A stretch of DNA of 64,000 nucleotides, taken from a virus. The stretch lies in the IMG/VR virus record IMGVR_UViG_3300043399_000297, positions 180,023 to 244,022 of that record, one strand, 5' to 3'. A model generated the notes under the pieces. That model saw only the letters and a list, made by a program, of their open reading frames with translations, did not search any database and was not told the origin of the DNA. Positions within the stretch are counted from its first letter, which is position 1. The number at the start of each line of letters is the position of its first letter. Below, piece by piece: positions 1-64,000 of this stretch. The translations under genes were made by a program, and so were the position numbers.

Positions 1-1
1 T

Positions 2-133
2 TATGATAATAATCTTAATCCTCCCGCCTGGATAGGCTTGCCTAGTGCTACTCCTGTACCCGATCCTAAGGATTCTAAGAACTTTTATGTTTGGTTCCCT
101 AGGCAAACTATTTTATCCGATAAAACACAGTAA
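2..133 (+). CDS. C-terminal end of a phage protein (partial)
   Basis: Only the last 43 codons are present; the gene begins upstream of the window. The tail is proline-rich (NPPAWIGLPSATPVPDP) and aromatic near the end (FYVWFPRQ). It is followed by a late-promoter box and a structural-type gene, so a virion protein is plausible. No family recognised. Confidence 0.6.
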   Translation, partial: YDNNLNPPAWIGLPSATPVPDPKDSKNFYVWFPRQTILSDKTQ

Positions 134-139
134 TAAATA
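132..139 (+). promoter_or_regulatory. T4-like late promoter box (AATAAATA)
   Basis: AATAAATA followed by C, 18 nt before the ATG at 158. It matches the T4 late -10 box TATAAATA at 7 of 8 positions, and recurs at similar spacing before other structural-type genes here. Confidence 0.55.
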
Positions 140-157
140 CATTATGGAATTATTAAT

Positions 158-1438
158 ATGAGTCAGATTAACACTAACGGCATCAACGTAAATTATCCAA
201 TACCCGGGAAAAACAATAGTTCTCAGGGGTTCCGTGATAACTTTACTCAAATAAAAACCAACTTGAATACTGCCAGTGCGGAAATCACTGACCTGCAAAA
301 CAAAGTTGTATTGAAAGCTGCACTAGATAATTCGACATTAAACAATGATATGGCTAATACATTGATTAGCAATTTATCGACTAGAGGATTTAGAGCTACT
401 ACATATAATTTAGGAAACGCTCTTTCAGGTACAGTGTTAGTCGATGTTAACAAAGCAGATGTGCATTATGGTACTGTCACTCAGGATGTTTTGTTACAAT
501 TTGGCAGTTGGGCTCCTACTAACACAGAAAGTAATGTTGTTGTAAGACTTACTATAGCTAATACTGATGCTACTGTGTCGTTGCCCAGTCAATGTGTAAG
601 TAGTAACAATAACTTTGGTGTAACTTTACTTGAGAATTATGCTAATGTTGCAAACACTGCAACATTGACTGCGCCCGCAAATACTCAAATACTTGAATAC
701 ACATTCAGCACTATTGATTGTGGTAATACTATTACAGTATCACCTATTAATAGACCATTCCAATCAACACAGATAGTAAATAGAAATCCTCCCCCGACTG
801 GGATTCCAGGCGACGTAACAGGTACTGTTAGTGTAGGGACCTCACAATCTCAACTATCAATTACAAATACTTATGCAAATGATGAGATATTAACGTCAAG
901 CACTAGCAGTATGTATATTGATATGCCCGTAACATTTACCGGCGAACTACTAGGCGGTATCACAGAAGATACTACTTACTATATCAATAATATTGTAAAT
1001 GGAAACACTTTTACTATCTCATCAACTGCGGGAGGCGGAAACGTAAATCTTTCTGCTGACAGTGGTAATATGTATTTAAACCCTGTCAGCTATATGTATG
1101 TATGCACTAACAATTTTTCAGCAAACATCGAAGAAAAAGATGTAATTAACACTTATTCAACCGGCAACATCATCAAACTGAGCAGCACAGTTGATCTAAC
1201 TGAAAACTCTCCGATCATCTTTACTGGAAATACTGATAGTGGAAATACTAATATTCTTGAGAATGAAGTTTATTATATCAAGACTATTAGTTCACCCAAC
1301 ATTACTATAAGTCAAAGTCGCTTTAATGGTATTGCAGGAACTGAATACGCAGTTGGTAATAAAACAAATGTAGACGCTGTAGCAACTGTATACGTTGGTC
1401 CTGACATTTGGAAAAGAATACAACTGAATAACTGGTAA
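158..1438 (+). CDS. Virion structural protein (tail/fibre-like)
   Basis: 426 aa, rich in Asn, Thr, Ser and Gly and predicted mostly beta, as in phage fibre and baseplate appendage proteins. The N-terminus (INVNYPIPGKNNSSQGFRDN, residues 8-27) is a recurring motif of structural proteins in marine T4-like phages, as I recall it. The middle has two copies of a segment of the type PITFTGxxxGGI/xSGNTxxxxxxYYI (near residues 255-285 and 350-380), suggesting repeated beta modules. No signal peptide or membrane segment. A late promoter box precedes it. Function inferred from composition and motif; the exact virion position is unknown. Confidence 0.55.
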   Translation: MSQINTNGINVNYPIPGKNNSSQGFRDNFTQIKTNLNTASAEITDLQNKVVLKAALDNSTLNNDMANTLISNLSTRGFRATTYNLGNALSGTVLVDVNKADVHYGTVTQDVLLQFGSWAPTNTESNVVVRLTIANTDATVSLPSQCVSSNNNFGVTLLENYANVANTATLTAPANTQILEYTFSTIDCGNTITVSPINRPFQSTQIVNRNPPPTGIPGDVTGTVSVGTSQSQLSITNTYANDEILTSSTSSMYIDMPVTFTGELLGGITEDTTYYINNIVNGNTFTISSTAGGGNVNLSADSGNMYLNPVSYMYVCTNNFSANIEEKDVINTYSTGNIIKLSSTVDLTENSPIIFTGNTDSGNTNILENEVYYIKTISSPNITISQSRFNGIAGTEYAVGNKTNVDAVATVYVGPDIWKRIQLNNW

Positions 1439-1439
1439 T

Positions 1440-1682
1440 ATGGAACATCCATTCATTGATAAATCTACGCTTGCTGACAAGTCACTAGAAGAATTGCAAG
1501 ATACCATATCTGGATTAATGAACAAATTGACTTTTGCATATCGAACTGGTAATGGTCCATTAATTCATCAATTACAGATGGTGATTGAAAGCTATAGAGG
1601 TCAATATTCTAAAAAGATGGATGAGATGTTCGCTAAGCAAAAACTAAACAATCAAATCAACATTCAGTCGGATAAATTATGA
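1440..1682 (+). CDS. Small helical hypothetical protein
   Basis: 80 aa, charged and predicted almost all alpha-helical, with a heptad-like segment KSLEELQDTISGLMNKL near residues 14-30. It starts one base after the upstream stop and its end overlaps the next start by ATGA, so it is translationally coupled. T4-like phages often carry small assembly or chaperone proteins beside structural genes; that role is only a possibility. Confidence 0.6.
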   Translation: MEHPFIDKSTLADKSLEELQDTISGLMNKLTFAYRTGNGPLIHQLQMVIESYRGQYSKKMDEMFAKQKLNNQINIQSDKL

Positions 1683-2230
1683 ACACTAGGATTGAACGAG
1701 ACTTCTATTTTCACGCTGCACTACACTTCAAAAAGGAGTTTTACGTTAATACCTATGACATTACGTTATCTATGCTCATAGATACAGACAGTGCAAGAGA
1801 ACAGCAAGTGGCTATGGACAGGATATTACATTATCTGAAATGTATATTCAGTGATTGTATCTTTGTTCACTGTTTAGATACTGAATCTATCAACAAATAC
1901 AAAATGGCGGGCATAAGAGTTTGTGAACTACCAGAAGAACCCTGGGACCAAGTTGTAGCAATGGTAGTTTTAAACAAGTTAAATGCTATAATGGAAAATA
2001 GAATACGTATTACTGATATGGTATTGGCTAGTGCGATGAGCGAGGGTGTTAGATATTCAATCGTCAGTGAAGAAGCAGAAAGTGTATTAGCTGGAAATAA
2101 CTGGTGGAATAACGCAAGTATGTCAATTACAAATGAGAATGGTTATCCTGGAGAGAACGTAGTCAAGTTATTTCACGAAGACGATTGGATTAGTTTGGGG
2201 TTATCCTGGAAAGAAATGGGTAAAACTTAA
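1679..2230 (+). CDS. Conserved phage hypothetical protein
   Basis: 183 aa, start overlapping the previous stop (ATGA). Alpha/beta mix without signal peptide or membrane segment; contains a Trp/Asn-rich stretch (NNWWNN, about residues 140-145) and an acidic C-terminal part ending GLSWKEMGKT. No catalytic motif recognised. Co-directional with the structural genes upstream; an early promoter starts right after it. Confidence 0.6.
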   Translation: MNTRIERDFYFHAALHFKKEFYVNTYDITLSMLIDTDSAREQQVAMDRILHYLKCIFSDCIFVHCLDTESINKYKMAGIRVCELPEEPWDQVVAMVVLNKLNAIMENRIRITDMVLASAMSEGVRYSIVSEEAESVLAGNNWWNNASMSITNENGYPGENVVKLFHEDDWISLGLSWKEMGKT

Positions 2231-2232
2231 TA

Positions 2233-2261
2233 TTGACATTATGTTAAGTTAGTGCTATCTT
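2233..2261 (+). promoter_or_regulatory. Sigma70-type promoter, extended -10
   Basis: TTGACA (2233-2238), 17-bp spacer, TATCTT (2256-2261) preceded by TGC (extended -10). The predicted transcription start falls at about 2268, which is the A of the next ATG, so the mRNA would have no leader. Confidence 0.7.
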
Positions 2262-2267
2262 GACACT

Positions 2268-2774
2268 ATGGAAAGAGACAAGTTCGGCCAAATCATATAT
2301 AATGAGAATGACTTAATAGACTTGTATCTATCCAATCCTGACATTAGCTTAAATAACGTTATCGTAAATAAAAAAATAGTATTCAATAATGAATTGTCAC
2401 TAGAAAATATACCGGAACTGATTGACTACCTGGTTAGTGATAGTAGCATTGAAGATTTTGATAAAGAATGTCAGAACAATTGGTTTCTTCCTGACGAATA
2501 CAAAACTTTTGATATTGCACAGTTTGTATTAGATCAATGCACTAATCAGGAAGAACTACAACGTGCTGGTGAAGAGTTATTGCTTTACCAAGAACGTGAT
2601 ATGTTTATGTTACTTAGATATCTAAAATACTTTGTAGATACGATGAGGAAACATAAAATAGTATGGGGAGTTGGGAGAGGCTCTAGCGTTAGTAGTTTTG
2701 TATTGTTTTTAATTGGTGTCCATAAGATTAATTCATTATACTATGACCTTTCTGTTGATGAGTTTTTAAAGTAA
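2268..2774 (+). CDS. DnaE (Pol III alpha)-like fragment protein
   Basis: 168 aa. The last third carries a sequence typical of the bacterial replicative polymerase DnaE palm: GVGRGSSVSSFVLFLIGV followed by a YDL...FL segment, compared with GPGRGSGAGSLVAYxLGIT...YDLLFERFLN in the family. The rest of DnaE (PHP domain, catalytic DxD, fingers) is absent, so it is not a polymerase by itself. The N-terminal two thirds is acidic and unrecognised. The start is the ATG immediately downstream of a strong promoter, with no room for a ribosome binding site. It may bind nucleotide or DNA, or mimic or interfere with host DnaE; function unknown. Confidence 0.6.
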   Translation: MERDKFGQIIYNENDLIDLYLSNPDISLNNVIVNKKIVFNNELSLENIPELIDYLVSDSSIEDFDKECQNNWFLPDEYKTFDIAQFVLDQCTNQEELQRAGEELLLYQERDMFMLLRYLKYFVDTMRKHKIVWGVGRGSSVSSFVLFLIGVHKINSLYYDLSVDEFLK

Positions 2775-2785
2775 GGTTTTCGCTG

Positions 2786-2793
2786 TATAAATA
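2786..2793 (+). promoter_or_regulatory. Late promoter, exact TATAAATA
   Basis: Exact T4 late consensus TATAAATA, 21 nt before the ATG at 2815, with an AAGGAG ribosome binding site between them. Confidence 0.75.
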
Positions 2794-2814
2794 AAAATGA
2801 CAAGGAGTTAATTT

Positions 2815-3291
2815 ATGGGTGTTTATAGATCAGCACAAGGAAAAACAATTGATATGGCAAGACTTGCTGCAATGAACGAAAGAGTTCGTGCGGTAGGTAA
2901 TATGAACGTCAACGCTAGAGGTGATACTATTGACAGTAACGGTAGAGTTGTCGTTCCTGTTACTAAAAAGGTAGGAGAAGCTTACCAAAAGACTGTAGCA
3001 AATAGAGCGGCAAATCTTCTCAAGAAGAAAAGAGAAGCTGCCGAAATTGCTGCTGCAAACAAGGCTCAGTCTACTAACCAACAAAAAGTTAAAAATGAAG
3101 TTATTGCTGAACCCGTAGAAGAAGAAATCGAATTATTGGAAGAGGAATTTGAATTAGAAAATGACGAAGATGCACTTGCTATCGAAGTATTGAAGGCCGA
3201 AGAAAACAAAAAGAACTTTGTCGTTAAGCCTGCAAGTGAAGCTCCTGACTTCTTTGATCCAAATATTGATGTAACTACTAAGAAAAAGTAA
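2815..3291 (+). CDS. Probable late virion-associated protein
   Basis: 158 aa with three zones: a basic N-terminal half (many Arg and Lys, residues 1-80), an Ala/Lys helix, and a strongly acidic stretch of Glu around residues 100-130. No membrane segment. It has an exact late promoter and AAGGAG ribosome binding site, so it is expressed late. The composition resembles head or scaffold accessory proteins, but no family is recognised. Confidence 0.55.
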   Translation: MGVYRSAQGKTIDMARLAAMNERVRAVGNMNVNARGDTIDSNGRVVVPVTKKVGEAYQKTVANRAANLLKKKREAAEIAAANKAQSTNQQKVKNEVIAEPVEEEIELLEEEFELENDEDALAIEVLKAEENKKNFVVKPASEAPDFFDPNIDVTTKKK

Positions 3292-3293
3292 AA

Positions 3294-3662
3294 ATGGCAA
3301 ATCAAATACACATTACAAAGCACAAGATTGAGAAGATTACTCCACTAAAGGATACTATTTTAGTTCACGGAATGGAGTTTAAAGAGCGTCTAAGTAGGGG
3401 TGGAATCATTCTTATGGACGACGATATGAAAAGCCAAGGCATTCGGCCAAGATGGGCGCAGGTCTACGCTGTTGGTCCGGATGTTACAGATATTAAAGTA
3501 GATGATTATATTATGATAGCACACGGTCGCTGGAGTCGTGGGATAGCAATTGAAGACGAAGACGGCGAGAAAACGATCCGTAAAGTAGATCCAAATGACA
3601 TTTTATTAATTAGTGATGAACCAGTAGAAGATTATACAATGAGTGATAAGGTTATTGCTTAA
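3294..3662 (+). CDS. GroES-like co-chaperonin
   Basis: 122 aa beta-rich protein with GroES-fold features: ITPLKDTILV at the N-terminus (cf. IRPLxDRVLV), a mobile-loop-like region with GGIILMDD (cf. GGIVLP), then VYAVGPDV and VDDYIMIAHG (cf. VxAVGxG and VGDxVxF). T4 gp31 and related phage co-chaperonins replace GroES on host GroEL to fold the capsid protein; the same role is inferred here. A DKTIR-type strand near the C-terminus and NDILLI match the last GroES strand. Three bases follow the upstream stop, so it shares the late transcript. Confidence 0.75.
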   Translation: MANQIHITKHKIEKITPLKDTILVHGMEFKERLSRGGIILMDDDMKSQGIRPRWAQVYAVGPDVTDIKVDDYIMIAHGRWSRGIAIEDEDGEKTIRKVDPNDILLISDEPVEDYTMSDKVIA

Positions 3663-3794
3663 ACGAATATTGAGAAACATTTCTAGTAGGGCCGTGAGCC
3701 GAGAATCACTATTTGTTTAAGACTTTAAAGTGAGAAAAAAATACCCATATTAGTAAAATTCCGTACTATGGTCACTTTAAATAATGGAAAAATT

Positions 3795-3965
3795 ATGAAA
3801 AATCAAACTAAAAAAGAAATAGTTGCTCTTGCTGCATTAATAGGTGCAGCAGGAGCAGCAACCTATATGTTCTTAAAGACATACAAATCCATTCGTGATT
3901 TGGAGAACATTGATCTTGACATTGGCGATGATAGTGTGTTATCTTCTCTTTTTAAGAAGGATTAA
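3795..3965 (+). CDS. Small membrane protein
   Basis: About 56 aa from the chosen ATG (a start 27 nt upstream at 3768 is also open). Lys-rich N-terminus followed by one hydrophobic Ala/Gly helix (EIVALAALIGAAGAATYMFL) and an acidic tail, so a single-pass membrane protein with N-in charge distribution. Located directly before the clamp loader gene (3 bases apart). Function unknown. Confidence 0.5.
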   Translation: MKNQTKKEIVALAALIGAAGAATYMFLKTYKSIRDLENIDLDIGDDSVLSSLFKKD

Positions 3966-3968
3966 TCA

Positions 3969-4892
3969 GTGAAGAATCGGTTGTGGGTTGAGAAATATCG
4001 CCCATCTAAAATAGATGATTATGTGTTTGTTGACGATAGACAAAAGAACACAGTTGAGCAGTGGATCAAAGACGAGTCTATTCCCCATCTATTGCTTTCA
4101 GGCGATCCCGGCACAGGTAAAACTACATTAGCTAAGGTTCTTATCAATGAACTTAATGTAGAAGACTTTGACGTTCTAGAAATCAATGCTAGTAGAGAAA
4201 ATGGCATTGACAACCTTAGAGAAAAAATCAATGGCTTTGTGCAGACTATGCCTTTCGGCAAGTTCAAGGTTGTTTTGTTAGACGAAGCTGACTATCTTAC
4301 TCAGCCAGCACAGGCAGCATTGCGTAATGATATGGAAGCATATCACGAAACAGTCAGATACATTTTAACTTGTAACTATCAGCACAAAATTATTCCTGCG
4401 TTGAAAAGTCGTTGTCACGAATTCCATATCGCAAAGCCCGATATCACGGAATACACAACTCGTGCCGCTACTGTTCTTATAAACGAAAACATTGAGTTTG
4501 ATCTAGATGACCTTGACACATATGTTCGTGCCTGTTATCCCGATCTAAGAAAGTGTTTGAATCAGTTACAGCAGAATAGCATCACTGGTTCTCTTGCCAA
4601 GCCACAGTCAACTGGTAGTGGCGAAGATGAACTATTGGTCGCTGCTACAGAATTGTTCAAGAGTGGTAAGATTCTTGAAGGTCGTCAGCAATTGTTACAA
4701 TATATCAGTCTATATCCAACTCGGGTAGAAGATGTGGTAAGATGGGCATATGACAATCTTGATCTTTGGGGTAAGACTCAAGAGAGCAAAGATGCTTCAA
4801 TTGTGATCATTCGCAATACGTTAGCAAACCTGCCCTTAGTAGGGATACCTGAAATAAGCATTGCGGCCATGATGGTTGAATTATGTAGCTAA
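3969..4892 (+). CDS. 44: Clamp loader large subunit (gp44-like AAA+ ATPase)
   Basis: 307 aa RFC-small-subunit-type AAA+ protein that loads the sliding clamp at primer ends. It starts WVEKYRPS, the signature of the family; Walker [10 protein letters not shown] at residues 45-53; Walker B VVLLDEAD near 101-108; sensor 1 YILTCNY; arginine-finger motif SRC near 148. Length fits T4 gp44 (319 aa). GTG start. The partner subunit (gp62-like) was not found in this window. The last 12 bp overlap the convergent endonuclease gene, which therefore sits at the very end of an essential gene. Confidence 0.92.
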
Positions 4893-5552
4893 TTCCCAAC
4901 CCTTGACTGATTTGTAATATTTTGTGCGGTTGACCAAATTATAAATATTACTGGCTGAGGCACTGATGTAATTACAGAAATCGTATTTTGTCATGGTAAC
5001 TACTTCTTGAGTTTCTTTGTTTCTAAATGAATATAAAGTGTGATCATATTGGTGGTTACCGGCACCTGTTCTATTTCTACTTCTAGTCGCTCGTACTTCC
5101 GGAGAACTCATACGCTTCTTAAACGCCTCACGACTTTTTTGGCTTTTTGCAGGGTGTCTTTCACCCAAAGACAGCATTCTCTCGGATTGCAGTGTTCGGT
5201 ATTTTTCTAATTTGTTGTGACTGTTCTCGCCTGATATTCTTAGAATATGCTCTTCGGTATGCTTATATCCGCTACATCCGTCTCCACCGTCGGTGAGATT
5301 TCGTAGTATGCCGGTGTCATTATCTACTCTACCGTACCATCGTATCATCCGTCTTTCTAACGCAAACGCTCCGGTTTCGGTGAGATTTTGTTCAAGAAAT
5401 ACAATTCTTGAAAGGTCATCTGGAACCTTAAGTTTTCCGTGATTAGCAAACGCTCGGTTCCCGTTGCCTTTTCCTATGTAATAAGGGGTTCCTGCTTTAG
5501 CTGTAGTTGAGTCATTTTTTCGTAGATATGCGTAGACATAATAAATATTCAT
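4881..5552 (-). CDS. GIY-YIG homing endonuclease
   Basis: 223 aa. N-terminal GIY-YIG nuclease domain: YVYAYLRK (residues 5-12) and TPYYIGKG (about 23-30), catalytic-type Arg/Glu further on ([14 protein letters not shown]) and the conserved TDGGDG. The C-terminal half has basic NUMOD-like DNA-binding segments ([22 protein letters not shown] end). The AAGGAG ribosome binding site and start follow a late promoter and a two-hairpin leader shared with three other endonuclease genes here. Its 3' end overlaps the clamp loader gene by 12 bp in the opposite direction. Closely similar to the gene at 27271. Confidence 0.88.
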
Positions 5553-5610
5553 GCTGATTCTCCTTAACAGAATTAGAGTGAGTAGGAATGCCAGTTCCGT
5601 GACTCACAAC
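5553..5610 (-). promoter_or_regulatory. Conserved two-hairpin mRNA leader, copy A
   Basis: Between the late promoter (5611-5618, minus strand) and the ATG. Hairpin I pairs GTGAGT with ACTCAC, with an inner GGAA/TTCC stem and CTGGCA loop; hairpin II pairs ATTCT with AGAAT around the Shine-Dalgarno. Same architecture as the leaders near 18374, 27923 and 53654. Confidence 0.6.
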
Positions 5611-5618
5611 TATTTATA
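5611..5618 (-). promoter_or_regulatory. Late promoter TATAAATA (minus strand)
   Basis: Exact late consensus on the minus strand. The predicted start site lies at the foot of leader hairpin I of the GIY-YIG gene. Confidence 0.7.
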
Positions 5619-5643
5619 CTAGGAGGTTATTATCCGTTACTTA

Positions 5644-5946
5644 TTGATTAGTTTCCTCAGAAAGATGGGTGGACAGATTGACGAAATGGTCAGTGTTGGC
5701 AAAAGAGTTCGTGATAGTGATAAGATCAATGCTAATGTCATTCTTGACTTTGCTGATAAAAAGATTATTAAGTGTATCATTGAGGGCAATGAACACGACT
5801 CTACCTTTGAGCAACTAAGAGATTATTATTATAAGGTCTATCCTAACTTAATTGATCAGTTAGAGCGTGAGGCTAATATTACTGCAATGCAAGAGCAGCC
5901 AATGAATAGACAGCAGCGTAGAGCGCAAGAAAGTAAAAAGAAGTAA
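5644..5946 (+). CDS. Hypothetical phage protein
   Basis: 100 aa if the TTG at 5644 is used; an ATG at 5665 would give 93 aa and neither has an ideal ribosome binding site (AGGAGG lies at 5621). Mixed alpha/beta, with a basic helical C-terminus (NRQQRRAQESKKK), often seen in nucleic-acid-binding phage proteins. It lies between two minus-strand genes and ends inside a terminator hairpin. Confidence 0.55.
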   Translation: MISFLRKMGGQIDEMVSVGKRVRDSDKINANVILDFADKKIIKCIIEGNEHDSTFEQLRDYYYKVYPNLIDQLEREANITAMQEQPMNRQQRRAQESKKK

Positions 5947-5970
5947 ATGGGGCTTTCGCCCCATTTACTT
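5941..5970. terminator. Bidirectional terminator hairpin
   Basis: Perfect 13-bp stem AAGTAAATGGGGC / GCCCCATTTACTT with a TTTC loop. It sits between two convergent genes and contains both stop codons; the AT-rich ends give U-rich tails in both directions. Confidence 0.8.
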
Positions 5971-6773
5971 TATGAATACATATTCAATATGTGTTCAATA
6001 ATTTCGTGACGCCTAATATCCTTATTAGTAAATTCACAAGATACCATACCTGGCACACGATACTCTATAATTTTAGATTTCAAATCTAATAATCCGTTGT
6101 CGGGAGTTTTTCTGTCGGTTTGTTCAACGTCGCCAGTAATGACAATCTTACTGCCCTCACCAATTCTTGTCATTAGCATTTTCATCTGACTAGGCGTTGC
6201 ATTCTGGGCTTCATCCAGAATAATCCAACTGTGCTTAAAGTTACGGCCTCTGCAAAAGGCTAGTGGGGTTATTTCAATAACTTGTTCATCTATCATATAC
6301 TCCAATTCTTTAGTTGAGTAAAACTCTTTCAAAACATCAAACAATGGTCTGACCCACGGTTCCATCTTTGAGTTCAAGTCGCCGGGTAAGAACCCGTGCT
6401 TTTCATCATCAACAGCAACCGCGGGTCTTGTTAGTAGAATCTTGTCACACTGACCACTACGCATAGCTTGAATTGCTGCAAGCATTGCAAGATATGTTTT
6501 ACCAGTTCCCGCAGGGCCACTCACCACGACTATATCTGTGTCAGGGTCAGTTAATGCGATTATATATTTTTCCTGATTTACCGATTGCGGTATTAGTTCG
6601 ATGGACTTTTTGGTCCTCTTGGGACTGGCTTGATTGAAGTCAATTGTCTTTGATTCATTACTATAGAAAGGTTTACTTTCATAATCTTTTTTCTGTGTGT
6701 ATCGTGTGTCTTTTCTTAGTGCGCTTGTTTTTCTCTTTGTCAAGTATGGTCTCCTGATACCGTTTGAAAGCAT
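5970..6773 (-). CDS. phoH: PhoH-like ATPase
   Basis: 267 aa. Basic N-terminal extension of about 60 residues, then the PhoH P-loop ATPase: Walker A GPAGTGKT at residues 86-93, LLTRPAVAV, GFLPGDL, Walker B IILDEAQN and sensor VITGD. PhoH is very common in marine phages; in bacteria it is often phosphate-regulated and acts in RNA metabolism, but the phage role is unsettled. A weak GAGAG ribosome binding site precedes the ATG. It shares a divergent intergenic region with the late gene at 6908. Confidence 0.9.
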   Translation of the reverse strand: MLSNGIRRPYLTKRKTSALRKDTRYTQKKDYESKPFYSNESKTIDFNQASPKRTKKSIELIPQSVNQEKYIIALTDPDTDIVVVSGPAGTGKTYLAMLAAIQAMRSGQCDKILLTRPAVAVDDEKHGFLPGDLNSKMEPWVRPLFDVLKEFYSTKELEYMIDEQVIEITPLAFCRGRNFKHSWIILDEAQNATPSQMKMLMTRIGEGSKIVITGDVEQTDRKTPDNGLLDLKSKIIEYRVPGMVSCEFTNKDIRRHEIIEHILNMYS

Positions 6774-6841
6774 TTGCTCTCAAACTTACTTAGATAGGGG
6801 ATAATGAGTAAACTATGAGTATGTGAAAAATAGTTTCCTAT

Positions 6842-6849
6842 GATAAATA
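6842..6849 (+). promoter_or_regulatory. Late promoter box GATAAATA
   Basis: GATAAATA in the divergent intergenic region, 58 nt before the ATG at 6908. A second identical box lies at 6895. Confidence 0.55.
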
Positions 6850-6894
6850 TAAAGCTTATTGCTAAAGTTGTTTCCTTCTTATTATAGCTGGAGA

Positions 6895-6902
6895 GATAAA
6901 TA
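6895..6902 (+). promoter_or_regulatory. Late promoter box GATAAATA abutting a start codon
   Basis: The box ends 5 nt before the ATG at 6908, so its predicted transcript would start at or within the start codon (leaderless). A GGAGAG ribosome binding site overlaps the box and would serve transcripts from 6842. Confidence 0.55.
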
Positions 6903-6907
6903 CATAT

Positions 6908-7528
6908 ATGACTACTTTACCAGCAGATAAATTCTTTAACGATATTGACTTCGTTTCTATTGTAGATACTATCAAGGGTGTCTATATGAGCGACGGATCT
7001 ATGTCCACATTACTCGATTTTGAACGAGTATTAGATGAAGCCGACTTGTATGCCTTTAAAAATTGGATCGTCGGTGAATTAGTTGATGGTCCAGTTATCG
7101 GACGATACAATTGCAAATGCACATTCATGTGGCCATACAAGTTAATGCCAGACCCTAGAGGGGCATTACGTTTGGTAAACATAGGGTGCAAAGTTACATT
7201 TGGTAAAGGTAAAATCAAAGTTCCCGTTCAAGTTAAAGACTATGAAGACTTTGAGCCCGGTACAAGATATCCTAAGTGGAAAGAACATAAAGTTTGGTTC
7301 ATAGAGATTGTAGTACCTGCTGACTTAATGGATGACATTAAAGAAGGTTCTATTGATCTTGCTGACCAGTCTATTGACTTAAGTGAAATTGAAGACGCAT
7401 ACGATGAAGACCTAGACGATTCAACTAAAGAAGATGCAGGATCAGACACACAAGCAGAAGAAAATCAGCCACTAGGCGGAGCTCCTGGTGAAATGGCAGC
7501 GCCCGGTCCAGAAATGGGGATGATGTAA
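6908..7528 (+). CDS. Conserved hypothetical late protein
   Basis: 206 aa. Well-ordered beta-rich first 140 residues (for example KVWFIEIVVP), then an acidic low-complexity tail ending in a Pro/Gly/Met-rich segment (GGAPGEMAAPGPEMGMM). Two late promoter boxes lie upstream, so it is a late product and probably virion-related. It is followed one base later by the next gene. No known family recognised. Confidence 0.6.
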   Translation: MTTLPADKFFNDIDFVSIVDTIKGVYMSDGSMSTLLDFERVLDEADLYAFKNWIVGELVDGPVIGRYNCKCTFMWPYKLMPDPRGALRLVNIGCKVTFGKGKIKVPVQVKDYEDFEPGTRYPKWKEHKVWFIEIVVPADLMDDIKEGSIDLADQSIDLSEIEDAYDEDLDDSTKEDAGSDTQAEENQPLGGAPGEMAAPGPEMGMM

Positions 7529-7529
7529 T

Positions 7530-8054
7530 ATGAGCCTAGATTACATGGACCTTGAAGGTCAACTTAAAGACACTATTACAGTTGATGAGTATGCTGCTAA
7601 GATGGGTGAAGACAAAGATATTATCACCATAACATTTACTACTAATTCAAAATTAGCAGCAGAAGATTTAGTAACTTGGTTTGAATTGGGATATAAATTT
7701 GTTTTAGATGCAAGCGTCAGCGATGGTGAAATCGAACCCGGACAATGGTTAGTATTTGTTGAAATCAAACGTAGAAGTAAAGCTCCAGAACAAATAATTA
7801 GTTTGTTGACGGACCTAGAAACATTAACTGGTTATAAACTCAAAGATTGGAATATAATCATTGATGATGAAGAATATGACGCAGATGAGCATTTACTTCA
7901 TCAAACTATGATATTAAATCCAAACGAATACAAAAAAGATGATGAAGTAGAAGAAGAACTTAATGAGTTCAGAACAATTGCCGGACTAGATGTAGAATCG
8001 GTATACGAAGATGATGGACTTATTCAAAATATGAAAGAAATAGCGGGAATATAA
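7530..8054 (+). CDS. Conserved hypothetical late protein, acidic
   Basis: 174 aa, strongly acidic (Asp and Glu throughout, especially the C-terminal third). Contains TWFELGYKFVLD and WNIIIDDEEYDADE. No signal peptide or membrane segment. Co-transcribed with the preceding gene (1-bp gap) and the holin that follows (2-bp gap). Function unknown. Confidence 0.6.
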   Translation: MSLDYMDLEGQLKDTITVDEYAAKMGEDKDIITITFTTNSKLAAEDLVTWFELGYKFVLDASVSDGEIEPGQWLVFVEIKRRSKAPEQIISLLTDLETLTGYKLKDWNIIIDDEEYDADEHLLHQTMILNPNEYKKDDEVEEELNEFRTIAGLDVESVYEDDGLIQNMKEIAGI

Positions 8055-8056
8055 TT

Positions 8057-8563
8057 ATGTGGTTAGCTCAGCAAAATACTAGCGAGGAACTTCAATTAGT
8101 CGCAAGAAACGATGAACACGAAGAATCGATGACCGGAGATTTAAACTTTATGGCACAGGTACAGCAAAGAAATCAAGAAGCTAACCAACTTATGAATTTA
8201 AACAACGCCGCTTTAACTCAAGCTGGCGACAATGCTGCACAGAATGCAGATGTTTTGGTTGCGAATGACAACGAAGACTGGATCAACAAAAAATGGCGAC
8301 CAGCAATGGGCTGGATGTATATGGCAGTCTGTATTTGCGACTTCATTATTTTCCCCATACTATGGTCTATATTACAAGTCGTAAGCAAGGGTAGTGTAAC
8401 TACTCCCTGGCAACCAATTAGTTTGCAAGGTGCTGGGTTATTCCACGTTGCAATGGGTGCTGTCCTAGGTATCGCTGCATATGGTCGCACTAAGGAAAAA
8501 ATCGAAGGTGTAACTCAGGTTACCACTACAGTAAATTCTGCTCCTAGCACATCATTAAAATAA
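8057..8563 (+). CDS. Holin, 3-TM (GTA-type) family
   Basis: 168 aa. Polar, Asn/Gln-rich N-terminal 75 residues, then WINKKWRPAMGWMYMAV leading into hydrophobic segments (about residues 88-110, 112-125 and 128-148) and a polar tail. The WRP-x-x-x-W start and three helices match the holin family first seen in gene transfer agents. The expected role is permeabilising the inner membrane at lysis. No endolysin or spanin is adjacent. The long hydrophilic N-terminus is unusual for a holin. Confidence 0.65.
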   Translation: MWLAQQNTSEELQLVARNDEHEESMTGDLNFMAQVQQRNQEANQLMNLNNAALTQAGDNAAQNADVLVANDNEDWINKKWRPAMGWMYMAVCICDFIIFPILWSILQVVSKGSVTTPWQPISLQGAGLFHVAMGAVLGIAAYGRTKEKIEGVTQVTTTVNSAPSTSLK

Positions 8564-8566
8564 TTC

Positions 8567-8595
8567 TTGACATTTAACATACTATGTGTTAAATA
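8567..8595 (+). promoter_or_regulatory. Sigma70-type promoter, extended -10
   Basis: TTGACA (8567-8572), 17-bp spacer, TAAATA (8590-8595) with TGT just before it. An inverted repeat TTAACA/TGTTAA (8574-8592) lies over spacer and -10. The predicted start is about 8602, at the dnaJ-like ATG. Confidence 0.7.
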
Positions 8596-8600
8596 TGATT

Positions 8601-9401
8601 ATGGATCATTATAACACACTAGGTGTCCCCAAGGATGCCTCGCCAGATCAAATTAAAAAAGCATATCGTAAACTTGCAATGGAGCATCATCCTGACAAGG
8701 GAGGTGATGTTAGTAAGTTCCAAGAAATAACTAACGCATATGAAACATTAAGTGATCCTCAAAAGCGAGCAGAATACGACAACCCACAACAACATAATAT
8801 ATTCAACCAGCATCCGGGAGGGTTCAGCTTTAATGTAAATGGGTTCGATCTTGATGGATTATTCAGTCAGGTATTCGGCAGGGGCGGAGACTTTAGACAA
8901 CAACCTAGACAGCAGGTTTATAGAACAAAAGTTCAAGTATCATTATTAGATGCATATAATGGAAACGATCACACCCTACAATTAAATACCGGCAACGTGC
9001 AAAAAATAATCAACGTAAAAATTCCTTTGGGAGTGCAAACAGGAGAATCACTTAGGCTCGATAATGTAATTGATAACGCACAACTTATTGTTGAGTTTTA
9101 TGTGTTGCCGGATCATAGATTTGAAAGGCACGGAAATGATTTGTATTCAATACAACCAATATCAGTATTGGACCTAATAGTAGGGACGCAAGTAGATATT
9201 AATACTATCAATGGTAAAACATTAAAAATTACGATTAAGCCAGGAACGCAGCCCACACAACATATACGAGTTCCCGGATATGGAATGCCACTTAGAAATG
9301 GGACTTTTGGTGACCAAATACTATTGCTAAAACCCTTCGTTCCTGATAATATACCAACTGAAGTCATAGAGACTATCAAACAACACCAAATAAATACTTA
9401 A
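8601..9401 (+). CDS. dnaJ: DnaJ/CbpA-like J-domain co-chaperone
   Basis: 266 aa. N-terminal J domain (YNTLGVPKDASPDQIKKAYR, HPD at residues 30-32, then NAYETLSDP), a Gly/Phe-rich linker (about 75-110) and a C-terminal substrate-binding domain. The Cys-rich zinc finger of DnaJ is missing, so it is a CbpA-type (type II) J protein. It would stimulate host DnaK. An ATG at 8586 is in frame, but it lies inside the promoter spacer; the ATG at 8601 gives the normal J-domain start. Followed by clpA. Confidence 0.88.
   Translation: MDHYNTLGVPKDASPDQIKKAYRKLAMEHHPDKGGDVSKFQEITNAYETLSDPQKRAEYDNPQQHNIFNQHPGGFSFNVNGFDLDGLFSQVFGRGGDFRQQPRQQVYRTKVQVSLLDAYNGNDHTLQLNTGNVQKIINVKIPLGVQTGESLRLDNVIDNAQLIVEFYVLPDHRFERHGNDLYSIQPISVLDLIVGTQVDINTINGKTLKITIKPGTQPTQHIRVPGYGMPLRNGTFGDQILLLKPFVPDNIPTEVIETIKQHQINT
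9389..9396 (+). promoter_or_regulatory. Late promoter-like box AATAAATA
   Basis: AATAAATA followed by C, 17 nt before the TTG start of the clpA-like gene, with AAAAGGAAA between. The spacing equals other late boxes in the window. It overlaps the end of the dnaJ-like gene. Confidence 0.5.
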
Positions 9402-9413
9402 AAGGAAAATACA

Positions 9414-11681
9414 TTGCAATCCTCACCTGAAATTGAAAACATTATCGAACACGCTATTGAATCTGCTAAGCAGAGGCAGCACGAATATGTGACCGTAGAA
9501 CACCTACTACACGCATTGGTCAATCATCCTCCGTTTAAGAAGTGTCTTAATGGGTTTAACGTAGACACTGATATGATGATTCAAGAAATTGAAGCATATT
9601 TGGGTGGATTGCAGTCAATCGTTTCCAAGGAAGCAGGTATCCAGCCCAAGCGCACTAATACACTTGAGCGAGTTATTAATCGCAGTGTTACGCAGGTGTT
9701 GTTTACTGGTCGTAGGCAAGTAGCTACTATCGATCTTTATATGAGCATTGCTAGCGAAAACAATAGCCACGCTCACTATTTCCTTCTCAAGTATGGTGTG
9801 ATTAAGGGTGATTTTCTTGTTCACTGGCAGAAGACTTATAAGGGCGGAGACTATTCCGGCGGCATTACAGACAATCAAGCTGATGAAATCCTCGAAGAAT
9901 ATACAATCAATCTAACTGATTTGGCTCGCAATGAAAAGCTTGAGCCAGTGATTGGACGCACTAAGGAAATTGACGATATTATCAATGTTCTTGCTAAGCG
10001 TTTCAAGAGCAACGTATTGATGGTCGGCGACCCGGGCGTTGGTAAGACTGCTATTGCAGAAGGAATCGCCAACGCAATCGTAGAAGGCAATGTCCCTGAG
10101 TTCCTTGAGGGCTTTGAACTTTACAGTCTTGAAGTAGGTTCATTGCTTGCAGGTAGTCGTTATCGCGGCGACTTCGAAGAAAAGGTCAAGCAGGTCATCG
10201 ATGCGCTTAACGTAAAGAAGAAGGCTATCCTTTTCATTGACGAAGCACACACTATGCAGGGTGCAGGTGGAGCAAGTAATGGTGCAGTTGATTTTGCGAA
10301 TATGCTTAAGCCCGCCATCACTAAGGGCACATTGAAAGTAATCGCAAGCACGACTTGGGAAGAGTTCTATGAGAGCTTTGAGAAGGACCGTGCATTGATG
10401 CGCAGGTTCTATCGCGTAAGCGTTGATGAGCCTAGCCGTGACAGCACAGTGCGTATTCTTAAGGGTCTTGCAGTCAGGCTAAATGATTTCCACGAAGTCC
10501 ATATCACTGACGAGGCGGTCGAGGCCGCAGTAGATAATGCTGCCCGTTATATTCACGATAGAAAGAATCCTGACAAGAGTATCGACCTATTGGATGCTGC
10601 CTGTGCTAAGCAGAAGGTGCTTGGTCGCAAGGGAGTAGACATTACTAAGGAGTTGATCTTTGAGCAGGTCGAGAAGTTCACTGGTGTCCCGGCTGACAAG
10701 TTGAATGGCGATAATATGGATCGTGTTCAGAATCTTGAAATGAACGTAAAGAACAAGCTTTATGGTCAGGACGAAGTTGTTGACAAGGTTCTTGAACGTG
10801 TTTATGTTTCGTTTGCTGGTATCGGTAACGATACTAAGCCTATCGCAAGTTTCTTGTTCTTGGGCCCAACTGGCACGGGTAAAACAGAATTGGCTAAGCT
10901 ATTGTCCAAGAATTTGGATATGCCATTGCTTAAGTATGATATGAGTGAATATTCAGAAAAGCATAGCGTAAGTAGCTTGATCGGTCCGCCCCCGGGTTAT
11001 GTAGGCTTCGGCGATTCGCAGGTGCAGGGTGGACGTTTGATTTCAGACTTGAGCAAGAACCCTCATTCAATTCTACTCTTTGATGAAGTTGAGAAGGCGC
11101 ACCCCGATATCTTCAATATCTTCTTGCAGATTTTGGATGAGGGAACAGTTACTGGTTCAAATGGTAAGCAGGTATCTTGCAAGAATACTCTTATTATCTT
11201 GACTAGCAATCTTGGTAGTGCAGACAATGAACGCAACACTATCGGCTTCGGTGATCTTGAACGCACCGGTGAAGACGATAAGGCACTTAAGCAGTTCTTC
11301 AAGCCTGAGTTTAGAAATCGTCTTGATATGGTCTGTAAGTTCAACAAGCTTGATACGCTTTCTATCAAGAAGATCGTTATCAAGTTCGTAGAAGAACTTA
11401 AGAAGCCACTACTTGACAAGCACGATATCACTCTCAATCTTTCCGAAGAAGTTGTTGATCATCTTGCTAAGGTAGGATATGATAACAAGATGGGCGCTCG
11501 TCCTTTAGCTCGTAAGATTGACGAGTTGATTCGTGTTCCATTGTCAAAGAAGATTCTTTTTGAGCGTATCAACAATGCGAATGTGCTAGCAGTAATGGAT
11601 AACGAAGATGTTACGTTTGAAATTACTGTCAAGCAGAATGCAAGGATCGGTGATGACGGCATCATTCAAATTGAAAACTGA
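9414..11681 (+). CDS. clpA: ClpA-like AAA+ unfoldase
   Basis: 755 aa, the size of E. coli ClpA (758). Clp N-domain (residues 1-140), AAA1 with Walker A GDPGVGKT (205-212) and Walker B LFIDEAH (about 273-279), no long ClpB-type coiled middle domain, AAA2 with Walker A GPTGTGKT (484-491) and Walker B LLFDEVEKAH (about 555). A ClpP-docking loop IGF occurs near 610 (NTIGFGD), so it should dock on host ClpP; no clpP is present in the window. TTG start with AAAAGGAAA ribosome binding site. Likely role: directing host or phage proteins to degradation during infection. Confidence 0.92.
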   Translation: MQSSPEIENIIEHAIESAKQRQHEYVTVEHLLHALVNHPPFKKCLNGFNVDTDMMIQEIEAYLGGLQSIVSKEAGIQPKRTNTLERVINRSVTQVLFTGRRQVATIDLYMSIASENNSHAHYFLLKYGVIKGDFLVHWQKTYKGGDYSGGITDNQADEILEEYTINLTDLARNEKLEPVIGRTKEIDDIINVLAKRFKSNVLMVGDPGVGKTAIAEGIANAIVEGNVPEFLEGFELYSLEVGSLLAGSRYRGDFEEKVKQVIDALNVKKKAILFIDEAHTMQGAGGASNGAVDFANMLKPAITKGTLKVIASTTWEEFYESFEKDRALMRRFYRVSVDEPSRDSTVRILKGLAVRLNDFHEVHITDEAVEAAVDNAARYIHDRKNPDKSIDLLDAACAKQKVLGRKGVDITKELIFEQVEKFTGVPADKLNGDNMDRVQNLEMNVKNKLYGQDEVVDKVLERVYVSFAGIGNDTKPIASFLFLGPTGTGKTELAKLLSKNLDMPLLKYDMSEYSEKHSVSSLIGPPPGYVGFGDSQVQGGRLISDLSKNPHSILLFDEVEKAHPDIFNIFLQILDEGTVTGSNGKQVSCKNTLIILTSNLGSADNERNTIGFGDLERTGEDDKALKQFFKPEFRNRLDMVCKFNKLDTLSIKKIVIKFVEELKKPLLDKHDITLNLSEEVVDHLAKVGYDNKMGARPLARKIDELIRVPLSKKILFERINNANVLAVMDNEDVTFEITVKQNARIGDDGIIQIEN

Positions 11682-12333
11682 ACATAGAGATAAGTTGTAT
11701 TGGAACAAATACAACTATAAAATGTCAGTTGAATATATTGGGTTAAGATGTGCCCATTATGCTAATACTCTTGCTGAGTTTGAAATGTATGTTAAGGACC
11801 GCGAGAAGTCAAAATGGTATCATACTCCAATTAAATATAAGGATTTAACTGGTAAAGACCTAAACACAATTGATAAAATCATTAAGTTTAAGACTAGATT
11901 TAAGACTATAGATGGAACTATTCGTAGAGAAAATGATAGTTTTGTATTCTATAGCGATGATCTTAAGTTCTTGAAAGAAATATTCAAGATTGATAACCTA
12001 TCACCTAAGTTGTATAAAGTAGAACTGATGCCAACTGGTATCAAGTATTTTGCTAAGGATCCTCCTAGTACCTTTAGGCTTTATTTAACTAATGGTAAAA
12101 TTGATTTAGAAACTAAGCGGGATATACTTGAATATATTAATAGAACACCCGACTTGGAACCTAGTAATAGATTATACGATTGGTTACATAGAGAGTCGAG
12201 CCGCTATAACTATACTTACTTGTGGGATAACTATTTTATCAATTACAATGATTCTAGTAATTATACTATGATGGCATTGAAGTTTCCAGAAATAATTGGT
12301 AAAAATTACAAGTTAGAAAAGAAGCCCAAGTAA
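11653..12333 (+). CDS. Hypothetical phage protein
   Basis: 226 aa from the ATG at 11653 (AAGGATCGG upstream), overlapping the end of clpA by 29 bp; an upstream ATG at 11608 lies deeper in clpA. Basic, Lys- and Tyr-rich (KLYWNKYNYKM near the start, NYKLEKKPK at the end). Contains KIIKFKTRFKTIDGTIRREN. No known domain or membrane segment recognised. The high Lys/Tyr content would fit nucleic-acid contact, but this is a guess. Confidence 0.6.
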   Translation: MTASFKLKTEHRDKLYWNKYNYKMSVEYIGLRCAHYANTLAEFEMYVKDREKSKWYHTPIKYKDLTGKDLNTIDKIIKFKTRFKTIDGTIRRENDSFVFYSDDLKFLKEIFKIDNLSPKLYKVELMPTGIKYFAKDPPSTFRLYLTNGKIDLETKRDILEYINRTPDLEPSNRLYDWLHRESSRYNYTYLWDNYFINYNDSSNYTMMALKFPEIIGKNYKLEKKPK

Positions 12334-12341
12334 GATAAATA
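12334..12341 (+). promoter_or_regulatory. Late promoter box GATAAATA
   Basis: GATAAATA followed by C, 24 nt before the ATG at 12366, with TTTTGGAG as ribosome binding site. Confidence 0.65.
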
Positions 12342-12365
12342 CTCTATATATTTTGGAGTATTATA

Positions 12366-12530
12366 ATGGCAAAAATGATCGAAGAGGTCATTGTTATCAA
12401 GTTATCAAAGCTTGTAAAAGACAGTGACGATACTGACCAGATCGTAACAGAAGATGCTCAAATTGCATTAGAGCAAGTTGCACAGGAACTTGCAGGTAAT
12501 GGGGTCTTAGTAGAGGTTGAGAAAGCTTAA
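12366..12530 (+). CDS. Small conserved phage protein
   Basis: 54 aa: MAKMIEEVIVIKLSKLVKDS followed by acidic and amphipathic helices ending VLVEVEKA. Good ribosome binding site (TTTTGGAG) and late promoter; the stop overlaps the next start as TAATG. Short beta-alpha protein, function unknown; coupled to a virion-type gene. Confidence 0.65.
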   Translation: MAKMIEEVIVIKLSKLVKDSDDTDQIVTEDAQIALEQVAQELAGNGVLVEVEKA

Positions 12531-12916
12531 TGTCTCAAGTCACTACTCTGATCCTATTCCCACAAACCGTTTATCACAATCCTGGTAACGGTGCCCCCTA
12601 TACAGTAACTGGCAATAGCCAGGCTGCTGCTGCATATTATCTAGGAAATCAAGATTTACAAACAGTGAACATTGGATTATCTAATTGTTCAGGTAATATC
12701 GTATTGGAAGCTACATTAGCTAGTAACCCAAGTGAAACTGATTGGTTTAAAGTCTATGAATTGGAAGCAAACGCAAATGCTGCTAGTAATTCAGCACCTC
12801 AAATCGCAAGCAATGCTAAAATCTACACTAACGTTGAAGGTAACTTCGTCTATATGAGAGCAAAGATTGAGGACTTTCAGGGCGGCGTAGTAAATTACGT
12901 CAAATTATCATATTAA
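12530..12916 (+). CDS. Probable virion structural protein
   Basis: 128 aa, Asn/Ala/Thr-rich and beta-type, without charged clusters. It contains NPSETDWFKVYEL and GNFVYMRAKIEDFQGG, resembling a jelly-roll-like appendage or decoration domain as in other marine T4-like phages. It is translationally coupled to the upstream small gene (TAATG) and served by the same late promoter. Exact virion location unknown. Confidence 0.55.
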   Translation: MSQVTTLILFPQTVYHNPGNGAPYTVTGNSQAAAAYYLGNQDLQTVNIGLSNCSGNIVLEATLASNPSETDWFKVYELEANANAASNSAPQIASNAKIYTNVEGNFVYMRAKIEDFQGGVVNYVKLSY

Positions 12917-12926
12917 GGAAAGTTAA

Positions 12927-13451
12927 ATGTCAGTTGAACTTTTTAGGAAATATATTGATATCATCAATGAAAATGCGGATGTTGATATAAATCAAATTGC
13001 AAGCCAACTTGAGTTTTTGCCAACCAAAAAGCAAGCAAAGCAATATAAGTTTGTCAACAACGGCAAGCCAGGACAATTACCTCCTATGACATATACTGTT
13101 TCTGCTATGGAACAGCCGGTTGTTACTATTACTAGCGATGGTAAAGAAACGCAGAATGTAGCAGAAAAGGGCGATATTATTATGAGTGGCCCGAGCAGAG
13201 AAAATTATGTGGTGAAGTCTGCTAAGTTTCCTAAGTTATATCAAGGTGAACTAGGGCAGACAGTTGTTCCAGAACAAAGTCCTAGAATGGTAGCAGTCTA
13301 TACAGCACAGCAGCCTATCACGTTCACTGCACCTTGGGGAGAATCAATGGTACTAAAGCCCGGCGACTATCTTGTTAAGGATGGGGATCAGGGATATTAT
13401 AGAATAGCCAAAGTAGAATACGAACAAACATATAATCCACCAGGAAAATAA
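12927..13451 (+). CDS. Putative head-associated protein with capsid-targeting-like N-terminus
   Basis: 174 aa. The N-terminal amphipathic segment LFRKYIDIINENADV contains IINE/N, an (L/I)xE site like those cut by the T4 prohead protease gp21. The rest is beta-rich, with repeated xxVPEQSPRMVAVYTAQQP and a barrel-like segment GESMVLKPGDYLV. AAGGAAAG ribosome binding site. It heads a run of genes whose products share this kind of N-terminus, so packaging inside the prohead is inferred. No enzymatic motif seen. Confidence 0.5.
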   Translation: MSVELFRKYIDIINENADVDINQIASQLEFLPTKKQAKQYKFVNNGKPGQLPPMTYTVSAMEQPVVTITSDGKETQNVAEKGDIIMSGPSRENYVVKSAKFPKLYQGELGQTVVPEQSPRMVAVYTAQQPITFTAPWGESMVLKPGDYLVKDGDQGYYRIAKVEYEQTYNPPGK

Positions 13452-13454
13452 TCT

Positions 13455-14621
13455 ATGAGTCAAATTGTCATTATGCCAGGGGGATTTCACCCCTTTCACG
13501 CAGGACACGCTGCATTATATAATAGCGCCTTAAAAGCCTTCCCTAACGCAGAAGTTTATGTAGCAGCAACTAATGATACTAAGACTCGCCCATTTCCTTT
13601 TGAGATTAAAGAGAAACTAGCTAAAGTTGCGGGTGTAAAGCCTGGGCATTTCATACAAGTAAAGAGTCCGTTTCAAGCTAAAGAAATTACACAGAATTAT
13701 GATCCAGAACGCGACACACTAATTTTTGTTCGTAGCGAAAAAGATAGAACAGAACAACCACAGCCCGGCGGCACAAAGAAAGATGGGTCGCCTGCGTATT
13801 TTCAACCATATACAGGTAAGAATATGCAACCATTCGGCAAACACGCATATATGGCATATCTACCTACAGTAGAGTTTGGTCCTGGAATCAAGAGTGCAAC
13901 TGAGATACGAAATAGTTGGCCTAAATTAGATGATCGTCGTAAACTAGCTATGGTTATGAGTTTATATCCTGCTGCACAAGAAAATCAAAAATTAGCACAG
14001 AATATTATTAAGATGCTTGATTTGGGTATGGGAACAGAACAAATGAATGAATCAATTCTTCAAGAAAAGCCCGGTGATGTTTACTCTAAACGAATGGCTA
14101 ATATTGTTCAAGATTTAGGTAATAATTATTATTTAGGTGATGATAGTTATGATGATGACGAAGGATTCACTAAAGAAAGTTATTCTGTGTGGCATAGAGA
14201 AGGACCTGATGAATACAGGCACGTTGGGTATGTAAATATAAGTCCATATGGACGTTTCCGTAGACCCGGCCAACTAGAAGACGAAATTGAAAAACTAATT
14301 GTTCAAGATCAAAGTCTTGATGAAGAAAAATCTAGTGTAGAAGACTTATACAATGATCCAGAAACACATAGTATTCTTGCTTATGCCAAACAGCATTACC
14401 CAGAGGAACCTGATTTACAGACAGCATTCGTTAAGTTTGTTTTACGTAGTTTAAAGCACAGTGAAGAAGACGATAGAAACCAAGATCAAGAGCTAGAGCG
14501 TCATAGTAAAGATATTAATTTATTGATGAATCGGGTAAAATCGTTACATAATGAGTTGGAAAAAGTTAGTAAAAAATCTAATAAAGTAGATGAAAGTCGA
14601 GATTATTTAGAAGAAAAATAA
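13455..14621 (+). CDS. Nucleotidyltransferase-like protein with long acidic tail
   Basis: 388 aa. Residues 1-190 form a cytidylyltransferase-fold (HIGH superfamily) domain: IVIMPGGFHPFHAGHAALY with the HxGH site FHAGH, and a KSATEIR motif near residue 155 equivalent to the ISSTxIR site of NMN adenylyltransferases. The rest is acidic and helical with an ILQE site and a coiled coil (LLMNRVKSLHNELEKVSKK). Such fusions sit in virion gene blocks of marine T4-like phages. The substrate is unknown (NMN or a sugar phosphate are options), as is whether it is packaged. Confidence 0.65.
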   Translation: MSQIVIMPGGFHPFHAGHAALYNSALKAFPNAEVYVAATNDTKTRPFPFEIKEKLAKVAGVKPGHFIQVKSPFQAKEITQNYDPERDTLIFVRSEKDRTEQPQPGGTKKDGSPAYFQPYTGKNMQPFGKHAYMAYLPTVEFGPGIKSATEIRNSWPKLDDRRKLAMVMSLYPAAQENQKLAQNIIKMLDLGMGTEQMNESILQEKPGDVYSKRMANIVQDLGNNYYLGDDSYDDDEGFTKESYSVWHREGPDEYRHVGYVNISPYGRFRRPGQLEDEIEKLIVQDQSLDEEKSSVEDLYNDPETHSILAYAKQHYPEEPDLQTAFVKFVLRSLKHSEEDDRNQDQELERHSKDINLLMNRVKSLHNELEKVSKKSNKVDESRDYLEEK

Positions 14622-14673
14622 TTTCACTGCCATAATTCCTCGTAAATATCATTATAATTTAAAAGAGGACCAA

Positions 14674-15573
14674 ATGGCACGTAAACCAACTACTACTAAG
14701 AATACCAAAAAGAACGAACAGAAGATTATTCCCGTAGAAGCCGTTCAGGAAATTGCTGAACAGGCTGCACAAGAGCAGCAGGAAGGCCCCAAGGAAGGTC
14801 AAGTTCAGGTTAACGTAGATTTTCTACGCACTACTAAGGTACATATCGCTATGCCTTGCTATGGCGGTATGCTTACAGAATCAACATTTATGAGTTTTAT
14901 CAAGTGGGCAAATACTGCCCGTCAGCTTGGCATTGACTGGACATTAGAAACTATGGTTAATGAAAGTCTCATTAGCCGCGCACGTAACACACTTACTGCG
15001 AAGTTTCTTGATATGCCCGACGCAACTCACTTATTCTTCGTTGACGCCGATATCGGCTGGGAGCCCTGGCATCTATTGGTCCTCTTGAACAGGGACGTTG
15101 ACGTTATCGGCGGACTATACCCAATGAAGACAATGCCTATCAAGTGGGTTGTTAACGGGTTTGAGGGTGCAGAAGAAGGTCCTGACGGATTGCAGGAAGT
15201 ATCAAAGGCAGGTACTGGTTTCTTATTGATGAAGAAGCACGTATTCGAAAAGCTTAATGTTCACCCGGCAGTCAAGCAGTATAAGAATGATATTGGCCTT
15301 GATCCAAAGTATGACCAATATCTAAAGACATATTTTGATACCGCAGTTCGTCAGAATCGTTATTATAGCGAGGATTGGACATTTTCAGAGAACTTTAGAG
15401 ATTTGGGAGGCAAGATTTATGTTGACAAAAGAGTATTATTGCGTCACAGTGGATCATATGTTTTCTGCTTAGAAAATCAACAGTATTTGCTTGATCAAAT
15501 CGGCCCCATGTGGGCTGAAGCTCAAAAAGCTAAAGGATTCAAGATTATTGATGAAAATGGAAACGAGATTTAA
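14674..15573 (+). CDS. GT-A type glycosyltransferase-like protein
   Basis: 299 aa. Low-complexity N-terminus (Lys/Thr, then Gln/Glu to residue about 50), then a GT-A fold: VHIAMPCYGGMLTESTF, NESLISRARNTLTAKFL and HLFFVDADIGWEP with the DxD-type DAD metal motif near residue 125. Later AGTGFLLMKKHVFEKL and YYSEDWTFSENFRDLGGKI resemble the acceptor side of family-2-like transferases. It lacks a membrane segment. It could glycosylate DNA, a virion protein or a host glycan. An AGAGGA ribosome binding site precedes ATG. Ends at a strong terminator. Confidence 0.7.
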   Translation: MARKPTTTKNTKKNEQKIIPVEAVQEIAEQAAQEQQEGPKEGQVQVNVDFLRTTKVHIAMPCYGGMLTESTFMSFIKWANTARQLGIDWTLETMVNESLISRARNTLTAKFLDMPDATHLFFVDADIGWEPWHLLVLLNRDVDVIGGLYPMKTMPIKWVVNGFEGAEEGPDGLQEVSKAGTGFLLMKKHVFEKLNVHPAVKQYKNDIGLDPKYDQYLKTYFDTAVRQNRYYSEDWTFSENFRDLGGKIYVDKRVLLRHSGSYVFCLENQQYLLDQIGPMWAEAQKAKGFKIIDENGNEI

Positions 15574-15585
15574 GTTTCTATAACT

Positions 15586-15615
15586 AGAAAGGGTTAACTT
15601 AAGTTAACCCTTTCT
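15586..15615. terminator. Bidirectional rho-independent terminator
   Basis: Perfect 30-bp palindrome (AGAAAGGGTTAACTT and its complement) followed by TTTTT on the plus strand. It ends the glycosyltransferase gene and overlaps the end of the convergent HNH gene. Confidence 0.85.
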
Positions 15616-16222
15616 TTTTACAATGATCAAAGTGATGTTTTCTCATTCCGCCGGACATCCCTGTTTTGTTACAATGAGGACAAGTTACTATTTCTCTAGC
15701 CGGATTCTTATCACCTAACTTAGATGCTGATAAGTTGGCTCGCGTTTCATCCGTTCGCTTCTGTCCTTTTCCTCCTTTTGATATGAGGGCTTTAGACTCT
15801 TCCGAATGAGTTCTGCCGTAAAAGGGATTGTTATTCCCTTTATTTTTACCCCTCATGAATTCACTATGAAATCGGGCTGCTTCTGCTCTAATATCAGAAT
15901 AGTCATTATTGAATGTTCGTTGTTGTGTTCTACTCTGCGGATTACACATTCTAACCGCCGCGGCTAGCATCTTTCTTTTGGGTTCAATGTTATTAACCAT
16001 ATTAGGTAACAACAAATGAACTTCCAGATGTTCGTTTGCTGTTAGCCACACTAGATTGTCCGCAGTATTTTCTCCTCCCAATGATTTAGGAATAATATGG
16101 TGTCGTTCTACATAGCCTACGATAGCTTTTGCTTGTTTCCTAGATAGATAGCCAGGTGCTCTTGTATTTGCTATATCTACTATACGATAGTATTGTTTTG
16201 TATAATCAGTGTCATTAAACAT
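15599..16222 (-). CDS. HNH homing endonuclease
   Basis: 207 aa. HNH core: VERHHIIPKSLGGEN, NLVWLTANEHLEVHLLL (about residues 48-85). Then NUMOD3-type segments (GKNKGNNNPFYGRTHSEESK) that contact DNA in homing enzymes, and a C-terminal zinc finger CPHCNKTGMSGGMRKHHFDHC. A late promoter lies 15 nt upstream of the start, but the two-hairpin leader of the other endonuclease genes is absent. Inserted between a glycosyltransferase and a head-type gene. Confidence 0.88.
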   Translation of the reverse strand: MFNDTDYTKQYYRIVDIANTRAPGYLSRKQAKAIVGYVERHHIIPKSLGGENTADNLVWLTANEHLEVHLLLPNMVNNIEPKRKMLAAAVRMCNPQSRTQQRTFNNDYSDIRAEAARFHSEFMRGKNKGNNNPFYGRTHSEESKALISKGGKGQKRTDETRANLSASKLGDKNPAREIVTCPHCNKTGMSGGMRKHHFDHCKKKGLT

Positions 16223-16236
16223 AAATACCTCAGCTT

Positions 16237-16244
16237 TATTTATA
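16237..16244 (-). promoter_or_regulatory. Late promoter TATAAATA (minus strand)
   Basis: Exact consensus on the minus strand upstream of the HNH gene, with a short leader containing CTGAGG. Confidence 0.65.
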
Positions 16245-16306
16245 CTATAGTAACAATATTCAAATAAAACATTGTGTGAGGTTAGTATATGTTATTTAGG
16301 TTGGAT

Positions 16307-16314
16307 GATAAATA
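16307..16314 (+). promoter_or_regulatory. Late promoter box GATAAATA
   Basis: GATAAATA followed by C, 23 nt before the ATG at 16338. Confidence 0.6.
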
Positions 16315-16337
16315 CTCTATAACAATGGGTTTCCAAT

Positions 16338-17723
16338 ATGAAAATTAAAGATATCTATGAAAGTACTACTAGTGGCGCTATCGCTACAGTAGCCTCTCCA
16401 ATGACCACACAATCTCGTAATGCTAGTATCTATGGTGGTAAGAAGGGCGGCAATCTACTTACTGGCACAAAAACTAAAAAGAAGTATGCTAACTCTATTT
16501 CAGAATCGCCAGCTACCGATAAGAGTAACTATTCGGTTGTAAAGGCAGAAGATCACAAGGGAAAGCCGTGTTTCAAAGTAGAATATAAAGGCAAGCCTGC
16601 GTTAAGCACTAGAATCTTTAGAACTAGAGAGGACGCTAATAAGGCGATTGCTAAGATGACAACTGTTAACGAAAGCAAGATGAAAGAGCTTTCTATGGAT
16701 CTTAAAGATATGGACAATGGCAATTTCAAAAAGAAATATGGCAAAAGCAAAGAACAAATGAGATTATCATTAGGTGATCCTGAATCAAAGAAGACGGTTC
16801 ACGAGGCACATCTAGAAGAAGATGATTCCAAGTATAAGCTGGCTAAATTTAATTACAAATCCAATCGGTTTGAACACCACAGTGATCACGACACTGCGGA
16901 TCAGGCCCGCACTGCGGCCCGGTCATTATTAGGCGGAAGACACGGTAATCAAATACGTATCACTGACCCAGCAGGAGAAAAGATTTCATTAAAAAAGAAG
17001 CCAGTAAAGGAAGCACATCTAGAAGAAGACGATTTGATTCTTGTGCCGGGGCAAGGTCATAAATTAAAGACAGGTTTTCATAAGTTTGATCCAGATAAAG
17101 CAGAACATGAGGGCGAAACATTAAAGAATAGTCTTAGAACTATTGCTCGCAATGCTAAAGAACTTCATAGTAGATTAGAAAATCACGATCAATTTCCAGA
17201 ATGGGTAAGTGAAAAGATTGGCACTATTAAGGGTATGATGACTAGTGTTACTGAATATCTCATTAGTCACCAAGAAGGTGATGCCCTAGATGAGCCAACT
17301 GAAATGGCAACTACAGCCGGCGTTATTGCAGGTGGCGGCGTTGGTGAGGCTGCTGACCCAATCGCAAAAAGAATCACTGTCAAAAAATGGGGCGGAAATG
17401 ACATGCATAGCTGGGCTGTTCTAGTCGACGGTAAGCCAGCAGTCACTGGATTGGGTAAGAACGAAGTCAACTATTACAAGAATATGGTAATGAAAAAATT
17501 ACGAGATAAGCCACATTTAACCGGAACTAATATTGAAGAAGCACAGACAATGAGCGGTGCATTAAAGAACACTCTCGCTAAAGCAGAGACTGGTTCTAAG
17601 CTAGATCAAAGTATCAAAAGACATAATGCTAATATCAAAGCCGGGCAATCTGGTACATTAAAGAATGCCCCAACTGGTTATCACTTTGATAGCAAGGGCT
17701 ATTGCAGATTGGGAGATAAGTGA
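16338..17723 (+). CDS. Putative internal head protein with repeated protease-site segments
   Basis: 461 aa. Short N-terminal targeting-like segment MKIKDIYE/S (IYE is an (L/I)xE site). The octapeptide EAHLEEDD occurs twice (bases 16803-16826 and 17010-17033), each holding an LEE site, and NIEEAQ gives another; between them lie small beta-alpha modules (near residues 55-110, 165-220, 340-390) with the pattern V-x-V-x-GKP-x...A. This looks like a chain of modules separable by a gp21-type protease. Basic, Lys-rich. Late promoter. No enzyme motif recognised. Confidence 0.5.
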   Translation: MKIKDIYESTTSGAIATVASPMTTQSRNASIYGGKKGGNLLTGTKTKKKYANSISESPATDKSNYSVVKAEDHKGKPCFKVEYKGKPALSTRIFRTREDANKAIAKMTTVNESKMKELSMDLKDMDNGNFKKKYGKSKEQMRLSLGDPESKKTVHEAHLEEDDSKYKLAKFNYKSNRFEHHSDHDTADQARTAARSLLGGRHGNQIRITDPAGEKISLKKKPVKEAHLEEDDLILVPGQGHKLKTGFHKFDPDKAEHEGETLKNSLRTIARNAKELHSRLENHDQFPEWVSEKIGTIKGMMTSVTEYLISHQEGDALDEPTEMATTAGVIAGGGVGEAADPIAKRITVKKWGGNDMHSWAVLVDGKPAVTGLGKNEVNYYKNMVMKKLRDKPHLTGTNIEEAQTMSGALKNTLAKAETGSKLDQSIKRHNANIKAGQSGTLKNAPTGYHFDSKGYCRLGDK

Positions 17724-17725
17724 GG

Positions 17726-18373
17726 TCACTTTGACTTACACTTGTCTCCGTGCCATCGCTTAAAGTTTGACGCTCCCTTACCGGAAGTTCCGCAATGTTC
17801 ACACTTCCAAAGTTGCTGGGATGGGTGAGTTCCGTTTTCTAACATTTCGCGGTTTCTTGCTTTATGGTAGCCTGCACCTTGCCAAGGATGAGTGCCGTTC
17901 TTTACGCGGTCACTAGCAACACTTGTTCCATCCGGCCTCTTTAAAAATGGATTAGTGCCATCTTTAACTCTATCACTAGTTCTACTAGTACCGTCGGCAC
18001 GCCTAAGAAAAGGATGAGTGCCGTTCTTAACTCTCTTTAAGTTTCGTTTAGTAGCAGCTTCTTTGTCTAAGAAATGATGGACGCCAGCCGCCAGCCTTTC
18101 GTATGCTGCCTTTCTTGACAATTCCGACTTTTCTTCCGGCGTTATTTGTATATGCCCGCTGATCTTTAAACAAGCGGACCAATCACCCTGTGAATAATGA
18201 ATGTCATAGTGTTCTTTGATAGATACCGCGATTAGATTATTAGGGTCATTATTTGAACGCTTACCGTCGATATGATGAATCTCATACTTTCTTCCGGTTT
18301 CGTCTTTCGGTATTTGACCATAATGATGTTCATATATTCTACGGTACTTGTCTGTACCACAATAAATACACAT
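17726..18373 (-). CDS. HNH homing endonuclease with NGTHPF repeats
   Basis: 215 aa. HNH core: YGQIPKDETGRKYEIHHIDG, KRSNNDPNNLIAVSIKEHYDIHYSQGDW (residues about 16-65). It is followed by five degenerate repeats containing NGTHPF or DGTNPF (about residues 90-190) and a zinc finger CEHCGTSGKGASNFKRWHGDKC. The repeats are probably DNA-reading modules. It is a close paralog of the gene at 53054 and shares its two-hairpin leader and late promoter. Two bases separate its stop from the convergent gene. Confidence 0.88.
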   Translation of the reverse strand: MCIYCGTDKYRRIYEHHYGQIPKDETGRKYEIHHIDGKRSNNDPNNLIAVSIKEHYDIHYSQGDWSACLKISGHIQITPEEKSELSRKAAYERLAAGVHHFLDKEAATKRNLKRVKNGTHPFLRRADGTSRTSDRVKDGTNPFLKRPDGTSVASDRVKNGTHPWQGAGYHKARNREMLENGTHPSQQLWKCEHCGTSGKGASNFKRWHGDKCKSK

Positions 18374-18440
18374 AGCTGATGCTCCTTGTAAGCGTTAGAG
18401 TAGTTGGGTATTACCAGTACCGTGAACTACATTATATTTC
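18374..18440 (-). promoter_or_regulatory. Conserved two-hairpin mRNA leader, copy B
   Basis: Hairpin I: GTAGTT/AACTAC with inner GGTA/TACC and loop CTGGTAA. Hairpin II: ACGCT/AGCAT around AAGGAG. Compensatory changes relative to copies A and C. Confidence 0.6.
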
Positions 18441-18448
18441 TATTTATA
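18441..18448 (-). promoter_or_regulatory. Late promoter TATAAATA (minus strand)
   Basis: Exact consensus upstream of leader copy B. The opposite strand has a weaker ACTAAATA at about 18448-18455, which could serve the gene starting at 18484. Confidence 0.65.
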
Positions 18449-18483
18449 CTAAATACATAATAATGACATTTAAGGAGACCGGC

Positions 18484-19806
18484 GTGAGTTCAATAATGAA
18501 AGGGATCGTAGACGAAGGCGAGAGCGTATCCGTTCTTTACATTGACGGGAAACCATCAACAAAGTATTCTAAATCACACGAAGCAGAAGAAGATGCAAAA
18601 CGACTTCGCGTAAAGTTTCCGAACAAGAAGATTGAAATCAAGCAAGAAGTTCGTGAGGTTAAGCAGCGTTTAGACCCTAAGTGCTGGAAAGGTAAGCACA
18701 AAGAAGGCACAAAGATTAAAGGCGGTGTAAGAGTTAATAATTGCGTCCCAAATGAAAGTGTTGAAGAAGCGTCAAGTCCTGCACAACAGGCTGCTATTGC
18801 CATCAATATGAAAAAGCAAGGTAAAAAGCCAAAGAACGAAGATTATACCGGACAATTCACAGCAGAAAGAACAGCAGCAATTAATCCATACGGTGGATTA
18901 AAAGATCGTCAATATAGAGGTGCAATTAATGAAGGTGATGACAATTACGAAATTGGTTCTCAGCTTTTAGACATTGCATATGAAATGAAAGAACTTGCTG
19001 AAAGTGCAATGCGTTTAGTTAGAGGAACACCTGAAGAAGGTAGAGCTAAATCATATTGGTATCCTCATATCTTAATGGCAATCACTGATGATCATGGTTA
19101 TATGGGTAAGAATATGGCTACACTGATGGGGTCTGCTGAAGCACTTATGAGTGGTGATGAAGATGAGATAGGTGAGGCTCGCGACCCTGCAATGGTCAAA
19201 GCAGCAAACAAGAATCTAGTAGACTTAGCATCCGGTGAAGTTCGTCGCAGAGAAATAGCAAGAAGAAAAGCAGAAAAAGCACAAAGGCAAGCGTCAAAAT
19301 ACCTAGCTAGTCTAGATAGACCAAAGAAAAAATCTAAGCAAGATTTACAAATGCTTTGGTCTAAGATTGAGGGCGTAATTTCCAACTCTTTCCCAGACGG
19401 TGATCCATATGATCAATTATGGCCATATATGCAAAAGAATGGATTTACACAAGATGATGTAGAACGAGCATCAAAGATGAATGGCTATAAGGATCTATGG
19501 GACTATTGGGATACGTTAGCTAACGATATTGAAACAGATATGCGGTATGATTGGGAACATAGTGGTCGTCAAGGTCCTGAACCAAAGATACATAGATTTG
19601 GAATGAATGAAACACCAGACACTTCTGGGCCAATTGGCACTCAGCCCGGCGGTTGGCGCAGAACAGATATGGATGAAGATACTTCATTTGGAACTGGTAT
19701 GGGACAAGGTGGCAATGCCGGCCAATCATATCGTAAGTTCAGACCAAAAAGTGCAGGAACTTTCAAAGAAAGTGCAATCTTAAAAGGAATCACTAGTGAG
19801 AGCTAA
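18484..19806 (+). CDS. Putative head/prohead core protein
   Basis: 440 aa from the GTG at 18484, chosen for the AAGGAG ending 6 nt upstream; an ATG at 18463 is in frame. Contains CWKGKHKEGTKIKGGVRVNN near residue 62, a motif I have seen in many structural/core proteins of marine T4-like phages. Then a charged helical region (RREIARRKAEKAQRQASKYL) and a Gly-rich C-terminus ending KESAILKGITSES. No catalytic site. The stop overlaps the start of the amidoligase-like gene. Confidence 0.5.
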   Translation: MSSIMKGIVDEGESVSVLYIDGKPSTKYSKSHEAEEDAKRLRVKFPNKKIEIKQEVREVKQRLDPKCWKGKHKEGTKIKGGVRVNNCVPNESVEEASSPAQQAAIAINMKKQGKKPKNEDYTGQFTAERTAAINPYGGLKDRQYRGAINEGDDNYEIGSQLLDIAYEMKELAESAMRLVRGTPEEGRAKSYWYPHILMAITDDHGYMGKNMATLMGSAEALMSGDEDEIGEARDPAMVKAANKNLVDLASGEVRRREIARRKAEKAQRQASKYLASLDRPKKKSKQDLQMLWSKIEGVISNSFPDGDPYDQLWPYMQKNGFTQDDVERASKMNGYKDLWDYWDTLANDIETDMRYDWEHSGRQGPEPKIHRFGMNETPDTSGPIGTQPGGWRRTDMDEDTSFGTGMGQGGNAGQSYRKFRPKSAGTFKESAILKGITSES

Positions 19807-22084
19807 AGAGTTCCTACTAGAAAATACTGTTGATGAAGCTAAGATGAATCCATCTAGCTTTGCCAACGCCATTAAAGAAGGCGGGGATAAAGGTGTATTG
19901 GTTGGCTTTGAGTTTGAAGTATGCATACCTAAAAAAACATTAAATATGGTACCTAAAGAAGAAAAAAAATATGATGAAATTATAGCTGAGGCATTCAAAT
20001 CAGAAATTAGCTTATATGATTGGTACTACACATCTAATGGCCCATATTATAGTATATCAATCACGCCTAGAAAATTTGATATATTATTCAAAGTTAAGCC
20101 TGGTATGGGTAAGTTTAACACTTTTAGTGATTTGTTAAGATCAATGTCTAAAGACGAAAAAGAAGAAAATGAAACATATGGCGATTTAATGAAGTTAATG
20201 TTTGATAAACATCCTGAGGCGATTGAAGAAAAGTTTTTTAAGTATTTTGACGTAGAAGATCCAAAGAAAGTATATAAATTCTTAGCAGGAACAGAACAGT
20301 TTAATCTTGATAATCAAGATGAATATGATTACTGGGATAATCATAATCCAAATTATGATAAAGCTGCTACTGTCTTAAAGCCTGCGGTTGAGCAAGCGAT
20401 GAACGCTGAAGTAGAGGTATTTCACGAATACCACGAATCTAGCAAAAACACTACAAGTTGGTACATTGAACCAGATGGCAGCTTAGAACCAAATAGTGGT
20501 GATGCCGCAGCAGAAATCGTAAGCCCGCCACTTCCAGCTGATCAAGCAATGAATGCGTTAAAAAGCTTTTATGCAATGGCTAAGCAACTTAAACTATATA
20601 CGAGCGCAGATAACAGCACAGGTTTGCATATCAATGTAAGTATTCCAGGAACATTAGATGTATTGAAACTTGCTGTGTTCTTAGGGGAACAATATGTATT
20701 AAAATATTTTGGTCGCGAAGATAATGAATATGTAAAAAGCGTAATACAAACTTTGCAAGGTTATACTCCATCACAAGTCTATAAACAAACAGCTAATCGC
20801 AGTAAAAAGAACAAAAAAGTTCAACATCAAATTAATTACAAAGCATTGCAAAAAATAATCAATAAGGAAACTGGTGATCACTTTGCAAGTATTAGCAGTA
20901 ATGGCAAATATATTAGCTTTAGGCACGCCGGCGGAAATTACTTAAGTGACTATAGTAGTATAGTCAACATTGTAGGTAGATTTGTTCAAGCAATGATTAT
21001 TGCAAGCGATCCTGAAATGTATAAGCAAGAATACTTAAAGAAGCTTGTTAAATTATTTGGTGCTCCTGTTACACAACCAACTGGCATTAAAGCTGTTAGA
21101 ACAACTATTGATCAAATAAAGCAAAATGGTATCCCTGTTATACAAATAGCTATGATGTATCCGAAGAAACGCACTGCAACAAATTGGGACAATCTAGAAC
21201 AAAACATAATTTATGGTCATACTCGTTCATATAAGGTAAATCAATATTTTAATGTGGGCGGCGAAGAAATACAGAAAAATAGCCAGCAAGCTAAAAATAT
21301 GATCTTGGAAAAACTCAGAGGTAATGCAAGGCAGGAAGTGTCTAAGTTAGGAGTAGAAAACTTTGCTCTTTCTATCATATATCCTAACTTAGACACATTG
21401 CCACAATTATATCAATTTTTTAAAGAAGGTGGTGAATTAATTTATACTACTTTCGGATCAACAATCACCGGTGACAAATACCCGGCAGCATTAAGTGAAG
21501 ATAGTCTACCCTACAATGATCCTATAGTGCAGCAATATGTCAGGAAATTGATTGCTCAAAGTAAATCTACTGTGGACGAAACAGTAAGCACTGGACAAGG
21601 TGGCGGAAGTGCTGGAAATAATGGTGGTCAAATGGTAGGTGGACCCACTACATATGAACAAGAATATAACAAGTTTAAAAGGAAGGGTCCTCGTCGTATC
21701 ATTGCGATGACTTATGAAGATCAAGGTGCTGAAACTATCACGTTGACTGACTTATATAAACAAGAGAAACCAGACGACAATGAGCAAATCTGGGACTACG
21801 GTACTATGATATGGGATACTCCATTTGAAATTAAAAAGATCACACCTAGAGAACTAGACTTTAATTTAGCGCATCAATATGATGTAGAAGGTATTGAAGA
21901 CTTGTTTGATAGGATGGAACCAGAACAACACGACATTGTTAATGCATACATCAAAGATCCTAATCTTTCAAATTATATTATCGTATTAGATAATGGGCAC
22001 ATTGTAGATGGTAATCATAGAGCTATTGCAGCGGTATTAACTAAAAAACCATTAAGATATATAGATATCGGGGAGGAAGGATAA
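19796..22084 (+). CDS. Amidoligase-like protein with C-terminal ParB-like domain
   Basis: 762 aa. Residues 1-10 (MRAKEFLLE/N) look like a T4 capsid-targeting sequence with an LLE cut site. An amidoligase (COOH-NH2 ligase, glutamine-synthetase-like fold) follows: VGFEFE at 36-41, EPDGSLEP near 225, AAEIVSPPL near 240, STGLHINVS near 274, then a GNYLSDY segment. The C-terminus (about 660-762) carries IIVLDNGHIVDGNHRAIAA, the core of ParB/sulfiredoxin-like domains. Such ligases join an amine to a carboxylate using ATP. GTG start with AAAAGGAA. Paralog of the gene at 22887. Packaging and substrate are inferences. Confidence 0.6.
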   Translation: MRAKEFLLENTVDEAKMNPSSFANAIKEGGDKGVLVGFEFEVCIPKKTLNMVPKEEKKYDEIIAEAFKSEISLYDWYYTSNGPYYSISITPRKFDILFKVKPGMGKFNTFSDLLRSMSKDEKEENETYGDLMKLMFDKHPEAIEEKFFKYFDVEDPKKVYKFLAGTEQFNLDNQDEYDYWDNHNPNYDKAATVLKPAVEQAMNAEVEVFHEYHESSKNTTSWYIEPDGSLEPNSGDAAAEIVSPPLPADQAMNALKSFYAMAKQLKLYTSADNSTGLHINVSIPGTLDVLKLAVFLGEQYVLKYFGREDNEYVKSVIQTLQGYTPSQVYKQTANRSKKNKKVQHQINYKALQKIINKETGDHFASISSNGKYISFRHAGGNYLSDYSSIVNIVGRFVQAMIIASDPEMYKQEYLKKLVKLFGAPVTQPTGIKAVRTTIDQIKQNGIPVIQIAMMYPKKRTATNWDNLEQNIIYGHTRSYKVNQYFNVGGEEIQKNSQQAKNMILEKLRGNARQEVSKLGVENFALSIIYPNLDTLPQLYQFFKEGGELIYTTFGSTITGDKYPAALSEDSLPYNDPIVQQYVRKLIAQSKSTVDETVSTGQGGGSAGNNGGQMVGGPTTYEQEYNKFKRKGPRRIIAMTYEDQGAETITLTDLYKQEKPDDNEQIWDYGTMIWDTPFEIKKITPRELDFNLAHQYDVEGIEDLFDRMEPEQHDIVNAYIKDPNLSNYIIVLDNGHIVDGNHRAIAAVLTKKPLRYIDIGEEG

Positions 22085-22203
22085 TGAGAACTTACACCTT
22101 TAACGCACTATGCAAAAGCGGGGAATGGAAAACTACTACATTTGAAGCCGCTAGTTATAAAGAAGCAAGACAAATATTGCAAGACTTTATTGAGAACAAC
22201 TAA
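22084..22203 (+). CDS. 39-aa single-module protein
   Basis: 39 aa, overlapping the previous stop by TAATG and the next start likewise. The pattern (YTFNAL..., TFEAASYKEARQILQDFI) matches one copy of the repeat module found six times in the C-terminus of the 22887 product. It may be a stand-alone version of that module. Function unknown. Confidence 0.6.
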   Translation: MRTYTFNALCKSGEWKTTTFEAASYKEARQILQDFIENN

Positions 22204-22418
22204 TGAAAGAGGGATTGATAAAAGATATATTAATGGCGATATTTCCTTTATTATTGACAGGAGTAGGTTACCTATTAATGACTGTCATTGACCTGCAGGA
22301 ACAAATACAATTAATACAAGATAATAACCAAATTGCAAGAGACCAACTCAAAGATGATATTGAAGATGAGATTCACGACTTGGACAAAAGAGTTGCTGTT
22401 CTTGAATCAAAACAATAA
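22203..22418 (+). CDS. Small membrane protein with coiled coil
   Basis: 71 aa. One hydrophobic helix (ILMAIFPLLLTGVGYLLMTV, about residues 9-28), then a polar coiled coil (LQEQIQLIQDNNQIARDQLK, EIHDLDKRVAVLESKQ). The layout resembles i-spanins and small phage membrane proteins near lysis or virion genes. No partner lipoprotein adjacent. Coupled to the preceding gene (TAATG). Confidence 0.6.
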   Translation: MKEGLIKDILMAIFPLLLTGVGYLLMTVIDLQEQIQLIQDNNQIARDQLKDDIEDEIHDLDKRVAVLESKQ

Positions 22419-22421
22419 ATA
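22414..22421 (+). promoter_or_regulatory. Late promoter box AATAAATA
   Basis: AATAAATA, 18 nt before the ATG at 22440; spacing as for other late boxes. Confidence 0.5.
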
Positions 22422-22439
22422 GTCTATAGGACTTATATT

Positions 22440-22883
22440 ATGTTAGCAGATACACTTAAAACACTATTGGCAACAGCCTATGCCCTATCTATCAAGGCAC
22501 AGAATTTTCACTGGAACGTAGAGGGTCCAGACTTCCCCCAATATCACGAATTCTTTAGTAACTATTACTCAGAAGTATATGACAACACCATTGACAAGAT
22601 AGCTGAAATCATTCGCCAGCTTGATAGTTATACACCTGGCAGTATAACTCGTTATGCTGAACTAAGTCAAATTGAAGACCAAACGAAGATTCCACGAGCC
22701 GAATTAATGATGCAGGAATTATACTATGATAATGATATCATACTCGGGATGTATAAGCAAGCCTTCCACGTAGCAAATGATGCCGACGAACAGGGTATTG
22801 CTAACTTCATTGCAGAACGCATTGACGCCCACAGTAAACACAAGTGGATGTTAAGAAGCATTTTAAAAACAGCGAGGGCCTAA
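22440..22883 (+). CDS. dps: Dps-like ferritin
   Basis: 147 aa four-helix ferritin-like protein. Dps signature: KAQNFHWNVEGPDF with the first His ligand, YHEFF with the second, and YDNTIDKIAEIIRQL with the Asp/Glu of the intersubunit ferroxidase centre. A full-length Dps core (E. coli 167 aa) without the long basic N-tail used for DNA binding. Expected role: binding and oxidising iron, protecting DNA from peroxide. Its place among head-type genes and its late promoter suggest it may be packaged, but it lacks the targeting-like N-terminus. Confidence 0.85.
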   Translation: MLADTLKTLLATAYALSIKAQNFHWNVEGPDFPQYHEFFSNYYSEVYDNTIDKIAEIIRQLDSYTPGSITRYAELSQIEDQTKIPRAELMMQELYYDNDIILGMYKQAFHVANDADEQGIANFIAERIDAHSKHKWMLRSILKTARA

Positions 22884-22886
22884 CAC

Positions 22887-25562
22887 TTGCGCGCTAAAGA
22901 TTTCTTAATAGTTGAATCATACGAAGACTTATTTGAAGTCAAGATGAGTCCTAGCAACCTCAAAAAATTAGCTAGTGACATTGATGCTAAAGTTGGTATT
23001 GAGTTTGAGATGATCGTGCCTAATGTTGGCACAGTAGATGATGATGCCGATCCAGAAGAAGATATGAGTATGGATGAAGATGCTTATGACATTGACGATA
23101 TCATAAGGTTTTTTGACGATGGCGAATATAATTACGGTAGTGCTATAAATGATTTGCGCAATGAACTTCAAGAAAAGTTCTACGAATATCAAAGCGAACA
23201 AATTGACGATTTATGGAGTCAAGAAAGTGGAGAATATTTTACCAAGTGGTGTCGTGAAAATGTAAGCGATGACGAAGTTGCTGATTATGTAGGAACAGAA
23301 GAAGATTTATTAGGCGACCGAGTTCCTTCAAAGGAAGACTGGGAAAAATTCATTGAGGATGAATGGGAAGAACAAGGTTATAACTACAGTAAAGCATATG
23401 AAGAATTTCGTGATGAAAAACAAGAAGAAGGCGACTTTGATGAAAGACAATTTTTAAATAGTATCGGCATTTATAATATGTCGGATGTTCCCGGTGCCAC
23501 TAGTGGATATATTATGTGGCCATACTATACCGGCGGCGATAGTGAAATGAATCTTGAACAGGTAGCTAGCGAATTTTCACGAGCAGTAGGAATGCATGCC
23601 AATTATAGCACAAGTTATCACGGCGGTAATAGAGAAGATGATGCATACGATATTGAACCTGACTCAAGTTTACACGGTGAAGGTGGTGATACCGGTTTAG
23701 AGTTTATTAGTCCTCCGTTGTCATTAGACCAAGCAGTTGAACAAGTTAAGTTAGTTAAGAAATGGGCCGACGGAAGAGGTGCCTATACTAATCGCTCTAC
23801 CGGATTACATATGAATGTTAGTGTTCCTGATTTTGATCAAGACAAATTAGACTTTGTTAAGCTTACATTGTTATTAGGTGACAAATATCTATTAGATAGA
23901 TTTGGTCGCAGTGCAAATACATATTGTAAAAGTGCGATGGATGTTATTGCAGATGCTAGTCCGCAAGATAAAGAACTTTTATTTAAAAAATTAAAAAATA
24001 ATTTAGAAGAAATGGCAAGTAAAGTTATTCACTCGGGAAGAGTAGGTAAGTTCACTAGTATCAATCCAAAAGATAATCGTGTTGAATTCAGAGGCCCGGG
24101 CGGAGATTGGCTTGGTGATAATTTTGATAAGGTAGAAGATACACTATATCGCTGTGTTGTAGCACTTGATGCAGCAGTTGATCCTGACAAATATCGTAAG
24201 GAATACCTAAAGAAATTAACTAAGATGTTTGCTCCTACTAAAGGATCAATTGAGGATATATTTGTTCAGTATGCTGCCGGCACTATCACTAGAAGTGAAC
24301 TTAAGAATAAACTTAAGACTGCACAAGCAGAAAGAAAACAATCAAAATATACTGCACAGGGTATCATTGAAGTTCCAATCTATCAGGCAAGAGACGGTGA
24401 CTGGATTGTTGAATATGATAACCCAACCGGCGATAATCGCAGAATCATTCTCAAGCGAACAGAGCAAGTCAGTAATGATGATAAAGCATTACAAGCCGCA
24501 GTTAAGCTAGAGCCTAGCTGGTTCAAGCCAGACGATATAGAAAACATCTTAGTAACTGAGTTTACCGGCAATCACTACTATATTGTTCACGGTGACGACC
24601 CGGATAAGAGAGTTGAAATCTACGCCTTCAGCCCAATGCAAGCAGTTGAAATCGCGGTTGATATGTATCCTAATATGGTTAATCAAGGCGAACTTACTGC
24701 TAGATTGAAGGATGAGTTTGAGGAACCACAGCAATCATCTCCTAGAATGGCACCAGGTGAGCAATTATATATTGTTCGCAACAATGACACAGGACATGAG
24801 GTTAGATTAGCTGCTGGCAGTGAACAAAATGCTAGAGGGCGTGCAATTAGAAACGATCCACATAATTTTACTAGTGGCGCTGATATCACTGTTACTCCTG
24901 TAAGCTTGCAAACTGGCGCAGAACCTTCTAGTGACCTGGGTCAGGAATATCAGTTATACCGTGTGACTGGACAAACTCAACCTTACGTAACAGCTAGTGA
25001 ATATATTGCAGCTAGATCGGTTTCAGAAGCTAATCGCATTGCAATGACATTGTATCCTAACTTGTATAGAGTTCAAGAACCTGATATTGTATTGCAGGAT
25101 TCTGACAGAAGCACAGTCTCTATGTATCAAGCTAGACAAGCACAACAGATAGAACGAATGAATGAACCAAGTCAATCTTCTGATTGGAGAGATAGGTTGC
25201 GCGGTCATTTAGGTCAGGCTCAGCCAGCATTTGGCGGTAGTGACGAAGATAATACATTCGGAAGCTGGGTAGTATCTAATAGTAGAACTGGCGAAACTAT
25301 AAATGTTATGGCTAATAATGAGCAACACGCAAGAGATAGAGCCGAATCACATAGACCTATGTGGAGCCAGCAAGATTTAGAAGTTAGGCGACAACATCAG
25401 CCTTCTAGCAGCAGTGGTATGAATGTATATACCATCACCACTACGAGTGGCAGGCAGATTAATCTTTTAGGTTATGATCGTGATCACGCTGCTACCAGGG
25501 CCATAGAAATGGAGCCCGGACTATCTGGAAACATCGTGGATGTGAATTTGGCAACAGATTGA
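22887..25562 (+). CDS. Amidoligase-like protein with six C-terminal repeat modules
   Basis: 891 aa. N-terminus MRAKDFLIVE/S, nearly identical to the 19796 product and with an IVE site. The amidoligase domain repeats the same landmarks: VGIEFE at 36-41, EPDSSLHG near 257, EFISPPL near 271, STGLHMNVS near 303, FRGPGGDWLGDNF near 407. An acidic insert lies between 45 and 200. From about 495 to the end, six degenerate modules of 35-60 residues follow the pattern Y-x-V...G-x-x-x-x-x...A-x-s-x-x-x-A-x-x-x-A...P. TTG start, 3 bases after the dps-like stop. The modules may bind a peptide, DNA or virion partner. Confidence 0.6.
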   Translation: MRAKDFLIVESYEDLFEVKMSPSNLKKLASDIDAKVGIEFEMIVPNVGTVDDDADPEEDMSMDEDAYDIDDIIRFFDDGEYNYGSAINDLRNELQEKFYEYQSEQIDDLWSQESGEYFTKWCRENVSDDEVADYVGTEEDLLGDRVPSKEDWEKFIEDEWEEQGYNYSKAYEEFRDEKQEEGDFDERQFLNSIGIYNMSDVPGATSGYIMWPYYTGGDSEMNLEQVASEFSRAVGMHANYSTSYHGGNREDDAYDIEPDSSLHGEGGDTGLEFISPPLSLDQAVEQVKLVKKWADGRGAYTNRSTGLHMNVSVPDFDQDKLDFVKLTLLLGDKYLLDRFGRSANTYCKSAMDVIADASPQDKELLFKKLKNNLEEMASKVIHSGRVGKFTSINPKDNRVEFRGPGGDWLGDNFDKVEDTLYRCVVALDAAVDPDKYRKEYLKKLTKMFAPTKGSIEDIFVQYAAGTITRSELKNKLKTAQAERKQSKYTAQGIIEVPIYQARDGDWIVEYDNPTGDNRRIILKRTEQVSNDDKALQAAVKLEPSWFKPDDIENILVTEFTGNHYYIVHGDDPDKRVEIYAFSPMQAVEIAVDMYPNMVNQGELTARLKDEFEEPQQSSPRMAPGEQLYIVRNNDTGHEVRLAAGSEQNARGRAIRNDPHNFTSGADITVTPVSLQTGAEPSSDLGQEYQLYRVTGQTQPYVTASEYIAARSVSEANRIAMTLYPNLYRVQEPDIVLQDSDRSTVSMYQARQAQQIERMNEPSQSSDWRDRLRGHLGQAQPAFGGSDEDNTFGSWVVSNSRTGETINVMANNEQHARDRAESHRPMWSQQDLEVRRQHQPSSSSGMNVYTITTTSGRQINLLGYDRDHAATRAIEMEPGLSGNIVDVNLATD

Positions 25563-25611
25563 TAAAATAGGTTGACAATGCTAGCTAACTATGCTAAAAC
25601 AGTGATTCACT

Positions 25612-25619
25612 GATAAATA
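25612..25619 (+). promoter_or_regulatory. Late promoter box GATAAATA
   Basis: GATAAATA followed by C, 18 nt before ATG 25638, with AAAAGGTGAT as ribosome binding site. Confidence 0.65.
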
Positions 25620-25637
25620 CACAAAAGGTGATATAAT

Positions 25638-25952
25638 ATGAAAATTAATGAAATCTTGTTTGAATCGTTTGAAGATGACAACATTGAAGATCCGGATACT
25701 GAAAAGGTTCCCAACCTTGTCGTTCAGATTCGCAAGAGTATGGATACTGGCGGCAATCGCCCTATCGCCTTTCGTGATGGTTCCAGAGTTGAGCTTCCTG
25801 TAAATGCAATGATTGCATTCTTGAATCGCTATGAAACGCTCAAGCCCATGGACCGTGAAGAAATGCAGAACCTTGCTATTCAGAGTAAGGAAGCATTCAT
25901 TGATACCGTGAAGAATTATAACAAGCCACGTGCTCCGAAAAGCATTTATTGA
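25638..25952 (+). CDS. Putative small internal head protein
   Basis: 104 aa. N-terminus MKINEILFE/S closely resembles the targeting-like starts of neighbouring genes, with an LFE site. An acidic linker (DDNIEDPDTEK) and a helical basic body follow. Size and layout resemble T4 internal proteins IPI to IPIII (75-193 aa), which are injected with the DNA. Own late promoter and ribosome binding site. No homologous domain recognised. Confidence 0.55.
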   Translation: MKINEILFESFEDDNIEDPDTEKVPNLVVQIRKSMDTGGNRPIAFRDGSRVELPVNAMIAFLNRYETLKPMDREEMQNLAIQSKEAFIDTVKNYNKPRAPKSIY

Positions 25953-25967
25953 GTTTACCCAATAAAT

Positions 25968-25996
25968 TTGACATACACCTACACACCTGTTAAATA
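25968..25996 (+). promoter_or_regulatory. Sigma70-type promoter of the outer-membrane protein gene
   Basis: TTGACA (25968-25973), 17-bp spacer, TAAATA (25991-25996) with TGT in front. It drives only the next gene, which ends at its own terminator. Confidence 0.75.
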
Positions 25997-26051
25997 TATA
26001 ACTGACTATGCAAATAGTCGGACTTTAACTATGAAAAAGGAAAGTTAATTT

Positions 26052-26618
26052 ATGAAGAAGCTAATTGCAATCGCAGCACTCGCCTCGGCAGTCGTTGCAA
26101 CTCCTGCTCTTGCAGCAGGAACACTCACTGGCGAAGTTCGTCTTGGCGATGTTCGCGGTGGCGCACACACTGACTCTACCGAACTTAAGGTTGAATACTG
26201 GGGTAATGTATACGGCAATGTAGTTGCTGGTGCAGAGCTACAGGCTAAGCAGGCGCAGAATGCTGGTGCAGTTGATGCTAAGTTTTCTGGTAAGATTGGA
26301 TACAATCTCCCAGAAGTAGCTGGTATTAAGACCACTGCTTATGCCGAGCTTGGTGAATCTTTCAAGCAGGGCAATACCAGTGAATTCTGGGGTCTTGGAA
26401 TCAAGGGTTCGCGTCAGGTATATGGTCCGGTTTCAGTAACTGCTGGTTATCGCCATCGTCAGGGATTTGAATATCTCGACAATATTAACGAGGAGCGAGT
26501 TCACGCTGGTCTCACCTACGCAATCAGTGATAGAACTGGGGTAGGCGCTACTTATTATCGCACTCGCGGAACTACCGATAGCGATACTGTTGGTATTTCC
26601 ATCAGCCAGAAGTTTTAA
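26052..26618 (+). CDS. Phage-encoded outer-membrane beta-barrel protein
   Basis: 188 aa. Classic signal peptide: MKK start, hydrophobic Ala/Val core, cleavage at ALA/AG after about residue 21. The mature 167 residues alternate polar and hydrophobic in strands (TLTGEVRLGDV, ELKVEYWGNVYGNVVAGAEL, GVGATYYRTRGT) and end with a Phe (ISISQKF), the BAM targeting signature; the size suits an 8-stranded barrel. AAAGGAAAG ribosome binding site, own promoter and terminator, typical of a moron. Likely exported to the host surface; receptor masking or superinfection exclusion would be reasonable roles, not shown by sequence. Confidence 0.8.
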   Translation: MKKLIAIAALASAVVATPALAAGTLTGEVRLGDVRGGAHTDSTELKVEYWGNVYGNVVAGAELQAKQAQNAGAVDAKFSGKIGYNLPEVAGIKTTAYAELGESFKQGNTSEFWGLGIKGSRQVYGPVSVTAGYRHRQGFEYLDNINEERVHAGLTYAISDRTGVGATYYRTRGTTDSDTVGISISQKF

Positions 26619-26631
26619 TTAATTTATAAAA

Positions 26632-26663
26632 GAAATGGCGGCGAAGTAATTCGTCGCCATTTC
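26632..26663 (+). terminator. Terminator of the moron cassette
   Basis: 14-bp stem GAAATGGCGGCGAA / TTCGTCGCCATTTC (one G-U pair) with GTAA loop, 13 nt after the stop. Confidence 0.75.
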
Positions 26664-26673
26664 CATATCCAAT

Positions 26674-26681
26674 GATAAATA
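26674..26681 (+). promoter_or_regulatory. Late promoter box GATAAATA abutting a start codon
   Basis: The box ends 4 nt before ATG 26686; transcript start predicted at the start codon. The terminator just upstream excludes readthrough as the main source of expression. Confidence 0.55.
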
Positions 26682-26685
26682 TAAT

Positions 26686-27270
26686 ATGCTCGGTGATGAA
26701 ATCTTAGTAGAATCTGCTGCCTCGGAATTAGCCAAAAAACTACCTAGTTTGGCTAAGCACGATTATGATACCATTGATAAACTTATGCGTAAAGTTGCAC
26801 AAAAGCATCATATTACTGGTAAGGCATTACACGACTTGTTTGTTAAAAAATACAAAAGAACTCCTGATACCTGGATTAAAAACAAGTTAGATGAAGTAGA
26901 TGTTGACATTGAAAATCTAGACATTCCTGACGAAGTGAATAAGTTTGCTGAATGGGCAATGCGTAGGGTTCATCTTAAGAATCCAATAAAAATTGAACTG
27001 AGTATGGACACAGAAGATGCTCAGCAAAATCATCATACTGGTAGGCACACTGAAGGTTCAGATACTATATGGGTTTATGCAAAGAACCGAAATTTAGTCG
27101 ATATCTTAAGAACAGTATTCCACGAAATTGTTCATTGTCGCCAAAGTGAACTGGGTATGATTCAGCCCGGCGATAGTTATCCCGGCAGTCCCATTGAAGC
27201 GATGGCTGATATGTTAGCTGGCAAGTATATCAAAATCTATGGCGAGAAGAACCATCACATATTTCAGTAA
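26686..27270 (+). CDS. Zincin metalloprotease-like protein with capsid-targeting-like N-terminus
   Basis: 194 aa. N-terminus MLGDEILVE/S (LVE site), then a helical region and a small peptidase-like domain with VFHEIVHCRQSELG: the HExxH zinc motif at residues 146-150, preceded by DILRTV and followed by SPIEAMADMLAGKY, where a Glu or Asp could be the third ligand. Similar layouts are found in minimal gluzincin-like phage proteins. If packaged it would enter the host with the DNA. Substrate unknown. A late box lies directly before the ATG, so the mRNA may be leaderless. Confidence 0.6.
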   Translation: MLGDEILVESAASELAKKLPSLAKHDYDTIDKLMRKVAQKHHITGKALHDLFVKKYKRTPDTWIKNKLDEVDVDIENLDIPDEVNKFAEWAMRRVHLKNPIKIELSMDTEDAQQNHHTGRHTEGSDTIWVYAKNRNLVDILRTVFHEIVHCRQSELGMIQPGDSYPGSPIEAMADMLAGKYIKIYGEKNHHIFQ

Positions 27271-27888
27271 CTACTTCTTTCTTTTGTATATTCTTCCCGG
27301 AACATAATCCGGGGGACAGGTATCAGAAACAACAGAGAGGATACCGTTATTATACCACTTCATTCCGGTTGATCCGCGGGTCTTCTCTCTTTTCTTGCCA
27401 AACATAGGGTTTCCGGCCCCCTTCATTTTTTCGCTATGATCTGGACGTTTGGTTCCTCTTTTTAATTCCCGAGCTTTTCGTAGGTTTTCTAATCCTCGCC
27501 CTGTTATTTTCTTTCCTTTTTTTGCAATGCTAATTGCCTTTTTTCTTTCTTCAGTGTGAGGACCTTTAGGTACACCAAGTTGAGCTATACTTCTTGCACG
27601 ATTGGATTCTTCACTTTGTATCATTCCAGATACGCCATCGCCGCCGTCAGTGCGATTCTGTAATATGCCGGTACCTATATCTTTTCGACCGTGCCACTTA
27701 ATGTACCTCCTCTCTAGTGCGAATGCTCCTATTTCAGTCAATCCTGCTTCTAATATAATTACTCTAGAATAGTCAGATGGAGTTTTGAATTGTTCGTGTT
27801 TGTTATGTTTCCACCTTCTACCTTTTCCTTTACCAATATAATAAGGTGTTCCGTTTTTTTCGGATAAACGCATATACATAAAAACCAT
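27271..27888 (-). CDS. GIY-YIG homing endonuclease, probably frameshifted at its N-terminus
   Basis: 205 aa in the open frame. [28 protein letters not shown] and TDGGDGVSG match the GIY-YIG protein at 4881 closely; the C-terminus has NUMOD-like repeats (GRGLENLRKAREL, GAGNPMFGKKR). The ribosome binding site and leader point to an ATG at 27922, which reads MNTIYFYSNKPDGFYVYAF..RK, a full GIY motif. That frame runs out of register at an A7 run (27854-27860, minus strand); one A fewer would fuse it to the open frame as [12 protein letters not shown]. Either a broken gene, transcript slippage, or an assembly error. Confidence 0.75.
   Translation of the reverse strand: MVFMYMRLSEKNGTPYYIGKGKGRRWKHNKHEQFKTPSDYSRVIILEAGLTEIGAFALERRYIKWHGRKDIGTGILQNRTDGGDGVSGMIQSEESNRARSIAQLGVPKGPHTEERKKAISIAKKGKKITGRGLENLRKARELKRGTKRPDHSEKMKGAGNPMFGKKREKTRGSTGMKWYNNGILSVVSDTCPPDYVPGRIYKRKK
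27854..27860 (-). other. A7 homopolymer at the frame change of the GIY-YIG gene
   Basis: Seven A on the minus strand. With six, the leader-proximal ATG at 27922 would be in frame with the nuclease domain. Confidence 0.6.
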
Positions 27889-27922
27889 CAGGCTTGTTGG
27901 AATAGAAATAAATAGTGTTCAT

Positions 27923-27984
27923 CGCTGATACTCCGTTTCAGTATTAGAGAGAATGGGTATTACCAGTACCGCGATTCTCAACTA
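27923..27984 (-). promoter_or_regulatory. Conserved two-hairpin mRNA leader, copy C
   Basis: Hairpin I: GAGAAT/ATTCTC with inner GGTA/TACC and loop CTGGTAA. Hairpin II: ATACT/AGTAT around ACGGAG. It ends at the ATG at 27922. Confidence 0.6.
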
Positions 27985-27992
27985 TATTTATA
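27985..27992 (-). promoter_or_regulatory. Late promoter TATAAATA (minus strand)
   Basis: Exact consensus, followed by leader copy C. Confidence 0.65.
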
Positions 27993-28001
27993 CCAAACCA
28001 G

Positions 28002-28030
28002 TTGTGTTGCTACACAAAATACTGTAATAT
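28002..28030 (+). promoter_or_regulatory. Sigma70-type promoter with -35 palindrome
   Basis: TTGTGT (28002-28007), 17-bp spacer, TAATAT (28025-28030). The inverted repeat TTGTGT-TGCT-ACACAA (28002-28017) covers the -35 and could be an operator. It would drive the DNA-binding protein and polymerase genes. Confidence 0.6.
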
Positions 28031-28055
28031 AGTTAAACAAATAAGGAGATAAAAT

Positions 28056-28310
28056 TTGTCACGAACATTTAATGCTGAAGCAAAGGTCAAATTGGTTCAA
28101 TTAGTAAACGAAGGTATTTCGGTCCTTGTTGAAGTGGAAACACTCAACGAAGGTCTTAATGATACAATTAAGGCTATTGCAGAAGAATTAGAAATCAAGC
28201 CCTCTATCCTCAAGAAGGCAATTAAGGTCGCACACAAGTCCCGTTTGAACGAAACGAACGAGGAAAATGAGGAACTCAACAACATTCTACTTACGGTGGG
28301 CAAAGCCTAA
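28056..28310 (+). CDS. DsbA-like small DNA-binding protein (putative)
   Basis: 84 aa, TTG start with AAGGAG. All-helical, with KLVQLVNEGISVLVEVETLN and DTIKAIAEELEIKPSILKKA, resembling in size and pattern the T4 double-stranded-DNA-binding protein DsbA, which binds late promoter regions. Directly upstream of DNA polymerase (3-bp gap) and under a likely early promoter. The assignment rests on pattern similarity only. Confidence 0.45.
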   Translation: MSRTFNAEAKVKLVQLVNEGISVLVEVETLNEGLNDTIKAIAEELEIKPSILKKAIKVAHKSRLNETNEENEELNNILLTVGKA

Positions 28311-28313
28311 TTA

Positions 28314-31031
28314 ATGTCATATATTGACGCCGTTCTTGACGGAAAAAGTGATAGGATATTTGTCGTAGAGCGTAGTTCTGAGGGCAAACGCCTCTACAAG
28401 GAATATCCTACCAACTATACTTTCTATTACACAGATCCTCGAGGAAAATATCGCAGTATCTTTGGAGACAGCGTATCTCGTTTCTCTACTCGCAAGAAAG
28501 CAGAGTTTGAGAAAGAGCGTAGAATACATCGTGGTAAAACTCTGTTCGAAAGTGATATCAATGTAGTTTTTAGGTGTCTCAGTGACAACTACTTAAACGC
28601 TGAACCGCCTAAGCTTCATACTTGCTTTTTCGATATTGAGGTCGACTTTGATCCTGATAGAGGATTCAGTCCTACCGATGATCCATTCAATAGTGTAACA
28701 GCAATAAGTATGTATTTGGATTGGCTTGATCAATTGATTACATTGGTTATGCCTCCAAGACATATGACAGATGAAACTGCAAAAGAATTAACCAAAGACT
28801 TTGAGAATTGTTTCTTATTTCGTAATGAGATAGAAATGTTTGAAACATTCTTTGAATTGATTGAAGATGCAGATGTTTTGACTGGTTGGAACTCAGAAGG
28901 GTACGATATTCCCTATCTAGTAAATCGTGTTACCCGTATTATGAGTAAGGACGATACTAGAAAGTTTTGTTTGCTTGGTCAACTTCCAAAGTCTAGAACA
29001 TATGAGCGATATGGTAAAGAAGAAACAACTTATGACCTAGTTGGTCGCATTCATATGGACTATCTACAGTTGTATAAGAAGTATAACTATGAAAGTCGCC
29101 ATAGCTATAGTCTAGATGCTATTGGTGAAATGGAAGTTGGTGAGCGCAAGACTCAATATGAAGGTAGTCTTGACCAGTTATACAACAAAGATTTCAAGAC
29201 ATTCGTGCAGTATAATCGTCAGGATACAATGCTGATGGTTAAGATTCATAATAAACTAAAGTTTCTTGATCTTGCAAATGCTCTAGCACACGAAAACACT
29301 GTATTGATGCCCACTGTTATGGGTTCAGTAGCAATGATTGAAATGGCTATCTATAACGAAGCACATAATCGTGATTTAGTCGTGCCTGACAAAAAGCGCA
29401 GAGATAGTTTCGGTGATGAGCAACAAGCAGCGGGTGCATATGTTGCTGTTCCTAAGAAGGGCATTCACGAATGGGTCGGTGCAGTTGACATTAACAGTCT
29501 ATATCCATCTACAATTCGCGCATTGAATATGGCTCCTGAAACTATCATTGGTCAGGTTAGACAGACATTGACTAATCAATATATGCGTGAAAAGAGCCTT
29601 GCACTTGCTAAAGACAAGCGTAAAAAGAAGAACGGTGATGATGCAGATGCAGTCACTGGCGCTATTCTTTGGGAAAACTTGTTTGGTTCATTAGAATATA
29701 CTGCTATTATGAACCAAGAACGTGGTACTATGCTTACCATTGATTATGAAGATGGTCGTAGCGTAGAAATGAGTGCTGCTGAAATCTGGAAACTAATCTT
29801 TGACAGTCATAAGCCCTGGATGATTAGTGCTAATGGCACCATCTTTACATATGAACAAGAAGGTGTCATTCCCGGATTGTTGTCTCGTTGGTATACTGAA
29901 CGAAAAAGTATTCAGAAAGAAGCCAAAGAAGCATATGGCACAGATATGTTTGACTATTATGATAAGCGTCAGCTTGTTCGCAAGATTTTGCTTAACTCAG
30001 CATATGGTGCATTGTTGAACGAACATTGTCGTTTCTATGATAAAAGAATCGGGCAGTCAGTTACATTAAGCGGTCGTCAAGTTGTGAAACATATGATGAG
30101 CCAAATTAATGAAATCATCACGGAAAAGTATGAACACGACGGCGAAGCTATTGTGTATGGTGATACTGACTCCTGTTATTTTAGTGCATATCCTCTTGTC
30201 AAGGGTCAGATTGAACGAGGAGAACTTGTTTGGAACAAAGAAACTTGTATTGAACTATATGACACTATCGCGGACCATGTCAATCTAAGCTTCCCTTCAT
30301 TTATGGAACGAGCATTTCATTGTCCTATCAAAAACGGTGAAGTTATTAAGGCAGGTCGTGAACTTATCGGTGATAGAACATTGTTCATCACAAAGAAAAG
30401 ATATGCCATCAACATCTTTGACAAAGAAGGCAAAAGAAAAGATACAGGGAACAAGATGGGCGAGATTAAGGCAATGGGTCTTGATCTTAAGCGGGCAGAC
30501 ACTCCCAAGTATGTTCAAGCATTCTTGATGGAAGTTCTTGAAATTGTGCTTGCTGGTGCGCCAAGAGACGAAGTTGTAAGCAAGATTCGTGAATTCAAGA
30601 ATTGGCTAAGCGAGCAAGATAGCTGGACTAAGGGTTCTCCCAAGAGTGTTAATAAACTCACATATTATGGTGAATTAGAAGCTCGTAGCAAGACAGGCAA
30701 AGCTAATATGCCCGGACATGTTAGAGCAGCACTTAACTATAACTATCTTCGTAAGATGAACAATGATCAATATAGTCAAAAGATAGTTGATGGAATGAAG
30801 ATTATTGTTTGTAAAGTAAAGGATAATCCACTTGGATTTACAAGTGTTGCATATCCTACAGACGAATTGAGATTGCCCAAATGGTTTATTGATCTTCCAT
30901 TTGATGACTTAGAAATGGAACGAACATTAGTTGATGAAAAGATTGACAACTTATTGGGCGTATTGAATTGGAACATTAGAACCGATACCAATACTAATAG
31001 CAAGGTCGATGACTTCTTTAGTTTCGGATAA
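28314..31031 (+). CDS. 43: B-family DNA polymerase (gp43-like)
   Basis: 905 aa, the length of T4 gp43 (898). 3'-5' exonuclease: Exo I FFDIEVDFD near 104-112, Exo II LTGWNSEGYDIPYL near 190, Exo III YNRQDTMLM near 300. Polymerase: motif A DINSLYPS near 392, motif B KILLNSAYGAL near 558, motif C YGDTDSCYF near 615, KKRYA near 690. All catalytic Asp residues present, no intein. It replicates the phage genome with the clamp at 31107 and loader at 3969. Confidence 0.97.
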   Translation: MSYIDAVLDGKSDRIFVVERSSEGKRLYKEYPTNYTFYYTDPRGKYRSIFGDSVSRFSTRKKAEFEKERRIHRGKTLFESDINVVFRCLSDNYLNAEPPKLHTCFFDIEVDFDPDRGFSPTDDPFNSVTAISMYLDWLDQLITLVMPPRHMTDETAKELTKDFENCFLFRNEIEMFETFFELIEDADVLTGWNSEGYDIPYLVNRVTRIMSKDDTRKFCLLGQLPKSRTYERYGKEETTYDLVGRIHMDYLQLYKKYNYESRHSYSLDAIGEMEVGERKTQYEGSLDQLYNKDFKTFVQYNRQDTMLMVKIHNKLKFLDLANALAHENTVLMPTVMGSVAMIEMAIYNEAHNRDLVVPDKKRRDSFGDEQQAAGAYVAVPKKGIHEWVGAVDINSLYPSTIRALNMAPETIIGQVRQTLTNQYMREKSLALAKDKRKKKNGDDADAVTGAILWENLFGSLEYTAIMNQERGTMLTIDYEDGRSVEMSAAEIWKLIFDSHKPWMISANGTIFTYEQEGVIPGLLSRWYTERKSIQKEAKEAYGTDMFDYYDKRQLVRKILLNSAYGALLNEHCRFYDKRIGQSVTLSGRQVVKHMMSQINEIITEKYEHDGEAIVYGDTDSCYFSAYPLVKGQIERGELVWNKETCIELYDTIADHVNLSFPSFMERAFHCPIKNGEVIKAGRELIGDRTLFITKKRYAINIFDKEGKRKDTGNKMGEIKAMGLDLKRADTPKYVQAFLMEVLEIVLAGAPRDEVVSKIREFKNWLSEQDSWTKGSPKSVNKLTYYGELEARSKTGKANMPGHVRAALNYNYLRKMNNDQYSQKIVDGMKIIVCKVKDNPLGFTSVAYPTDELRLPKWFIDLPFDDLEMERTLVDEKIDNLLGVLNWNIRTDTNTNSKVDDFFSFG

Positions 31032-31039
31032 CAACACTA

Positions 31040-31068
31040 TTGCTTTTTGCAAAAAATTCCACTATTAT
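31040..31068 (+). promoter_or_regulatory. Candidate sigma70-type promoter of the clamp gene
   Basis: TTGCTT (31040-31045), 17-bp spacer, TATTAT (31063-31068). Weaker -35 than the others in this window. Confidence 0.4.
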
Positions 31069-31106
31069 ACACTATATACGAACCTAAATACTATAAAGGA
31101 AACAAA

Positions 31107-31838
31107 ATGAAAGATAATTTACTAGATTTGATCCAACATACTCAGGGACTAGGTGTCATTGAACTTGTAAAGGTCGAGGGCTCCGATACAGAAACTAAGA
31201 TTTCTGCATATTCTGATGACAAGACTGTTATCGTCACTGGGACATTTAAGACTCCCATTGATGGATTTCAGGGAACTTTCGGTATGCCTAACTTGTCAAA
31301 GCTTAAGACAATTCTAAGCTTTGATGATTACGATGACACTTCAGTTATCAATGTGACTAAGGAAAACAGAGACGGAGCTGATGTTCCTGCTGCAATTCAC
31401 TTTGAAACTAAGGTAGGTGACTTTGTTAACGACTATCGCTTGATGTTGAAGAATGTAGTTGAAGATAAGATTAAGAATGTCACATTCAAGGGCGCTAGCT
31501 GGGATGTTGAGTTTGAACCAACAGTTGCTGGTGTTATGCGTCTTAAGAAGCAGGCTAGTGCTAACAGCGAAGAACTTAACTTTAAGACCAAGACAGACAA
31601 TGGCGATCTAAAGATTTATTTCGGTGATCATTCTACACACAGTGGTAACTTTGTGTTTCATTCAGATGTGACTGGAAATCTTACTAAGGCTTGGAACTGG
31701 CCTGTTAAGGTCTTTCTTGCTATTATGGATCTACCCGGTGATAAGGTAGTTCGTTTTGCTGATGCAGGCGCTGCTGAAATCACAGTTGATAGTGGCATTG
31801 CAAACTATCGTTATCTATTACCAGCACAGACTAAGTGA
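31107..31838 (+). CDS. 45: Sliding clamp (gp45-like)
   Basis: 243 aa from the ATG at 31107 preceded by AAAGGAAAC; an in-frame upstream start at 31047 falls inside the promoter. Length and alternating beta-strand pattern fit T4 gp45 (228 aa): VIVTGTFKTPIDGFQGTFG, KTILSFDD, ELNFKTKTDNGDLKIYFGDH, KVVRFADAGAAEITVDSG. Acidic, as expected for PCNA-type clamps. In T4 the clamp also activates late promoters, consistent with the many late boxes here. Lies directly after the polymerase gene. Confidence 0.85.
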   Translation: MKDNLLDLIQHTQGLGVIELVKVEGSDTETKISAYSDDKTVIVTGTFKTPIDGFQGTFGMPNLSKLKTILSFDDYDDTSVINVTKENRDGADVPAAIHFETKVGDFVNDYRLMLKNVVEDKIKNVTFKGASWDVEFEPTVAGVMRLKKQASANSEELNFKTKTDNGDLKIYFGDHSTHSGNFVFHSDVTGNLTKAWNWPVKVFLAIMDLPGDKVVRFADAGAAEITVDSGIANYRYLLPAQTK

Positions 31839-31839
31839 T

Positions 31840-32217
31840 ATGATTAGGACGATTAACGGTGGTCGTTATATGGTGGTCAACGGTGGAATGCCAGCGACCA
31901 CATATGTCAATAGCTATACAGGCGCTATGTGTCTTGGGGATATGCGATTTAATACTTCTACTCAGAATATAGAAGTGTATGACGGCAATAGTTGGATCCA
32001 GTTAAATATGAGTCACGCTCAGGTTAACTTGACTCCTGATGCTGAAACAGCATTGGATTGGGCTATCAAAAAAGCAACAGAAGATGCTGAACTTGAAAAA
32101 CTAGCAAAAACTAATCCTACTATTGCTGATCTTGTAAACCAAAAGAAAGAAATTGATCAAAAGATTAAAGTCGTACAGACTTTAATCAAAGATGAGGTAA
32201 AAATTGGATCAAATTAA
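31840..32217 (+). CDS. Hypothetical, virion-like N-terminal motif
   Basis: 125 aa from ATG 31840. The N-terminal half (GAMCLGDMRFNTSTQNIEVY) resembles the motif found at the start of tail and fibre proteins of marine phages; the C-terminal half is a Lys/Glu helix with a coiled-coil pattern (LVNQKKEIDQKIKVVQTLIK). It overlaps the DpdA-like gene by 14 bp. Possibly a structural protein displaced into the replication block; function unknown. Confidence 0.5.
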   Translation: MIRTINGGRYMVVNGGMPATTYVNSYTGAMCLGDMRFNTSTQNIEVYDGNSWIQLNMSHAQVNLTPDAETALDWAIKKATEDAELEKLAKTNPTIADLVNQKKEIDQKIKVVQTLIKDEVKIGSN

Positions 32218-33832
32218 TCTCTCTGATTATCACAATGATGATTGGGCATTGTTTCTGCCTGCAATCTCGTCCTTCTTCATTAGCGGCTTAGGTAAGCAGC
32301 GTGAAGGTGAAAACTATTTTGACCCTACGAGAATTCCTGCAGGATTTAATGGTGATGTTGAATGTTTGAATTTCTTCAACAGTAAAGCAGGATTATTCAC
32401 ATATAAGTGGGGCTTATATTCTGCTGGTCACGCGAATCTAGATATTACTAAGGATGACAATAACGAATCTATCATCCGCAAAAGAGAAGAAGGTACATTT
32501 CTTCTAGGAGACAGCGGTGGATTCCAGATTCTTAAATGTCAGTGGCCCGCAGATTGGAAGGATCCTAACTGCCCTCGTGCAATGAAGAAAAGAACAGAAG
32601 TTCTTAAGTGGATGGATGAATATATGGACTATGGTATGTGTCTTGATATTCCATCACAGAGCCTGACAACTTATCATATCAAGGATAAGAAGACTAGTAC
32701 CTCGGCACATGGTATCAGCACCATTGAAGAAGCAATTACTGCTACCCATATCAATAACGAATACTTCATCAACAATCGTGATGGTCGCTGCAAGTTCTTA
32801 AATGTTTTGCAGGGCCGCAATCATAAGCAGAGTGATGACTGGTACGAGGAGATGAAGAAGTATTGCGATACCAACATCTATGGGGATCGTGCATTTAATG
32901 GCTGGGCGTTCGGTGGTCAAAACAAGATTGACATTCATTTGATGCTTAAGCGTTTAGTGGGTATTATTCACGATGGTTTCTTAGAAGAAGGCAAGCACGA
33001 CTTAATTCACTGTCTCGGCACTAGTATTATGGAATATGCAGTATTGTTTACTGATATTCAGAAGGCGATTCGCAAATATCATAATAGCAAGTTCAAGATT
33101 ACATTTGATTGTGCAAGCCCATTCTTTGCTGCTGCTAAAGGTCTAGCATACAACAACAATACATTTGAACACGATACAAAGTGGACTTATGCTATGGAGA
33201 AAACTGCTGAGAATAAAAAGTATGCAACTGACAATCGCAAGTATAGTCAAGGTTGCTTAGAAGATAATATTCATCAATTGTTTACTGATAGTCCAATAAC
33301 TGATAGATTGTTGATGAAAGATATCTGCTATCGTGGTGTAGGTTTTCTTGGTCAGCACGGTAAAGAAACTAAGACTAGCTGGGATACTCTTAGCTATACA
33401 TTGATACAAGCACATAATGTCTATCAGCATATCTATGCTGTTCAGGAAGCCAATCGTCGTTACGAGACAGGCATTCTTCCTAATATGGTTATAGACAAGT
33501 TTGATCATACAACTTTTGGTGAAATTGTTGACGAGATTTTTAGCCTTAAAGATAGACAAAGTAGCTTGGATTTGATAGAACATTATAGTAAGTTCTGGAC
33601 TCAGATGAAAGCAGGCCAAGGATTCTCTGGTAAGAAGGCAGTTAATTCTGAAACACAATCTACTGAATTATTCGATGGTAAGTTTGGTTCTAGTAAAGTT
33701 GAAAAAGTAAAGAAGGAGCCACTGAAATCTATGTTTGATGATTTGTTTTCAGTTGATGAAAGTGATATAGAAGTTGATGAAGAAATCATTGATAGCGATG
33801 ATGCTATACAAGATATGGTAGATGAATTATGA
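32204..33832 (+). CDS. dpdA: DpdA-like DNA guanine transglycosylase
   Basis: 542 aa TGT-fold enzyme. TGT landmarks: GDSGGFQ near residue 101 with the catalytic-type Asp, LNVLQGR near 199, GWAFGGQ near 226, HCLGTS near 268, FDCASP near 301 (nucleophile region). It lacks the Cys-x-Cys-x2-Cys zinc site of bacterial Tgt and is longer, as are DpdA proteins that exchange G in DNA for a 7-deazaguanine base. Acidic C-terminal tail. TTG start with GATGAGG. FolE, QueD and QueE genes in the window would provide the precursor. Confidence 0.75.
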   Translation: MDQINLSDYHNDDWALFLPAISSFFISGLGKQREGENYFDPTRIPAGFNGDVECLNFFNSKAGLFTYKWGLYSAGHANLDITKDDNNESIIRKREEGTFLLGDSGGFQILKCQWPADWKDPNCPRAMKKRTEVLKWMDEYMDYGMCLDIPSQSLTTYHIKDKKTSTSAHGISTIEEAITATHINNEYFINNRDGRCKFLNVLQGRNHKQSDDWYEEMKKYCDTNIYGDRAFNGWAFGGQNKIDIHLMLKRLVGIIHDGFLEEGKHDLIHCLGTSIMEYAVLFTDIQKAIRKYHNSKFKITFDCASPFFAAAKGLAYNNNTFEHDTKWTYAMEKTAENKKYATDNRKYSQGCLEDNIHQLFTDSPITDRLLMKDICYRGVGFLGQHGKETKTSWDTLSYTLIQAHNVYQHIYAVQEANRRYETGILPNMVIDKFDHTTFGEIVDEIFSLKDRQSSLDLIEHYSKFWTQMKAGQGFSGKKAVNSETQSTELFDGKFGSSKVEKVKKEPLKSMFDDLFSVDESDIEVDEEIIDSDDAIQDMVDEL

Positions 33833-34290
33833 ATATAGATGACAATATAGAAATGGCCAGAGCTACGCAAAGATTGCGTATTGTTGATCAGGCTAAACGA
33901 ATGATTTGGGTTACCTTTCGTAAAGAAGGAATTCATAAGTATCCTGATGCATTAGAAAACATTGATCTTGCTACAGGGAATGAATACGATGTAAGTTTTC
34001 TTGGATACCCACATAGGCATATCTTTCATTTTAAAGTGGGTATTCAAGTTAAGCACAATGACCGAGAAATTGAGTTCATTCAATTCAAACGCTATCTAGA
34101 AAATCTATATGGCAAGGGAGTTATTGATCTTGATTATCAGTCTTGTGAAATGATTTGTGATAGCTTGTATGAGCATATTGCAAGTCGTTACCCCGAGCGT
34201 GACATTGAAATCACAGTCAGCGAAGACGGTGAGAACGGTGCCACTATTTATTACAACACAACAAAACCTTATCAATCACTTGCCATCTAA
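33829..34290 (+). CDS. Hypothetical protein, possible T-fold
   Basis: 153 aa, start overlapping the DpdA-like stop (ATGA). YPHRHIFHFKVGIQVKHNDR, IEFIQFKRYLENLYG, CEMICDSLYEHIASRYP and DIEITVSEDGENGATIYY follow the strand and helix order of QueD/PTPS T-fold proteins, without the Cys-x3-HGH metal site. It could be a degenerate QueD relative acting with DpdA. Weak assignment. Confidence 0.5.
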   Translation: MNIDDNIEMARATQRLRIVDQAKRMIWVTFRKEGIHKYPDALENIDLATGNEYDVSFLGYPHRHIFHFKVGIQVKHNDREIEFIQFKRYLENLYGKGVIDLDYQSCEMICDSLYEHIASRYPERDIEITVSEDGENGATIYYNTTKPYQSLAI

Positions 34291-34300
34291 GGAGTATATA

Positions 34301-34522
34301 ATGGCTAAGACTAATATCAATCAGATTTTTGAAGATTTGGACACTCTACGCAATTTTTGCGTAGAATATGGTTATCGCTTTGATGAGCGCGACCTTTATA
34401 ATAACAAGAGCAACACTTATAAGGTGTTCCAGAGACATATGTCCGGGAAGCCAGTTAAGAACAATTGGGAAGCTGACCTAGCAAAGTTTAAGGAACAGGA
34501 AGTTCTAGGGACTCATAGGTAA
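34301..34522 (+). CDS. Small conserved phage protein
   Basis: 73 aa from the ATG at 34301 preceded by AAGGAGTATATA. Contains NFCVEYGYRFDERDLYNN and a basic Lys/Asn-rich part. No known domain. It lies after the transglycosylase pair. Confidence 0.6.
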   Translation: MAKTNINQIFEDLDTLRNFCVEYGYRFDERDLYNNKSNTYKVFQRHMSGKPVKNNWEADLAKFKEQEVLGTHR

Positions 34523-34576
34523 AGTTGTTTGTAATATCTAGTGGCTTCGTTTACAGTTGGTGAAAGAAAATAACAA

Positions 34577-35755
34577 ATGAGAAAACTATTTTATATGGGC
34601 CTTGAAGCCTATAATGCTCGGTATACACTACAATTAACAGAATGGAATCGTCGAGTATTCGCTAGGCGGGGCCTTGATGTAGTGTATGTTTTGGGGCGCG
34701 AACTTGATAACAGTCAGAAGATCGTGACTGGTCAGGTGCTTGATGCACACGGTCGCTCTTACTATGCTATGAGTCAGATGATGAATCTTGTTCAGCTTAT
34801 GCAGCAGGGTGAAGTCACTAGCGAAGACGTAATCTACTTTGAAGATATGTTTCAGCCCGGTTTTGAATCACTGCCCTACATCATTGATCAGCTTCCCGAA
34901 GACAAGTGTCCTCACATCTTTGTTCGTTGTCTAGCACAGACTATTGATCCTGATGATTTTGTCCACGTTTGGGGAATGGATCGTTGGATGAGAGCATATG
35001 AACAAATGGTATGCGCTAGTGTGTCCGGTGTTCTTGCGACTAACGAAGAAATGGTTGCACATATGCGAGTAGCTGGATGGGACGTTCCTATCTATAATAT
35101 CTCAGGTCTTGCATTTGGTAAGGATGAGGTAATTGAAAGAGTAGACAATTATATTCGTCCCTTCAACAGTCGTAGGATGCGTGTAGTATTCTCAGCAAGA
35201 TGGGATCAAGAAAAGCAACCTGATTTCTATATGGATGTTATTGAGGAGTATAGAACTCGTCATCCAAAGGTTGACATTGAGTTTGTTGTTTGTAGTGGAG
35301 GAGAACTTCGTTCAAATAACGAAACTTATATGGCTCGCACTCGCAAGATGGTTGAAGACGGTAAGTTGATTATCTATGATAATCTTGACAAGAACAAGTA
35401 TTATGAGATTCTTAACGAAAGCCGTGTTGTATTCAATTGTGCGTTGCAGGATTGGGTGAGTAACACTGTAAGTGAAGCAGATGCACTGGGATGCAATGTA
35501 TTATACCCTGCCTATCGCAGTTTTCCTGAAACATTTGCCAATGATCACGAAAGAATGTATGTTCCTTGGTCTATTGATGACGCGGTAAATAAGCTTGATG
35601 TATTGTTGAAGAAGGCTCATCCTAATATGGGCAAGATCAGTGATTATACTGATGGAACCATTGATCGTATCTGTGACATTCTTGAGGGTAAGGGTGATCA
35701 ATATCGTCGTTATACTACAGATTATCGTAAGCACACTAGAGAGGCAAAGTATTAA
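34577..35755 (+). CDS. GT-B glycosyltransferase
   Basis: 392 aa. Two Rossmann-like halves; the C-terminal one has the GT4-type layout: RVVFSARWDQEKQPDFYMDV near 205-224, VVCSGGEL, IYDNLDKNKYYEILNESRVV and LQDWVSNTVSEADALGCNVL near 290-310, where the EAxxxG segment would hold the nucleotide sugar. No signal peptide. It may glycosylate modified phage DNA or a virion/host glycan; placement in the DNA modification region favours the first without proving it. Confidence 0.75.
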   Translation: MRKLFYMGLEAYNARYTLQLTEWNRRVFARRGLDVVYVLGRELDNSQKIVTGQVLDAHGRSYYAMSQMMNLVQLMQQGEVTSEDVIYFEDMFQPGFESLPYIIDQLPEDKCPHIFVRCLAQTIDPDDFVHVWGMDRWMRAYEQMVCASVSGVLATNEEMVAHMRVAGWDVPIYNISGLAFGKDEVIERVDNYIRPFNSRRMRVVFSARWDQEKQPDFYMDVIEEYRTRHPKVDIEFVVCSGGELRSNNETYMARTRKMVEDGKLIIYDNLDKNKYYEILNESRVVFNCALQDWVSNTVSEADALGCNVLYPAYRSFPETFANDHERMYVPWSIDDAVNKLDVLLKKAHPNMGKISDYTDGTIDRICDILEGKGDQYRRYTTDYRKHTREAKY

Positions 35756-35880
35756 TGAATAAGTATGCAGCGTGGCTTCACAAATGGTTTGGTATCCATC
35801 ATTGGGTATTAATTGATAGCTGCGGAACCACTAATCCGCACCGATGCACTATCTGCGGAGAGATAAGGATGATGCGATAA
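35755..35880 (+). CDS. 41-aa zinc-ribbon-like protein
   Basis: 41 aa, with TAATG overlaps on both sides. WLHKWFGIHHWVLIDS, then CGTTNPHRCTICGEI, a Cys-x8-Cys-x2-Cys arrangement that could bind zinc with a His. Function unknown. Confidence 0.6.
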   Translation: MNKYAAWLHKWFGIHHWVLIDSCGTTNPHRCTICGEIRMMR

Positions 35881-36284
35881 TGAAAGTTATCATCGCTGGT
35901 ACTCGTTACAAAGACAAAGAGAATAAGATTCCATTCAATGATTTCAAGTTAGTTCTTGAAGCAGTTGACCGTAGTGGAATAGAACGCAATGGCATTCAAG
36001 TTACTGAAATTGTCTCCGGAAAAGCAATAGGTGTTGATCAGTTAGGTGAACAGTATGCTAATATGCGAGGAATTCCAATTAAGGAAATGCCGGCGGATTG
36101 GAATACATATGGCAAAAGAGCTGGCCCTATTCGCAATCGTCAGATGGCCGAATACGCAGATATAGCAATTATTATATGGGACGGTGAAAGTAACGGAACT
36201 AGAAATATGATCAATGAAATGATTCGCAAGAATAAACCCTATTTCATTGTTATGACCGAATCAAAAGATGTACCACCGGAGTAA
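35880..36284 (+). CDS. SLOG (YspA/DUF2493)-family protein
   Basis: 134 aa from the ATG overlapping the previous stop. Rossmann-like SLOG features: VIIAGTRYKD at the start, EIVSGKAIGVDQLGEQYA, GIPIKEMPADWNTYGKRAGP, NRQMAEYADIAIIIWDGES with GTRNMI. The family binds nucleotide-derived ligands; phage members have been linked to nucleotide sensing and counter-defence, but this one's ligand is unknown. Confidence 0.8.
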   Translation: MKVIIAGTRYKDKENKIPFNDFKLVLEAVDRSGIERNGIQVTEIVSGKAIGVDQLGEQYANMRGIPIKEMPADWNTYGKRAGPIRNRQMAEYADIAIIIWDGESNGTRNMINEMIRKNKPYFIVMTESKDVPPE

Positions 36285-36291
36285 TGATGCA

Positions 36292-36546
36292 GTGATTATT
36301 CACACCATAGAAGAACAAGTCAAGCGGGTTATATTGAAATATTTATATGACACTATTGATGATTTTACCTGTATGCGTTTAATGAAGGAAATACTCCCCA
36401 TCACTGGAGAAGGGGCTAATGTTCTAGTCTTAGCAGATAGCAAAACGGATTCACTTGAAGTATCGTTTGTCAACAATGGAATATTAAACAAGTTCGTGTT
36501 ATTAAATGGTGAAGTTAAGCACGAAACTAAAAGAATAAATGAGTAG
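36292..36546 (+). CDS. Hypothetical phage protein
   Basis: 84 aa from the GTG at 36292, chosen because GGAG lies at 36278-36281; an ATG at 36268 in the same frame overlaps the previous gene. Alpha/beta: EEQVKRVILKYLYDTIDDF, then VLVLADSKTDSLEVSFVNNG. No family recognised. Confidence 0.5.
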   Translation: MIIHTIEEQVKRVILKYLYDTIDDFTCMRLMKEILPITGEGANVLVLADSKTDSLEVSFVNNGILNKFVLLNGEVKHETKRINE

Positions 36547-36554
36547 TTATTTGG

Positions 36555-36562
36555 GATAAATA
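36555..36562 (+). promoter_or_regulatory. Late promoter box GATAAATA
   Basis: GATAAATA upstream of the plus-strand GIY-YIG gene, followed by the hairpin at 36568. Confidence 0.6.
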
Positions 36563-36567
36563 GTAAT

Positions 36568-36590
36568 GTTGAAATATGATAGATTTCAAC
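36568..36590 (+). promoter_or_regulatory. 5' hairpin in the endonuclease leader
   Basis: GTTGAAAT / ATTTCAAC, 8 bp, loop ATGATAG. It begins at the predicted start of the late transcript. Different sequence from the shared leaders A to D. Confidence 0.5.
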
Positions 36591-36624
36591 ATCATTTATA
36601 TTATATAAGGAGTTAGGAACTTAT

Positions 36625-37464
36625 ATGTCACATTACTATGTATATGCTTACCTTGATCCGCGAGAACCGGGCCAATTCATAACTGAGAATATTTCATTTC
36701 TCTACAAACCTTTCTATATAGGAAAGGGCAAAGATGGAAGAATGTACGATCATTTAAAGGATGCTCGTCCTACCCGAAAATTTAAAAACAGCCATAAGCT
36801 TAACACTATCCGGCAAATGTGCGCTGAGGGTATACCACCTACAATCATTAAATTACACGAAGGTCTTACAGAAGATGAGGCTGTGCGAATAGAGGAAACT
36901 TTAATCAAGCGCCTCAAGGAAGAATATGGGTTGACTAATATTAGAACCTCTTCTTGGTCTTCCGGTAATTCTCACAGCAATAGCGGCAAAGAATTCAATA
37001 ATCCTAGAAAAGATACAATAACAATTTACAACACTTTGCTAGGTGAACATACTGTCATTAAAAAACCTCAACTTGGCCTATTCATTGAAATATACGGAAA
37101 AGACAATATAATTAACACTTCTGCTATTAAAACCAGAGTGGGTAAGAAACAAACCAAAGCCAGACACGGAACTACAAATGGAATGTACGGTAAATCCGCA
37201 GTCAGAGGAAAACGATGGTGTATCGTTAACTGTGAGGAAAAGTTTTTATCACCCAAAGAAATTGACAGATACATTGCGCTTGATTATAATGTGGAGTACG
37301 GAAGAAAGTATAAACCTTCCGGAAAGAGAGTTATATTTGAAGGGGAATTAAAGGGTAAATATAGATCGGATGATGACATATCTGCTTTCCCTAACAGAAA
37401 ATATCAGTATGGTTTAGTGTGGAACTCTACTAAACCTACATTTATGAACCATAAACAATTATGA
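36625..37464 (+). CDS. GIY-YIG homing endonuclease
   Basis: 279 aa. YYVYAYLDP at residues 4-12, PFYIGKGKDGRM about 34-45, catalytic-region Glu in EDEAVRIEETLIKRL; then a basic C-terminus with NUMOD-type segments (GTTNGMYGKSAVRGKRW). AAGGAG ribosome binding site and late promoter with a 5' hairpin. It lies between a hypothetical gene and folE, and belongs to a different subgroup from the two minus-strand GIY-YIG genes. Confidence 0.88.
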   Translation: MSHYYVYAYLDPREPGQFITENISFLYKPFYIGKGKDGRMYDHLKDARPTRKFKNSHKLNTIRQMCAEGIPPTIIKLHEGLTEDEAVRIEETLIKRLKEEYGLTNIRTSSWSSGNSHSNSGKEFNNPRKDTITIYNTLLGEHTVIKKPQLGLFIEIYGKDNIINTSAIKTRVGKKQTKARHGTTNGMYGKSAVRGKRWCIVNCEEKFLSPKEIDRYIALDYNVEYGRKYKPSGKRVIFEGELKGKYRSDDDISAFPNRKYQYGLVWNSTKPTFMNHKQL

Positions 37465-37479
37465 GTAAGGAGAATCATT

Positions 37480-38160
37480 GTGAGTTTTGATAAGACTAAA
37501 ACAGACCCTAAGTTGGGAAAGAAGATTAGAGAACACCTTATTAACAAAGGTGTAGAATGCCCTATTGTTGAATCAGCACTTGAAGTAGAAAACAAGAAAA
37601 AAATTGATATTCTTGAAGAGGCATTTACTACTATTTGGAAGACGGTGGGGCTGGATCTGAATGATGATAGTCTTGCGGAAACTCCCAACAGAATGGCCAA
37701 AATGTATATTAATGAGATTTATTTCGGTCTCAAAGAAGAAAACTTCCCCAAATGTACCGTTGTAGAAAACAAGATGGGTCACGATGAAATGGTAGTTGAA
37801 CGCAATGTGGTTGTGATGAGTAACTGTGAACATCACGGCGTTGTCATCGATGGTCTTGCTACCGTTGCATATGTTCCGACTACTAAGGTGCTTGGTCTAT
37901 CAAAGATAAATCGTATCGTTGAATACTTCAGTAAGCGTCCTCAGATTCAGGAACGATTGACCGAGCAGGTGTTCTATGCATTGCAGTATATCCTTGAAAC
38001 AGAGAATGTGGCTGTTATGATTGATGCTAAGCATTATTGCGTAGCCAGCCGTGGCGTTGAAGATACTGGTTCTCGCACTATCACTAGCCGTCTCGGTGGT
38101 GGATTCAAGACTGACCCTGCTGCAAGAGCAGAGTTCCTCAGTATTGCGAGAATGAAATGA
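37480..38160 (+). CDS. folE: GTP cyclohydrolase I
   Basis: 226 aa (E. coli 222). It opens GTP to dihydroneopterin triphosphate, the first step to folate and to 7-deazaguanines. Landmarks: TPNRMAKMYINEIYFGL, NCEHHGVVIDG with the zinc Cys and His, GLSKINRIVEYFSKRPQIQERLT, and HYCVASRGVED with the second Cys. GTG start with AAGGAG. With QueD and QueE it would make precursor for the DpdA-like enzyme. Confidence 0.93.
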   Translation: MSFDKTKTDPKLGKKIREHLINKGVECPIVESALEVENKKKIDILEEAFTTIWKTVGLDLNDDSLAETPNRMAKMYINEIYFGLKEENFPKCTVVENKMGHDEMVVERNVVVMSNCEHHGVVIDGLATVAYVPTTKVLGLSKINRIVEYFSKRPQIQERLTEQVFYALQYILETENVAVMIDAKHYCVASRGVEDTGSRTITSRLGGGFKTDPAARAEFLSIARMK

Positions 38161-38447
38161 GCAATATTCCTAAGTTTGAAATTATTAAAACCAAAGTCAA
38201 TGCGCCTACTAGAAAACTAAACGCTAGTTGGACAGTTGAACCGCTAATACTCAAACCCTGGACTAAACTTTCCGCTTTGCATTGTGGAAAAAATGTATAT
38301 GCTATTCGTGATAGAGAAATTCAAAATTGGATAGAATCCTACCCCAAAGACAAGTGGACCTATGTAGACTATGATTTTGTCAATCATTCGGCTGGATATA
38401 CATTCACAGAAGATTTAGAATCGTGGTTCTTATTGAGGTGGTCGTGA
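38157..38447 (+). CDS. Small protein, WFxLRW family
   Basis: 96 aa, ATGA overlap with folE. Ends YTFTEDLESWFLLRWS, the C-terminal signature shared with the genes at 38444 and from 57331 to 58807. Body has WTVEPLILKPWTKLSAL and a D-K-W-T-Y-V-D-Y strand pair. Likely a small alpha/beta fold with a buried aromatic helix at the end. Function unknown. Confidence 0.65.
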   Translation: MSNIPKFEIIKTKVNAPTRKLNASWTVEPLILKPWTKLSALHCGKNVYAIRDREIQNWIESYPKDKWTYVDYDFVNHSAGYTFTEDLESWFLLRWS

Positions 38448-38692
38448 CAGTAAGAATGTATCTGCCATTTAGTATGGGAAAAGTAACACACACTGATCCT
38501 TTTACATTTGAACCAGTAATTGAACATCCTATCTTAGACATTGGTAGTAGCTATAGCTTGATAAAGCCGCACATAGAAGATTGGGTAGATGAACACTGTC
38601 CTGATCGGGCTATAGGTCTTGAAGACGGTAACTACTACATTGATTTCCCCACAGAAGAAGATATGGTTTGGTTTAAGTTGAGGTGGTTGTGA
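38444..38692 (+). CDS. Small protein, WFxLRW family
   Basis: 82 aa. The GTG start overlaps the previous stop as GTGA, with GAGGTGG upstream acting both as ribosome binding site and as codons for the LRW end of the previous gene. Ends YYIDFPTEEDMVWFKLRWL. Paralog of the upstream neighbour. Confidence 0.65.
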   Translation: MTVRMYLPFSMGKVTHTDPFTFEPVIEHPILDIGSSYSLIKPHIEDWVDEHCPDRAIGLEDGNYYIDFPTEEDMVWFKLRWL

Positions 38693-38988
38693 CTGACAAA
38701 TACCAAAAAATTATTGATATTATGCGCAAACAGACCGCAGAACGCTTAGCCGATCCTGTTAAACTACGCGAATGGATTCGTCAGGTTCATGGTCCTGAAA
38801 TGCGAGAACTTATTGGTGAAGAGGCAGAGCAAATGCTTGTCGTCCTCAAGTTAGTAGGTCATCATAGTGATTCAAACAATCAAATAACGCATACTTATTT
38901 TTACAAGTATAATGATAAAGAATATAGAATAACATATGGAGCGGGAGACGATCCATTAATAGAAGAGGTATTACCATATGATCTTTAA
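38689..38988 (+). CDS. Hypothetical phage protein
   Basis: 99 aa from the GTG overlapping the previous stop (GTGA; another GTG lies at 38683). Helical N-terminus (KIIDIMRKQTAERLADPVKL), then HTYFYKYNDKEYRITYGAGD strands. It does not carry the WFxLRW end. Overlaps the next gene by 11 bp. Confidence 0.6.
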   Translation: MTDKYQKIIDIMRKQTAERLADPVKLREWIRQVHGPEMRELIGEEAEQMLVVLKLVGHHSDSNNQITHTYFYKYNDKEYRITYGAGDDPLIEEVLPYDL

Positions 38989-39451
38989 TAAGATTAAGGA
39001 ACTTAAGGAAGAAGGTAGGAAGATAGGTATTACTTTCAGCACCTTTGATATGCTTCACGCGGGTCATATCGCAATGCTCGCCGAAGCTAAAAATCATTGT
39101 GATTACTTGATTGCTGGTTTACAGACTGATCCTACTATTGATCGCCCTGATACCAAGAACAAACCTATTCAATCAATTGTTGAACGGCAGATTCAATTAG
39201 CAGCAGTTAAGTATGTTGATGAAGTTGTAATATACCAGACCGAACAAGATTTAATTGATCTATTACTTATTTTACCCGTTGATGTTCGTATTTTAGGAAT
39301 TGAATATGAAGGTAAAGCATTTACTGGCCGTAAAGAATGTATTCAACGAGGCATAGAGTTAGTATATAACAGTCGTGATCATAGCTTTAGTTCAAGCAGC
39401 TTAAGAAAGCGTGTTGCGGATGCGCAGATAGTGGATAAATTAAATGCGTGA
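38978..39451 (+). CDS. Cytidylyltransferase-like (TagD/RfaE-type) enzyme
   Basis: 157 aa HIGH-superfamily nucleotidyltransferase: GITFSTFDMLHAGHIAMLAE with the HxGH site (HAGH), DYLIAGLQTD, RILGIEYEGKAFTGR, and SSSSLRKR in place of the ISSTxLR motif. Similar proteins activate glycerol-3-phosphate or heptose-phosphate with CTP or ATP. It may supply an activated sugar to the glycosyltransferases here. Confidence 0.8.
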   Translation: MIFNKIKELKEEGRKIGITFSTFDMLHAGHIAMLAEAKNHCDYLIAGLQTDPTIDRPDTKNKPIQSIVERQIQLAAVKYVDEVVIYQTEQDLIDLLLILPVDVRILGIEYEGKAFTGRKECIQRGIELVYNSRDHSFSSSSLRKRVADAQIVDKLNA

Positions 39452-39662
39452 CAATGAGTTAGACTTACACGGAGTAAAACATCAGGATGTTGACTTATTG
39501 GTAGAAAATTTTATTTTTACCAATCAGGATAGATTTCCCTTGACAATCATCTGCGGAAATAGTATAAAGATGATAGAACGAGCCAACTCCGTGATAAATA
39601 GGATTGGCTGCGAAACTGTCTCACTTAGATATGGTGTGATAACAATAAGGAAGTTTAAGTAA
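39444..39662 (+). CDS. Stand-alone Smr domain protein
   Basis: 72 aa. LDLHGVKHQDVDLLVENFI at the N-terminus and ICGNS plus a final VITIRKF strand match the Smr domain (LDxHG motif, xGxG-like loop). Smr proteins nick or cleave DNA or RNA, for example on collided ribosomes. Overlaps the previous gene by 8 bp. Confidence 0.75.
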   Translation: MRDNELDLHGVKHQDVDLLVENFIFTNQDRFPLTIICGNSIKMIERANSVINRIGCETVSLRYGVITIRKFK

Positions 39663-40100
39663 TTGTTGTATCTAGCATACGGAATGAATACTAATATCGA
39701 TCAGATGGCTTATCGCTGTCCAGCCGCCGTTTCACTTGGTCGCTATGATTTGCCTGATCATCGTTTAGTTTTCCGTGGCGTAGCTGATGTTGTTTATAGC
39801 CAGGGTGATACATTGCAAACTGTATTGTGGGACATTACACGAAATTGCGAAGAAGCATTAGATATTCTTGAGGGCTATCCACATCTTTATGATAAGAAAG
39901 AGGTACCTATTGAGTTTATGAATATCAATGATTACGCTATGATTTATTATATGGTTAATCCATATGTTCCTTCTCATCCTAGCATAACCTATCAAGAAAT
40001 GCTAAAAGAAGGATATTATGATCACAGTTTAGATTTAGAACAAATCTATAACGCTGAAGGATATTGTGATATATACAACATTAATTACAGTGGTCTCTGA
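39663..40100 (+). CDS. Gamma-glutamylcyclotransferase-like (GGCT/AIG2) protein
   Basis: 145 aa, TTG start. YLAYGMNTN (phosphate loop, cf. YFAYGSNM), RCPAAVSLGRYDLPDHRLVF, LWDITRNCEEALDILEGYP with the catalytic Glu of the ALDxxEG motif, and LYDKKEV. GGCT-fold enzymes release 5-oxoproline from gamma-glutamyl amines. Amidoligases elsewhere have been proposed to work with such enzymes; two amidoligase-like genes lie 14-20 kb upstream. Confidence 0.75.
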   Translation: MLYLAYGMNTNIDQMAYRCPAAVSLGRYDLPDHRLVFRGVADVVYSQGDTLQTVLWDITRNCEEALDILEGYPHLYDKKEVPIEFMNINDYAMIYYMVNPYVPSHPSITYQEMLKEGYYDHSLDLEQIYNAEGYCDIYNINYSGL

Positions 40101-40150
40101 CGCTCATCCCACTCAAAACATTCTGCGTGTCATCTTATAAGGAAATAAAG

Positions 40151-40621
40151 ATGGCAAAATATATTAGTACTAAAACATATAACCAAATAGGACCAGTAGC
40201 ATATCGTCAGTGGAAGGCAGATAGCCACTGTAATTTGATTCACGGTTATGCACTTAGTTTTCATTTTGAGTTTGAATCAAATACATTAGACGCAAGAAAC
40301 TGGGTAGTAGACTTTGGTGGATTAAAGCCACTTAAGGCATTGCTTGAAGACTGGTTTGATCACACATTGCTTGTTGCTGTTGATGATCCTCAGCGTGAAG
40401 AACTACTTAGACTAGGTGAGTTGAAGCTTGCTAAGATTACTGAAGTTGAAAAGACAGGATGCGAAGGCATCGCAGACTTTCTTTATGAATATGTGAATAC
40501 TATTTTTCTTCCAACATATGGTTGGGGAGACAATGTTTGGTGTTGTAAGGTAGCAGTACGCGAGACCGACAGCAATATGGCGATGCGTGTTGGTCACAGA
40601 GAAGATAAGGAGTTTGATTAA
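40151..40621 (+). CDS. queD: 6-carboxytetrahydropterin synthase (QueD-like)
   Basis: 156 aa from the ATG at 40151 (AAGGAAAT upstream). T-fold: SHCNLIHGYALSFHFEFE holds the catalytic-type Cys and His, NWVVDFGGLKPLKALLEDWFDHTLLV matches VxDFxxLK...LDH. The third zinc ligand is Tyr here (HGY instead of HGH). Converts dihydroneopterin triphosphate to carboxy-tetrahydropterin on the route to preQ0. The stop overlaps the next start (TAATG). Confidence 0.82.
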   Translation: MAKYISTKTYNQIGPVAYRQWKADSHCNLIHGYALSFHFEFESNTLDARNWVVDFGGLKPLKALLEDWFDHTLLVAVDDPQREELLRLGELKLAKITEVEKTGCEGIADFLYEYVNTIFLPTYGWGDNVWCCKVAVRETDSNMAMRVGHREDKEFD

Positions 40622-41499
40622 TGCCAATTCAACAACAAAAAATTTCAATTTTACTTCCTACTAGAGGAAGGCCTGATCTATTAAAGAGAAGCGTCTTTTC
40701 TCTTTTGGATACTGCAAGTAATACAGACGGTATTGAAATATTGTTGGCAATTGATGATGATGATCCATTGACCATTGATTATGTCAATAATGAATTGGTT
40801 CCAGAATTGAATGACCGCGATGTTGCAATGCGAGCCTTTACATTTAAAAGATTGGGTTATCTTAATCTTCATCTATATGTTAATCATTTAGCCCGTGAAA
40901 GTATGGGTGAGTGGATGATATTATGGAATGATGATGCAGTGATGCAAACTGACAACTGGGACCTTGAAATTGCTAAGTATAATGGACAATTTAAGGTACT
41001 ACGATTTAAAGATAATCATAATGAACACCCTAATGCAATATTTCCTTGCATACCAAAAGACTGGGTAGCATTATTTGATGTTTTGACTCCTCATCAAGTA
41101 ACTGATTCTTGGGTAAGTCAAGTTGCATACATCGTAGGTATCATTCAAAATGTTCCTAGTGTTTATGTTTATCACGATAGACACGATTTGACCGGTAATA
41201 ATAACGATCAAACTGCTCAAGAAAGAATGTTTGACGATAATAATCCACACCAACCCACTGATTTGAATCACCCTGACCAATTAAGGTTGAAGTTAGCGTG
41301 GGGTAAGAAACTGAATTGGTATCTACAAAGAATTGGACAGAGCCCGGGCTGGCTAGATCAGTGGTTAAAGGATCCAAAAAACTTTGACTTGTGGTCTACA
41401 TTCAAAGAAAACGACCCGAATAATCAATGTTTTACTAGTTTGGAAGAAAGAGAAGAAATTGTCAAGAATAAAAAGAATTTGGTTCAAGGCTCTGGGTGA
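40621..41499 (+). CDS. GT-A glycosyltransferase (family 2-like)
   Basis: 292 aa. ISILLPTRGRPDLLKRSVFS at the N-terminus, EILLAIDDDDP, and EWMILWNDDAVMQTDNWD with the acidic metal motif near residue 103. Later DSWVSQVAYIVG and a His/Asp segment typical of GT2-like cores. No membrane segment. Part of the 40-42 kb block with QueD, PRTase and QueE. Confidence 0.75.
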   Translation: MPIQQQKISILLPTRGRPDLLKRSVFSLLDTASNTDGIEILLAIDDDDPLTIDYVNNELVPELNDRDVAMRAFTFKRLGYLNLHLYVNHLARESMGEWMILWNDDAVMQTDNWDLEIAKYNGQFKVLRFKDNHNEHPNAIFPCIPKDWVALFDVLTPHQVTDSWVSQVAYIVGIIQNVPSVYVYHDRHDLTGNNNDQTAQERMFDDNNPHQPTDLNHPDQLRLKLAWGKKLNWYLQRIGQSPGWLDQWLKDPKNFDLWSTFKENDPNNQCFTSLEEREEIVKNKKNLVQGSG

Positions 41500-41623
41500 G
41501 AAGGCAAGCGATTGTGATAATGAAAGTGATAGTGTAGCTTGGGTAAGAACATTCTTGATTTTTCAAGCAATAGTCACTAATATGTTCATTATCGCAAACG
41601 CATTGAGGCATTGGAATGGTTAA
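41459..41623 (+). CDS. Small single-pass membrane protein
   Basis: 54 aa if the TTG at 41459 (after AAGAGAAG) is used, overlapping the upstream gene by 41 bp; the frame is also open to an ATG at 41384. Basic start, then NESDSVAWVRTFLIFQ and one hydrophobic helix (TFLIFQAIVTNMFIIANAL) ending RHWNG. The ESD...RT-helix-N...HW pattern is common in small T4-like membrane proteins. Confidence 0.5.
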   Translation: MSRIKRIWFKALGEKASDCDNESDSVAWVRTFLIFQAIVTNMFIIANALRHWNG

Positions 41624-41855
41624 GATATATTCTAGTTGGAGTACCTCTCCTATAGGAAAAGCATCTAGATGGAAATTAGTATTAGCCAAATTTTGGTTTC
41701 TCACGCATCCATATATTAGTGTTACTCCTAGTTCAAGTACTTCCGGTTGGGGATTTGACAAAACACCCTACGGATTCATTCTTTGGTTACCCGGAAAGAA
41801 ACATAAAAGGTGTGGAAAAAGAATTCATATTTCTTGGAGAATGTTAATTGATTAA
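41616..41855 (+). CDS. Hypothetical phage protein
   Basis: 79 aa, basic, Trp- and Ser-rich (MVKIYSSWSTSPIGKASRWK, TSGWGFDKTPYGFILWLPGK). Overlaps both neighbours by 8 bp. No known family. Confidence 0.55.
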   Translation: MVKIYSSWSTSPIGKASRWKLVLAKFWFLTHPYISVTPSSSTSGWGFDKTPYGFILWLPGKKHKRCGKRIHISWRMLID

Positions 41856-42351
41856 AAAAGTATATTACACAGACAAACAGATTGACGCATTGATTCATAA
41901 CATCCTTCGTCAGATCATAAAGGATCAGTGGGTGCCTGACTATATCGTGGGTCTTACTCGCGGCGGTCTAGTTCCCGCAGTCAAGATCAGTCAGTATCTT
42001 GACATTCCATTAGAAACTGTTAAAGTCAGTTTGCGTGACGGAAGTGATGATGGGTGTGAAAGTAACTGTTGGATGGCAGAAGATGCATACGATGGTAAGA
42101 AGATTCTCATTGTTGATGACATTAACGATACTGGTGCTACATTAGAATGGATCAAGAAAGATTGGCAATCAAGTGCATTCCCCGGTGATGAAAAATGGGA
42201 TGGTATTTGGAATGAAAGTGTTCGCTTTGCAGCATTGATTGACAATGATCAAAGTTTAACGCAGATAAATTATATTGGTAAGAGTATCAACAAGGCTGAA
42301 GATCCACACTGGGTAATTTTTCCTTGGGAAAATTGGTGGGAAAATGACTGA
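41848..42351 (+). CDS. Phosphoribosyltransferase
   Basis: 167 aa, TTG start with TTGGAGA. PRPP-binding loop ILIVDDINDTGATL (about residues 88-101) and GLTRGGLVPAVKISQYLDIP at the N-terminal side are diagnostic of purine-type PRTases (xanthine/hypoxanthine). It may salvage bases or handle a modified-base precursor in this modification gene region. Confidence 0.85.
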   Translation: MIKKVYYTDKQIDALIHNILRQIIKDQWVPDYIVGLTRGGLVPAVKISQYLDIPLETVKVSLRDGSDDGCESNCWMAEDAYDGKKILIVDDINDTGATLEWIKKDWQSSAFPGDEKWDGIWNESVRFAALIDNDQSLTQINYIGKSINKAEDPHWVIFPWENWWEND

Positions 42352-42514
42352 CTTAATTATAGTTATAAGTGTTTCTGTATTGTGCGCTATACTTTCTTTT
42401 ATTGTGTATGGATGTTGGCGTTGGGAACAAGATAGATATGAATATAGAAAAAAGTATGGGATTGATCCCAAATATCACGGTTGGAAAATAGATGACAAAA
42501 ATCAAGATAAGTGA
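42344..42514 (+). CDS. Small membrane protein
   Basis: 56 aa: hydrophobic helix right after the start (LIIVISVSVLCAILSFIVYG), then Trp/Arg and a basic tail. Overlaps the PRTase by 8 bp and queE by 23 bp in other frames. Function unknown. Confidence 0.6.
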   Translation: MTDLIIVISVSVLCAILSFIVYGCWRWEQDRYEYRKKYGIDPKYHGWKIDDKNQDK

Positions 42515-43361
42515 ATTATTTTACTCAATCCAAGGTGAGGGTAGATATATGGGAGTCCCAAGTATCTTCCTGAGAACATTTGGATGCAACTTTACTTGTA
42601 GCGGCTTTGGAATGCCAAAAGGAGAATTATCAAATGAGCGGGAAAAAATTGAAGCAAACGAATACAACGAATACGGACAGCTTCCTCTCGTCACTACGGG
42701 CTGCGACTCCTACGCATCCTGGGATCCTCGCTTCAAGCATCTTTCTCCCAGCAGGGACATTGATACTATTGTCAGCGACATTATGGAACTACTACCGTTT
42801 AAAGAATGGAAAGAAGAACACCTCGTCATCACAGGAGGAGAACCACTCCTCGGATGGCAACGATCCTACCCAGAACTCTTAAGTCACGAAAAGATGAAAA
42901 GTCTCAGAGAGATTACCTTTGAGACAAACGGCACACAACCGATTACAGATGAGTTTATCAAATATCTTGACGATTGGCGTTGGGAAGCTGTTCTGGGTGA
43001 AAAGACTGGCTATGCATTTGATCGTGAGATTACATTTAGCGTAAGTCCCAAACTATCTTGTTCCGGACATACTACAGAAGAAGCTATCAAGCCCGAGGTA
43101 GTGTGCCGGTATGAAGATGTTGGTTATACCTATCTCAAGTTTGTTATCGCAACAGAAGACGATGCTAATGAAGCATTAGAAATGATTAAGCGTTATCGTC
43201 AAGAAGGCTTTATAGGTCCTGTTTACTTTATGCCTGTCGGCGGAGTAGAGAGTGTATATCATCTTAACAATCGCACAGTTGCAGACCTTGCTATAAAAAA
43301 TGGTGTTCGTTATAGTGATCGGCTGCATTTGCCATTGTTCGGCAACAGGTGGGGTACCTAA
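42492..43361 (+). CDS. queE: 7-carboxy-7-deazaguanine synthase (QueE, radical SAM)
   Basis: 289 aa. SELFYSIQGEGRYMGVPSIF and FLRTFGCNFTC are typical of QueE. Cluster Cys: C32 and C36, then CDSYASWD with the third Cys at about residue 71; canonical QueE has only two residues between the second and third Cys, so an insert of about 32 residues splits the motif. VITGGEPLLGW and ITFETNGTQ match the SAM-binding parts; later VSPKLSCSG. Makes CDG from carboxy-tetrahydropterin. The insert region has codon use unlike its flanks (more TAC, CTC, TCC). Confidence 0.88.
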   Translation: MTKIKISELFYSIQGEGRYMGVPSIFLRTFGCNFTCSGFGMPKGELSNEREKIEANEYNEYGQLPLVTTGCDSYASWDPRFKHLSPSRDIDTIVSDIMELLPFKEWKEEHLVITGGEPLLGWQRSYPELLSHEKMKSLREITFETNGTQPITDEFIKYLDDWRWEAVLGEKTGYAFDREITFSVSPKLSCSGHTTEEAIKPEVVCRYEDVGYTYLKFVIATEDDANEALEMIKRYRQEGFIGPVYFMPVGGVESVYHLNNRTVADLAIKNGVRYSDRLHLPLFGNRWGT

Positions 43362-43378
43362 ATAGTAAAAGTTTATTA

Positions 43379-43425
43379 CCCCTCGTATTGTATAAATAAT
43401 GAAGACTATTTAATAATACGAGGGG
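43379..43425 (+). promoter_or_regulatory. 11-bp inverted repeat enclosing a late promoter
   Basis: CCCCTCGTATT (43379-43389) and AATACGAGGGG (43415-43425) pair perfectly. The right arm holds the ribosome binding site of the next gene; the late box TATAAATA (43391-43398) lies in the loop. Confidence 0.75.
43391..43398 (+). promoter_or_regulatory. Late promoter, exact TATAAATA
   Basis: Exact late consensus within the loop of the inverted repeat, 30 nt before ATG 43429. Confidence 0.75.
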
Positions 43426-43428
43426 AAT

Positions 43429-44184
43429 ATGACAAATCCTATTAATAAGAAAACCACAGAACAGTTCATAAGCGAAGTAAATCCGGAATTAGGTATTACG
43501 ATATTAGGAGAGTATCTTAATACCGACACCAAGATTGAATATCAATGTAAGCACGGGACCTTCTATTCATTGCCTTGGCAAATATTAAAGTTAAAACATT
43601 GTTGTCGCAAGGGATATTACGAAAGTGGCAAGATGTGGGAAAAAAGAACCAACACCTTGTTTGAACTCAAGAACAGGGCTCTTAAGGACAGACCCAACAT
43701 TGATGTTACAGAGTGTTATATTGACACTTCCGGAAGATACAAAAGATTAGCAAATATTAGATGCACCAAACATAATGTATATTATAGTTCTATAGCAAGT
43801 AACAAGATGGGACAATGCCCTGAATGTTACAAAGAAGACAATATGGAACGCCTAAAGTTAGCGCAGGTTGCGGCATGGACAAGTCAGTCGGTCGGTAGTT
43901 TTGTTAGTGACAGTGAAACAAAATGGTTAGATTCTTTGGGGATTAAAGGTAGACAAGTATGGTTAAAGGATGTACAATACAAAGTAGACGGGTATGACGA
44001 GACCACAAACACTGTTTATTTATACCATGGTAGATTTTGGCATGGGTGTCCAGAAACATTTGATCCAAACTTGATTCATCCGGTAGTGAAGATACCGATG
44101 AAGGATTTATATGAGAAAACGATTATGTATGAAAATAAGATCAAAGATGCAGGGTACAACCTCGTAGTAGAGTGGGGAAGATAA
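43429..44184 (+). CDS. Vsr-like (PD-(D/E)xK) homing endonuclease
   Basis: 251 aa. N-terminal half with two Cys/His clusters (IEYQCKHGTFYSLPWQIL, RCTKHNVYYSS, CPECYKE) suggesting zinc-bound DNA recognition. C-terminal nuclease: VQYKVDGYDETTNTVYLYHG, RFWHGCPETFDPN, and YEKTIMYENKIKDAGYNLVV, the typical end of Vsr-like phage endonucleases. A late promoter and a strong inverted repeat precede it. Inserted between queE and the methyltransferase gene. Confidence 0.8.
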   Translation: MTNPINKKTTEQFISEVNPELGITILGEYLNTDTKIEYQCKHGTFYSLPWQILKLKHCCRKGYYESGKMWEKRTNTLFELKNRALKDRPNIDVTECYIDTSGRYKRLANIRCTKHNVYYSSIASNKMGQCPECYKEDNMERLKLAQVAAWTSQSVGSFVSDSETKWLDSLGIKGRQVWLKDVQYKVDGYDETTNTVYLYHGRFWHGCPETFDPNLIHPVVKIPMKDLYEKTIMYENKIKDAGYNLVVEWGR

Positions 44185-44245
44185 TGTTACGTCTAGAATA
44201 TCCAATTGGGTTGACAAGTATGAATATATTAAATGGAAGTTAAAA

Positions 44246-45019
44246 ATGACTGATAACTTAGAACAAAAGATTGTTGACTATTGGAATCGTCAACCCTGTA
44301 ACATTAAGCATAGTACCAGTGAGATTGGTACACTAGAGTTCTTTGAAGAAAACTCTAACAAGCGATATAAGGTCGAGCCACATCTCCGTGAACTTGCGCA
44401 ATTCCACTTATATCAAGGCAAACGAGTGCTTGAAATTGGTTGTGGGTTAGGCGCAGATGCAGCAGAATTTGTGAAAAACGGTGCTGAATATGTGGGAATT
44501 GACATTAGTGACGAAAGTGTTAAGCTTGCACAAAAGCGTTTTGAAGTAATGGGATTGCAAGGTCAATTTTTTGTTGACAACGCAATTAATGACCTATCTA
44601 AATATGGCAAGTTTGATCTTGTTTATAGTTGCGGTGTGCTACATCATTATCCGGATATTCAAAAGATTTTTAATAACATTCATAATGTTTTAGTTGACGG
44701 CGGTGATTTGAGATTTTTTGTTTACGCAAAGAATAGCTGGAAATATGCTATGATTAAAGCTGGATTAGATCAATATGAGGCTCAAGCAGGATGCCCATAT
44801 GCAAAAGCATATACGCACGATGAAATTTATGAATTGCTTGAAGGTAAGTTTGAAATAGCAAGAATACGCCAAGCTCATTGTTTTATGTGGAATGTAGAAA
44901 AATACAAACAACATATCTATGAACTTGAACCCTGGTTTGCAGCAATGTCTACTGAAATGCGAGAGGCAGTGAGTGAATACCTAGGTTGGCATCTATTAGT
45001 AAAAGCAAATAAGATATGA
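44246..45019 (+). CDS. Class I SAM-dependent methyltransferase
   Basis: 257 aa. SAM motif I VLEIGCGLGADAAEF, motif II YVGIDISDESVKLA, then FDLVYSCGVLHHYPD (motif IV region), as in small-molecule or sugar O-methyltransferases; no NPPY-type base-flipping motif. Overlaps the following glycosyltransferase by ATGA, so the two probably act on the same glycan or metabolite. Confidence 0.82.
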   Translation: MTDNLEQKIVDYWNRQPCNIKHSTSEIGTLEFFEENSNKRYKVEPHLRELAQFHLYQGKRVLEIGCGLGADAAEFVKNGAEYVGIDISDESVKLAQKRFEVMGLQGQFFVDNAINDLSKYGKFDLVYSCGVLHHYPDIQKIFNNIHNVLVDGGDLRFFVYAKNSWKYAMIKAGLDQYEAQAGCPYAKAYTHDEIYELLEGKFEIARIRQAHCFMWNVEKYKQHIYELEPWFAAMSTEMREAVSEYLGWHLLVKANKI

Positions 45020-46344
45020 AAAGAATCGGATTCCTAGTTAGTTCGCAGACATTAATACCGCACGGTGGTATTGGTCAATTCACAAAAAGTTTCTGCGAGT
45101 TAATGAATAGTCAAGGACTATATGTGGATGTTATCACCGATAAAAGCCCTCAAGGTATTGCGGATGATTTTGTTAGAGAACTCAAAGCAAATATCATCTA
45201 TCCAGACAATCCATTAAAATACACTGACCACAGTGCCATCTTTATGTATGGTGATAGTTATTGCTATGAGCGTATGGCTAACTTTCGTGATGCTACTATT
45301 AAGGCTCTTACATCTAACTTGTATGATGTTTTTGTTTGCAATACATACGAGACTATTCAGGTAATATCTACTCTCGGATTAACAGATTATATCCAAACCA
45401 TTGCATATACCCATTTGGAAAGTCAAATCTTCAAGGATACTAAGAATCCTTTCTTAGATAGTGTCAACGATATGATGAGGTTGCAATTACAGATGCCAAA
45501 CATCACTATCGGCACTCAAAGTGTGTTCAATCGTCTTCGTTTTGAAAATGCATATCATCTACCCATTCCTCTCCCCGAACCAAACTTGTTGAAAGAATAC
45601 GATAAAAATCGTGAAGGTGTGTTGTTCATCGGTCGTTGGGAAGAAGGTAAGAATCCCGAGTTGTTTCTTGACTTGATTGAGCAGACTAGACTTCCCGCTC
45701 GTATTATGACTAGTAGCAATGGTGCTAAAAAGTTTGATGAGAGACTAAAGAAGCTTGGAGTTGACTATCAGATTAAAGTTGGAATCATTGGGCAGGAAAA
45801 GGTAGATTTTATCACTGGATGTAGAGTAGCTTTTAATCCAAGCACGGTAGAAAGTTATGGAATTGCTTTTCTAGAACAGATTATTCAATTGCCTACATTT
45901 GCGTTAATCAACCAGCGTTGGACAGATAATTTCCCAAGCACACAATTTTTTACGACAAGTAAGCGTAATATGGCTGAGGATGTAAAAAAAGTTTATGATC
46001 AGTATCCTACTGCAAAAGATTGGTATAAAGAATATGACTCAGTGAACCATTTTAAAGTTCACGAAGAGGCGGTGTTTCATAAGTGGAATCATTGCTTCAA
46101 TGAATTTGAATCTCGCAAGAGTAATAGTAATACTGCTAAGATTTGCAATGAAACCACCGTCAAATATAGCGATTACATCACTGACTTAAAGCGTAGAATC
46201 ATTTGTATTGACGATGTGAAAAGTGTATTGTCCAATAAACATAAGTTTAGAGTAATATACACTGACACTGATACTTATTTGACAAAGGACCCTTCTTTTG
46301 AACCCAAAGAAGAAGTAATAGGAACAGGATTGTTTGAGTTTTGA
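45016..46344 (+). CDS. GT-B (GT4-like) glycosyltransferase
   Basis: 442 aa. IGFLVSSQTLIPHGGIGQFT with the Gly-rich N-terminal loop, VLFIGRWEEGKNPELFLDLI near 205-224, and FNPSTVESYGIAFLEQI near 275-291 with the E(x7)E nucleotide-sugar site. Coupled to a methyltransferase upstream and an epimerase downstream: a small sugar-modification operon. Could act on the phage virion, host surface glycan or modified DNA. Confidence 0.82.
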   Translation: MKRIGFLVSSQTLIPHGGIGQFTKSFCELMNSQGLYVDVITDKSPQGIADDFVRELKANIIYPDNPLKYTDHSAIFMYGDSYCYERMANFRDATIKALTSNLYDVFVCNTYETIQVISTLGLTDYIQTIAYTHLESQIFKDTKNPFLDSVNDMMRLQLQMPNITIGTQSVFNRLRFENAYHLPIPLPEPNLLKEYDKNREGVLFIGRWEEGKNPELFLDLIEQTRLPARIMTSSNGAKKFDERLKKLGVDYQIKVGIIGQEKVDFITGCRVAFNPSTVESYGIAFLEQIIQLPTFALINQRWTDNFPSTQFFTTSKRNMAEDVKKVYDQYPTAKDWYKEYDSVNHFKVHEEAVFHKWNHCFNEFESRKSNSNTAKICNETTVKYSDYITDLKRRIICIDDVKSVLSNKHKFRVIYTDTDTYLTKDPSFEPKEEVIGTGLFEF

Positions 46345-46345
46345 T

Positions 46346-47215
46346 ATGAAAAAGATACTAGTTACTGGAAGTTCAGGGTATATTGGTTCGCACCTTTGTA
46401 AGTTGCTTGAGAAGGATTATATAGTTCACGGACTTGATATTCGTGAGCCACAACATCCAGTCAAGGAATTCTACAAGATTGATATTAATCGTCCTTTTGA
46501 TTCAGACGAGGAATACGATGCAGTTATTCATCTTGCTGCATTAGTTAATATTTCTGAAAGCGAAAAGCACCCCATAATTCATTATATTACCAATTTAAAC
46601 GGAACAATGAATGTAATCAATAGGATAAAGACTAAGAACTTTATCTTTGCATCTACTGGAGCGGCTGTATTATGTGATAGTGCATATGGAATTAGCAAGA
46701 GAGCAGCAGAAGATGTAGTAAGAGAATATTGCACAGAACACGACAACATTCCATATACCATTTTTAGATTTTACAATGTAATTGGTACAAGCGGGTATGG
46801 TCCTACTAATATAGATGGACTTATGTATAATTTAATGAAGATGAGAGAGACTAGAGAATTCACTATATATGGTAACGATTATCCTACTGGGTTTGACGGA
46901 ACCTGTGTTAGAGATTATGTTCACGTTGACGAAATCTGTTATGCGCTTAAGCTAGCAATTGAAAAGCCAGCTAACACTGTTGAATCGTTAGGACACGGTG
47001 TGGGATATAGTGTCAAGGAAATCTTTGAGATTTTTGAAAGAGTGAATCAAAATTATCTGTATCCCACTGGAGAAGAAGATGCTATCACAATGAAGATAGG
47101 TCCTCGCAGAAAGGGAGACACTCCCCATAGCGTTTTGGAAGATGTGTCTAAATATATGGTTGATATGTTTACGATAGATGAGCTTTTAAAGGTTGACACA
47201 CTCACTAAACAATGA
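46346..47215 (+). CDS. NAD-dependent sugar epimerase/dehydratase (GalE-like)
   Basis: 289 aa from ATG 46346. Extended SDR: KILVTGSSGYIGSHL with GxxGxxG, HLAALVNISES, catalytic Y of SAYGISKRAAED (YxxxK), and FRFYNVIG. Most like UDP-glucose 4-epimerase (GalE, 338 aa) but shorter. It likely prepares a nucleotide sugar for the adjacent transferase. An early promoter lies inside its 3' end. Confidence 0.88.
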   Translation: MKKILVTGSSGYIGSHLCKLLEKDYIVHGLDIREPQHPVKEFYKIDINRPFDSDEEYDAVIHLAALVNISESEKHPIIHYITNLNGTMNVINRIKTKNFIFASTGAAVLCDSAYGISKRAAEDVVREYCTEHDNIPYTIFRFYNVIGTSGYGPTNIDGLMYNLMKMRETREFTIYGNDYPTGFDGTCVRDYVHVDEICYALKLAIEKPANTVESLGHGVGYSVKEIFEIFERVNQNYLYPTGEEDAITMKIGPRRKGDTPHSVLEDVSKYMVDMFTIDELLKVDTLTKQ

Positions 47216-47221
47216 TATAGT
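47193..47221 (+). promoter_or_regulatory. Sigma70-type promoter, extended -10
   Basis: TTGACA (47193-47198), 17-bp spacer, TATAGT (47216-47221) with TGA in front. The predicted start is about 47228, next to ATG 47229; the inverted repeat ATAGT-GGAT-ACTAT (47217-47230) spans -10 to the start codon. Confidence 0.7.
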
Positions 47222-47228
47222 GGATACT

Positions 47229-48257
47229 ATGAACACATTTAATTCAGATATCCGCCGCATTGGTTTCGCTTGTAAGTGGGCTGAAATCAATAAGAAAGGT
47301 GAAATCGCTAGTGCTGAGGGACTCAACACTGGCGGAACTACCTATGCTTGGGCTAAGCGTAATACACGCAATAAGGTCGAAGACAAGTTGATTGAAGTTG
47401 CTAAACGCAACAGTATCAATACGCACAATCTTGTCAAAAAGGTAGCTACTCTTCCTATTGAACAGCGTATGTTGCGTCTTACTAGCGATATGCTATCATT
47501 CTATACTATGGATGAATACAAAGACTTCTGGACTCGGCAGGATGTGCAGGATAGTCTTGCTCGTTGGTTCGCTCCGATCGGCAAGACTGCTCGTGACAAT
47601 GATGTTCGCTTGTCGTTTCATCCCGATCAGTTTGTAGTTCTTGCTAGTGATCGCGAGGAAGTGGTCAATAAGTCAATCGAAGAATTCGAGTATCACGTTG
47701 ACTTGGCTCGTTTTATGGGTTATGGTAACAACTTTCAGGATATCAAGATCAACGTTCATATCAGTGGTCGTCAAGGACCTGACGGCATCAAGCGTGTTAT
47801 GTCTCGCCTTAGTCCCGAGGCTCGTAACAGTCTCACAATCGAGAATGACGAAATGACTTGGGGTATTGATGCAAGTCTTGAGCTTGTAGACACTTGCCCG
47901 CTCGTGTTAGACATTCATCATCACTGGGTAAAAACAGGAGAATACATTGAACCTACTGACGACCGCATTAAGAGGATTATTGATAGCTGGAATGGTAATC
48001 GTCCTGTTATCCATTATTCAGTTTCCCGTGAAGACTTGCTCACAGACCACTGTAGGAACACTAGACCCCATATTGACACACTGTTAGAAAGTGGTCACAA
48101 CAAGCAGAGGCTTCGTGCCCATAGTGACTATTATTGGAATAAGGAAGTCAACGACTGGGCAATGACCCACAATGAGTGGGCTGATATTATGTGCGAGAGT
48201 AAGGCTAAGAATCTAGCCACACAACTACTCTATGATACATATATCAAGAAAGGTTGA
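47229..48257 (+). CDS. uvsE: UV damage endonuclease (UvdE/UvsE family)
   Basis: 342 aa from the ATG just after the promoter; an upstream in-frame TTG overlaps the -35. Family signatures: IRRIGFACKW, LRLTSDMLSFYTM, LSFHPDQFVVLASD, INVHISGRQG, SLTIENDEMTWG, PLVLDIHHHWV and HYSVSRE, giving the metal-binding His, Glu and Asp of the TIM barrel. It nicks DNA 5' of UV photoproducts. Phages in lit water often carry such repair genes. The mRNA is predicted leaderless. Confidence 0.88.
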   Translation: MNTFNSDIRRIGFACKWAEINKKGEIASAEGLNTGGTTYAWAKRNTRNKVEDKLIEVAKRNSINTHNLVKKVATLPIEQRMLRLTSDMLSFYTMDEYKDFWTRQDVQDSLARWFAPIGKTARDNDVRLSFHPDQFVVLASDREEVVNKSIEEFEYHVDLARFMGYGNNFQDIKINVHISGRQGPDGIKRVMSRLSPEARNSLTIENDEMTWGIDASLELVDTCPLVLDIHHHWVKTGEYIEPTDDRIKRIIDSWNGNRPVIHYSVSREDLLTDHCRNTRPHIDTLLESGHNKQRLRAHSDYYWNKEVNDWAMTHNEWADIMCESKAKNLATQLLYDTYIKKG

Positions 48258-48259
48258 TT

Positions 48260-48736
48260 ATGTTTGAAAAATTAAAAAGATTTTTAGCACCTGAATTATA
48301 TGATATTGGTTCTGGAGGAAGTGGGGCACCACAACCTATACCTGAACCAGTCGTTGAAGAAAAGCCCAAAAAGCCGAGAAAGCCTCGTAAGCCAAAACCC
48401 AAGCCGGTTGAATTAACTGCTAAAGAAAAAGCTACTTTAGCAGGTGAACCCTATATCGCAATCTTGAGCGTTGATCTTGATCCTAAAGATATTAACAATG
48501 GATCATTTGAGCTTGATTGGAATGATAAGTTTGTCGTAAATCTTGTTAAGCAGGGATATAAGCTTAGCAATAGCGACACCGATGCTATGATCGTTGATCG
48601 TTGGTTCCAAACTGTTTGTCGCAATATTGCCCTTGAAGTGTATGAACAAGAGCAAGCTGATCCGGAAAAGCGTGATAGTGATTTGAGAATCATCCAGCAG
48701 CGTGATTTGGGTGATGGGTATACTGAGGTAAGTTAA
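48260..48736 (+). CDS. Hypothetical protein with Pro/Lys linker
   Basis: 158 aa from ATG 48260. Short N-terminal helix (MFEKLKRFLAPELYD), a Gly/Pro region, a basic KPKKPRKPRKPKPKP linker (about 35-50), then a globular acidic alpha/beta part. The linker may bind nucleic acid or membrane phosphate groups. No known family. Confidence 0.6.
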   Translation: MFEKLKRFLAPELYDIGSGGSGAPQPIPEPVVEEKPKKPRKPRKPKPKPVELTAKEKATLAGEPYIAILSVDLDPKDINNGSFELDWNDKFVVNLVKQGYKLSNSDTDAMIVDRWFQTVCRNIALEVYEQEQADPEKRDSDLRIIQQRDLGDGYTEVS

Positions 48737-48748
48737 GGAAAGTTGATA

Positions 48749-49399
48749 ATGTCAGAAGTCCAAAGTCATGGTCTGTTATTTGAGAATGTAGTAATTGAGG
48801 CTATTACCGGGTTGTCTAAGGCTGAATATCAAAGACTGCTGCCAAATTCCTATACTAATTCAATGGATATTGCTAGAGGCTATCTAAGCGAGGTAGACAG
48901 ATCAATAAAGGCCACTAGCGGCTCCGGAGTAGGTTGCGGAGACATATTGCGGTTCCTACGCCATTGTAGAGATGACGATTTTGTTATGGTTGTAGGTATT
49001 TGGAAGCAGATCACACCTAAGCTGAAACTATATCACGAAATCTACGAATTTCAGTTTTCACCCAAGCATTATGCTACGTTGTTCGCAGATTTGACCGAAG
49101 AAACTTTGACACCGTTTGTGGAATATGTCAAGGCGATCCCATATGGTAGAGAGGGGCAGTTATCAAATCGTAAGGTCTGGAAGGAGCGGCGTTCTACAAT
49201 TTATGAGACATACGGTAAAGGTATAGTTGCTATTGATGCCAAGATCGATAGTAAAACACAGCGCAGAGTCCAATGTTCAGTAAAGATCAATGATTTGATT
49301 AGCTCTGACATACCCTTTAGTAAATACACTACTGATTATAAAGGAATAAGTTTACCATATGAGCAAGAAAGCACACCAAGAACGTTCTCGGGAGCTTGA
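48749..49399 (+). CDS. Probable type II restriction endonuclease
   Basis: 216 aa, ATG 48749 with AAGGAAAG. HGLLFENVVIEAITG near the start (an early Glu as in PD-(D/E)xK folds), then SEVDRSIKATSGSGVGCGD (residues about 48-66): an acidic residue, IK, and GCGDILRF, a pattern I recognise from phage and bacterial type II endonucleases. The next gene, overlapping by 41 bp, is an adenine methyltransferase, the usual partner. Recognition sequence unknown. No other domain. Confidence 0.65.
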   Translation: MSEVQSHGLLFENVVIEAITGLSKAEYQRLLPNSYTNSMDIARGYLSEVDRSIKATSGSGVGCGDILRFLRHCRDDDFVMVVGIWKQITPKLKLYHEIYEFQFSPKHYATLFADLTEETLTPFVEYVKAIPYGREGQLSNRKVWKERRSTIYETYGKGIVAIDAKIDSKTQRRVQCSVKINDLISSDIPFSKYTTDYKGISLPYEQESTPRTFSGA

Positions 49400-50201
49400 T
49401 CAGTTTTATACTGATCCTAAATACGCAGAACATTTCTACAATAAAATTAAGGAAGTAATAGATATAAGTGCAGCAGATATTCTTTTGGAGCCCTCGGCGG
49501 GAACAGGTAGCTTCTATAATCTCCTTGATGTCAACAAGCGGATTGGACTTGATTTAGAACCAAAGGCGGTAGGTGTTATACAGCAAGATTTCTTCTGGTG
49601 GAACGTCCCTAAAGACAAAAGTATTATTACACTTGGGAATCCTCCGTTCGGGAAAAATTCTAACCTAGCAATACAATTCTTCAATCGAGCAGCCATATTC
49701 AGTGATGCTATTGCGTTTGTCCTTCCGAGAACATTTAAGAAAGACAGTGTTATTAACCGTTTGGATAAAAATTTTCATCTTATATATGAGGAAATTGTTC
49801 CCGAAAATAGTTTTATCTTTAATGGAAATCCTTATAGCGTATGGTGTTGTGCCCAAGTATGGGTTAAGAAAGACGTAGTTCGTCCCAAAATTCAGACATT
49901 TTCTATTAAAGACGTATCTGAATGGTTCACTATCACTGAACCTGATGATGCCGACTTTTCTATTCAGCGCGTCGGCGGAAAAGCCGGTACCATTCGTACC
50001 GAAGAATTCAAGAGTTATAGTAGGCAAAGTCATTATTTCTTTAAACAACACGATTCAAGAGTCTTGGAAATTTTCAAGGGCATCGACTTTGATGAGGTTC
50101 GATATAACACAGCTGGAAACCCTTCAGTTAGCCCAAGTGAACTGGTTAAACTTTGGATAAAAAATGCCAAATTGGCTGGAATTATTAAAGATGCAGCTTG
50201 A
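49359..50201 (+). CDS. DNA N6-adenine methyltransferase
   Basis: 280 aa. DQFYTDPKYAEHFYN at the N-terminus, SAM site LLEPSAGTGSFYNLL near 42-56, IGLDLEP, and catalytic NPPFGK near 94-99 (gamma-class NPPF). AFVLPRTFKKDS follows the catalytic loop. A target recognition region occupies the C-terminal half. It overlaps the putative restriction endonuclease gene in another frame, consistent with a phage restriction-modification pair. Confidence 0.85.
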   Translation: MSKKAHQERSRELDQFYTDPKYAEHFYNKIKEVIDISAADILLEPSAGTGSFYNLLDVNKRIGLDLEPKAVGVIQQDFFWWNVPKDKSIITLGNPPFGKNSNLAIQFFNRAAIFSDAIAFVLPRTFKKDSVINRLDKNFHLIYEEIVPENSFIFNGNPYSVWCCAQVWVKKDVVRPKIQTFSIKDVSEWFTITEPDDADFSIQRVGGKAGTIRTEEFKSYSRQSHYFFKQHDSRVLEIFKGIDFDEVRYNTAGNPSVSPSELVKLWIKNAKLAGIIKDAA

Positions 50202-50226
50202 CAACTGCTACTATATCGTGTAATAT
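50198..50226 (+). promoter_or_regulatory. Sigma70-type promoter
   Basis: TTGACA (50198-50203), 17-bp spacer, TAATAT (50221-50226). 28 nt before ATG 50255. Confidence 0.7.
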
Positions 50227-50254
50227 GTCTATATATTAACAGACAGGATACCGC

Positions 50255-51256
50255 ATGAAATACGCACTTATTGACACTGCTAACACTTTCTTCCGCGCTC
50301 GGCACGTTGCTAATCGCAATACTGACACTTGGGAGAAGATTGGTATGGCATTGCATCTTACATTCTCATCAGTCAATATGATTGTGCGTAACTATGGCAT
50401 AGACCACGTTGTGTTCTGTCTTGAGGGTCGCAGTTGGCGTAAGGATTATTATCCCAGATATAAGGCTCATCGCAAGCTTGACGAAAGTGCGATGACGCAA
50501 AAAGAAGTTGAAGAAAATCAGATGTTCTGGGAAACGTATGATATCTTCACTACCTACCTGCGTGATAAGACTAATGCTAGCGTGTTGCGTTGTCCTAATG
50601 CAGAAGCAGACGACCTTATTGCTCGTTTCATTGACCTTCATCCCGATGATGAACATTATATCATTTCTAGCGACAGTGACTTTGTCCAGCTTATCAGTGA
50701 CAATGTGAAGCAGTATAATGGTGTTAGCAACCAGCTTATCACTAAAGATGGTTACTTCAATGATCGTGGTAAGCCTGTTAAGGACAAGAAGACTGGCGAG
50801 CATAAGTTGCTTGAGGATCCCGAGTATCTACTGTTCAAGAAGATCATTCGCGGTGACGCTACTGACAATGTGTTCAGTGCATATCCCGGCGCTCGTGAGA
50901 AGGGTTCTAAGAATACAGTAGGTATTCGTGAGGCTTTTGAGGACCGTAACAAGCAAGGGTTCAATTGGAATAACTTTCTGTTGCAGCGTTGGGTTGATCA
51001 CGATGGTATTGAGCATCGTGTTAAGGATGACTATGAGCGCAACCGCACACTAATTGATCTTCGCGCCCAGCCCGATGAAATCAAGGAGGCTGTTGACAAT
51101 GTGATCAAGGCTGAAGTTCGCACCAACATTAATTCAATGGTTGGCATTCATCTTATGAAGTTCTGCGGTAAGTATGAACTTACTCGTATCAGTGAGCAGG
51201 CTGAGACTTTCAGTAAGTGGCTGAATACATCATATAAGGGTGTTCTTAATGACTGA
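50255..51256 (+). CDS. rnh: 5'-3' exonuclease / flap nuclease (T4 RNase H-like)
   Basis: 333 aa FEN-type PIN nuclease. ALIDTANTFFRA (metal Asp), VFCLEGRSWRKDYYPRYKAH (arch-region Arg/Lys), CPNAEADDLIARF with three acidic residues, YIISSDSDFVQLI (two Asp), and GDATDNVFSAYPG (Asp of the H3TH). Length fits T4 RNase H (305). It removes RNA primers and flaps on the lagging strand together with the ligase at 58867. Confidence 0.9.
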   Translation: MKYALIDTANTFFRARHVANRNTDTWEKIGMALHLTFSSVNMIVRNYGIDHVVFCLEGRSWRKDYYPRYKAHRKLDESAMTQKEVEENQMFWETYDIFTTYLRDKTNASVLRCPNAEADDLIARFIDLHPDDEHYIISSDSDFVQLISDNVKQYNGVSNQLITKDGYFNDRGKPVKDKKTGEHKLLEDPEYLLFKKIIRGDATDNVFSAYPGAREKGSKNTVGIREAFEDRNKQGFNWNNFLLQRWVDHDGIEHRVKDDYERNRTLIDLRAQPDEIKEAVDNVIKAEVRTNINSMVGIHLMKFCGKYELTRISEQAETFSKWLNTSYKGVLND

Positions 51257-51545
51257 ATTCACTTGTAAATCTTGTATTCATTCTCGTTGCAGCAAGTTAG
51301 CTACATTCTTTAGCTATCTGATGGAATGGAAAGGCCCGGAGTCACATTGGTACAAGTGTGCTAAATCTTTTAGTCCCGCCCACGAAATTAGCCATCCGGT
51401 TGTGGGTACTCAAAAGGTTAAGGCCAAAATGGATTATTGTGAAGTATATCGCAATCACGGTAAATGTGGTCCCGATGCTAAATACTGGGCTCCTAAGAAA
51501 AAGAAAGATTTATTCAAAATGCTAACAAAGGAATACAATGACTGA
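51249..51545 (+). CDS. Small Cys-rich protein
   Basis: 98 aa from the ATG at 51249 (the frame opens at 51240 with GTG), overlapping the exonuclease gene by 8 bp. Cys pattern: FTCKSCIHSRC, then WYKC, MDYCEVYRNHGKCG; six Cys in all, so a zinc-binding protein is likely. Lys-rich C-terminus. Function unknown. Confidence 0.65.
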   Translation: MTEFTCKSCIHSRCSKLATFFSYLMEWKGPESHWYKCAKSFSPAHEISHPVVGTQKVKAKMDYCEVYRNHGKCGPDAKYWAPKKKKDLFKMLTKEYND

Positions 51546-51723
51546 CAAGACTGAAAAAGCCCTCAAGCTTTATGATATTGTAGAACAATTCATTGAAGAT
51601 CAGGATATTTGGGGCGAGGAAAGCGTTTATCAATGCGACCGGGTAATTGAAAACGCATATGATTTTATTGCCCAACTATGCGATATCGTAGGATACCGAG
51701 AATTGGAGCCTGAGGATGACTGA
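51538..51723 (+). CDS. Small acidic hypothetical protein
   Basis: 61 aa, acidic, all helical (LKLYDIVEQFIEDQDIWGEE). Overlaps both neighbours by 8 bp. No known family. Confidence 0.65.
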   Translation: MTDKTEKALKLYDIVEQFIEDQDIWGEESVYQCDRVIENAYDFIAQLCDIVGYRELEPEDD

Positions 51724-52171
51724 ATTAGTAGCAAAACCAATCGTTAAAAACCAATTTTGGATCGTCACTGATGGTCACAAGAAAGTAGGTAATATTGAAG
51801 CAAACAATGCTGGTTATGGGGTGCAATTGAACGGAAATTTCCTGCAATTCAACAACACCGATGATCTAAAGAAAACCACAAAAATTAAGTTTGAGAGTAT
51901 TTCAGATACTATCAGCAAACCTACTCATCCATATCCAGAGTATCCTACTACGAAACGAGTATATAACAGTATACTTGATATTCAGCGTGGATTGCATCTG
52001 TTCACTAAAACTAAAAAGAGCAAGTGCCTTCACGCAGCCGGATATTATGTTATGGAGCAGAATAATGTTAAGCAAGTATTATTCTGTCCCAAGTATATCT
52101 TCATTCAGCGGTATCCATATCAAGGACCTTTTAAAACTGAATCAGAAGCACAGGCAGTGATAAATACTTGA
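51716..52171 (+). CDS. Conserved phage hypothetical protein
   Basis: 151 aa, beta-rich. Contains NQFWIVTDGHKKVGNIEANN, HPYPEYPTTKRVYNSILDIQ and KCLHAAGYYVMEQNN; the last part reads FIQRYPYQGPFKTESEAQAV, a beta-hairpin and helix like a small RNA- or DNA-binding domain. Overlaps neighbours. No known family. Confidence 0.6.
   Translation: MTELVAKPIVKNQFWIVTDGHKKVGNIEANNAGYGVQLNGNFLQFNNTDDLKKTTKIKFESISDTISKPTHPYPEYPTTKRVYNSILDIQRGLHLFTKTKKSKCLHAAGYYVMEQNNVKQVLFCPKYIFIQRYPYQGPFKTESEAQAVINT
52159..52166 (+). promoter_or_regulatory. Late promoter box GATAAATA abutting a start codon
   Basis: GATAAATA followed by C, 4 nt before ATG 52171. It lies in the last codons of the upstream gene. Confidence 0.4.
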
Positions 52172-52377
52172 TGTTACATATTAAGCGTTTCATTGATAAG
52201 ATGGCTGTTGTAGAATCCAAGATGAATAAGGATGTGGTTCTGCCTATTAATGATGCTCGGGGATTACGTGACGATATCACTAGGTTGCTTGCTGATTTAC
52301 AAGAATTGAATGATAACTCAAAAAACAAAAACGATGACGTAATACAGATTGAAATTAAAGGCGGAACATTTAAATGA
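52171..52377 (+). CDS. Small coiled-coil protein
   Basis: 68 aa from the ATG overlapping the previous stop by one base (TTG at 52168 also possible). Helical with a heptad-like segment (LRDDITRLLADLQELND) and a short beta end (VIQIEIKGGTF). Overlaps the next start by ATGA. Confidence 0.6.
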   Translation: MLHIKRFIDKMAVVESKMNKDVVLPINDARGLRDDITRLLADLQELNDNSKNKNDDVIQIEIKGGTFK

Positions 52378-52673
52378 GCAGAACACAGCCAACTGTGTTG
52401 CTAGAATATGTTGATAAGAAAACATATAAGTGCGACCAAATTGTGGAGGCAGCAGGAATCTGGGCTGTGTTCTATGATGACCAGCCTATCAATCTCAAAT
52501 CAAGTCATTATCTTGCTAATGATGCTGCACCTAAATATAAGAAAACTAGTTTTTCTAATCCTGGACATGCAAGAAATCTATGTCGCAAGTTGAACGCACA
52601 GTTTAAAACTGATAAGTTCACTGTTGTCTTTATGAACTCGGGTAGAACAGTCTATCCTGATGACCTATCCTAA
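52374..52673 (+). CDS. Hypothetical phage protein
   Basis: 99 aa: LLEYVDKKTYKCDQIVEAAG, IWAVFYDDQPINLKSSHYL, a basic helix HARNLCRKLNAQFKT and a final beta-strand with VVFMNSGRTVY. Alpha/beta, basic. Translationally coupled on both sides. No known family. Confidence 0.6.
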   Translation: MSRTQPTVLLEYVDKKTYKCDQIVEAAGIWAVFYDDQPINLKSSHYLANDAAPKYKKTSFSNPGHARNLCRKLNAQFKTDKFTVVFMNSGRTVYPDDLS

Positions 52674-53061
52674 AACCAAGACTGATATAATCAAACTCAT
52701 ACTTGATGAAGCCAAGGATAACCCAGACTTTCCTTGGAAGGATGTAGCGTCGGATAAGCTGATCTTTGACTGGTTTGTTACCGGCAGAGCAGGATCAGGA
52801 CTAAGACTTACTGATGCAGGAGCTAAAGCATTTGAGACTGCAAAGATAGCGCACTATGACTTTGACTTCACCCCTCCTAACAATACTAAGGGCGCTGCTA
52901 ACTGGGGAAGATATACTCTCATACTTGACAAAAAGGTCAAATGCCCTTACTATGTTGGCGTGGGTAAGAAACAACCTTACATTAGATTATACGACCATCG
53001 TACTGCGATGATGTTAACTCTTTATGGAGACCTTGAGAGTTATTTGGAATCTGTCAAGTGA
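52660..53061 (+). CDS. Conserved phage hypothetical protein
   Basis: 133 aa. FDWFVTGRAGSGLRLTDAGA resembles a winged-helix-like segment; then beta-strands RYTLILDKKVKCPYYVGVGK and PYIRLYDHRTAMMLTLYGDL. Possibly nucleic-acid binding. Ends overlapping the convergent HNH gene by 8 bp. Confidence 0.6.
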   Translation: MTYPKTKTDIIKLILDEAKDNPDFPWKDVASDKLIFDWFVTGRAGSGLRLTDAGAKAFETAKIAHYDFDFTPPNNTKGAANWGRYTLILDKKVKCPYYVGVGKKQPYIRLYDHRTAMMLTLYGDLESYLESVK

Positions 53062-53653
53062 CACGGTGCTTACAGCTATCACCGTGAAACCTAGTATAGT
53101 TTCCTCTCCCTTTGCCAATTTTACCACAATGTGGACAGGTCCACATTATTTGACTAGGTGCATGTGGCCCTGCAAATGGATGATTGCCGTTCTGTAATTG
53201 AGTATACACTGGGTTGGAATTACCGATAAAATGATGAGAGCCGCTTGCTAGTCGTCTTTGTGTAGTTGCTCTACTAATCTCGCCGCCCAGAAACGGATGA
53301 GTCCCTTCGATCACTCGTTTCTGACCGCTTCTGCGTTGAATCTCTCCTCCCAAAAAGTTATGAGTTCCGTTTTTTACCTGCTCTTTTGCGTTCCGACTAG
53401 CCAGGTCTGATATTTCTTTTGCAGTTAGTCCTAGTTTAAAACTCAGACGATGGCAGGCAGCCCAGTCACCTTGTGAATAATGAATGTCGTAATGCTCCTG
53501 CATTGATACTGCTTTGAGGTTTAAGGGAGAGTTATTTGAACGGTCGCCGTCGATATGATGAATATCATATGACCGACCTTGGTCATCTTTGGGAATAGGA
53601 CCATAGTGGTTTTCGTATATTTTGCGGTAATTGGTTTTTCTATAAATAGTCAT
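53054..53653 (-). CDS. HNH homing endonuclease with NGTHPF-like repeats
   Basis: 199 aa. HNH core: YGPIPKDDQGRSYDIHHIDG, DRSNNSPLNLKAVSMQEHYDIHYSQGDW; repeats NGTHNFLGGE, EGTHPFLGGE, SGSHHFIGN, NGNHPFAGP (about residues 95-165); C-terminal zinc finger CPHCGKIGKGRGNYTRFHGDSC. Close paralog of the gene at 17726, with the same leader. The repeats differ between the two, as expected if they read different targets. Confidence 0.88.
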   Translation of the reverse strand: MTIYRKTNYRKIYENHYGPIPKDDQGRSYDIHHIDGDRSNNSPLNLKAVSMQEHYDIHYSQGDWAACHRLSFKLGLTAKEISDLASRNAKEQVKNGTHNFLGGEIQRRSGQKRVIEGTHPFLGGEISRATTQRRLASGSHHFIGNSNPVYTQLQNGNHPFAGPHAPSQIMWTCPHCGKIGKGRGNYTRFHGDSCKHRVT

Positions 53654-53714
53654 CGCTGATGCTCCTTGTAAGCGTTAGAGTAGTTGGGAACGCCAATTCC
53701 GCGAACTACATCTT
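53654..53714 (-). promoter_or_regulatory. Conserved two-hairpin mRNA leader, copy D
   Basis: Hairpin I: GTAGTT/AACTAC with inner GGAA/TTCC and loop TTGGCG. Hairpin II: ACGCT/AGCAT around AAGGAG. The 3' half is identical to copy B; the inner stem is like copy A. Confidence 0.6.
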
Positions 53715-53722
53715 TATTTATC
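53715..53722 (-). promoter_or_regulatory. Late promoter GATAAATA (minus strand)
   Basis: GATAAATA on the minus strand, directly upstream of leader copy D. Confidence 0.6.
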
Positions 53723-53760
53723 ATTTACCCAAAATCGTTTACTTTTATAGTACTAGCATG

Positions 53761-53768
53761 TATAAATA
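53761..53768 (+). promoter_or_regulatory. Late promoter, exact TATAAATA
   Basis: Exact consensus, 43 nt before ATG 53812; the transcript would start beside the hairpin at 53775. Confidence 0.75.
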
Positions 53769-53774
53769 AATATG

Positions 53775-53789
53775 CGGAACTTAGTTCCG
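53775..53789 (+). promoter_or_regulatory. 5' leader hairpin
   Basis: CGGAAC-TTA-GTTCCG, a 6-bp stem at the 5' end of the predicted late mRNA; may stabilise it. GGAG at about 53801-53804 stays free. Confidence 0.5.
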
Positions 53790-53811
53790 TTAACACACAC
53801 GGAGAAAAAAT

Positions 53812-54090
53812 ATGTTTAAGATGATGATTAATAATACCACTGATATTGTGGAAACCTCAAAGAGAATGTATATTGATACGTTCTTCAAGCACGAAGGTCT
53901 GAATAAGGCTTTTCACGATTTTGTTAATGCACAGTCAGAATATACAAGAAAAGCCATTGACACTATGTTTAAAGCAGGTGATGATGTAACTAAGATTGTT
54001 ACTGACAAACAGTTTTATACACAGTCTTATAATGATATCAAGAATCGTTTTAAGAGAGATAAGACAGATACACAGAAGAAGGGAAAGTAA
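53812..54090 (+). CDS. Helical late protein, phasin-like pattern
   Basis: 92 aa, all alpha-helical and amphipathic (DIVETSKRMYIDTFF, FHDFVNAQSEYTRKAIDTMF), with a basic tail. The pattern of repeated Ser/Thr/Ala helices recalls phasins, but this is weak. Strong late promoter, 5' hairpin and a good ribosome binding site suggest abundant late expression. Confidence 0.6.
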   Translation: MFKMMINNTTDIVETSKRMYIDTFFKHEGLNKAFHDFVNAQSEYTRKAIDTMFKAGDDVTKIVTDKQFYTQSYNDIKNRFKRDKTDTQKKGK

Positions 54091-54091
54091 A

Positions 54092-54187
54092 ATGCAGACA
54101 GAGAACATTGTTTTAGTATCGCGCGGACTTGCCGCAACCGTTTTAATCGGTATGGGCTTTTTGTTTTGCGCATTGTTTGGAATTTAA
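54092..54187 (+). CDS. 31-aa membrane peptide
   Basis: 31 aa, one hydrophobic helix from Val-9 to the end (GLAATVLIGMGFLFCALFGI). Ribosome binding site GGGAAAG. Starts one base after the previous stop. Could be a small holin, antiholin or membrane regulator. Confidence 0.5.
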   Translation: MQTENIVLVSRGLAATVLIGMGFLFCALFGI

Positions 54188-54197
54188 GGATTATACT

Positions 54198-54467
54198 ATG
54201 AATGAGAATAAGATTCCGGGAATGCCCGAAATTAAGTTTAACAAGAATGGATATGAGATTCGTTCTGATATTTTGGGCCTCGCCAACAAGCTGGTTCTTG
54301 AGGAATACAAGATGAAATTCGCTGGATGGGAAATGACTCAGTACCGTGATCCAGAAACCAAGCAAGTTGTTGCTAAGGTTGATATGCCAGAATTTCCGGG
54401 TCTTGAAAAGGTCCTAGAGACCGCTCAAAAAATGTATGATTTTGTAAATCAGAATCCAAAAAAGTAA
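54198..54467 (+). CDS. Small hypothetical protein
   Basis: 89 aa from ATG 54198 (AAGGA upstream). IPGMPEIKFNKNGYEIRSDI, a helical middle and MPEFPGLEKVLETAQKMYDF. Amphipathic, may associate with the 53812 protein on the same late transcript. No known family. Confidence 0.6.
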   Translation: MNENKIPGMPEIKFNKNGYEIRSDILGLANKLVLEEYKMKFAGWEMTQYRDPETKQVVAKVDMPEFPGLEKVLETAQKMYDFVNQNPKK

Positions 54468-54476
54468 AATAAACGG

Positions 54477-54505
54477 TTGACAAAAGGTCTCCTTGGAGCT
54501 ATATT
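54477..54505 (+). promoter_or_regulatory. Sigma70-type promoter with palindromic -10/start region
   Basis: TTGACA (54477-54482), 17-bp spacer, TATATT (54500-54505). The inverted repeat AGCTATATT-CT-AATATAGCT (54497-54516) covers the -10 and start region, as an operator would. Confidence 0.75.
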
Positions 54506-54532
54506 CTAATATAGCTTCTAAGGAGATTTTTT

Positions 54533-54625
54533 ATGTTTACGGATATCTTAAAAATTAATGCTGAACGTAAAATGGATAAGTTTGACCGGCTTTCTCCTGA
54601 GTGGCGAGAGTTAGTTCGTGAATAA
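54533..54625 (+). CDS. 30-aa peptide
   Basis: 30 aa, MFTDILKINAERKMDKFDRL then SPEWRELVRE; charged helix. Strong ribosome binding site TAAGGAG and promoter make translation likely. First gene of the 54.5-55.7 kb operon. Confidence 0.6.
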   Translation: MFTDILKINAERKMDKFDRLSPEWRELVRE

Positions 54626-54713
54626 TAATCGTTTCCCCGAACACAACGAATCCGTTGAAAATTATCTGTACCGTGTTCGTGTTGTGAATGTTGCGGATAG
54701 GAGCCTGATCTAA
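54618..54713 (+). CDS. 31-aa peptide
   Basis: GTG start overlapping the previous gene by 8 bp; stop overlaps the next ATG as TAATG. NNNRFPEHNESVENYLYRVR. Supported mainly by tight coupling on both sides. Confidence 0.45.
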   Translation: MNNNRFPEHNESVENYLYRVRVVNVADRSLI

Positions 54714-54937
54714 TGACTCGTGAAGAAGCTATGAAGCCCTTGGGCTCAGGGGAAGCACGTTTTCCCTGCTCAGCCGGCGCTCTCCTCCGTGGCCAAGTCC
54801 GCAATGCTGCTATAATGTATGGCGTAGACTACTATGAAGAAAAAGGTTGGCTTGAGTCAACTTTTATCTTGCGTGGCGATGCATTTCGTGTTATTAAACT
54901 TCAGCGGGCACTTAAAGCTCAGCTTGGAGATGACTAA
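54713..54937 (+). CDS. Small hypothetical protein
   Basis: 74 aa. GSGEARFPCSAGALLRGQVR followed by a helical, basic C-terminus (FRVIKLQRALKAQLG). Overlaps neighbours by one base. Possible nucleic-acid binding; function unknown. Confidence 0.65.
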   Translation: MTREEAMKPLGSGEARFPCSAGALLRGQVRNAAIMYGVDYYEEKGWLESTFILRGDAFRVIKLQRALKAQLGDD

Positions 54938-55122
54938 TGCAACGATATATCACAGTATGGCGTAAGGCGACGCCCGACAATGTCCTTGATTGGGATCATT
55001 ATGTCAGCTTCGATCTTGACGATGTTGCTACTGTTGTAGAGAACATCAAGAAGCAGGGTGTGCATCAGTATCACACCTATCCAATCGGCGATGTAATTCC
55101 TGAATATTCATCGGAGTATTGA
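54937..55122 (+). CDS. Small hypothetical protein
   Basis: 61 aa, beta-alpha: YITVWRKATPDNVLDWDHYV, VATVVENIKKQGVHQYHTY. Starts on the last base of the previous stop. No family. Confidence 0.65.
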   Translation: MQRYITVWRKATPDNVLDWDHYVSFDLDDVATVVENIKKQGVHQYHTYPIGDVIPEYSSEY

Positions 55123-55124
55123 CA

Positions 55125-55331
55125 ATGGATAAGGAAGATTTTGTCAACTATGTTCTCTCCTTCTATAACGGTAAGGATGGTGTCTACAAGGATGTTGATG
55201 CTACTTATCACGAAGTAGTTGACGCTACCCGTAAGCTTGAATATATGTATCGTAGTCACGGTGATCAGCCTGTCTATGATAGCATTGACCGAGAGCGTGT
55301 TCGTGACTTTATACTGGAGTCTAGGAAGTGA
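55125..55331 (+). CDS. Small acidic hypothetical protein
   Basis: 68 aa from ATG 55125. Helical, rich in Asp and Tyr (FVNYVLSFYNGKDGVYKDVD). TTGACA at 55119 is not followed by a -10 box. Overlaps the next gene by GTGA. Confidence 0.65.
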   Translation: MDKEDFVNYVLSFYNGKDGVYKDVDATYHEVVDATRKLEYMYRSHGDQPVYDSIDRERVRDFILESRK

Positions 55332-55510
55332 GTCTTAAAATCTTATACCTGTCTGCTGCTGTTGCACAGTTGGTAATTTTCTTCCTCATTGGCTGTTTTT
55401 ATCTAGGGGTTAATGTGGTAGTCGCTGGTTTATCGGGCGCTATTTTTGCTTATATTTTGGCTCTAGTAACTGTTAAATTGAATCTTTTTGGAGTTAGAAA
55501 TGAAGTATAA
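55328..55510 (+). CDS. Two-TM small membrane protein
   Basis: 60 aa, GTG start. Two hydrophobic helices (ILYLSAAVAQLVIFFLIGCF and VVAGLSGAIFAYILALVTV) with short basic ends. Role unknown; could modulate the host membrane. Confidence 0.65.
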   Translation: MSLKILYLSAAVAQLVIFFLIGCFYLGVNVVVAGLSGAIFAYILALVTVKLNLFGVRNEV

Positions 55511-55658
55511 AGAAATCACACTGCCGGGCGGTATCTTTCGTCAGTATGAGGACCGTCCTAATGTTTGGGTTCAGGTTCTGGAGGAAGGTGAAAAGAGCCT
55601 GGTTGACAAGATCGTAGATGCCTTTGAGTCCGGGCGTGTTAAAAAGGATAATAACTAA
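55500..55658 (+). CDS. 52-aa hypothetical protein
   Basis: 52 aa: MKYKEITLPGGIFRQYEDRP, VWVQVLEEGEKSLVDKIVDA and a basic tail. Overlaps the previous gene by 11 bp; last gene of this operon. Confidence 0.6.
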   Translation: MKYKEITLPGGIFRQYEDRPNVWVQVLEEGEKSLVDKIVDAFESGRVKKDNN

Positions 55659-55684
55659 TTACGGTACTACTGATTAAATAATTG

Positions 55685-56623
55685 ATGACTATACGAACCT
55701 GGTATGTTGGAAAAAACAACTATAAAAAGTTAACGCTTGAATCCATCAGTGAAAATGAAAACTTGTTCACTATGGAATTTCTTGATGTTGATTGTGAAAA
55801 TTTCCCAAATGGTATAGATGCTTTAGCATCTAATATACCTGACATAAAAAAGTCAGCAGAAGTATTATATAGTGGTGGTCTTGATAGTGAGGCCACCATT
55901 GTATCTTGTTTAAAACACAACATTCCTGTTATTGCAGTAACTATGAAGTTAATGTATAAAGGTAGCCCCTTTAATACGCACGATTTATATTATGCTGAAA
56001 AATTTTGCAGAGAACATAACGTTAGACAAGTTTTCTATGAATTGGATGTTGAAAATTTTTTCACAAACGGAGATCACGTACCATATATGGAGCCATATGG
56101 TATAACTTATACTATGGTCCCTACACATATGTGGTTGATACAGCAGTGTCACAATTTCCCAATCATTGGCGGAGATTATAGTTGGCCGCAAACTGAAATC
56201 AATAAACCACAATATAGCCCGCATAGGCACGAATTTGCGTTTTATGATATTTTTATGCGAGAACAAGGCATACCTGGAATAGGCAATATGCTTAGTCATA
56301 GTTTAGAGTCAAACTTGTTCTTTATCAAAGAGCATATTAAACTTGTATCTGAAAACCCGTTTGATATGGGAGGAGATAACCTACGTATCAAAAACTTAAA
56401 ACATCAAATGCTATACAATCTAGGGTTTGGTCGTTTGGAACTAAGACACAAAAGTCACGGTTGGGAAAATATCACGATGTTAAAAGATTGGTTTGATGGT
56501 GTTAAAATCAAAAAAGATATGGAAGAGCTATGCGGTACAACAGCTAGTATCATTAAATGGAATACTAGTATGGGTAGAATGTTGGGCGTTGAGCCCGGAA
56601 AAAATGACAATTTTGGAATTTAA
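55685..56623 (+). CDS. PP-loop ATP pyrophosphatase
   Basis: 312 aa. PP-loop motif VLYSGGLDSEATI (about residues 60-72; SGGxDS), as in asparagine synthetase, QueC and tRNA thiolation enzymes, which adenylate a substrate. Further: HNIPVIAVTMKLMYK, PIIGGDYSWPQTEI. The Cys cluster that binds zinc in QueC is missing, so QueC activity is uncertain even though FolE, QueD and QueE are present; it might take QueC's place or act elsewhere. Start: ATG 55685 (TTG 55682 also open). Confidence 0.7.
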   Translation: MTIRTWYVGKNNYKKLTLESISENENLFTMEFLDVDCENFPNGIDALASNIPDIKKSAEVLYSGGLDSEATIVSCLKHNIPVIAVTMKLMYKGSPFNTHDLYYAEKFCREHNVRQVFYELDVENFFTNGDHVPYMEPYGITYTMVPTHMWLIQQCHNFPIIGGDYSWPQTEINKPQYSPHRHEFAFYDIFMREQGIPGIGNMLSHSLESNLFFIKEHIKLVSENPFDMGGDNLRIKNLKHQMLYNLGFGRLELRHKSHGWENITMLKDWFDGVKIKKDMEELCGTTASIIKWNTSMGRMLGVEPGKNDNFGI

Positions 56624-56626
56624 CAC

Positions 56627-56655
56627 TTGACATAGGTTACCCAAAATGCTATAAC
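56627..56655 (+). promoter_or_regulatory. Sigma70-type promoter, extended -10, with inverted repeat
   Basis: TTGACA (56627-56632), 17-bp spacer, TATAAC (56650-56655) with TGC before it. TGCTATA (56647-56653) and TATAGCA (56661-56667) form an inverted repeat at the same place as in the 54477 promoter. Confidence 0.75.
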
Positions 56656-56679
56656 AAATATATAGCAAGGAGATATCAG

Positions 56680-57330
56680 ATGGCTCGTTATACCCGTCCC
56701 GTTTACAATGTTAGTGATGTTTTTGCTGCTGCTTGTGCTGCTCACCGTGTCAATGGTGGCTACTTTAAGTATGATGAGAACACTTATCACGATGATGGTA
56801 ATGTTACCGTCGACAAGACTGCCAACAAGACTCTCATCCGTATGTTTCTGAACGGCACTTATGATATCTCCGACGCCGATCGTGAAATGGGCGATAAGGT
56901 CCGTCAATATTGTCACGGTCTTTCCTTCAAGATTATCACTGGCAAGACCCTCAGCGATTTTGAGCAGGCTATGCTCAACATTGCCGACAAGGAAACTACC
57001 GATAGCAATTATGATATTGCTGTTGCTTCCTCACTTCCTGCTAGCTATGAGCGTTCTTTGGTTCGTAATGAACAGAATGTTCGTCTTCGTGAAACTAGCG
57101 GCACACTGAACAACAGTGTTGGTTCGAAGGTTGAGCTTGACATTGAAGTTGTTCGCTGCAACTATTCTAACAACTGGGATACCAACTTTGTCACTGCTAT
57201 CACTGATGGTGCCGTAGTGTTCTTCGCTTCGCGCAAGAGTTTAGATGTTGGTTCTAAGCTTCGTATCAAGGGTAAGGTTAAGAGCCATAAGGAAGATCGC
57301 ACCCAGCTTAGCCACGTGAAGGTTCTGTAA
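56680..57330 (+). CDS. OB-fold nucleic-acid-binding protein (putative)
   Basis: 216 aa with AAGGAG. The C-terminal 75 residues have OB-fold strand order: VGSKVELDIEVVRCNYSNNW, FVTAITDGAVVFFASRKS, KLRIKGKVKSHKEDRTQLSH. The N-terminal 140 residues are mixed (YFKYDENTYHDDGNV, TLIRMFLNGTYD). Strong early promoter, so probably abundant and early. May bind single-stranded nucleic acid; not the classical gp32. Confidence 0.55.
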   Translation: MARYTRPVYNVSDVFAAACAAHRVNGGYFKYDENTYHDDGNVTVDKTANKTLIRMFLNGTYDISDADREMGDKVRQYCHGLSFKIITGKTLSDFEQAMLNIADKETTDSNYDIAVASSLPASYERSLVRNEQNVRLRETSGTLNNSVGSKVELDIEVVRCNYSNNWDTNFVTAITDGAVVFFASRKSLDVGSKLRIKGKVKSHKEDRTQLSHVKVL

Positions 57331-57567
57331 GTGTCATTCCTAGTCATACTTTCTGAAAAACCCGAAGATCGTCCTAAGTGGTTCAGAGACAAATACCGTG
57401 ATTTGCTTGTTGAAAATATAATGTTCGGTAATGGTTTTCGTGACAAGCCATGGACTTGGTATTGGAATGACAAATATGAACACAAGGTTCGGCTGAGACA
57501 GGGTAGAATTCATATTGATTTCGAAAACGAAGAAATGTATACTTGGTTCATATTAAAGGAACTATGA
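57331..57567 (+). CDS. Small protein, WFxLRW family (divergent)
   Basis: 78 aa, GTG right after the previous stop. Two short strands (VRLRQGRIHIDFENEEMY) and the C-terminal signature TWFILKEL. First of six tandem genes with related ends. Confidence 0.6.
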   Translation: MSFLVILSEKPEDRPKWFRDKYRDLLVENIMFGNGFRDKPWTWYWNDKYEHKVRLRQGRIHIDFENEEMYTWFILKEL

Positions 57568-57758
57568 TGAGATTATATTTCAGTGACACCAAACTCTCGT
57601 ATAATGAGATTAACGCACTGTTGAACAGCCATATTGGACCTTCTGGTCCTGACACTTGGCAAAACGGTGTTAGCGAACCCAGTGAGGGATTTAAGGGTTA
57701 TGTAGAAATATACAATGATCCGCCATCATTGTCATTTATAGTGTTGAAGTGGTCGTGA
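57564..57758 (+). CDS. Small protein, WFxLRW family
   Basis: 64 aa from ATG 57564 overlapping the previous stop. Ends EIYNDPPSLSFIVLKWS, a variant of the family end. Body SYNEINALLNSHIGPSGPDT. Confidence 0.6.
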   Translation: MMRLYFSDTKLSYNEINALLNSHIGPSGPDTWQNGVSEPSEGFKGYVEIYNDPPSLSFIVLKWS

Positions 57759-57964
57759 AATTCACAGCTATTCAGCATAGAGAGCCTATGCTTAAAAATA
57801 TAGCACCTATGCTCGTTATTAAAGACTGGCGTTATTATGTCGACCATCAGATGGAAATTGAAGATTGGACAAACAAGTATACTCCGGGTTGGTTACTAAC
57901 TGGGCTAATTCTTACATTCAAGAATGAAGCTGATAGATTAGCATTTTTGTTGAGGTGGGAATGA
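57755..57964 (+). CDS. Small protein, WFxLRW family
   Basis: 69 aa; GTGA start-stop overlap with the previous gene. HQMEIEDWTNKYTPGWLLTG resembles IEDWVDEHC in the 38444 product. Ends LTFKNEADRLAFLLRWE. Confidence 0.65.
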   Translation: MKFTAIQHREPMLKNIAPMLVIKDWRYYVDHQMEIEDWTNKYTPGWLLTGLILTFKNEADRLAFLLRWE

Positions 57965-58347
57965 TAGAAAAACTTAAACAACGCTATAAAGGTTATAAGG
58001 AAAAGCGTTTCCTAGAAACTCACGGCTGTAAGACCTGGCGTGAGTATGAACTTAAACACGACCCTGATATAGGATATCTAGCACGACAGTCGCATACTTT
58101 CTATCACGGGTATGCTCAGGTGTTTCCGGTTGAACCGCTAGGCTACGATCCGTATATGAATCGTATTAATCAAATGGTAAAATGGTGCGAAAAGAATTGT
58201 CAAGGTAAATGGCGCAACGATTGGCTGCGAGGCTTTTATGATCAACAAGGCAACTTTGAGTTTAATGGTATCGGCGGTGTTGACCTTATGTTCTTCGCCT
58301 TCAAAGAAGAAAGTGACTATGTTTGGTTTACATTGGTGTGGTCGTGA
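57961..58347 (+). CDS. WFxLRW family protein with basic N-terminal extension
   Basis: 128 aa; ATGA overlap. A basic helix precedes the shared fold (MIEKLKQRYKGYKEKRFLET). Ends FFAFKEESDYVWFTLVWS. Confidence 0.6.
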   Translation: MIEKLKQRYKGYKEKRFLETHGCKTWREYELKHDPDIGYLARQSHTFYHGYAQVFPVEPLGYDPYMNRINQMVKWCEKNCQGKWRNDWLRGFYDQQGNFEFNGIGGVDLMFFAFKEESDYVWFTLVWS

Positions 58348-58583
58348 TCAAGTATAAGCTAGTTAGGCGTGGTCCCAAATATTGTGTTAGGGTCAAGGGC
58401 ACTATTAACACCACTAAGGCATTTAGATTTTGTCACGACCGTAAAATGAGCTATAGTATTAAGAAACGCTGGCCCTTCACCGCTCCGCACTATGAAGATT
58501 ATTATGGTAGAGAGTTATGGGACTATGATTTTATCTTTGACAAAGAATATGAAGCTACCGCTTTTATAATAGGTTTCTTATAA
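58344..58583 (+). CDS. Small protein, WFxLRW family (divergent)
   Basis: 79 aa; GTGA overlap. Basic N-terminus (MIKYKLVRRGPKYCVRVKG). Ends YDFIFDKEYEATAFIIGFL, keeping the F-x-x-E-x-x-A-x-x-F/W pattern but not the final RW. Confidence 0.6.
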   Translation: MIKYKLVRRGPKYCVRVKGTINTTKAFRFCHDRKMSYSIKKRWPFTAPHYEDYYGRELWDYDFIFDKEYEATAFIIGFL

Positions 58584-58585
58584 TA

Positions 58586-58807
58586 ATGTGCATTTTACCC
58601 ATAACAGGCGATGATTATAAGCCCAAAACTTGGTGGTTTAATTTCTTATATCAGTTACCATCTGAAAAGATTATCCGTGACTTATCGACAGAATTTGCCA
58701 AGTGGAATGCTGAATTGATATCTACAACTGGTATCCCCGAGGTTAAAGACAGTCTTGCGTTTCAAAATGAGAATGATATGACCTGGTTCCTATTACATTG
58801 GTCTTGA
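58586..58807 (+). CDS. Small protein, WFxLRW family
   Basis: 73 aa. STEFAKWNAELISTTGIPEV in the middle; ends LAFQNENDMTWFLLHWS. Last of the tandem set; an early promoter follows directly. Confidence 0.65.
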   Translation: MCILPITGDDYKPKTWWFNFLYQLPSEKIIRDLSTEFAKWNAELISTTGIPEVKDSLAFQNENDMTWFLLHWS

Positions 58808-58832
58808 CAACAGTGTTTGTCTGTGATATAGT
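58804..58832 (+). promoter_or_regulatory. Sigma70-type promoter, extended -10
   Basis: TTGACA (58804-58809), 17-bp spacer, TATAGT (58827-58832) with TGA before it. It overlaps the stop of the previous gene and drives the ligase gene. Confidence 0.75.
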
Positions 58833-58866
58833 TAGAAACTAAGTTAAATAAATTATAGGATAATAT

Positions 58867-60198
58867 ATGTCAGCCGCGTGGATCAAAAAGCTTAACGAAG
58901 ACAATGGGCGTCTTCATAAAGAAGATGTTCTTAAGCAAGCACTTGAGGCTGCTAAGCTTGGCAGCGAGATATCACATTTCTTTCTCAAGGGGCTTTATCT
59001 CTGCTATAATCCATATGTTACATTTGGTGTAAAGCAGATTCCAGACAGTTTAGGTATCGTTGACGCTGAAAATCCTTGGGATGAATTCGTTGAACTTATC
59101 GATGACCTTAGTCAGCGCAGGATCACTGGTAATGCTGCTCGTGATGCTATCAGTGATATCTCCTATCGTTTTGACAGTGACGAGTGGAATCTATTTCTTG
59201 CTCCCATTCTTCGTCGTGATATGCGTTGCGGAGTAAGCACTACTACCATAAACAAGATTGTTAAAAAGACGGAATATGAGATTCCCGTATTCAGTTGCCA
59301 ACTTGCTACTAACAGCGAGGGCCGCCCTGAAATGAAGGGCATCAAGCGTCTTGAACCCAAGCTTGACGGTGTTCGTGTTCTGATGACTGTTGGCTTCCCC
59401 GATTATGGTGGTGTCAATATCAACTGTTACAGTCGCAATGGTAAAATTTTTGAAAATTTCCGTCATATTGAAGAACAGATTGAAAATTATGCAATTGACC
59501 TGCTTGAAGCAGAAGGTGTGACTGGGCAAGGATTTGTTCTTGACGGTGAGGTTGTAGGCAATAGTTTTCAGGAACTGATGCGGCAGGCTCGTCGTAAGGA
59601 AGATGTTCAGAATGATGATAGTGTCTTCCATATTTTTGATGTTATTCCTATGAATAATTTCCTAGAGGGGCATCATAACGCACAGTTGCATAAGCGTCTT
59701 GCTATTCTTGACAAGATGCGTCCTACCATTGATAAGATGCCCAATGTTGAACTGCTTCCTCATATTGAAGTTGACCTTGACACCGAAGAAGGACAAAATG
59801 AACTTCATAAGTATGCACAGAATATGGTTGCTGCTGGATTTGAGGGCATTATGATCAAGGACCTTGATGCTCCTTATGAATGCACTCGTAGCAAGTTTTG
59901 GCTCAAGTGGAAGCCCACGATCACTGTTGACTTGCAGGTTATCGGTATTGAAGAAGGTACTGGTCGCAATAAGGGTCGTCTTGGTGCATTGGTTTGTGCA
60001 GGACACGATCACGGTAAGGATATTGTTGTCAATGCTGGTAGTGGGTTCAGTGATAGCGAACGCAAGCAACTTTGGGAAGACCGTTCGTTTATCTTTGGTC
60101 GCACTGTGGAAATTATGGCTGATGCTATTACGCAGAATCAGGATGGTAGCTATAGTCTTCGGTTCCCCCGTTTTGTTCGTTTTAGGGATGATAAGTGA
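58867..60198 (+). CDS. 30: ATP-dependent DNA ligase (gp30-like)
   Basis: 443 aa (T4 gp30 is 487). N-terminal all-helical domain, then nucleotidyltransferase core: motif I EPKLDGVRV with the adenylated Lys near 165, SRNGKIFENF (motif III region), FVLDGEVVG (IIIa/IV), FEGIMIKD (IV) and WLKWKPT (V); an OB domain follows with VIGIEEGTGRNKGRLGALV. Seals nicks in lagging-strand synthesis and repair. Own strong early promoter. Confidence 0.95.
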   Translation: MSAAWIKKLNEDNGRLHKEDVLKQALEAAKLGSEISHFFLKGLYLCYNPYVTFGVKQIPDSLGIVDAENPWDEFVELIDDLSQRRITGNAARDAISDISYRFDSDEWNLFLAPILRRDMRCGVSTTTINKIVKKTEYEIPVFSCQLATNSEGRPEMKGIKRLEPKLDGVRVLMTVGFPDYGGVNINCYSRNGKIFENFRHIEEQIENYAIDLLEAEGVTGQGFVLDGEVVGNSFQELMRQARRKEDVQNDDSVFHIFDVIPMNNFLEGHHNAQLHKRLAILDKMRPTIDKMPNVELLPHIEVDLDTEEGQNELHKYAQNMVAAGFEGIMIKDLDAPYECTRSKFWLKWKPTITVDLQVIGIEEGTGRNKGRLGALVCAGHDHGKDIVVNAGSGFSDSERKQLWEDRSFIFGRTVEIMADAITQNQDGSYSLRFPRFVRFRDDK

Positions 60199-60353
60199 TG
60201 AATGATACTAAGTGGCTAGCTATTATGGTTATAGGGTTTGCTTTAGCTATATTCGGTGCTTTAGCAATAGATAGTATGGCAAAGTCAAACTGCCGTATAG
60301 AAGGGTTCGCACAGCATACACCTGCCGATCAAATTGAAAGAATCTGTAAATGA
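60198..60353 (+). CDS. 51-aa membrane protein
   Basis: 51 aa, N-terminal hydrophobic helix (LAIMVIGFALAIFGALAI), then a polar tail with two Cys (NCRIEGF, ERICK). The start overlaps the ligase stop by one base; the end overlaps the next gene (ATGA). Confidence 0.6.
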   Translation: MNDTKWLAIMVIGFALAIFGALAIDSMAKSNCRIEGFAQHTPADQIERICK

Positions 60354-60532
60354 CTATTTTTAAAATTATTATTGAAGAACCACCTCATCGTTGTGAAGGA
60401 TGTGGTCTTATCACGACTACACGCCCATATGGTATCAAACACGAAGAAATTTGTGAAGAATGCGCTCTCAAGGATCCTATGATCACAGAGATTCGTATGA
60501 AAGAAAATATGTTCGGAGAAAATAATGAATGA
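60350..60532 (+). CDS. Small zinc-ribbon protein
   Basis: 60 aa. CEGC and CEEC pairs (HRCEGCGLITTTRPYG, EEICEECALKD) form a Cys4 zinc ribbon, about 20 residues apart. Coupled to neighbours by overlaps. It may bind nucleic acid or a host protein. Confidence 0.65.
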   Translation: MTIFKIIIEEPPHRCEGCGLITTTRPYGIKHEEICEECALKDPMITEIRMKENMFGENNE

Positions 60533-60749
60533 AGAACTTCCTAAAGTGGAAGACTATCAACATCTTGTAGGCGAAATTTATACATTTGAAGATGGCGATA
60601 GCATTGAAGTAGTTCAAGTTAAGCGCAGAGAGGAAGGCGCCTGGATCACTTATCATATTCATCAAGGACCAGGAATTCCCAGAAAATTGGTTATGTTTGC
60701 ACCTGAGTTTATAAGTAACTATGGTCATTTATTTGGTGTAACCGAATAA
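60525..60749 (+). CDS. Small hypothetical protein
   Basis: 74 aa, beta-rich: EIYTFEDGDSIEVVQVKRRE, AWITYHIHQGPGIPRKLVMF, suggesting a small barrel (SH3 or KOW-like). Overlaps the zinc-ribbon gene by 8 bp. Confidence 0.6.
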   Translation: MNEELPKVEDYQHLVGEIYTFEDGDSIEVVQVKRREEGAWITYHIHQGPGIPRKLVMFAPEFISNYGHLFGVTE

Positions 60750-60752
60750 ATA
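60745..60752 (+). promoter_or_regulatory. Late promoter box AATAAATA abutting a start codon
   Basis: AATAAATA followed by C, 4 nt before ATG 60757; it includes the stop codon region of the previous gene. Predicted leaderless late mRNA. Confidence 0.45.
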
Positions 60753-60756
60753 CATT

Positions 60757-62247
60757 ATGAATTTTAGAAAAGTATTCAGTTTTGCAACATTAACCTTATT
60801 GGTTGCACTTAGTCTTAGCGCAATAGCGGCTTATTACAGTATACAGGGATTAATAGCAATATTTGCTGCTGCTGTTATCCCTATCATCATTATGGGTGGT
60901 TCCCTAGAACTCGCCAAAGTTGTAACTACGGTTTGGTTACATAGATATTGGAATAGAGCAGGATGGAATCTTAAACTATATCTTGTTCCTGCTGTAGTAG
61001 CTCTTGCGTTTCTAACTAGTATGGGTATATTTGGTTTCTTGAGTAAAGCACACAGTGACCAAACATTGGTCAGTGGTGATGTTGGCGCTAAAGTAGCAGT
61101 ATATGATACTAAGATTCAAACTGCTAAAGAAAACATAGATGCTAACCGCAAAGCACTACAACAGATGGATGCGCAAGTTGACCAGCTTCTAGGTAGAACA
61201 ACTGACGATAAGGGTGCAAATCGTGCTGTTTCAGTTAGAAATCAGCAGAAGAAAGAACGTGCCCGAATCCAAGCTGAAATCGCAGCCGATCAAGAAACGA
61301 TAGCTAAATTAAACGAAGACGCTGCTCCCATTCGTGCCCAGGTTCGTAAGGTAGAAGCAGAAGTTGGCCCAATCAAATATATAGCAGCATTGATCTATGG
61401 TGATAATCCTGATAGTAACTTACTTGAAAGAGCGGTTAGATGGGTAATCATACTTATAGTGTTTGTATTTGATCCACTAGCTCTTACATTAGTTCTTGCT
61501 GCACAAAGTAGTTATAAGTGGTTAGAAGAAGACTTGAAAAAGCGTGAGGAAGAAGAGGAAGAGGATAAGTTTAAAGAAACGTTCTCAACCAATAAACTTG
61601 ACGAAGATACTAGTAAGTTCTTAGATGAAGTTCTTGATGATGTATTAACCGAAACTCCTTACGAGGTTAAGGAGAAGCCTAATGTTGAAATTGAGATACA
61701 GCCGGTGGTTGTTGAACCAGTTGGAGAATTACGACCGAGTGAGCTGGAGATACACGATCCCTCTGATGATGAAATTGATGGGGAACTACCAGGACAAGAA
61801 GAAAAGATTGAGGGACACATTAGGGGAGAGGCACGACAGCCCGAAGCCGCACCGGAAATCAGAACTGAAGGAATAACACTTCAAGAAACCGACACCGGAT
61901 ATATAAAATATCAGGGGAAAAGCGTGAGCAAGAGTGCATTACAAGAAATGCATCCTGAATTGTTTATCGCAAAACCCGATGAAACTCTGTCTAATGCAAA
62001 CTTTGGAATAGAATTTCCTAAATTCGCAAAAAAAGGTGATACGTTTGTTAGAGTAGATATGCTTCCTAACCGAGCATATAAGTTTGGTGGTGATAGATGG
62101 TTTGAAATAAACAAAGAACAAACTTTATTTGACGAAGAATATATTCGTCATTTGATAACCAAACTTGATTCGGGCGAGTATGATCCAGAGTTATTGTCTG
62201 ATAACGAGCGTGATCAAATCGAAGAATATCTAAGCAAAAATAGTTAG
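60757..62247 (+). CDS. Multi-pass membrane protein with coiled coil
   Basis: 496 aa. Hydrophobic helices near residues 8-28, 30-50, 73-95 and 225-250, enclosing a long coiled coil (about 110-205; [37 protein letters not shown]). A very acidic cytoplasmic tail (EEEEEED, then many Pro and Glu) and a C-terminal globular part. Conserved in marine T4-like phages as I recall, without known function. It may remodel the host membrane; a late promoter box lies directly before it. Confidence 0.65.
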
Positions 62248-62261
62248 TAATAAGTAAACAT

Positions 62262-63461
62262 ATGTCTGATAAAAAATTACATCACTGCTCTTTCTGCGGG
62301 AGCCACAAAGATGAAGTTAAAAAATTAATCGTAGGTGAAGATGTTGCTATCTGCACCACTTGCATTGATTTGTGCAATCAACTAGTAATAGAAGAAAAGA
62401 ACGTTAAACCAATCAAACTTGATGAACAGAAGATGTTTGATGCATATAGCATCAAAGATCACCTTGATAAGCACGTTATAGGACAGGATAACGCTAAGAA
62501 AGTATTAGCAGTTGCTATTGCCAATCACTATAAACGCATTAATAATCCTCCTAAGGACCTTGACATACAGAAGGGCAACGTATTGTTCGTTGGACCAACT
62601 GGTTCTGGTAAGACATTGCTTGCACGTAGCGTAGCAAAGTATCTCAACGTTCCCTTCGTAGTAGCTGATGCAACTAACCTTACCGAAGCTGGGTATGTAG
62701 GCGAAGACGTAGAAAGTATGATCAATATGCTATTAAGCTTGGCCAACTATGATGTATCTTTGGCAGAGCGCGGCATTGTATTCATTGACGAAATTGATAA
62801 GATTGCTCGTAAGAGCGAACATACTAGCATTACAAGAGACGTTAGCGGAGAAGGCGTGCAGCAGGCATTGCTTAAATTAGTAGAAGGAACTAAGTGCAGA
62901 GTCAATCCTGCCGGAAAGAGGAAGCATCCGCAAGCAGAAAATATTGAGGTAGATACCAAAAATATATTGTTTATTGCTGGCGGGGCTTTCGTGGGACTTG
63001 ACAAGATTATCAAAACTAGAACTGAAAGCAGTGCAATTGGTTTTGGCGCTGTAGTTAAAAACAAAGATGAAGCAGTCGATATCTCGAAAGTTACTCCAGA
63101 CGATTTAACAAGATTTGGTATGATTCCTGAGTTTATCGGACGATTTACTACCACTATCACTTTAGAAGAACTCACTTTAGACCAATTGGTGTCAGTGTTG
63201 ACTGAGGTTAAGAATAGTTTCATTGAACAATACAAATATTTGTTCTCCGTCGACGGAATTGACTTAGTATTCACTGATGGTGCATTAAGAAAAATTGCTC
63301 AAAACTGCATTGATCTAAAGACCGGAGCAAGAGGATTACATACTGAAATTGAAAAAGTATTGATGCCTCATATGTTCCACATAAGGTTATACAAAGAACG
63401 AGGGCTTGTTCAACTTATCATCGATGAAGATTTAGTTAATGCTCCCGAATCATTGTATTGA
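62262..63461 (+). CDS. clpX: ClpX-like AAA+ unfoldase
   Basis: 399 aa (E. coli 424). N-terminal zinc domain [13 protein letters not shown] ... [12 protein letters not shown] (four Cys), Walker [12 protein letters not shown] near 111-121, Walker [10 protein letters not shown] near 174, ClpP-docking IGF loop SSAIGFGA near 257-264, and GRF plus TGARGLH sensor motifs. All functional parts are kept, so it should unfold substrates and feed host ClpP. Second Clp unfoldase in the window after ClpA. ATG 62262. Confidence 0.95.
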
Positions 63462-63567
63462 CCAAAAAACTAGTATTTTTTGCGAAAAAGTAGTATATAA
63501 GTATCGTTGTAGATGCTCAGTGAGGTCTACAACAAAATAGTCTTGCTTAATAAAGGAGATAGAAACA

Positions 63568-64000
63568 ATGACTAGAGAATTAAGCCTTCGTTCCCTCGAT
63601 ATCCCATCAATTCATAAGTTCGGTATCGGATTTGACAACATCTTTGATGAATTGATGCGAGCTAACCAACAACAAACCAGCGTCAATTATCCACCTTACA
63701 ATATTATAAAATATAGCGAGGACTCATTCGAAATTGAGTTAGCTGTTGCTGGTTTCCGCGAAGGTGATATCAACATCACGGTTGAAAAGAATGTTCTAAC
63801 TATTTCAGGCGAACAAACGATTGAGTATAATAGGGAATTTGAGTACCTACATCGTGGTATTAGTGCCCGCACATTCGGTCGCACATTCACGCTTGCTGAT
63901 TACGTTGAAGTTATCGGTGCAAAGGTTGAAAACGGCATTCTCAAGATCGGACTTGAACGACAAGTTCCTGAAGAGCAAAAGCCCAAAACGATTGCTATTA
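63568..64000 (+). CDS. hsp20: Hsp20 (IbpA-like) small heat-shock protein, partial at window end
   Basis: At least 144 codons; the window ends before the stop. N-terminus RSLDIPSIHKFGIGFDNIFD is IbpA-like; alpha-crystallin domain with YSEDSFEIELAVAGFREGDI, NVLTISGE, HRGISARTFGRTFTLADYVE, VENGILKIGLER. Holds unfolded proteins for DnaK/ClpB-type refolding. AAGGAG ribosome binding site. Hsp20 genes are a hallmark of marine T4-like phages; it lies next to clpX. Confidence 0.9.
   Translation, partial: MTRELSLRSLDIPSIHKFGIGFDNIFDELMRANQQQTSVNYPPYNIIKYSEDSFEIELAVAGFREGDINITVEKNVLTISGEQTIEYNREFEYLHRGISARTFGRTFTLADYVEVIGAKVENGILKIGLERQVPEEQKPKTIAI

What the first reader, a model, noticed from the sequence alone, without database searches (positions are those of the whole stretch)
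5553..5620. A structured 5' leader shared by unrelated homing endonuclease families
Seen directly: four minus-strand endonuclease genes (two GIY-YIG ending at 4881 and 27271; two HNH ending at 17726 and 53054) have the same leader between a late promoter and the ATG (5553-5618, 27923-27992, 18374-18448, 53654-53722). Hairpin I has an outer stem that changes in a compensated way (GTGAGT/ACTCAC, GTAGTT/AACTAC, GAGAAT/ATTCTC), a 3-nt bulge CAC or CGC, an inner stem GGAA/TTCC or GGTA/TACC and a YTGGYR-type loop. Hairpin II (ATTCT/AGAAT, ATACT/AGTAT, ACGCT/AGCAT) encloses the Shine-Dalgarno. Covariation is the classic sign of selected RNA structure. Because the two nuclease families are not homologous, the leader travels or is kept as a module. 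It could control late-only translation, bind a phage or ribosomal protein, or mark the mobile unit.
Basis: partly seen in the sequence, partly recalled or inferred. Interest (0 to 1): 0.88.

Follow-up and report, generated by a model that had tools for sequence, protein, structure and literature searches.

The report
Antisense hairpin RNA fronting homing endonucleases
Many freshwater jumbo-phage contigs carry a short, strongly covarying two-hairpin RNA element in front of selfish DNA-cutting genes of several unrelated families; the conservation shows that the folded strand is the opposite of the one that makes the protein, so the element most likely encodes a built-in antisense RNA.

Summary
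Four minus-strand homing endonuclease genes (HEGs) in the window share a late-promoter/two-hairpin leader, and the same 244 kb record has three more. It sits before GIY-YIG, several HNH, and rarer Vsr/MTES-like nuclease genes. Rfam has no match.

Covariation is overwhelming (79 sequences: 98.3% of cells paired, 328 double-change cells, 0/500 shuffles). Mismatches in the mRNA are almost all A.C (about 156) and almost never G.U (2), so they are G.U pairs on the opposite strand. A second late promoter (TAAATA, read as TATTTA in codons 1-4) faces back into the leader, about 5 nt before the structure. It is kept in all three reading frames and in all 12 leaders that lost the upstream TAAATA.

Best explanation: the module makes an approximately 55-70 nt structured antisense RNA covering the HEG Shine-Dalgarno, limiting HEG translation late in infection, like IS10 RNA-OUT. 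The strand and structure are shown; antisense transcription and repression are inferred. The main rival is a promoter plus stable 5' UTR for the divergent neighbour gene.

The parts
5542..5547 (+). inferred antisense late promoter TAAATA inside codons 2-4 of GIY-YIG 1 (reads TATTTA in the gene)
5553..5607 (+). structured antisense RNA segment, copy 1 (on the minus strand: the GIY-YIG 1 leader, hairpins I and II)
5611..5618 (-). late promoter TATAAATA of GIY-YIG 1
4881..5552 (-). GIY-YIG-type homing endonuclease 1 (223 aa); no Pfam match of its own, relatives are GIY-YIG
18363..18368 (+). inferred antisense late promoter TAAATA inside HNH 1
18375..18430 (+). structured antisense RNA segment, copy 2 (leader of HNH 1 on the minus strand)
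18441..18448 (-). late promoter TATAAATA of HNH 1
17726..18373 (-). HNH homing endonuclease 1 (215 aa, Pfam HNH_3)
27909..27914 (+). inferred antisense late promoter TAAATA at the start of GIY-YIG 2 (unusual 9-nt spacing)
27924..27979 (+). structured antisense RNA segment, copy 3 (leader of GIY-YIG 2 on the minus strand)
27985..27992 (-). late promoter TATAAATA of GIY-YIG 2
27271..27922 (-). GIY-YIG homing endonuclease 2, frameshifted near its N-terminus (longest frame 27271-27888)
53643..53648 (+). inferred antisense late promoter TAAATA (in TATAAATA) inside HNH 2
53655..53709 (+). structured antisense RNA segment, copy 4 (leader of HNH 2 on the minus strand)
53715..53720 (-). late promoter TAAATA (GATAAATA) of HNH 2
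53054..53653 (-). HNH homing endonuclease 2 (199 aa, Pfam HNH_3, I-TevIII-like, about 38% identity)

Best explanation
A mobile regulatory module travels with free-standing homing endonuclease genes (HEGs) of unrelated families in T4-superfamily aquatic phages. It has two late promoters facing each other across about 55-60 bp. One drives the HEG mRNA, which by T4 late-promoter spacing should start at the base of hairpin I. The other lies in the first codons of the HEG and drives an antisense RNA that should start at GCUG, opposite the last bases before the ATG. The antisense strand is the one selected to fold: GCUG, hairpin II, UUAGA, hairpin I with an internal R-Y pair flanked by two bulged Gs, then a U-rich tract that overlaps the HEG promoter. 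The stable antisense RNA is complementary to the whole HEG leader including the Shine-Dalgarno, and most likely represses HEG translation, increasingly as genome copies build up, as RNA-OUT does for IS10 transposase. Shown: the element, the covariation, which strand is selected, conservation and spacing of both promoter-like boxes, association with HEGs, and presence/absence of the cassette. Inferred: transcription from the inner box, the RNA ends, the repression.
For: Strand: in 157 distinct hairpin I sequences (55 outer stems) sense non-Watson-Crick cells are A.C 31 against G.U 0 in the outer stem (17 distinct stems against 0), 37:0 in the R-Y pair, 4:0 in inner pairs 1-3, and 84:2 in stem II. 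On the antisense strand these are G.U pairs: 98.3% of 1257 cells paired, 14 of 16 pairs with double changes, covariation score 0.814 against 0.280 shuffled and at most 0.143 slid. Antisense MFE is lower in 191 of 210. Promoter: TATTTA follows CAGC by 5 nt in most and 4-6 nt in nearly all copies of the set not selected for it; it is kept in three reading frames (MxIY, MYL, MIFI-type), and the Ile codon inside it is ATT in 61 of 65; it remains in 12 of 12 leaders lacking the upstream TAAATA. TAAATA is the permutation most enriched upstream of other phage genes, and NATAAATA is the known cyanomyovirus late promoter (PMC2984593). The spacer before hairpin I is A-rich (70-74% A against 30-38% at generic sites), giving a U-tract after hairpin I on the antisense strand. 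Precedents: IS10 RNA-OUT (PMC5006887); CfrI antisense to a HEG in phage S-PM2 (PMC2984593). Both upstream-gene orientations keep the A.C bias and TATTTA.
Against: No transcript data exist here; the inner TAAATA was never shown to fire. The antisense 3' end is undefined: the U-tract is interrupted, weaker in the 3-nt spacer class, and the consensus terminator scan does not call it at the one locus tested. In 58 of 80 scored divergent loci no TAAATA lies between leader and neighbour start, so the antisense transcript could instead serve the neighbour. The loop-proximal inner pair shows the opposite tendency (8 G.U, 3 A.C). Apical loops within a genome are not more diverse than shuffled expectation, so orthogonal pairing specificity is not supported. 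A divergent relative in Pseudoalteromonas phage XG4 has hairpin I but no TATTTA.
Confidence: 0.5

Rival explanations
1. Outward promoter plus stable 5' UTR: the inner late promoter and the antisense hairpins serve the gene next to the HEG on the opposite strand. An insertion that separates that gene from its promoter supplies a new promoter and a hairpin-protected leader, lowering the cost of the insertion.
For: The upstream neighbour is divergent in 131 of 190 loci. 58 of 80 divergent loci with a scored start have no other TAAATA between leader and start. At 5621-5644 an AGGAGG and start lie just downstream of the antisense leader. The review PMC2988022 stresses that HEG insertions can displace or add promoters.
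Against: About 31% of loci are co-directional yet keep TATTTA (18 of 21 in the unselected set) and the same A.C bias. At the HNH 2 site the neighbour keeps its own late promoter (TATAAATA 53761) as in relatives without the insert. Such a role does not explain why the RNA covers exactly the HEG leader and Shine-Dalgarno.
Confidence: 0.25
2. T4-type read-through switch: in transcripts from upstream, TAAATA pairs with UAUUUA to close a multibranch structure that hides the start codon; late transcripts begin inside it and are translated, as for I-TevI.
For: TAAATA and TATTTA are complementary and bound the leader in nearly all copies. The mechanism is established for I-TevI, I-TevII, I-TevIII, segB and mobE (PMC2988022).
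Against: TATTTA is kept in all 12 leaders lacking TAAATA and the deviant forms (TATATA, TACTTA) are not compensated. The bases flanking the two boxes do not covary. A six-pair A-U stem is weak. It does not explain the A.C bias of hairpins I and II, which lie wholly inside late transcripts.
Confidence: 0.1
3. Bottom-strand single-stranded DNA hairpins act in recombination or mobility of the cassettes (compare bulged hairpins of integron attC or IS200/IS605 ends).
For: G.T is also tolerated in ssDNA; bulged hairpins with variable, always-paired stems and both loop orientations (TTGGCG and CGCCAA) recall such sites; one module sits before unrelated nucleases.
Against: Fixed spacing to a promoter-like box, Shine-Dalgarno and start codon fits RNA better; no tyrosine or Y1 recombinase was looked for or found; homing needs no such end.
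Confidence: 0.08

Closest known systems
IS10/Tn10 RNA-IN/RNA-OUT (PMC5006887)
   Same: Two convergent promoters at the 5' end of a mobile element's enzyme gene; a structured antisense RNA (69 nt there) complementary to the translation initiation region; its 3' part overlaps the sense promoter.
   Different: Phage late-type promoters, two hairpins rather than one, shared by unrelated nuclease families; antisense transcription not shown here; no sequence relation tested.
CfrI antisense RNA of cyanophage S-PM2 (Millard 2010, via PMC2984593)
   Same: Antisense RNA of a T4-like phage running across a homing endonuclease gene; co-expressed with it.
   Different: CfrI is about 225 nt, lies between psbA and one HEG, and is described for one locus; no two-hairpin module. 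Sequence not compared here. Whole-record searches of the cyanophages S-SRM01, ACG-2014f, B23 and S-N03 with our model found nothing.
T4 HEG leader hairpins of I-TevI, II, III, segB, Aeh1 mobE, Aeromonas phage 25 seg43 (PMC2988022)
   Same: Late promoter plus RNA structure at the HEG 5' end.
   Different: There the sense RNA hides the RBS in early transcripts and the late promoter cuts the hairpin; here the hairpins lie wholly downstream of the late promoter and are selected on the other strand.
PeSL promoter-early stem-loop cassettes of T4-like phages (Arbiol 2010, Comeau 2014, cited in PMC4503421)
   Same: Short mobile promoter plus stem-loop cassettes dispersed in T4-type genomes.
   Different: PeSLs use early promoters with a terminator and are not tied to HEGs; ours uses late-type promoters and was found in front of HEGs.

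Membership tests
IS10-type cis-antisense RNA control | convergent promoters flanking the enzyme gene's 5' end | tested here: inconclusive
   promoter-like TAAATA boxes on both sides, facing inward at fixed spacing; promoter activity not tested
IS10-type cis-antisense RNA control | antisense strand folds stably and is the strand selected | tested here: met
   98.3% paired, A.C:G.U asymmetry, lower MFE
IS10-type cis-antisense RNA control | antisense RNA is made and represses translation in trans | not testable with these tools
   needs RNA-seq and reporter assays
T4 I-TevI-type RBS-sequestering leader | late promoter lies within the hairpin so that late mRNA lacks its 5' arm | tested here: not met
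   hairpin I starts 3-5 nt downstream of TAAATA in most copies and lies wholly in late RNA
T4 I-TevI-type RBS-sequestering leader | sense-strand pairing conserved | tested here: not met
   A.C frequent and G.U almost absent on the sense strand
CfrI | antisense RNA spanning psbA and a HEG | not tested
   S-PM2 sequence not compared; the window neighbours examined (phoH, clamp-loader-type gene, DNA polymerase) are not psbA
Rfam families | covariance-model score at or above gathering threshold | tested here: not met
   no match in the window; only sub-threshold chance hits up to E = 5 in the leader loci
Free-standing homing endonuclease cassette | insertion absent from orthologous site in relatives | tested here: met
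   HNH 2 and GIY-YIG 2 sites are empty in the relatives examined

The most novel reading that the evidence does not exclude
A previously undescribed, widespread RNA family: a transferable late-phage antisense regulator that unrelated homing endonucleases have adopted as a common copy-number brake, possibly the module through which new HEG cassettes are assembled.
Probability: 0.45. Interest if true: 0.88.

Novelty: new variant of a known kind. Interest (0 to 1): 0.78.

Why it matters
It would add a strongly supported RNA family absent from Rfam, present in up to 13 copies per phage genome record. It would also suggest that unrelated selfish endonucleases share one transferable regulator, and that this regulator is read from the strand opposite to the mRNA. 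It makes a long-open question, how free-standing HEGs limit their own toxicity, directly testable. It also illustrates that G.U versus A.C counts can reverse the strand assignment of a 'structured 5' leader'.

Tried and rejected
YUNR U-turn loop as an antisense recognition motif: rejected, because loops vary freely once the search does not demand YTGG. Long-range TAAATA:UAUUUA stem: no covariation. Selection for different apical loops within a genome: 5 identical pairs observed against 4.3 expected. Outer stems are shared within a genome slightly more than by shuffle (114 against 78, P 0.001; some of the genomes are related). A conserved intrinsic terminator: not called by the consensus scan at the one locus tested. 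Known cultured carriers: blastn found none; only Pseudoalteromonas phage XG4 has a divergent copy among eight phages searched whole. Cellular genomes: 87 pattern hits in GTDB contigs but only two with the full structure, both in metagenome-assembled bins. The closing pair A(TCTAA)-Y(YCAGC) was left out of the strand count because the search fixed the A.

Full report
Observation. The four leaders are present as described. Their core pattern occurs exactly four times in the 244 kb virus record that holds the window, all before these genes, and the reversed control pattern is absent. A covariance model from relatives finds seven copies in the record (three more at 65226, 154074 and 157041 of the record, all before HEGs). 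Rfam has no family for it.

Spread. Nearly all hits of the second pattern have hairpin I with different stem and loop sequences. The same second pattern in 257 billion bases of cellular genomes gave 87 hits, of which two have the structure, both in metagenome-assembled bins. With the antisense model, all 50 virus records searched (each chosen because it held a copy) contain it, 1-13 copies each. In 37 of 40 loci then fetched, regular-expression parsing finds the full module at the start of a HEG-like ORF; two of the three missed loci (L376, L408) show degenerate copies by eye, and the third is the divergent XG4 copy. The window phage belongs to the T4 superfamily: its DNA polymerase is 44-47% identical to those of Sinorhizobium phage Phosso and Agrobacterium phage Atu_ph07.

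Genes. Downstream proteins match GIY-YIG, SegE GIY-YIG, HNH, HNH_3, HNH_5, I-HmuI-type, NUMOD3, and single MTES_1575 / Vsr / TnsA-like hits, so at least two and probably three unrelated nuclease folds share the module. In relatives of this phage the HNH 2 and GIY-YIG 2 sites are empty; at the HNH 2 site the neighbour's own late promoter is intact in both forms.

Which strand. In 157 distinct hairpin I sequences, pairs that are not Watson-Crick on the sense strand are A.C (31 in the outer stem, in 17 distinct stems; 37 in the R-Y pair; 4 in inner pairs 1-3) and never G.U. In stem II it is 84 to 2. Transversion mismatches are nearly absent in the outer stem. On the opposite strand every A.C is a G.U. 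Counted there, 79 sequences give 98.3% paired cells, 14 of 16 pairs with double changes, and a covariation score far above shuffles and slides. Counts of sequences are not independent events, but 17 distinct stems against none is 8e-6 under equal odds. The loop-proximal inner pair is an exception (8 G.U, 3 A.C), and the next pair, U.G or C.A, is uninformative. The asymmetry holds whether the upstream gene is divergent (46:0) or co-directional (20:0). Antisense MFE is on average 4.6 kcal/mol lower.

The second promoter. TATTTA, the complement of TAAATA, lies mostly 5 nt after CAGC regardless of where the start codon falls, and is read in three frames (MxIY, MYL, MIFI-type). Codon third positions inside it hardly vary (Ile ATT 61, ATA 4; codon 2 always T), while the Tyr third base just outside does (TAT 57, TAC 8). 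It persists in 12 of 12 leaders lacking the upstream TAAATA, and the flanking bases do not covary, which argues against pairing between the boxes. TAAATA is specifically enriched upstream of ordinary genes of these phages (0.18 of occurrences against 0.04-0.12 for permutations; 0.36 in the window), and NATAAATA is the reported late promoter of cyanomyoviruses (PMC2984593). With T4 late spacing (established knowledge) the two predicted start sites are the first base of hairpin I and the G of GCUG, the two ends of the structured segment.

Mechanism. The best fit is a cis-encoded antisense RNA. It is structured, complementary to the whole HEG leader including the Shine-Dalgarno, with an A-rich sense spacer giving a U-rich antisense tail. 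This is the architecture of IS10 RNA-OUT, whose 3' part overlaps pIN (PMC5006887). Late in infection many genome copies would raise the antisense concentration in trans and cap HEG expression. The step from structure to repression is inference. The main rival, an outward promoter with a stable 5' UTR for the divergent neighbour, is not excluded: 131 of 190 neighbours are divergent and 58 of 80 scored lack another TAAATA. But co-directional copies keep everything, and the HNH 2 neighbour has its own promoter.

Relation to known systems. T4 HEGs use sense hairpins that hide the RBS in early transcripts, with the late promoter inside the hairpin (PMC2988022); that defining geometry was tested and not met. 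CfrI of S-PM2 shows that antisense RNAs to phage HEGs exist (PMC2984593), but it is described as one 225-nt locus and was not compared by sequence. The searches of the paper library turned up no description of this module; subscription papers are not held.

Noticed in passing
27271-27922 (-): The second GIY-YIG gene is frameshifted: the leader ATG opens a 30-codon frame (MNTIYFYSNKPDGFYVYAFIRKK...) while the catalytic part continues in another frame from 27888.
   Followed up: partly
15599-16222 (-): A fifth HEG (HNH/NUMOD3) with TATAAATA 22 nt before its ATG but without the two-hairpin module.
   Followed up: no
L370:1030-1110 (Pseudoalteromonas phage vB_Psh_XG4, PP712099.1): A divergent relative of the module (model E 8.5e-7) in a cultured phage, before a GIY-YIG gene: hairpin I with CGC/C internal loop, but TGTAG instead of TCTAA and no TATTTA.
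   Followed up: partly
L022, L076, L089, L097, L205, L226 leaders: A class without upstream TAAATA has GTCAA(C/G)-A-rich sequence instead; GTCAAG/C also occurs upstream of TAAATA in other copies. Meaning unknown.
   Followed up: no
family-wide, e.g. L003 and L124: Apical loops occur in both orientations (TTGGCG and its reverse complement CGCCAA), as expected from hairpin flipping or template switching.
   Followed up: no
L012, L052, L084, L119: Deviant TATATA in place of TATTTA is synonymous (Ile ATA for ATT) in these leaders.
   Followed up: no
5644-5946 (+): An unannotated plus-strand ORF (about 100 aa, TTG start, AGGAGG at 5621) begins just beyond the antisense leader of GIY-YIG 1 and could be served by the inner promoter.
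   Followed up: partly
19796-22081 (+): Large protein with an amidoligase domain (Pfam Amidoligase_2).
   Followed up: no
downstream proteins of the module, 4 of 147 scanned: Four match DUF7487 (best E 1.6e-38), a family of unknown function that may be an unrecognised HEG-type nuclease.
   Followed up: no
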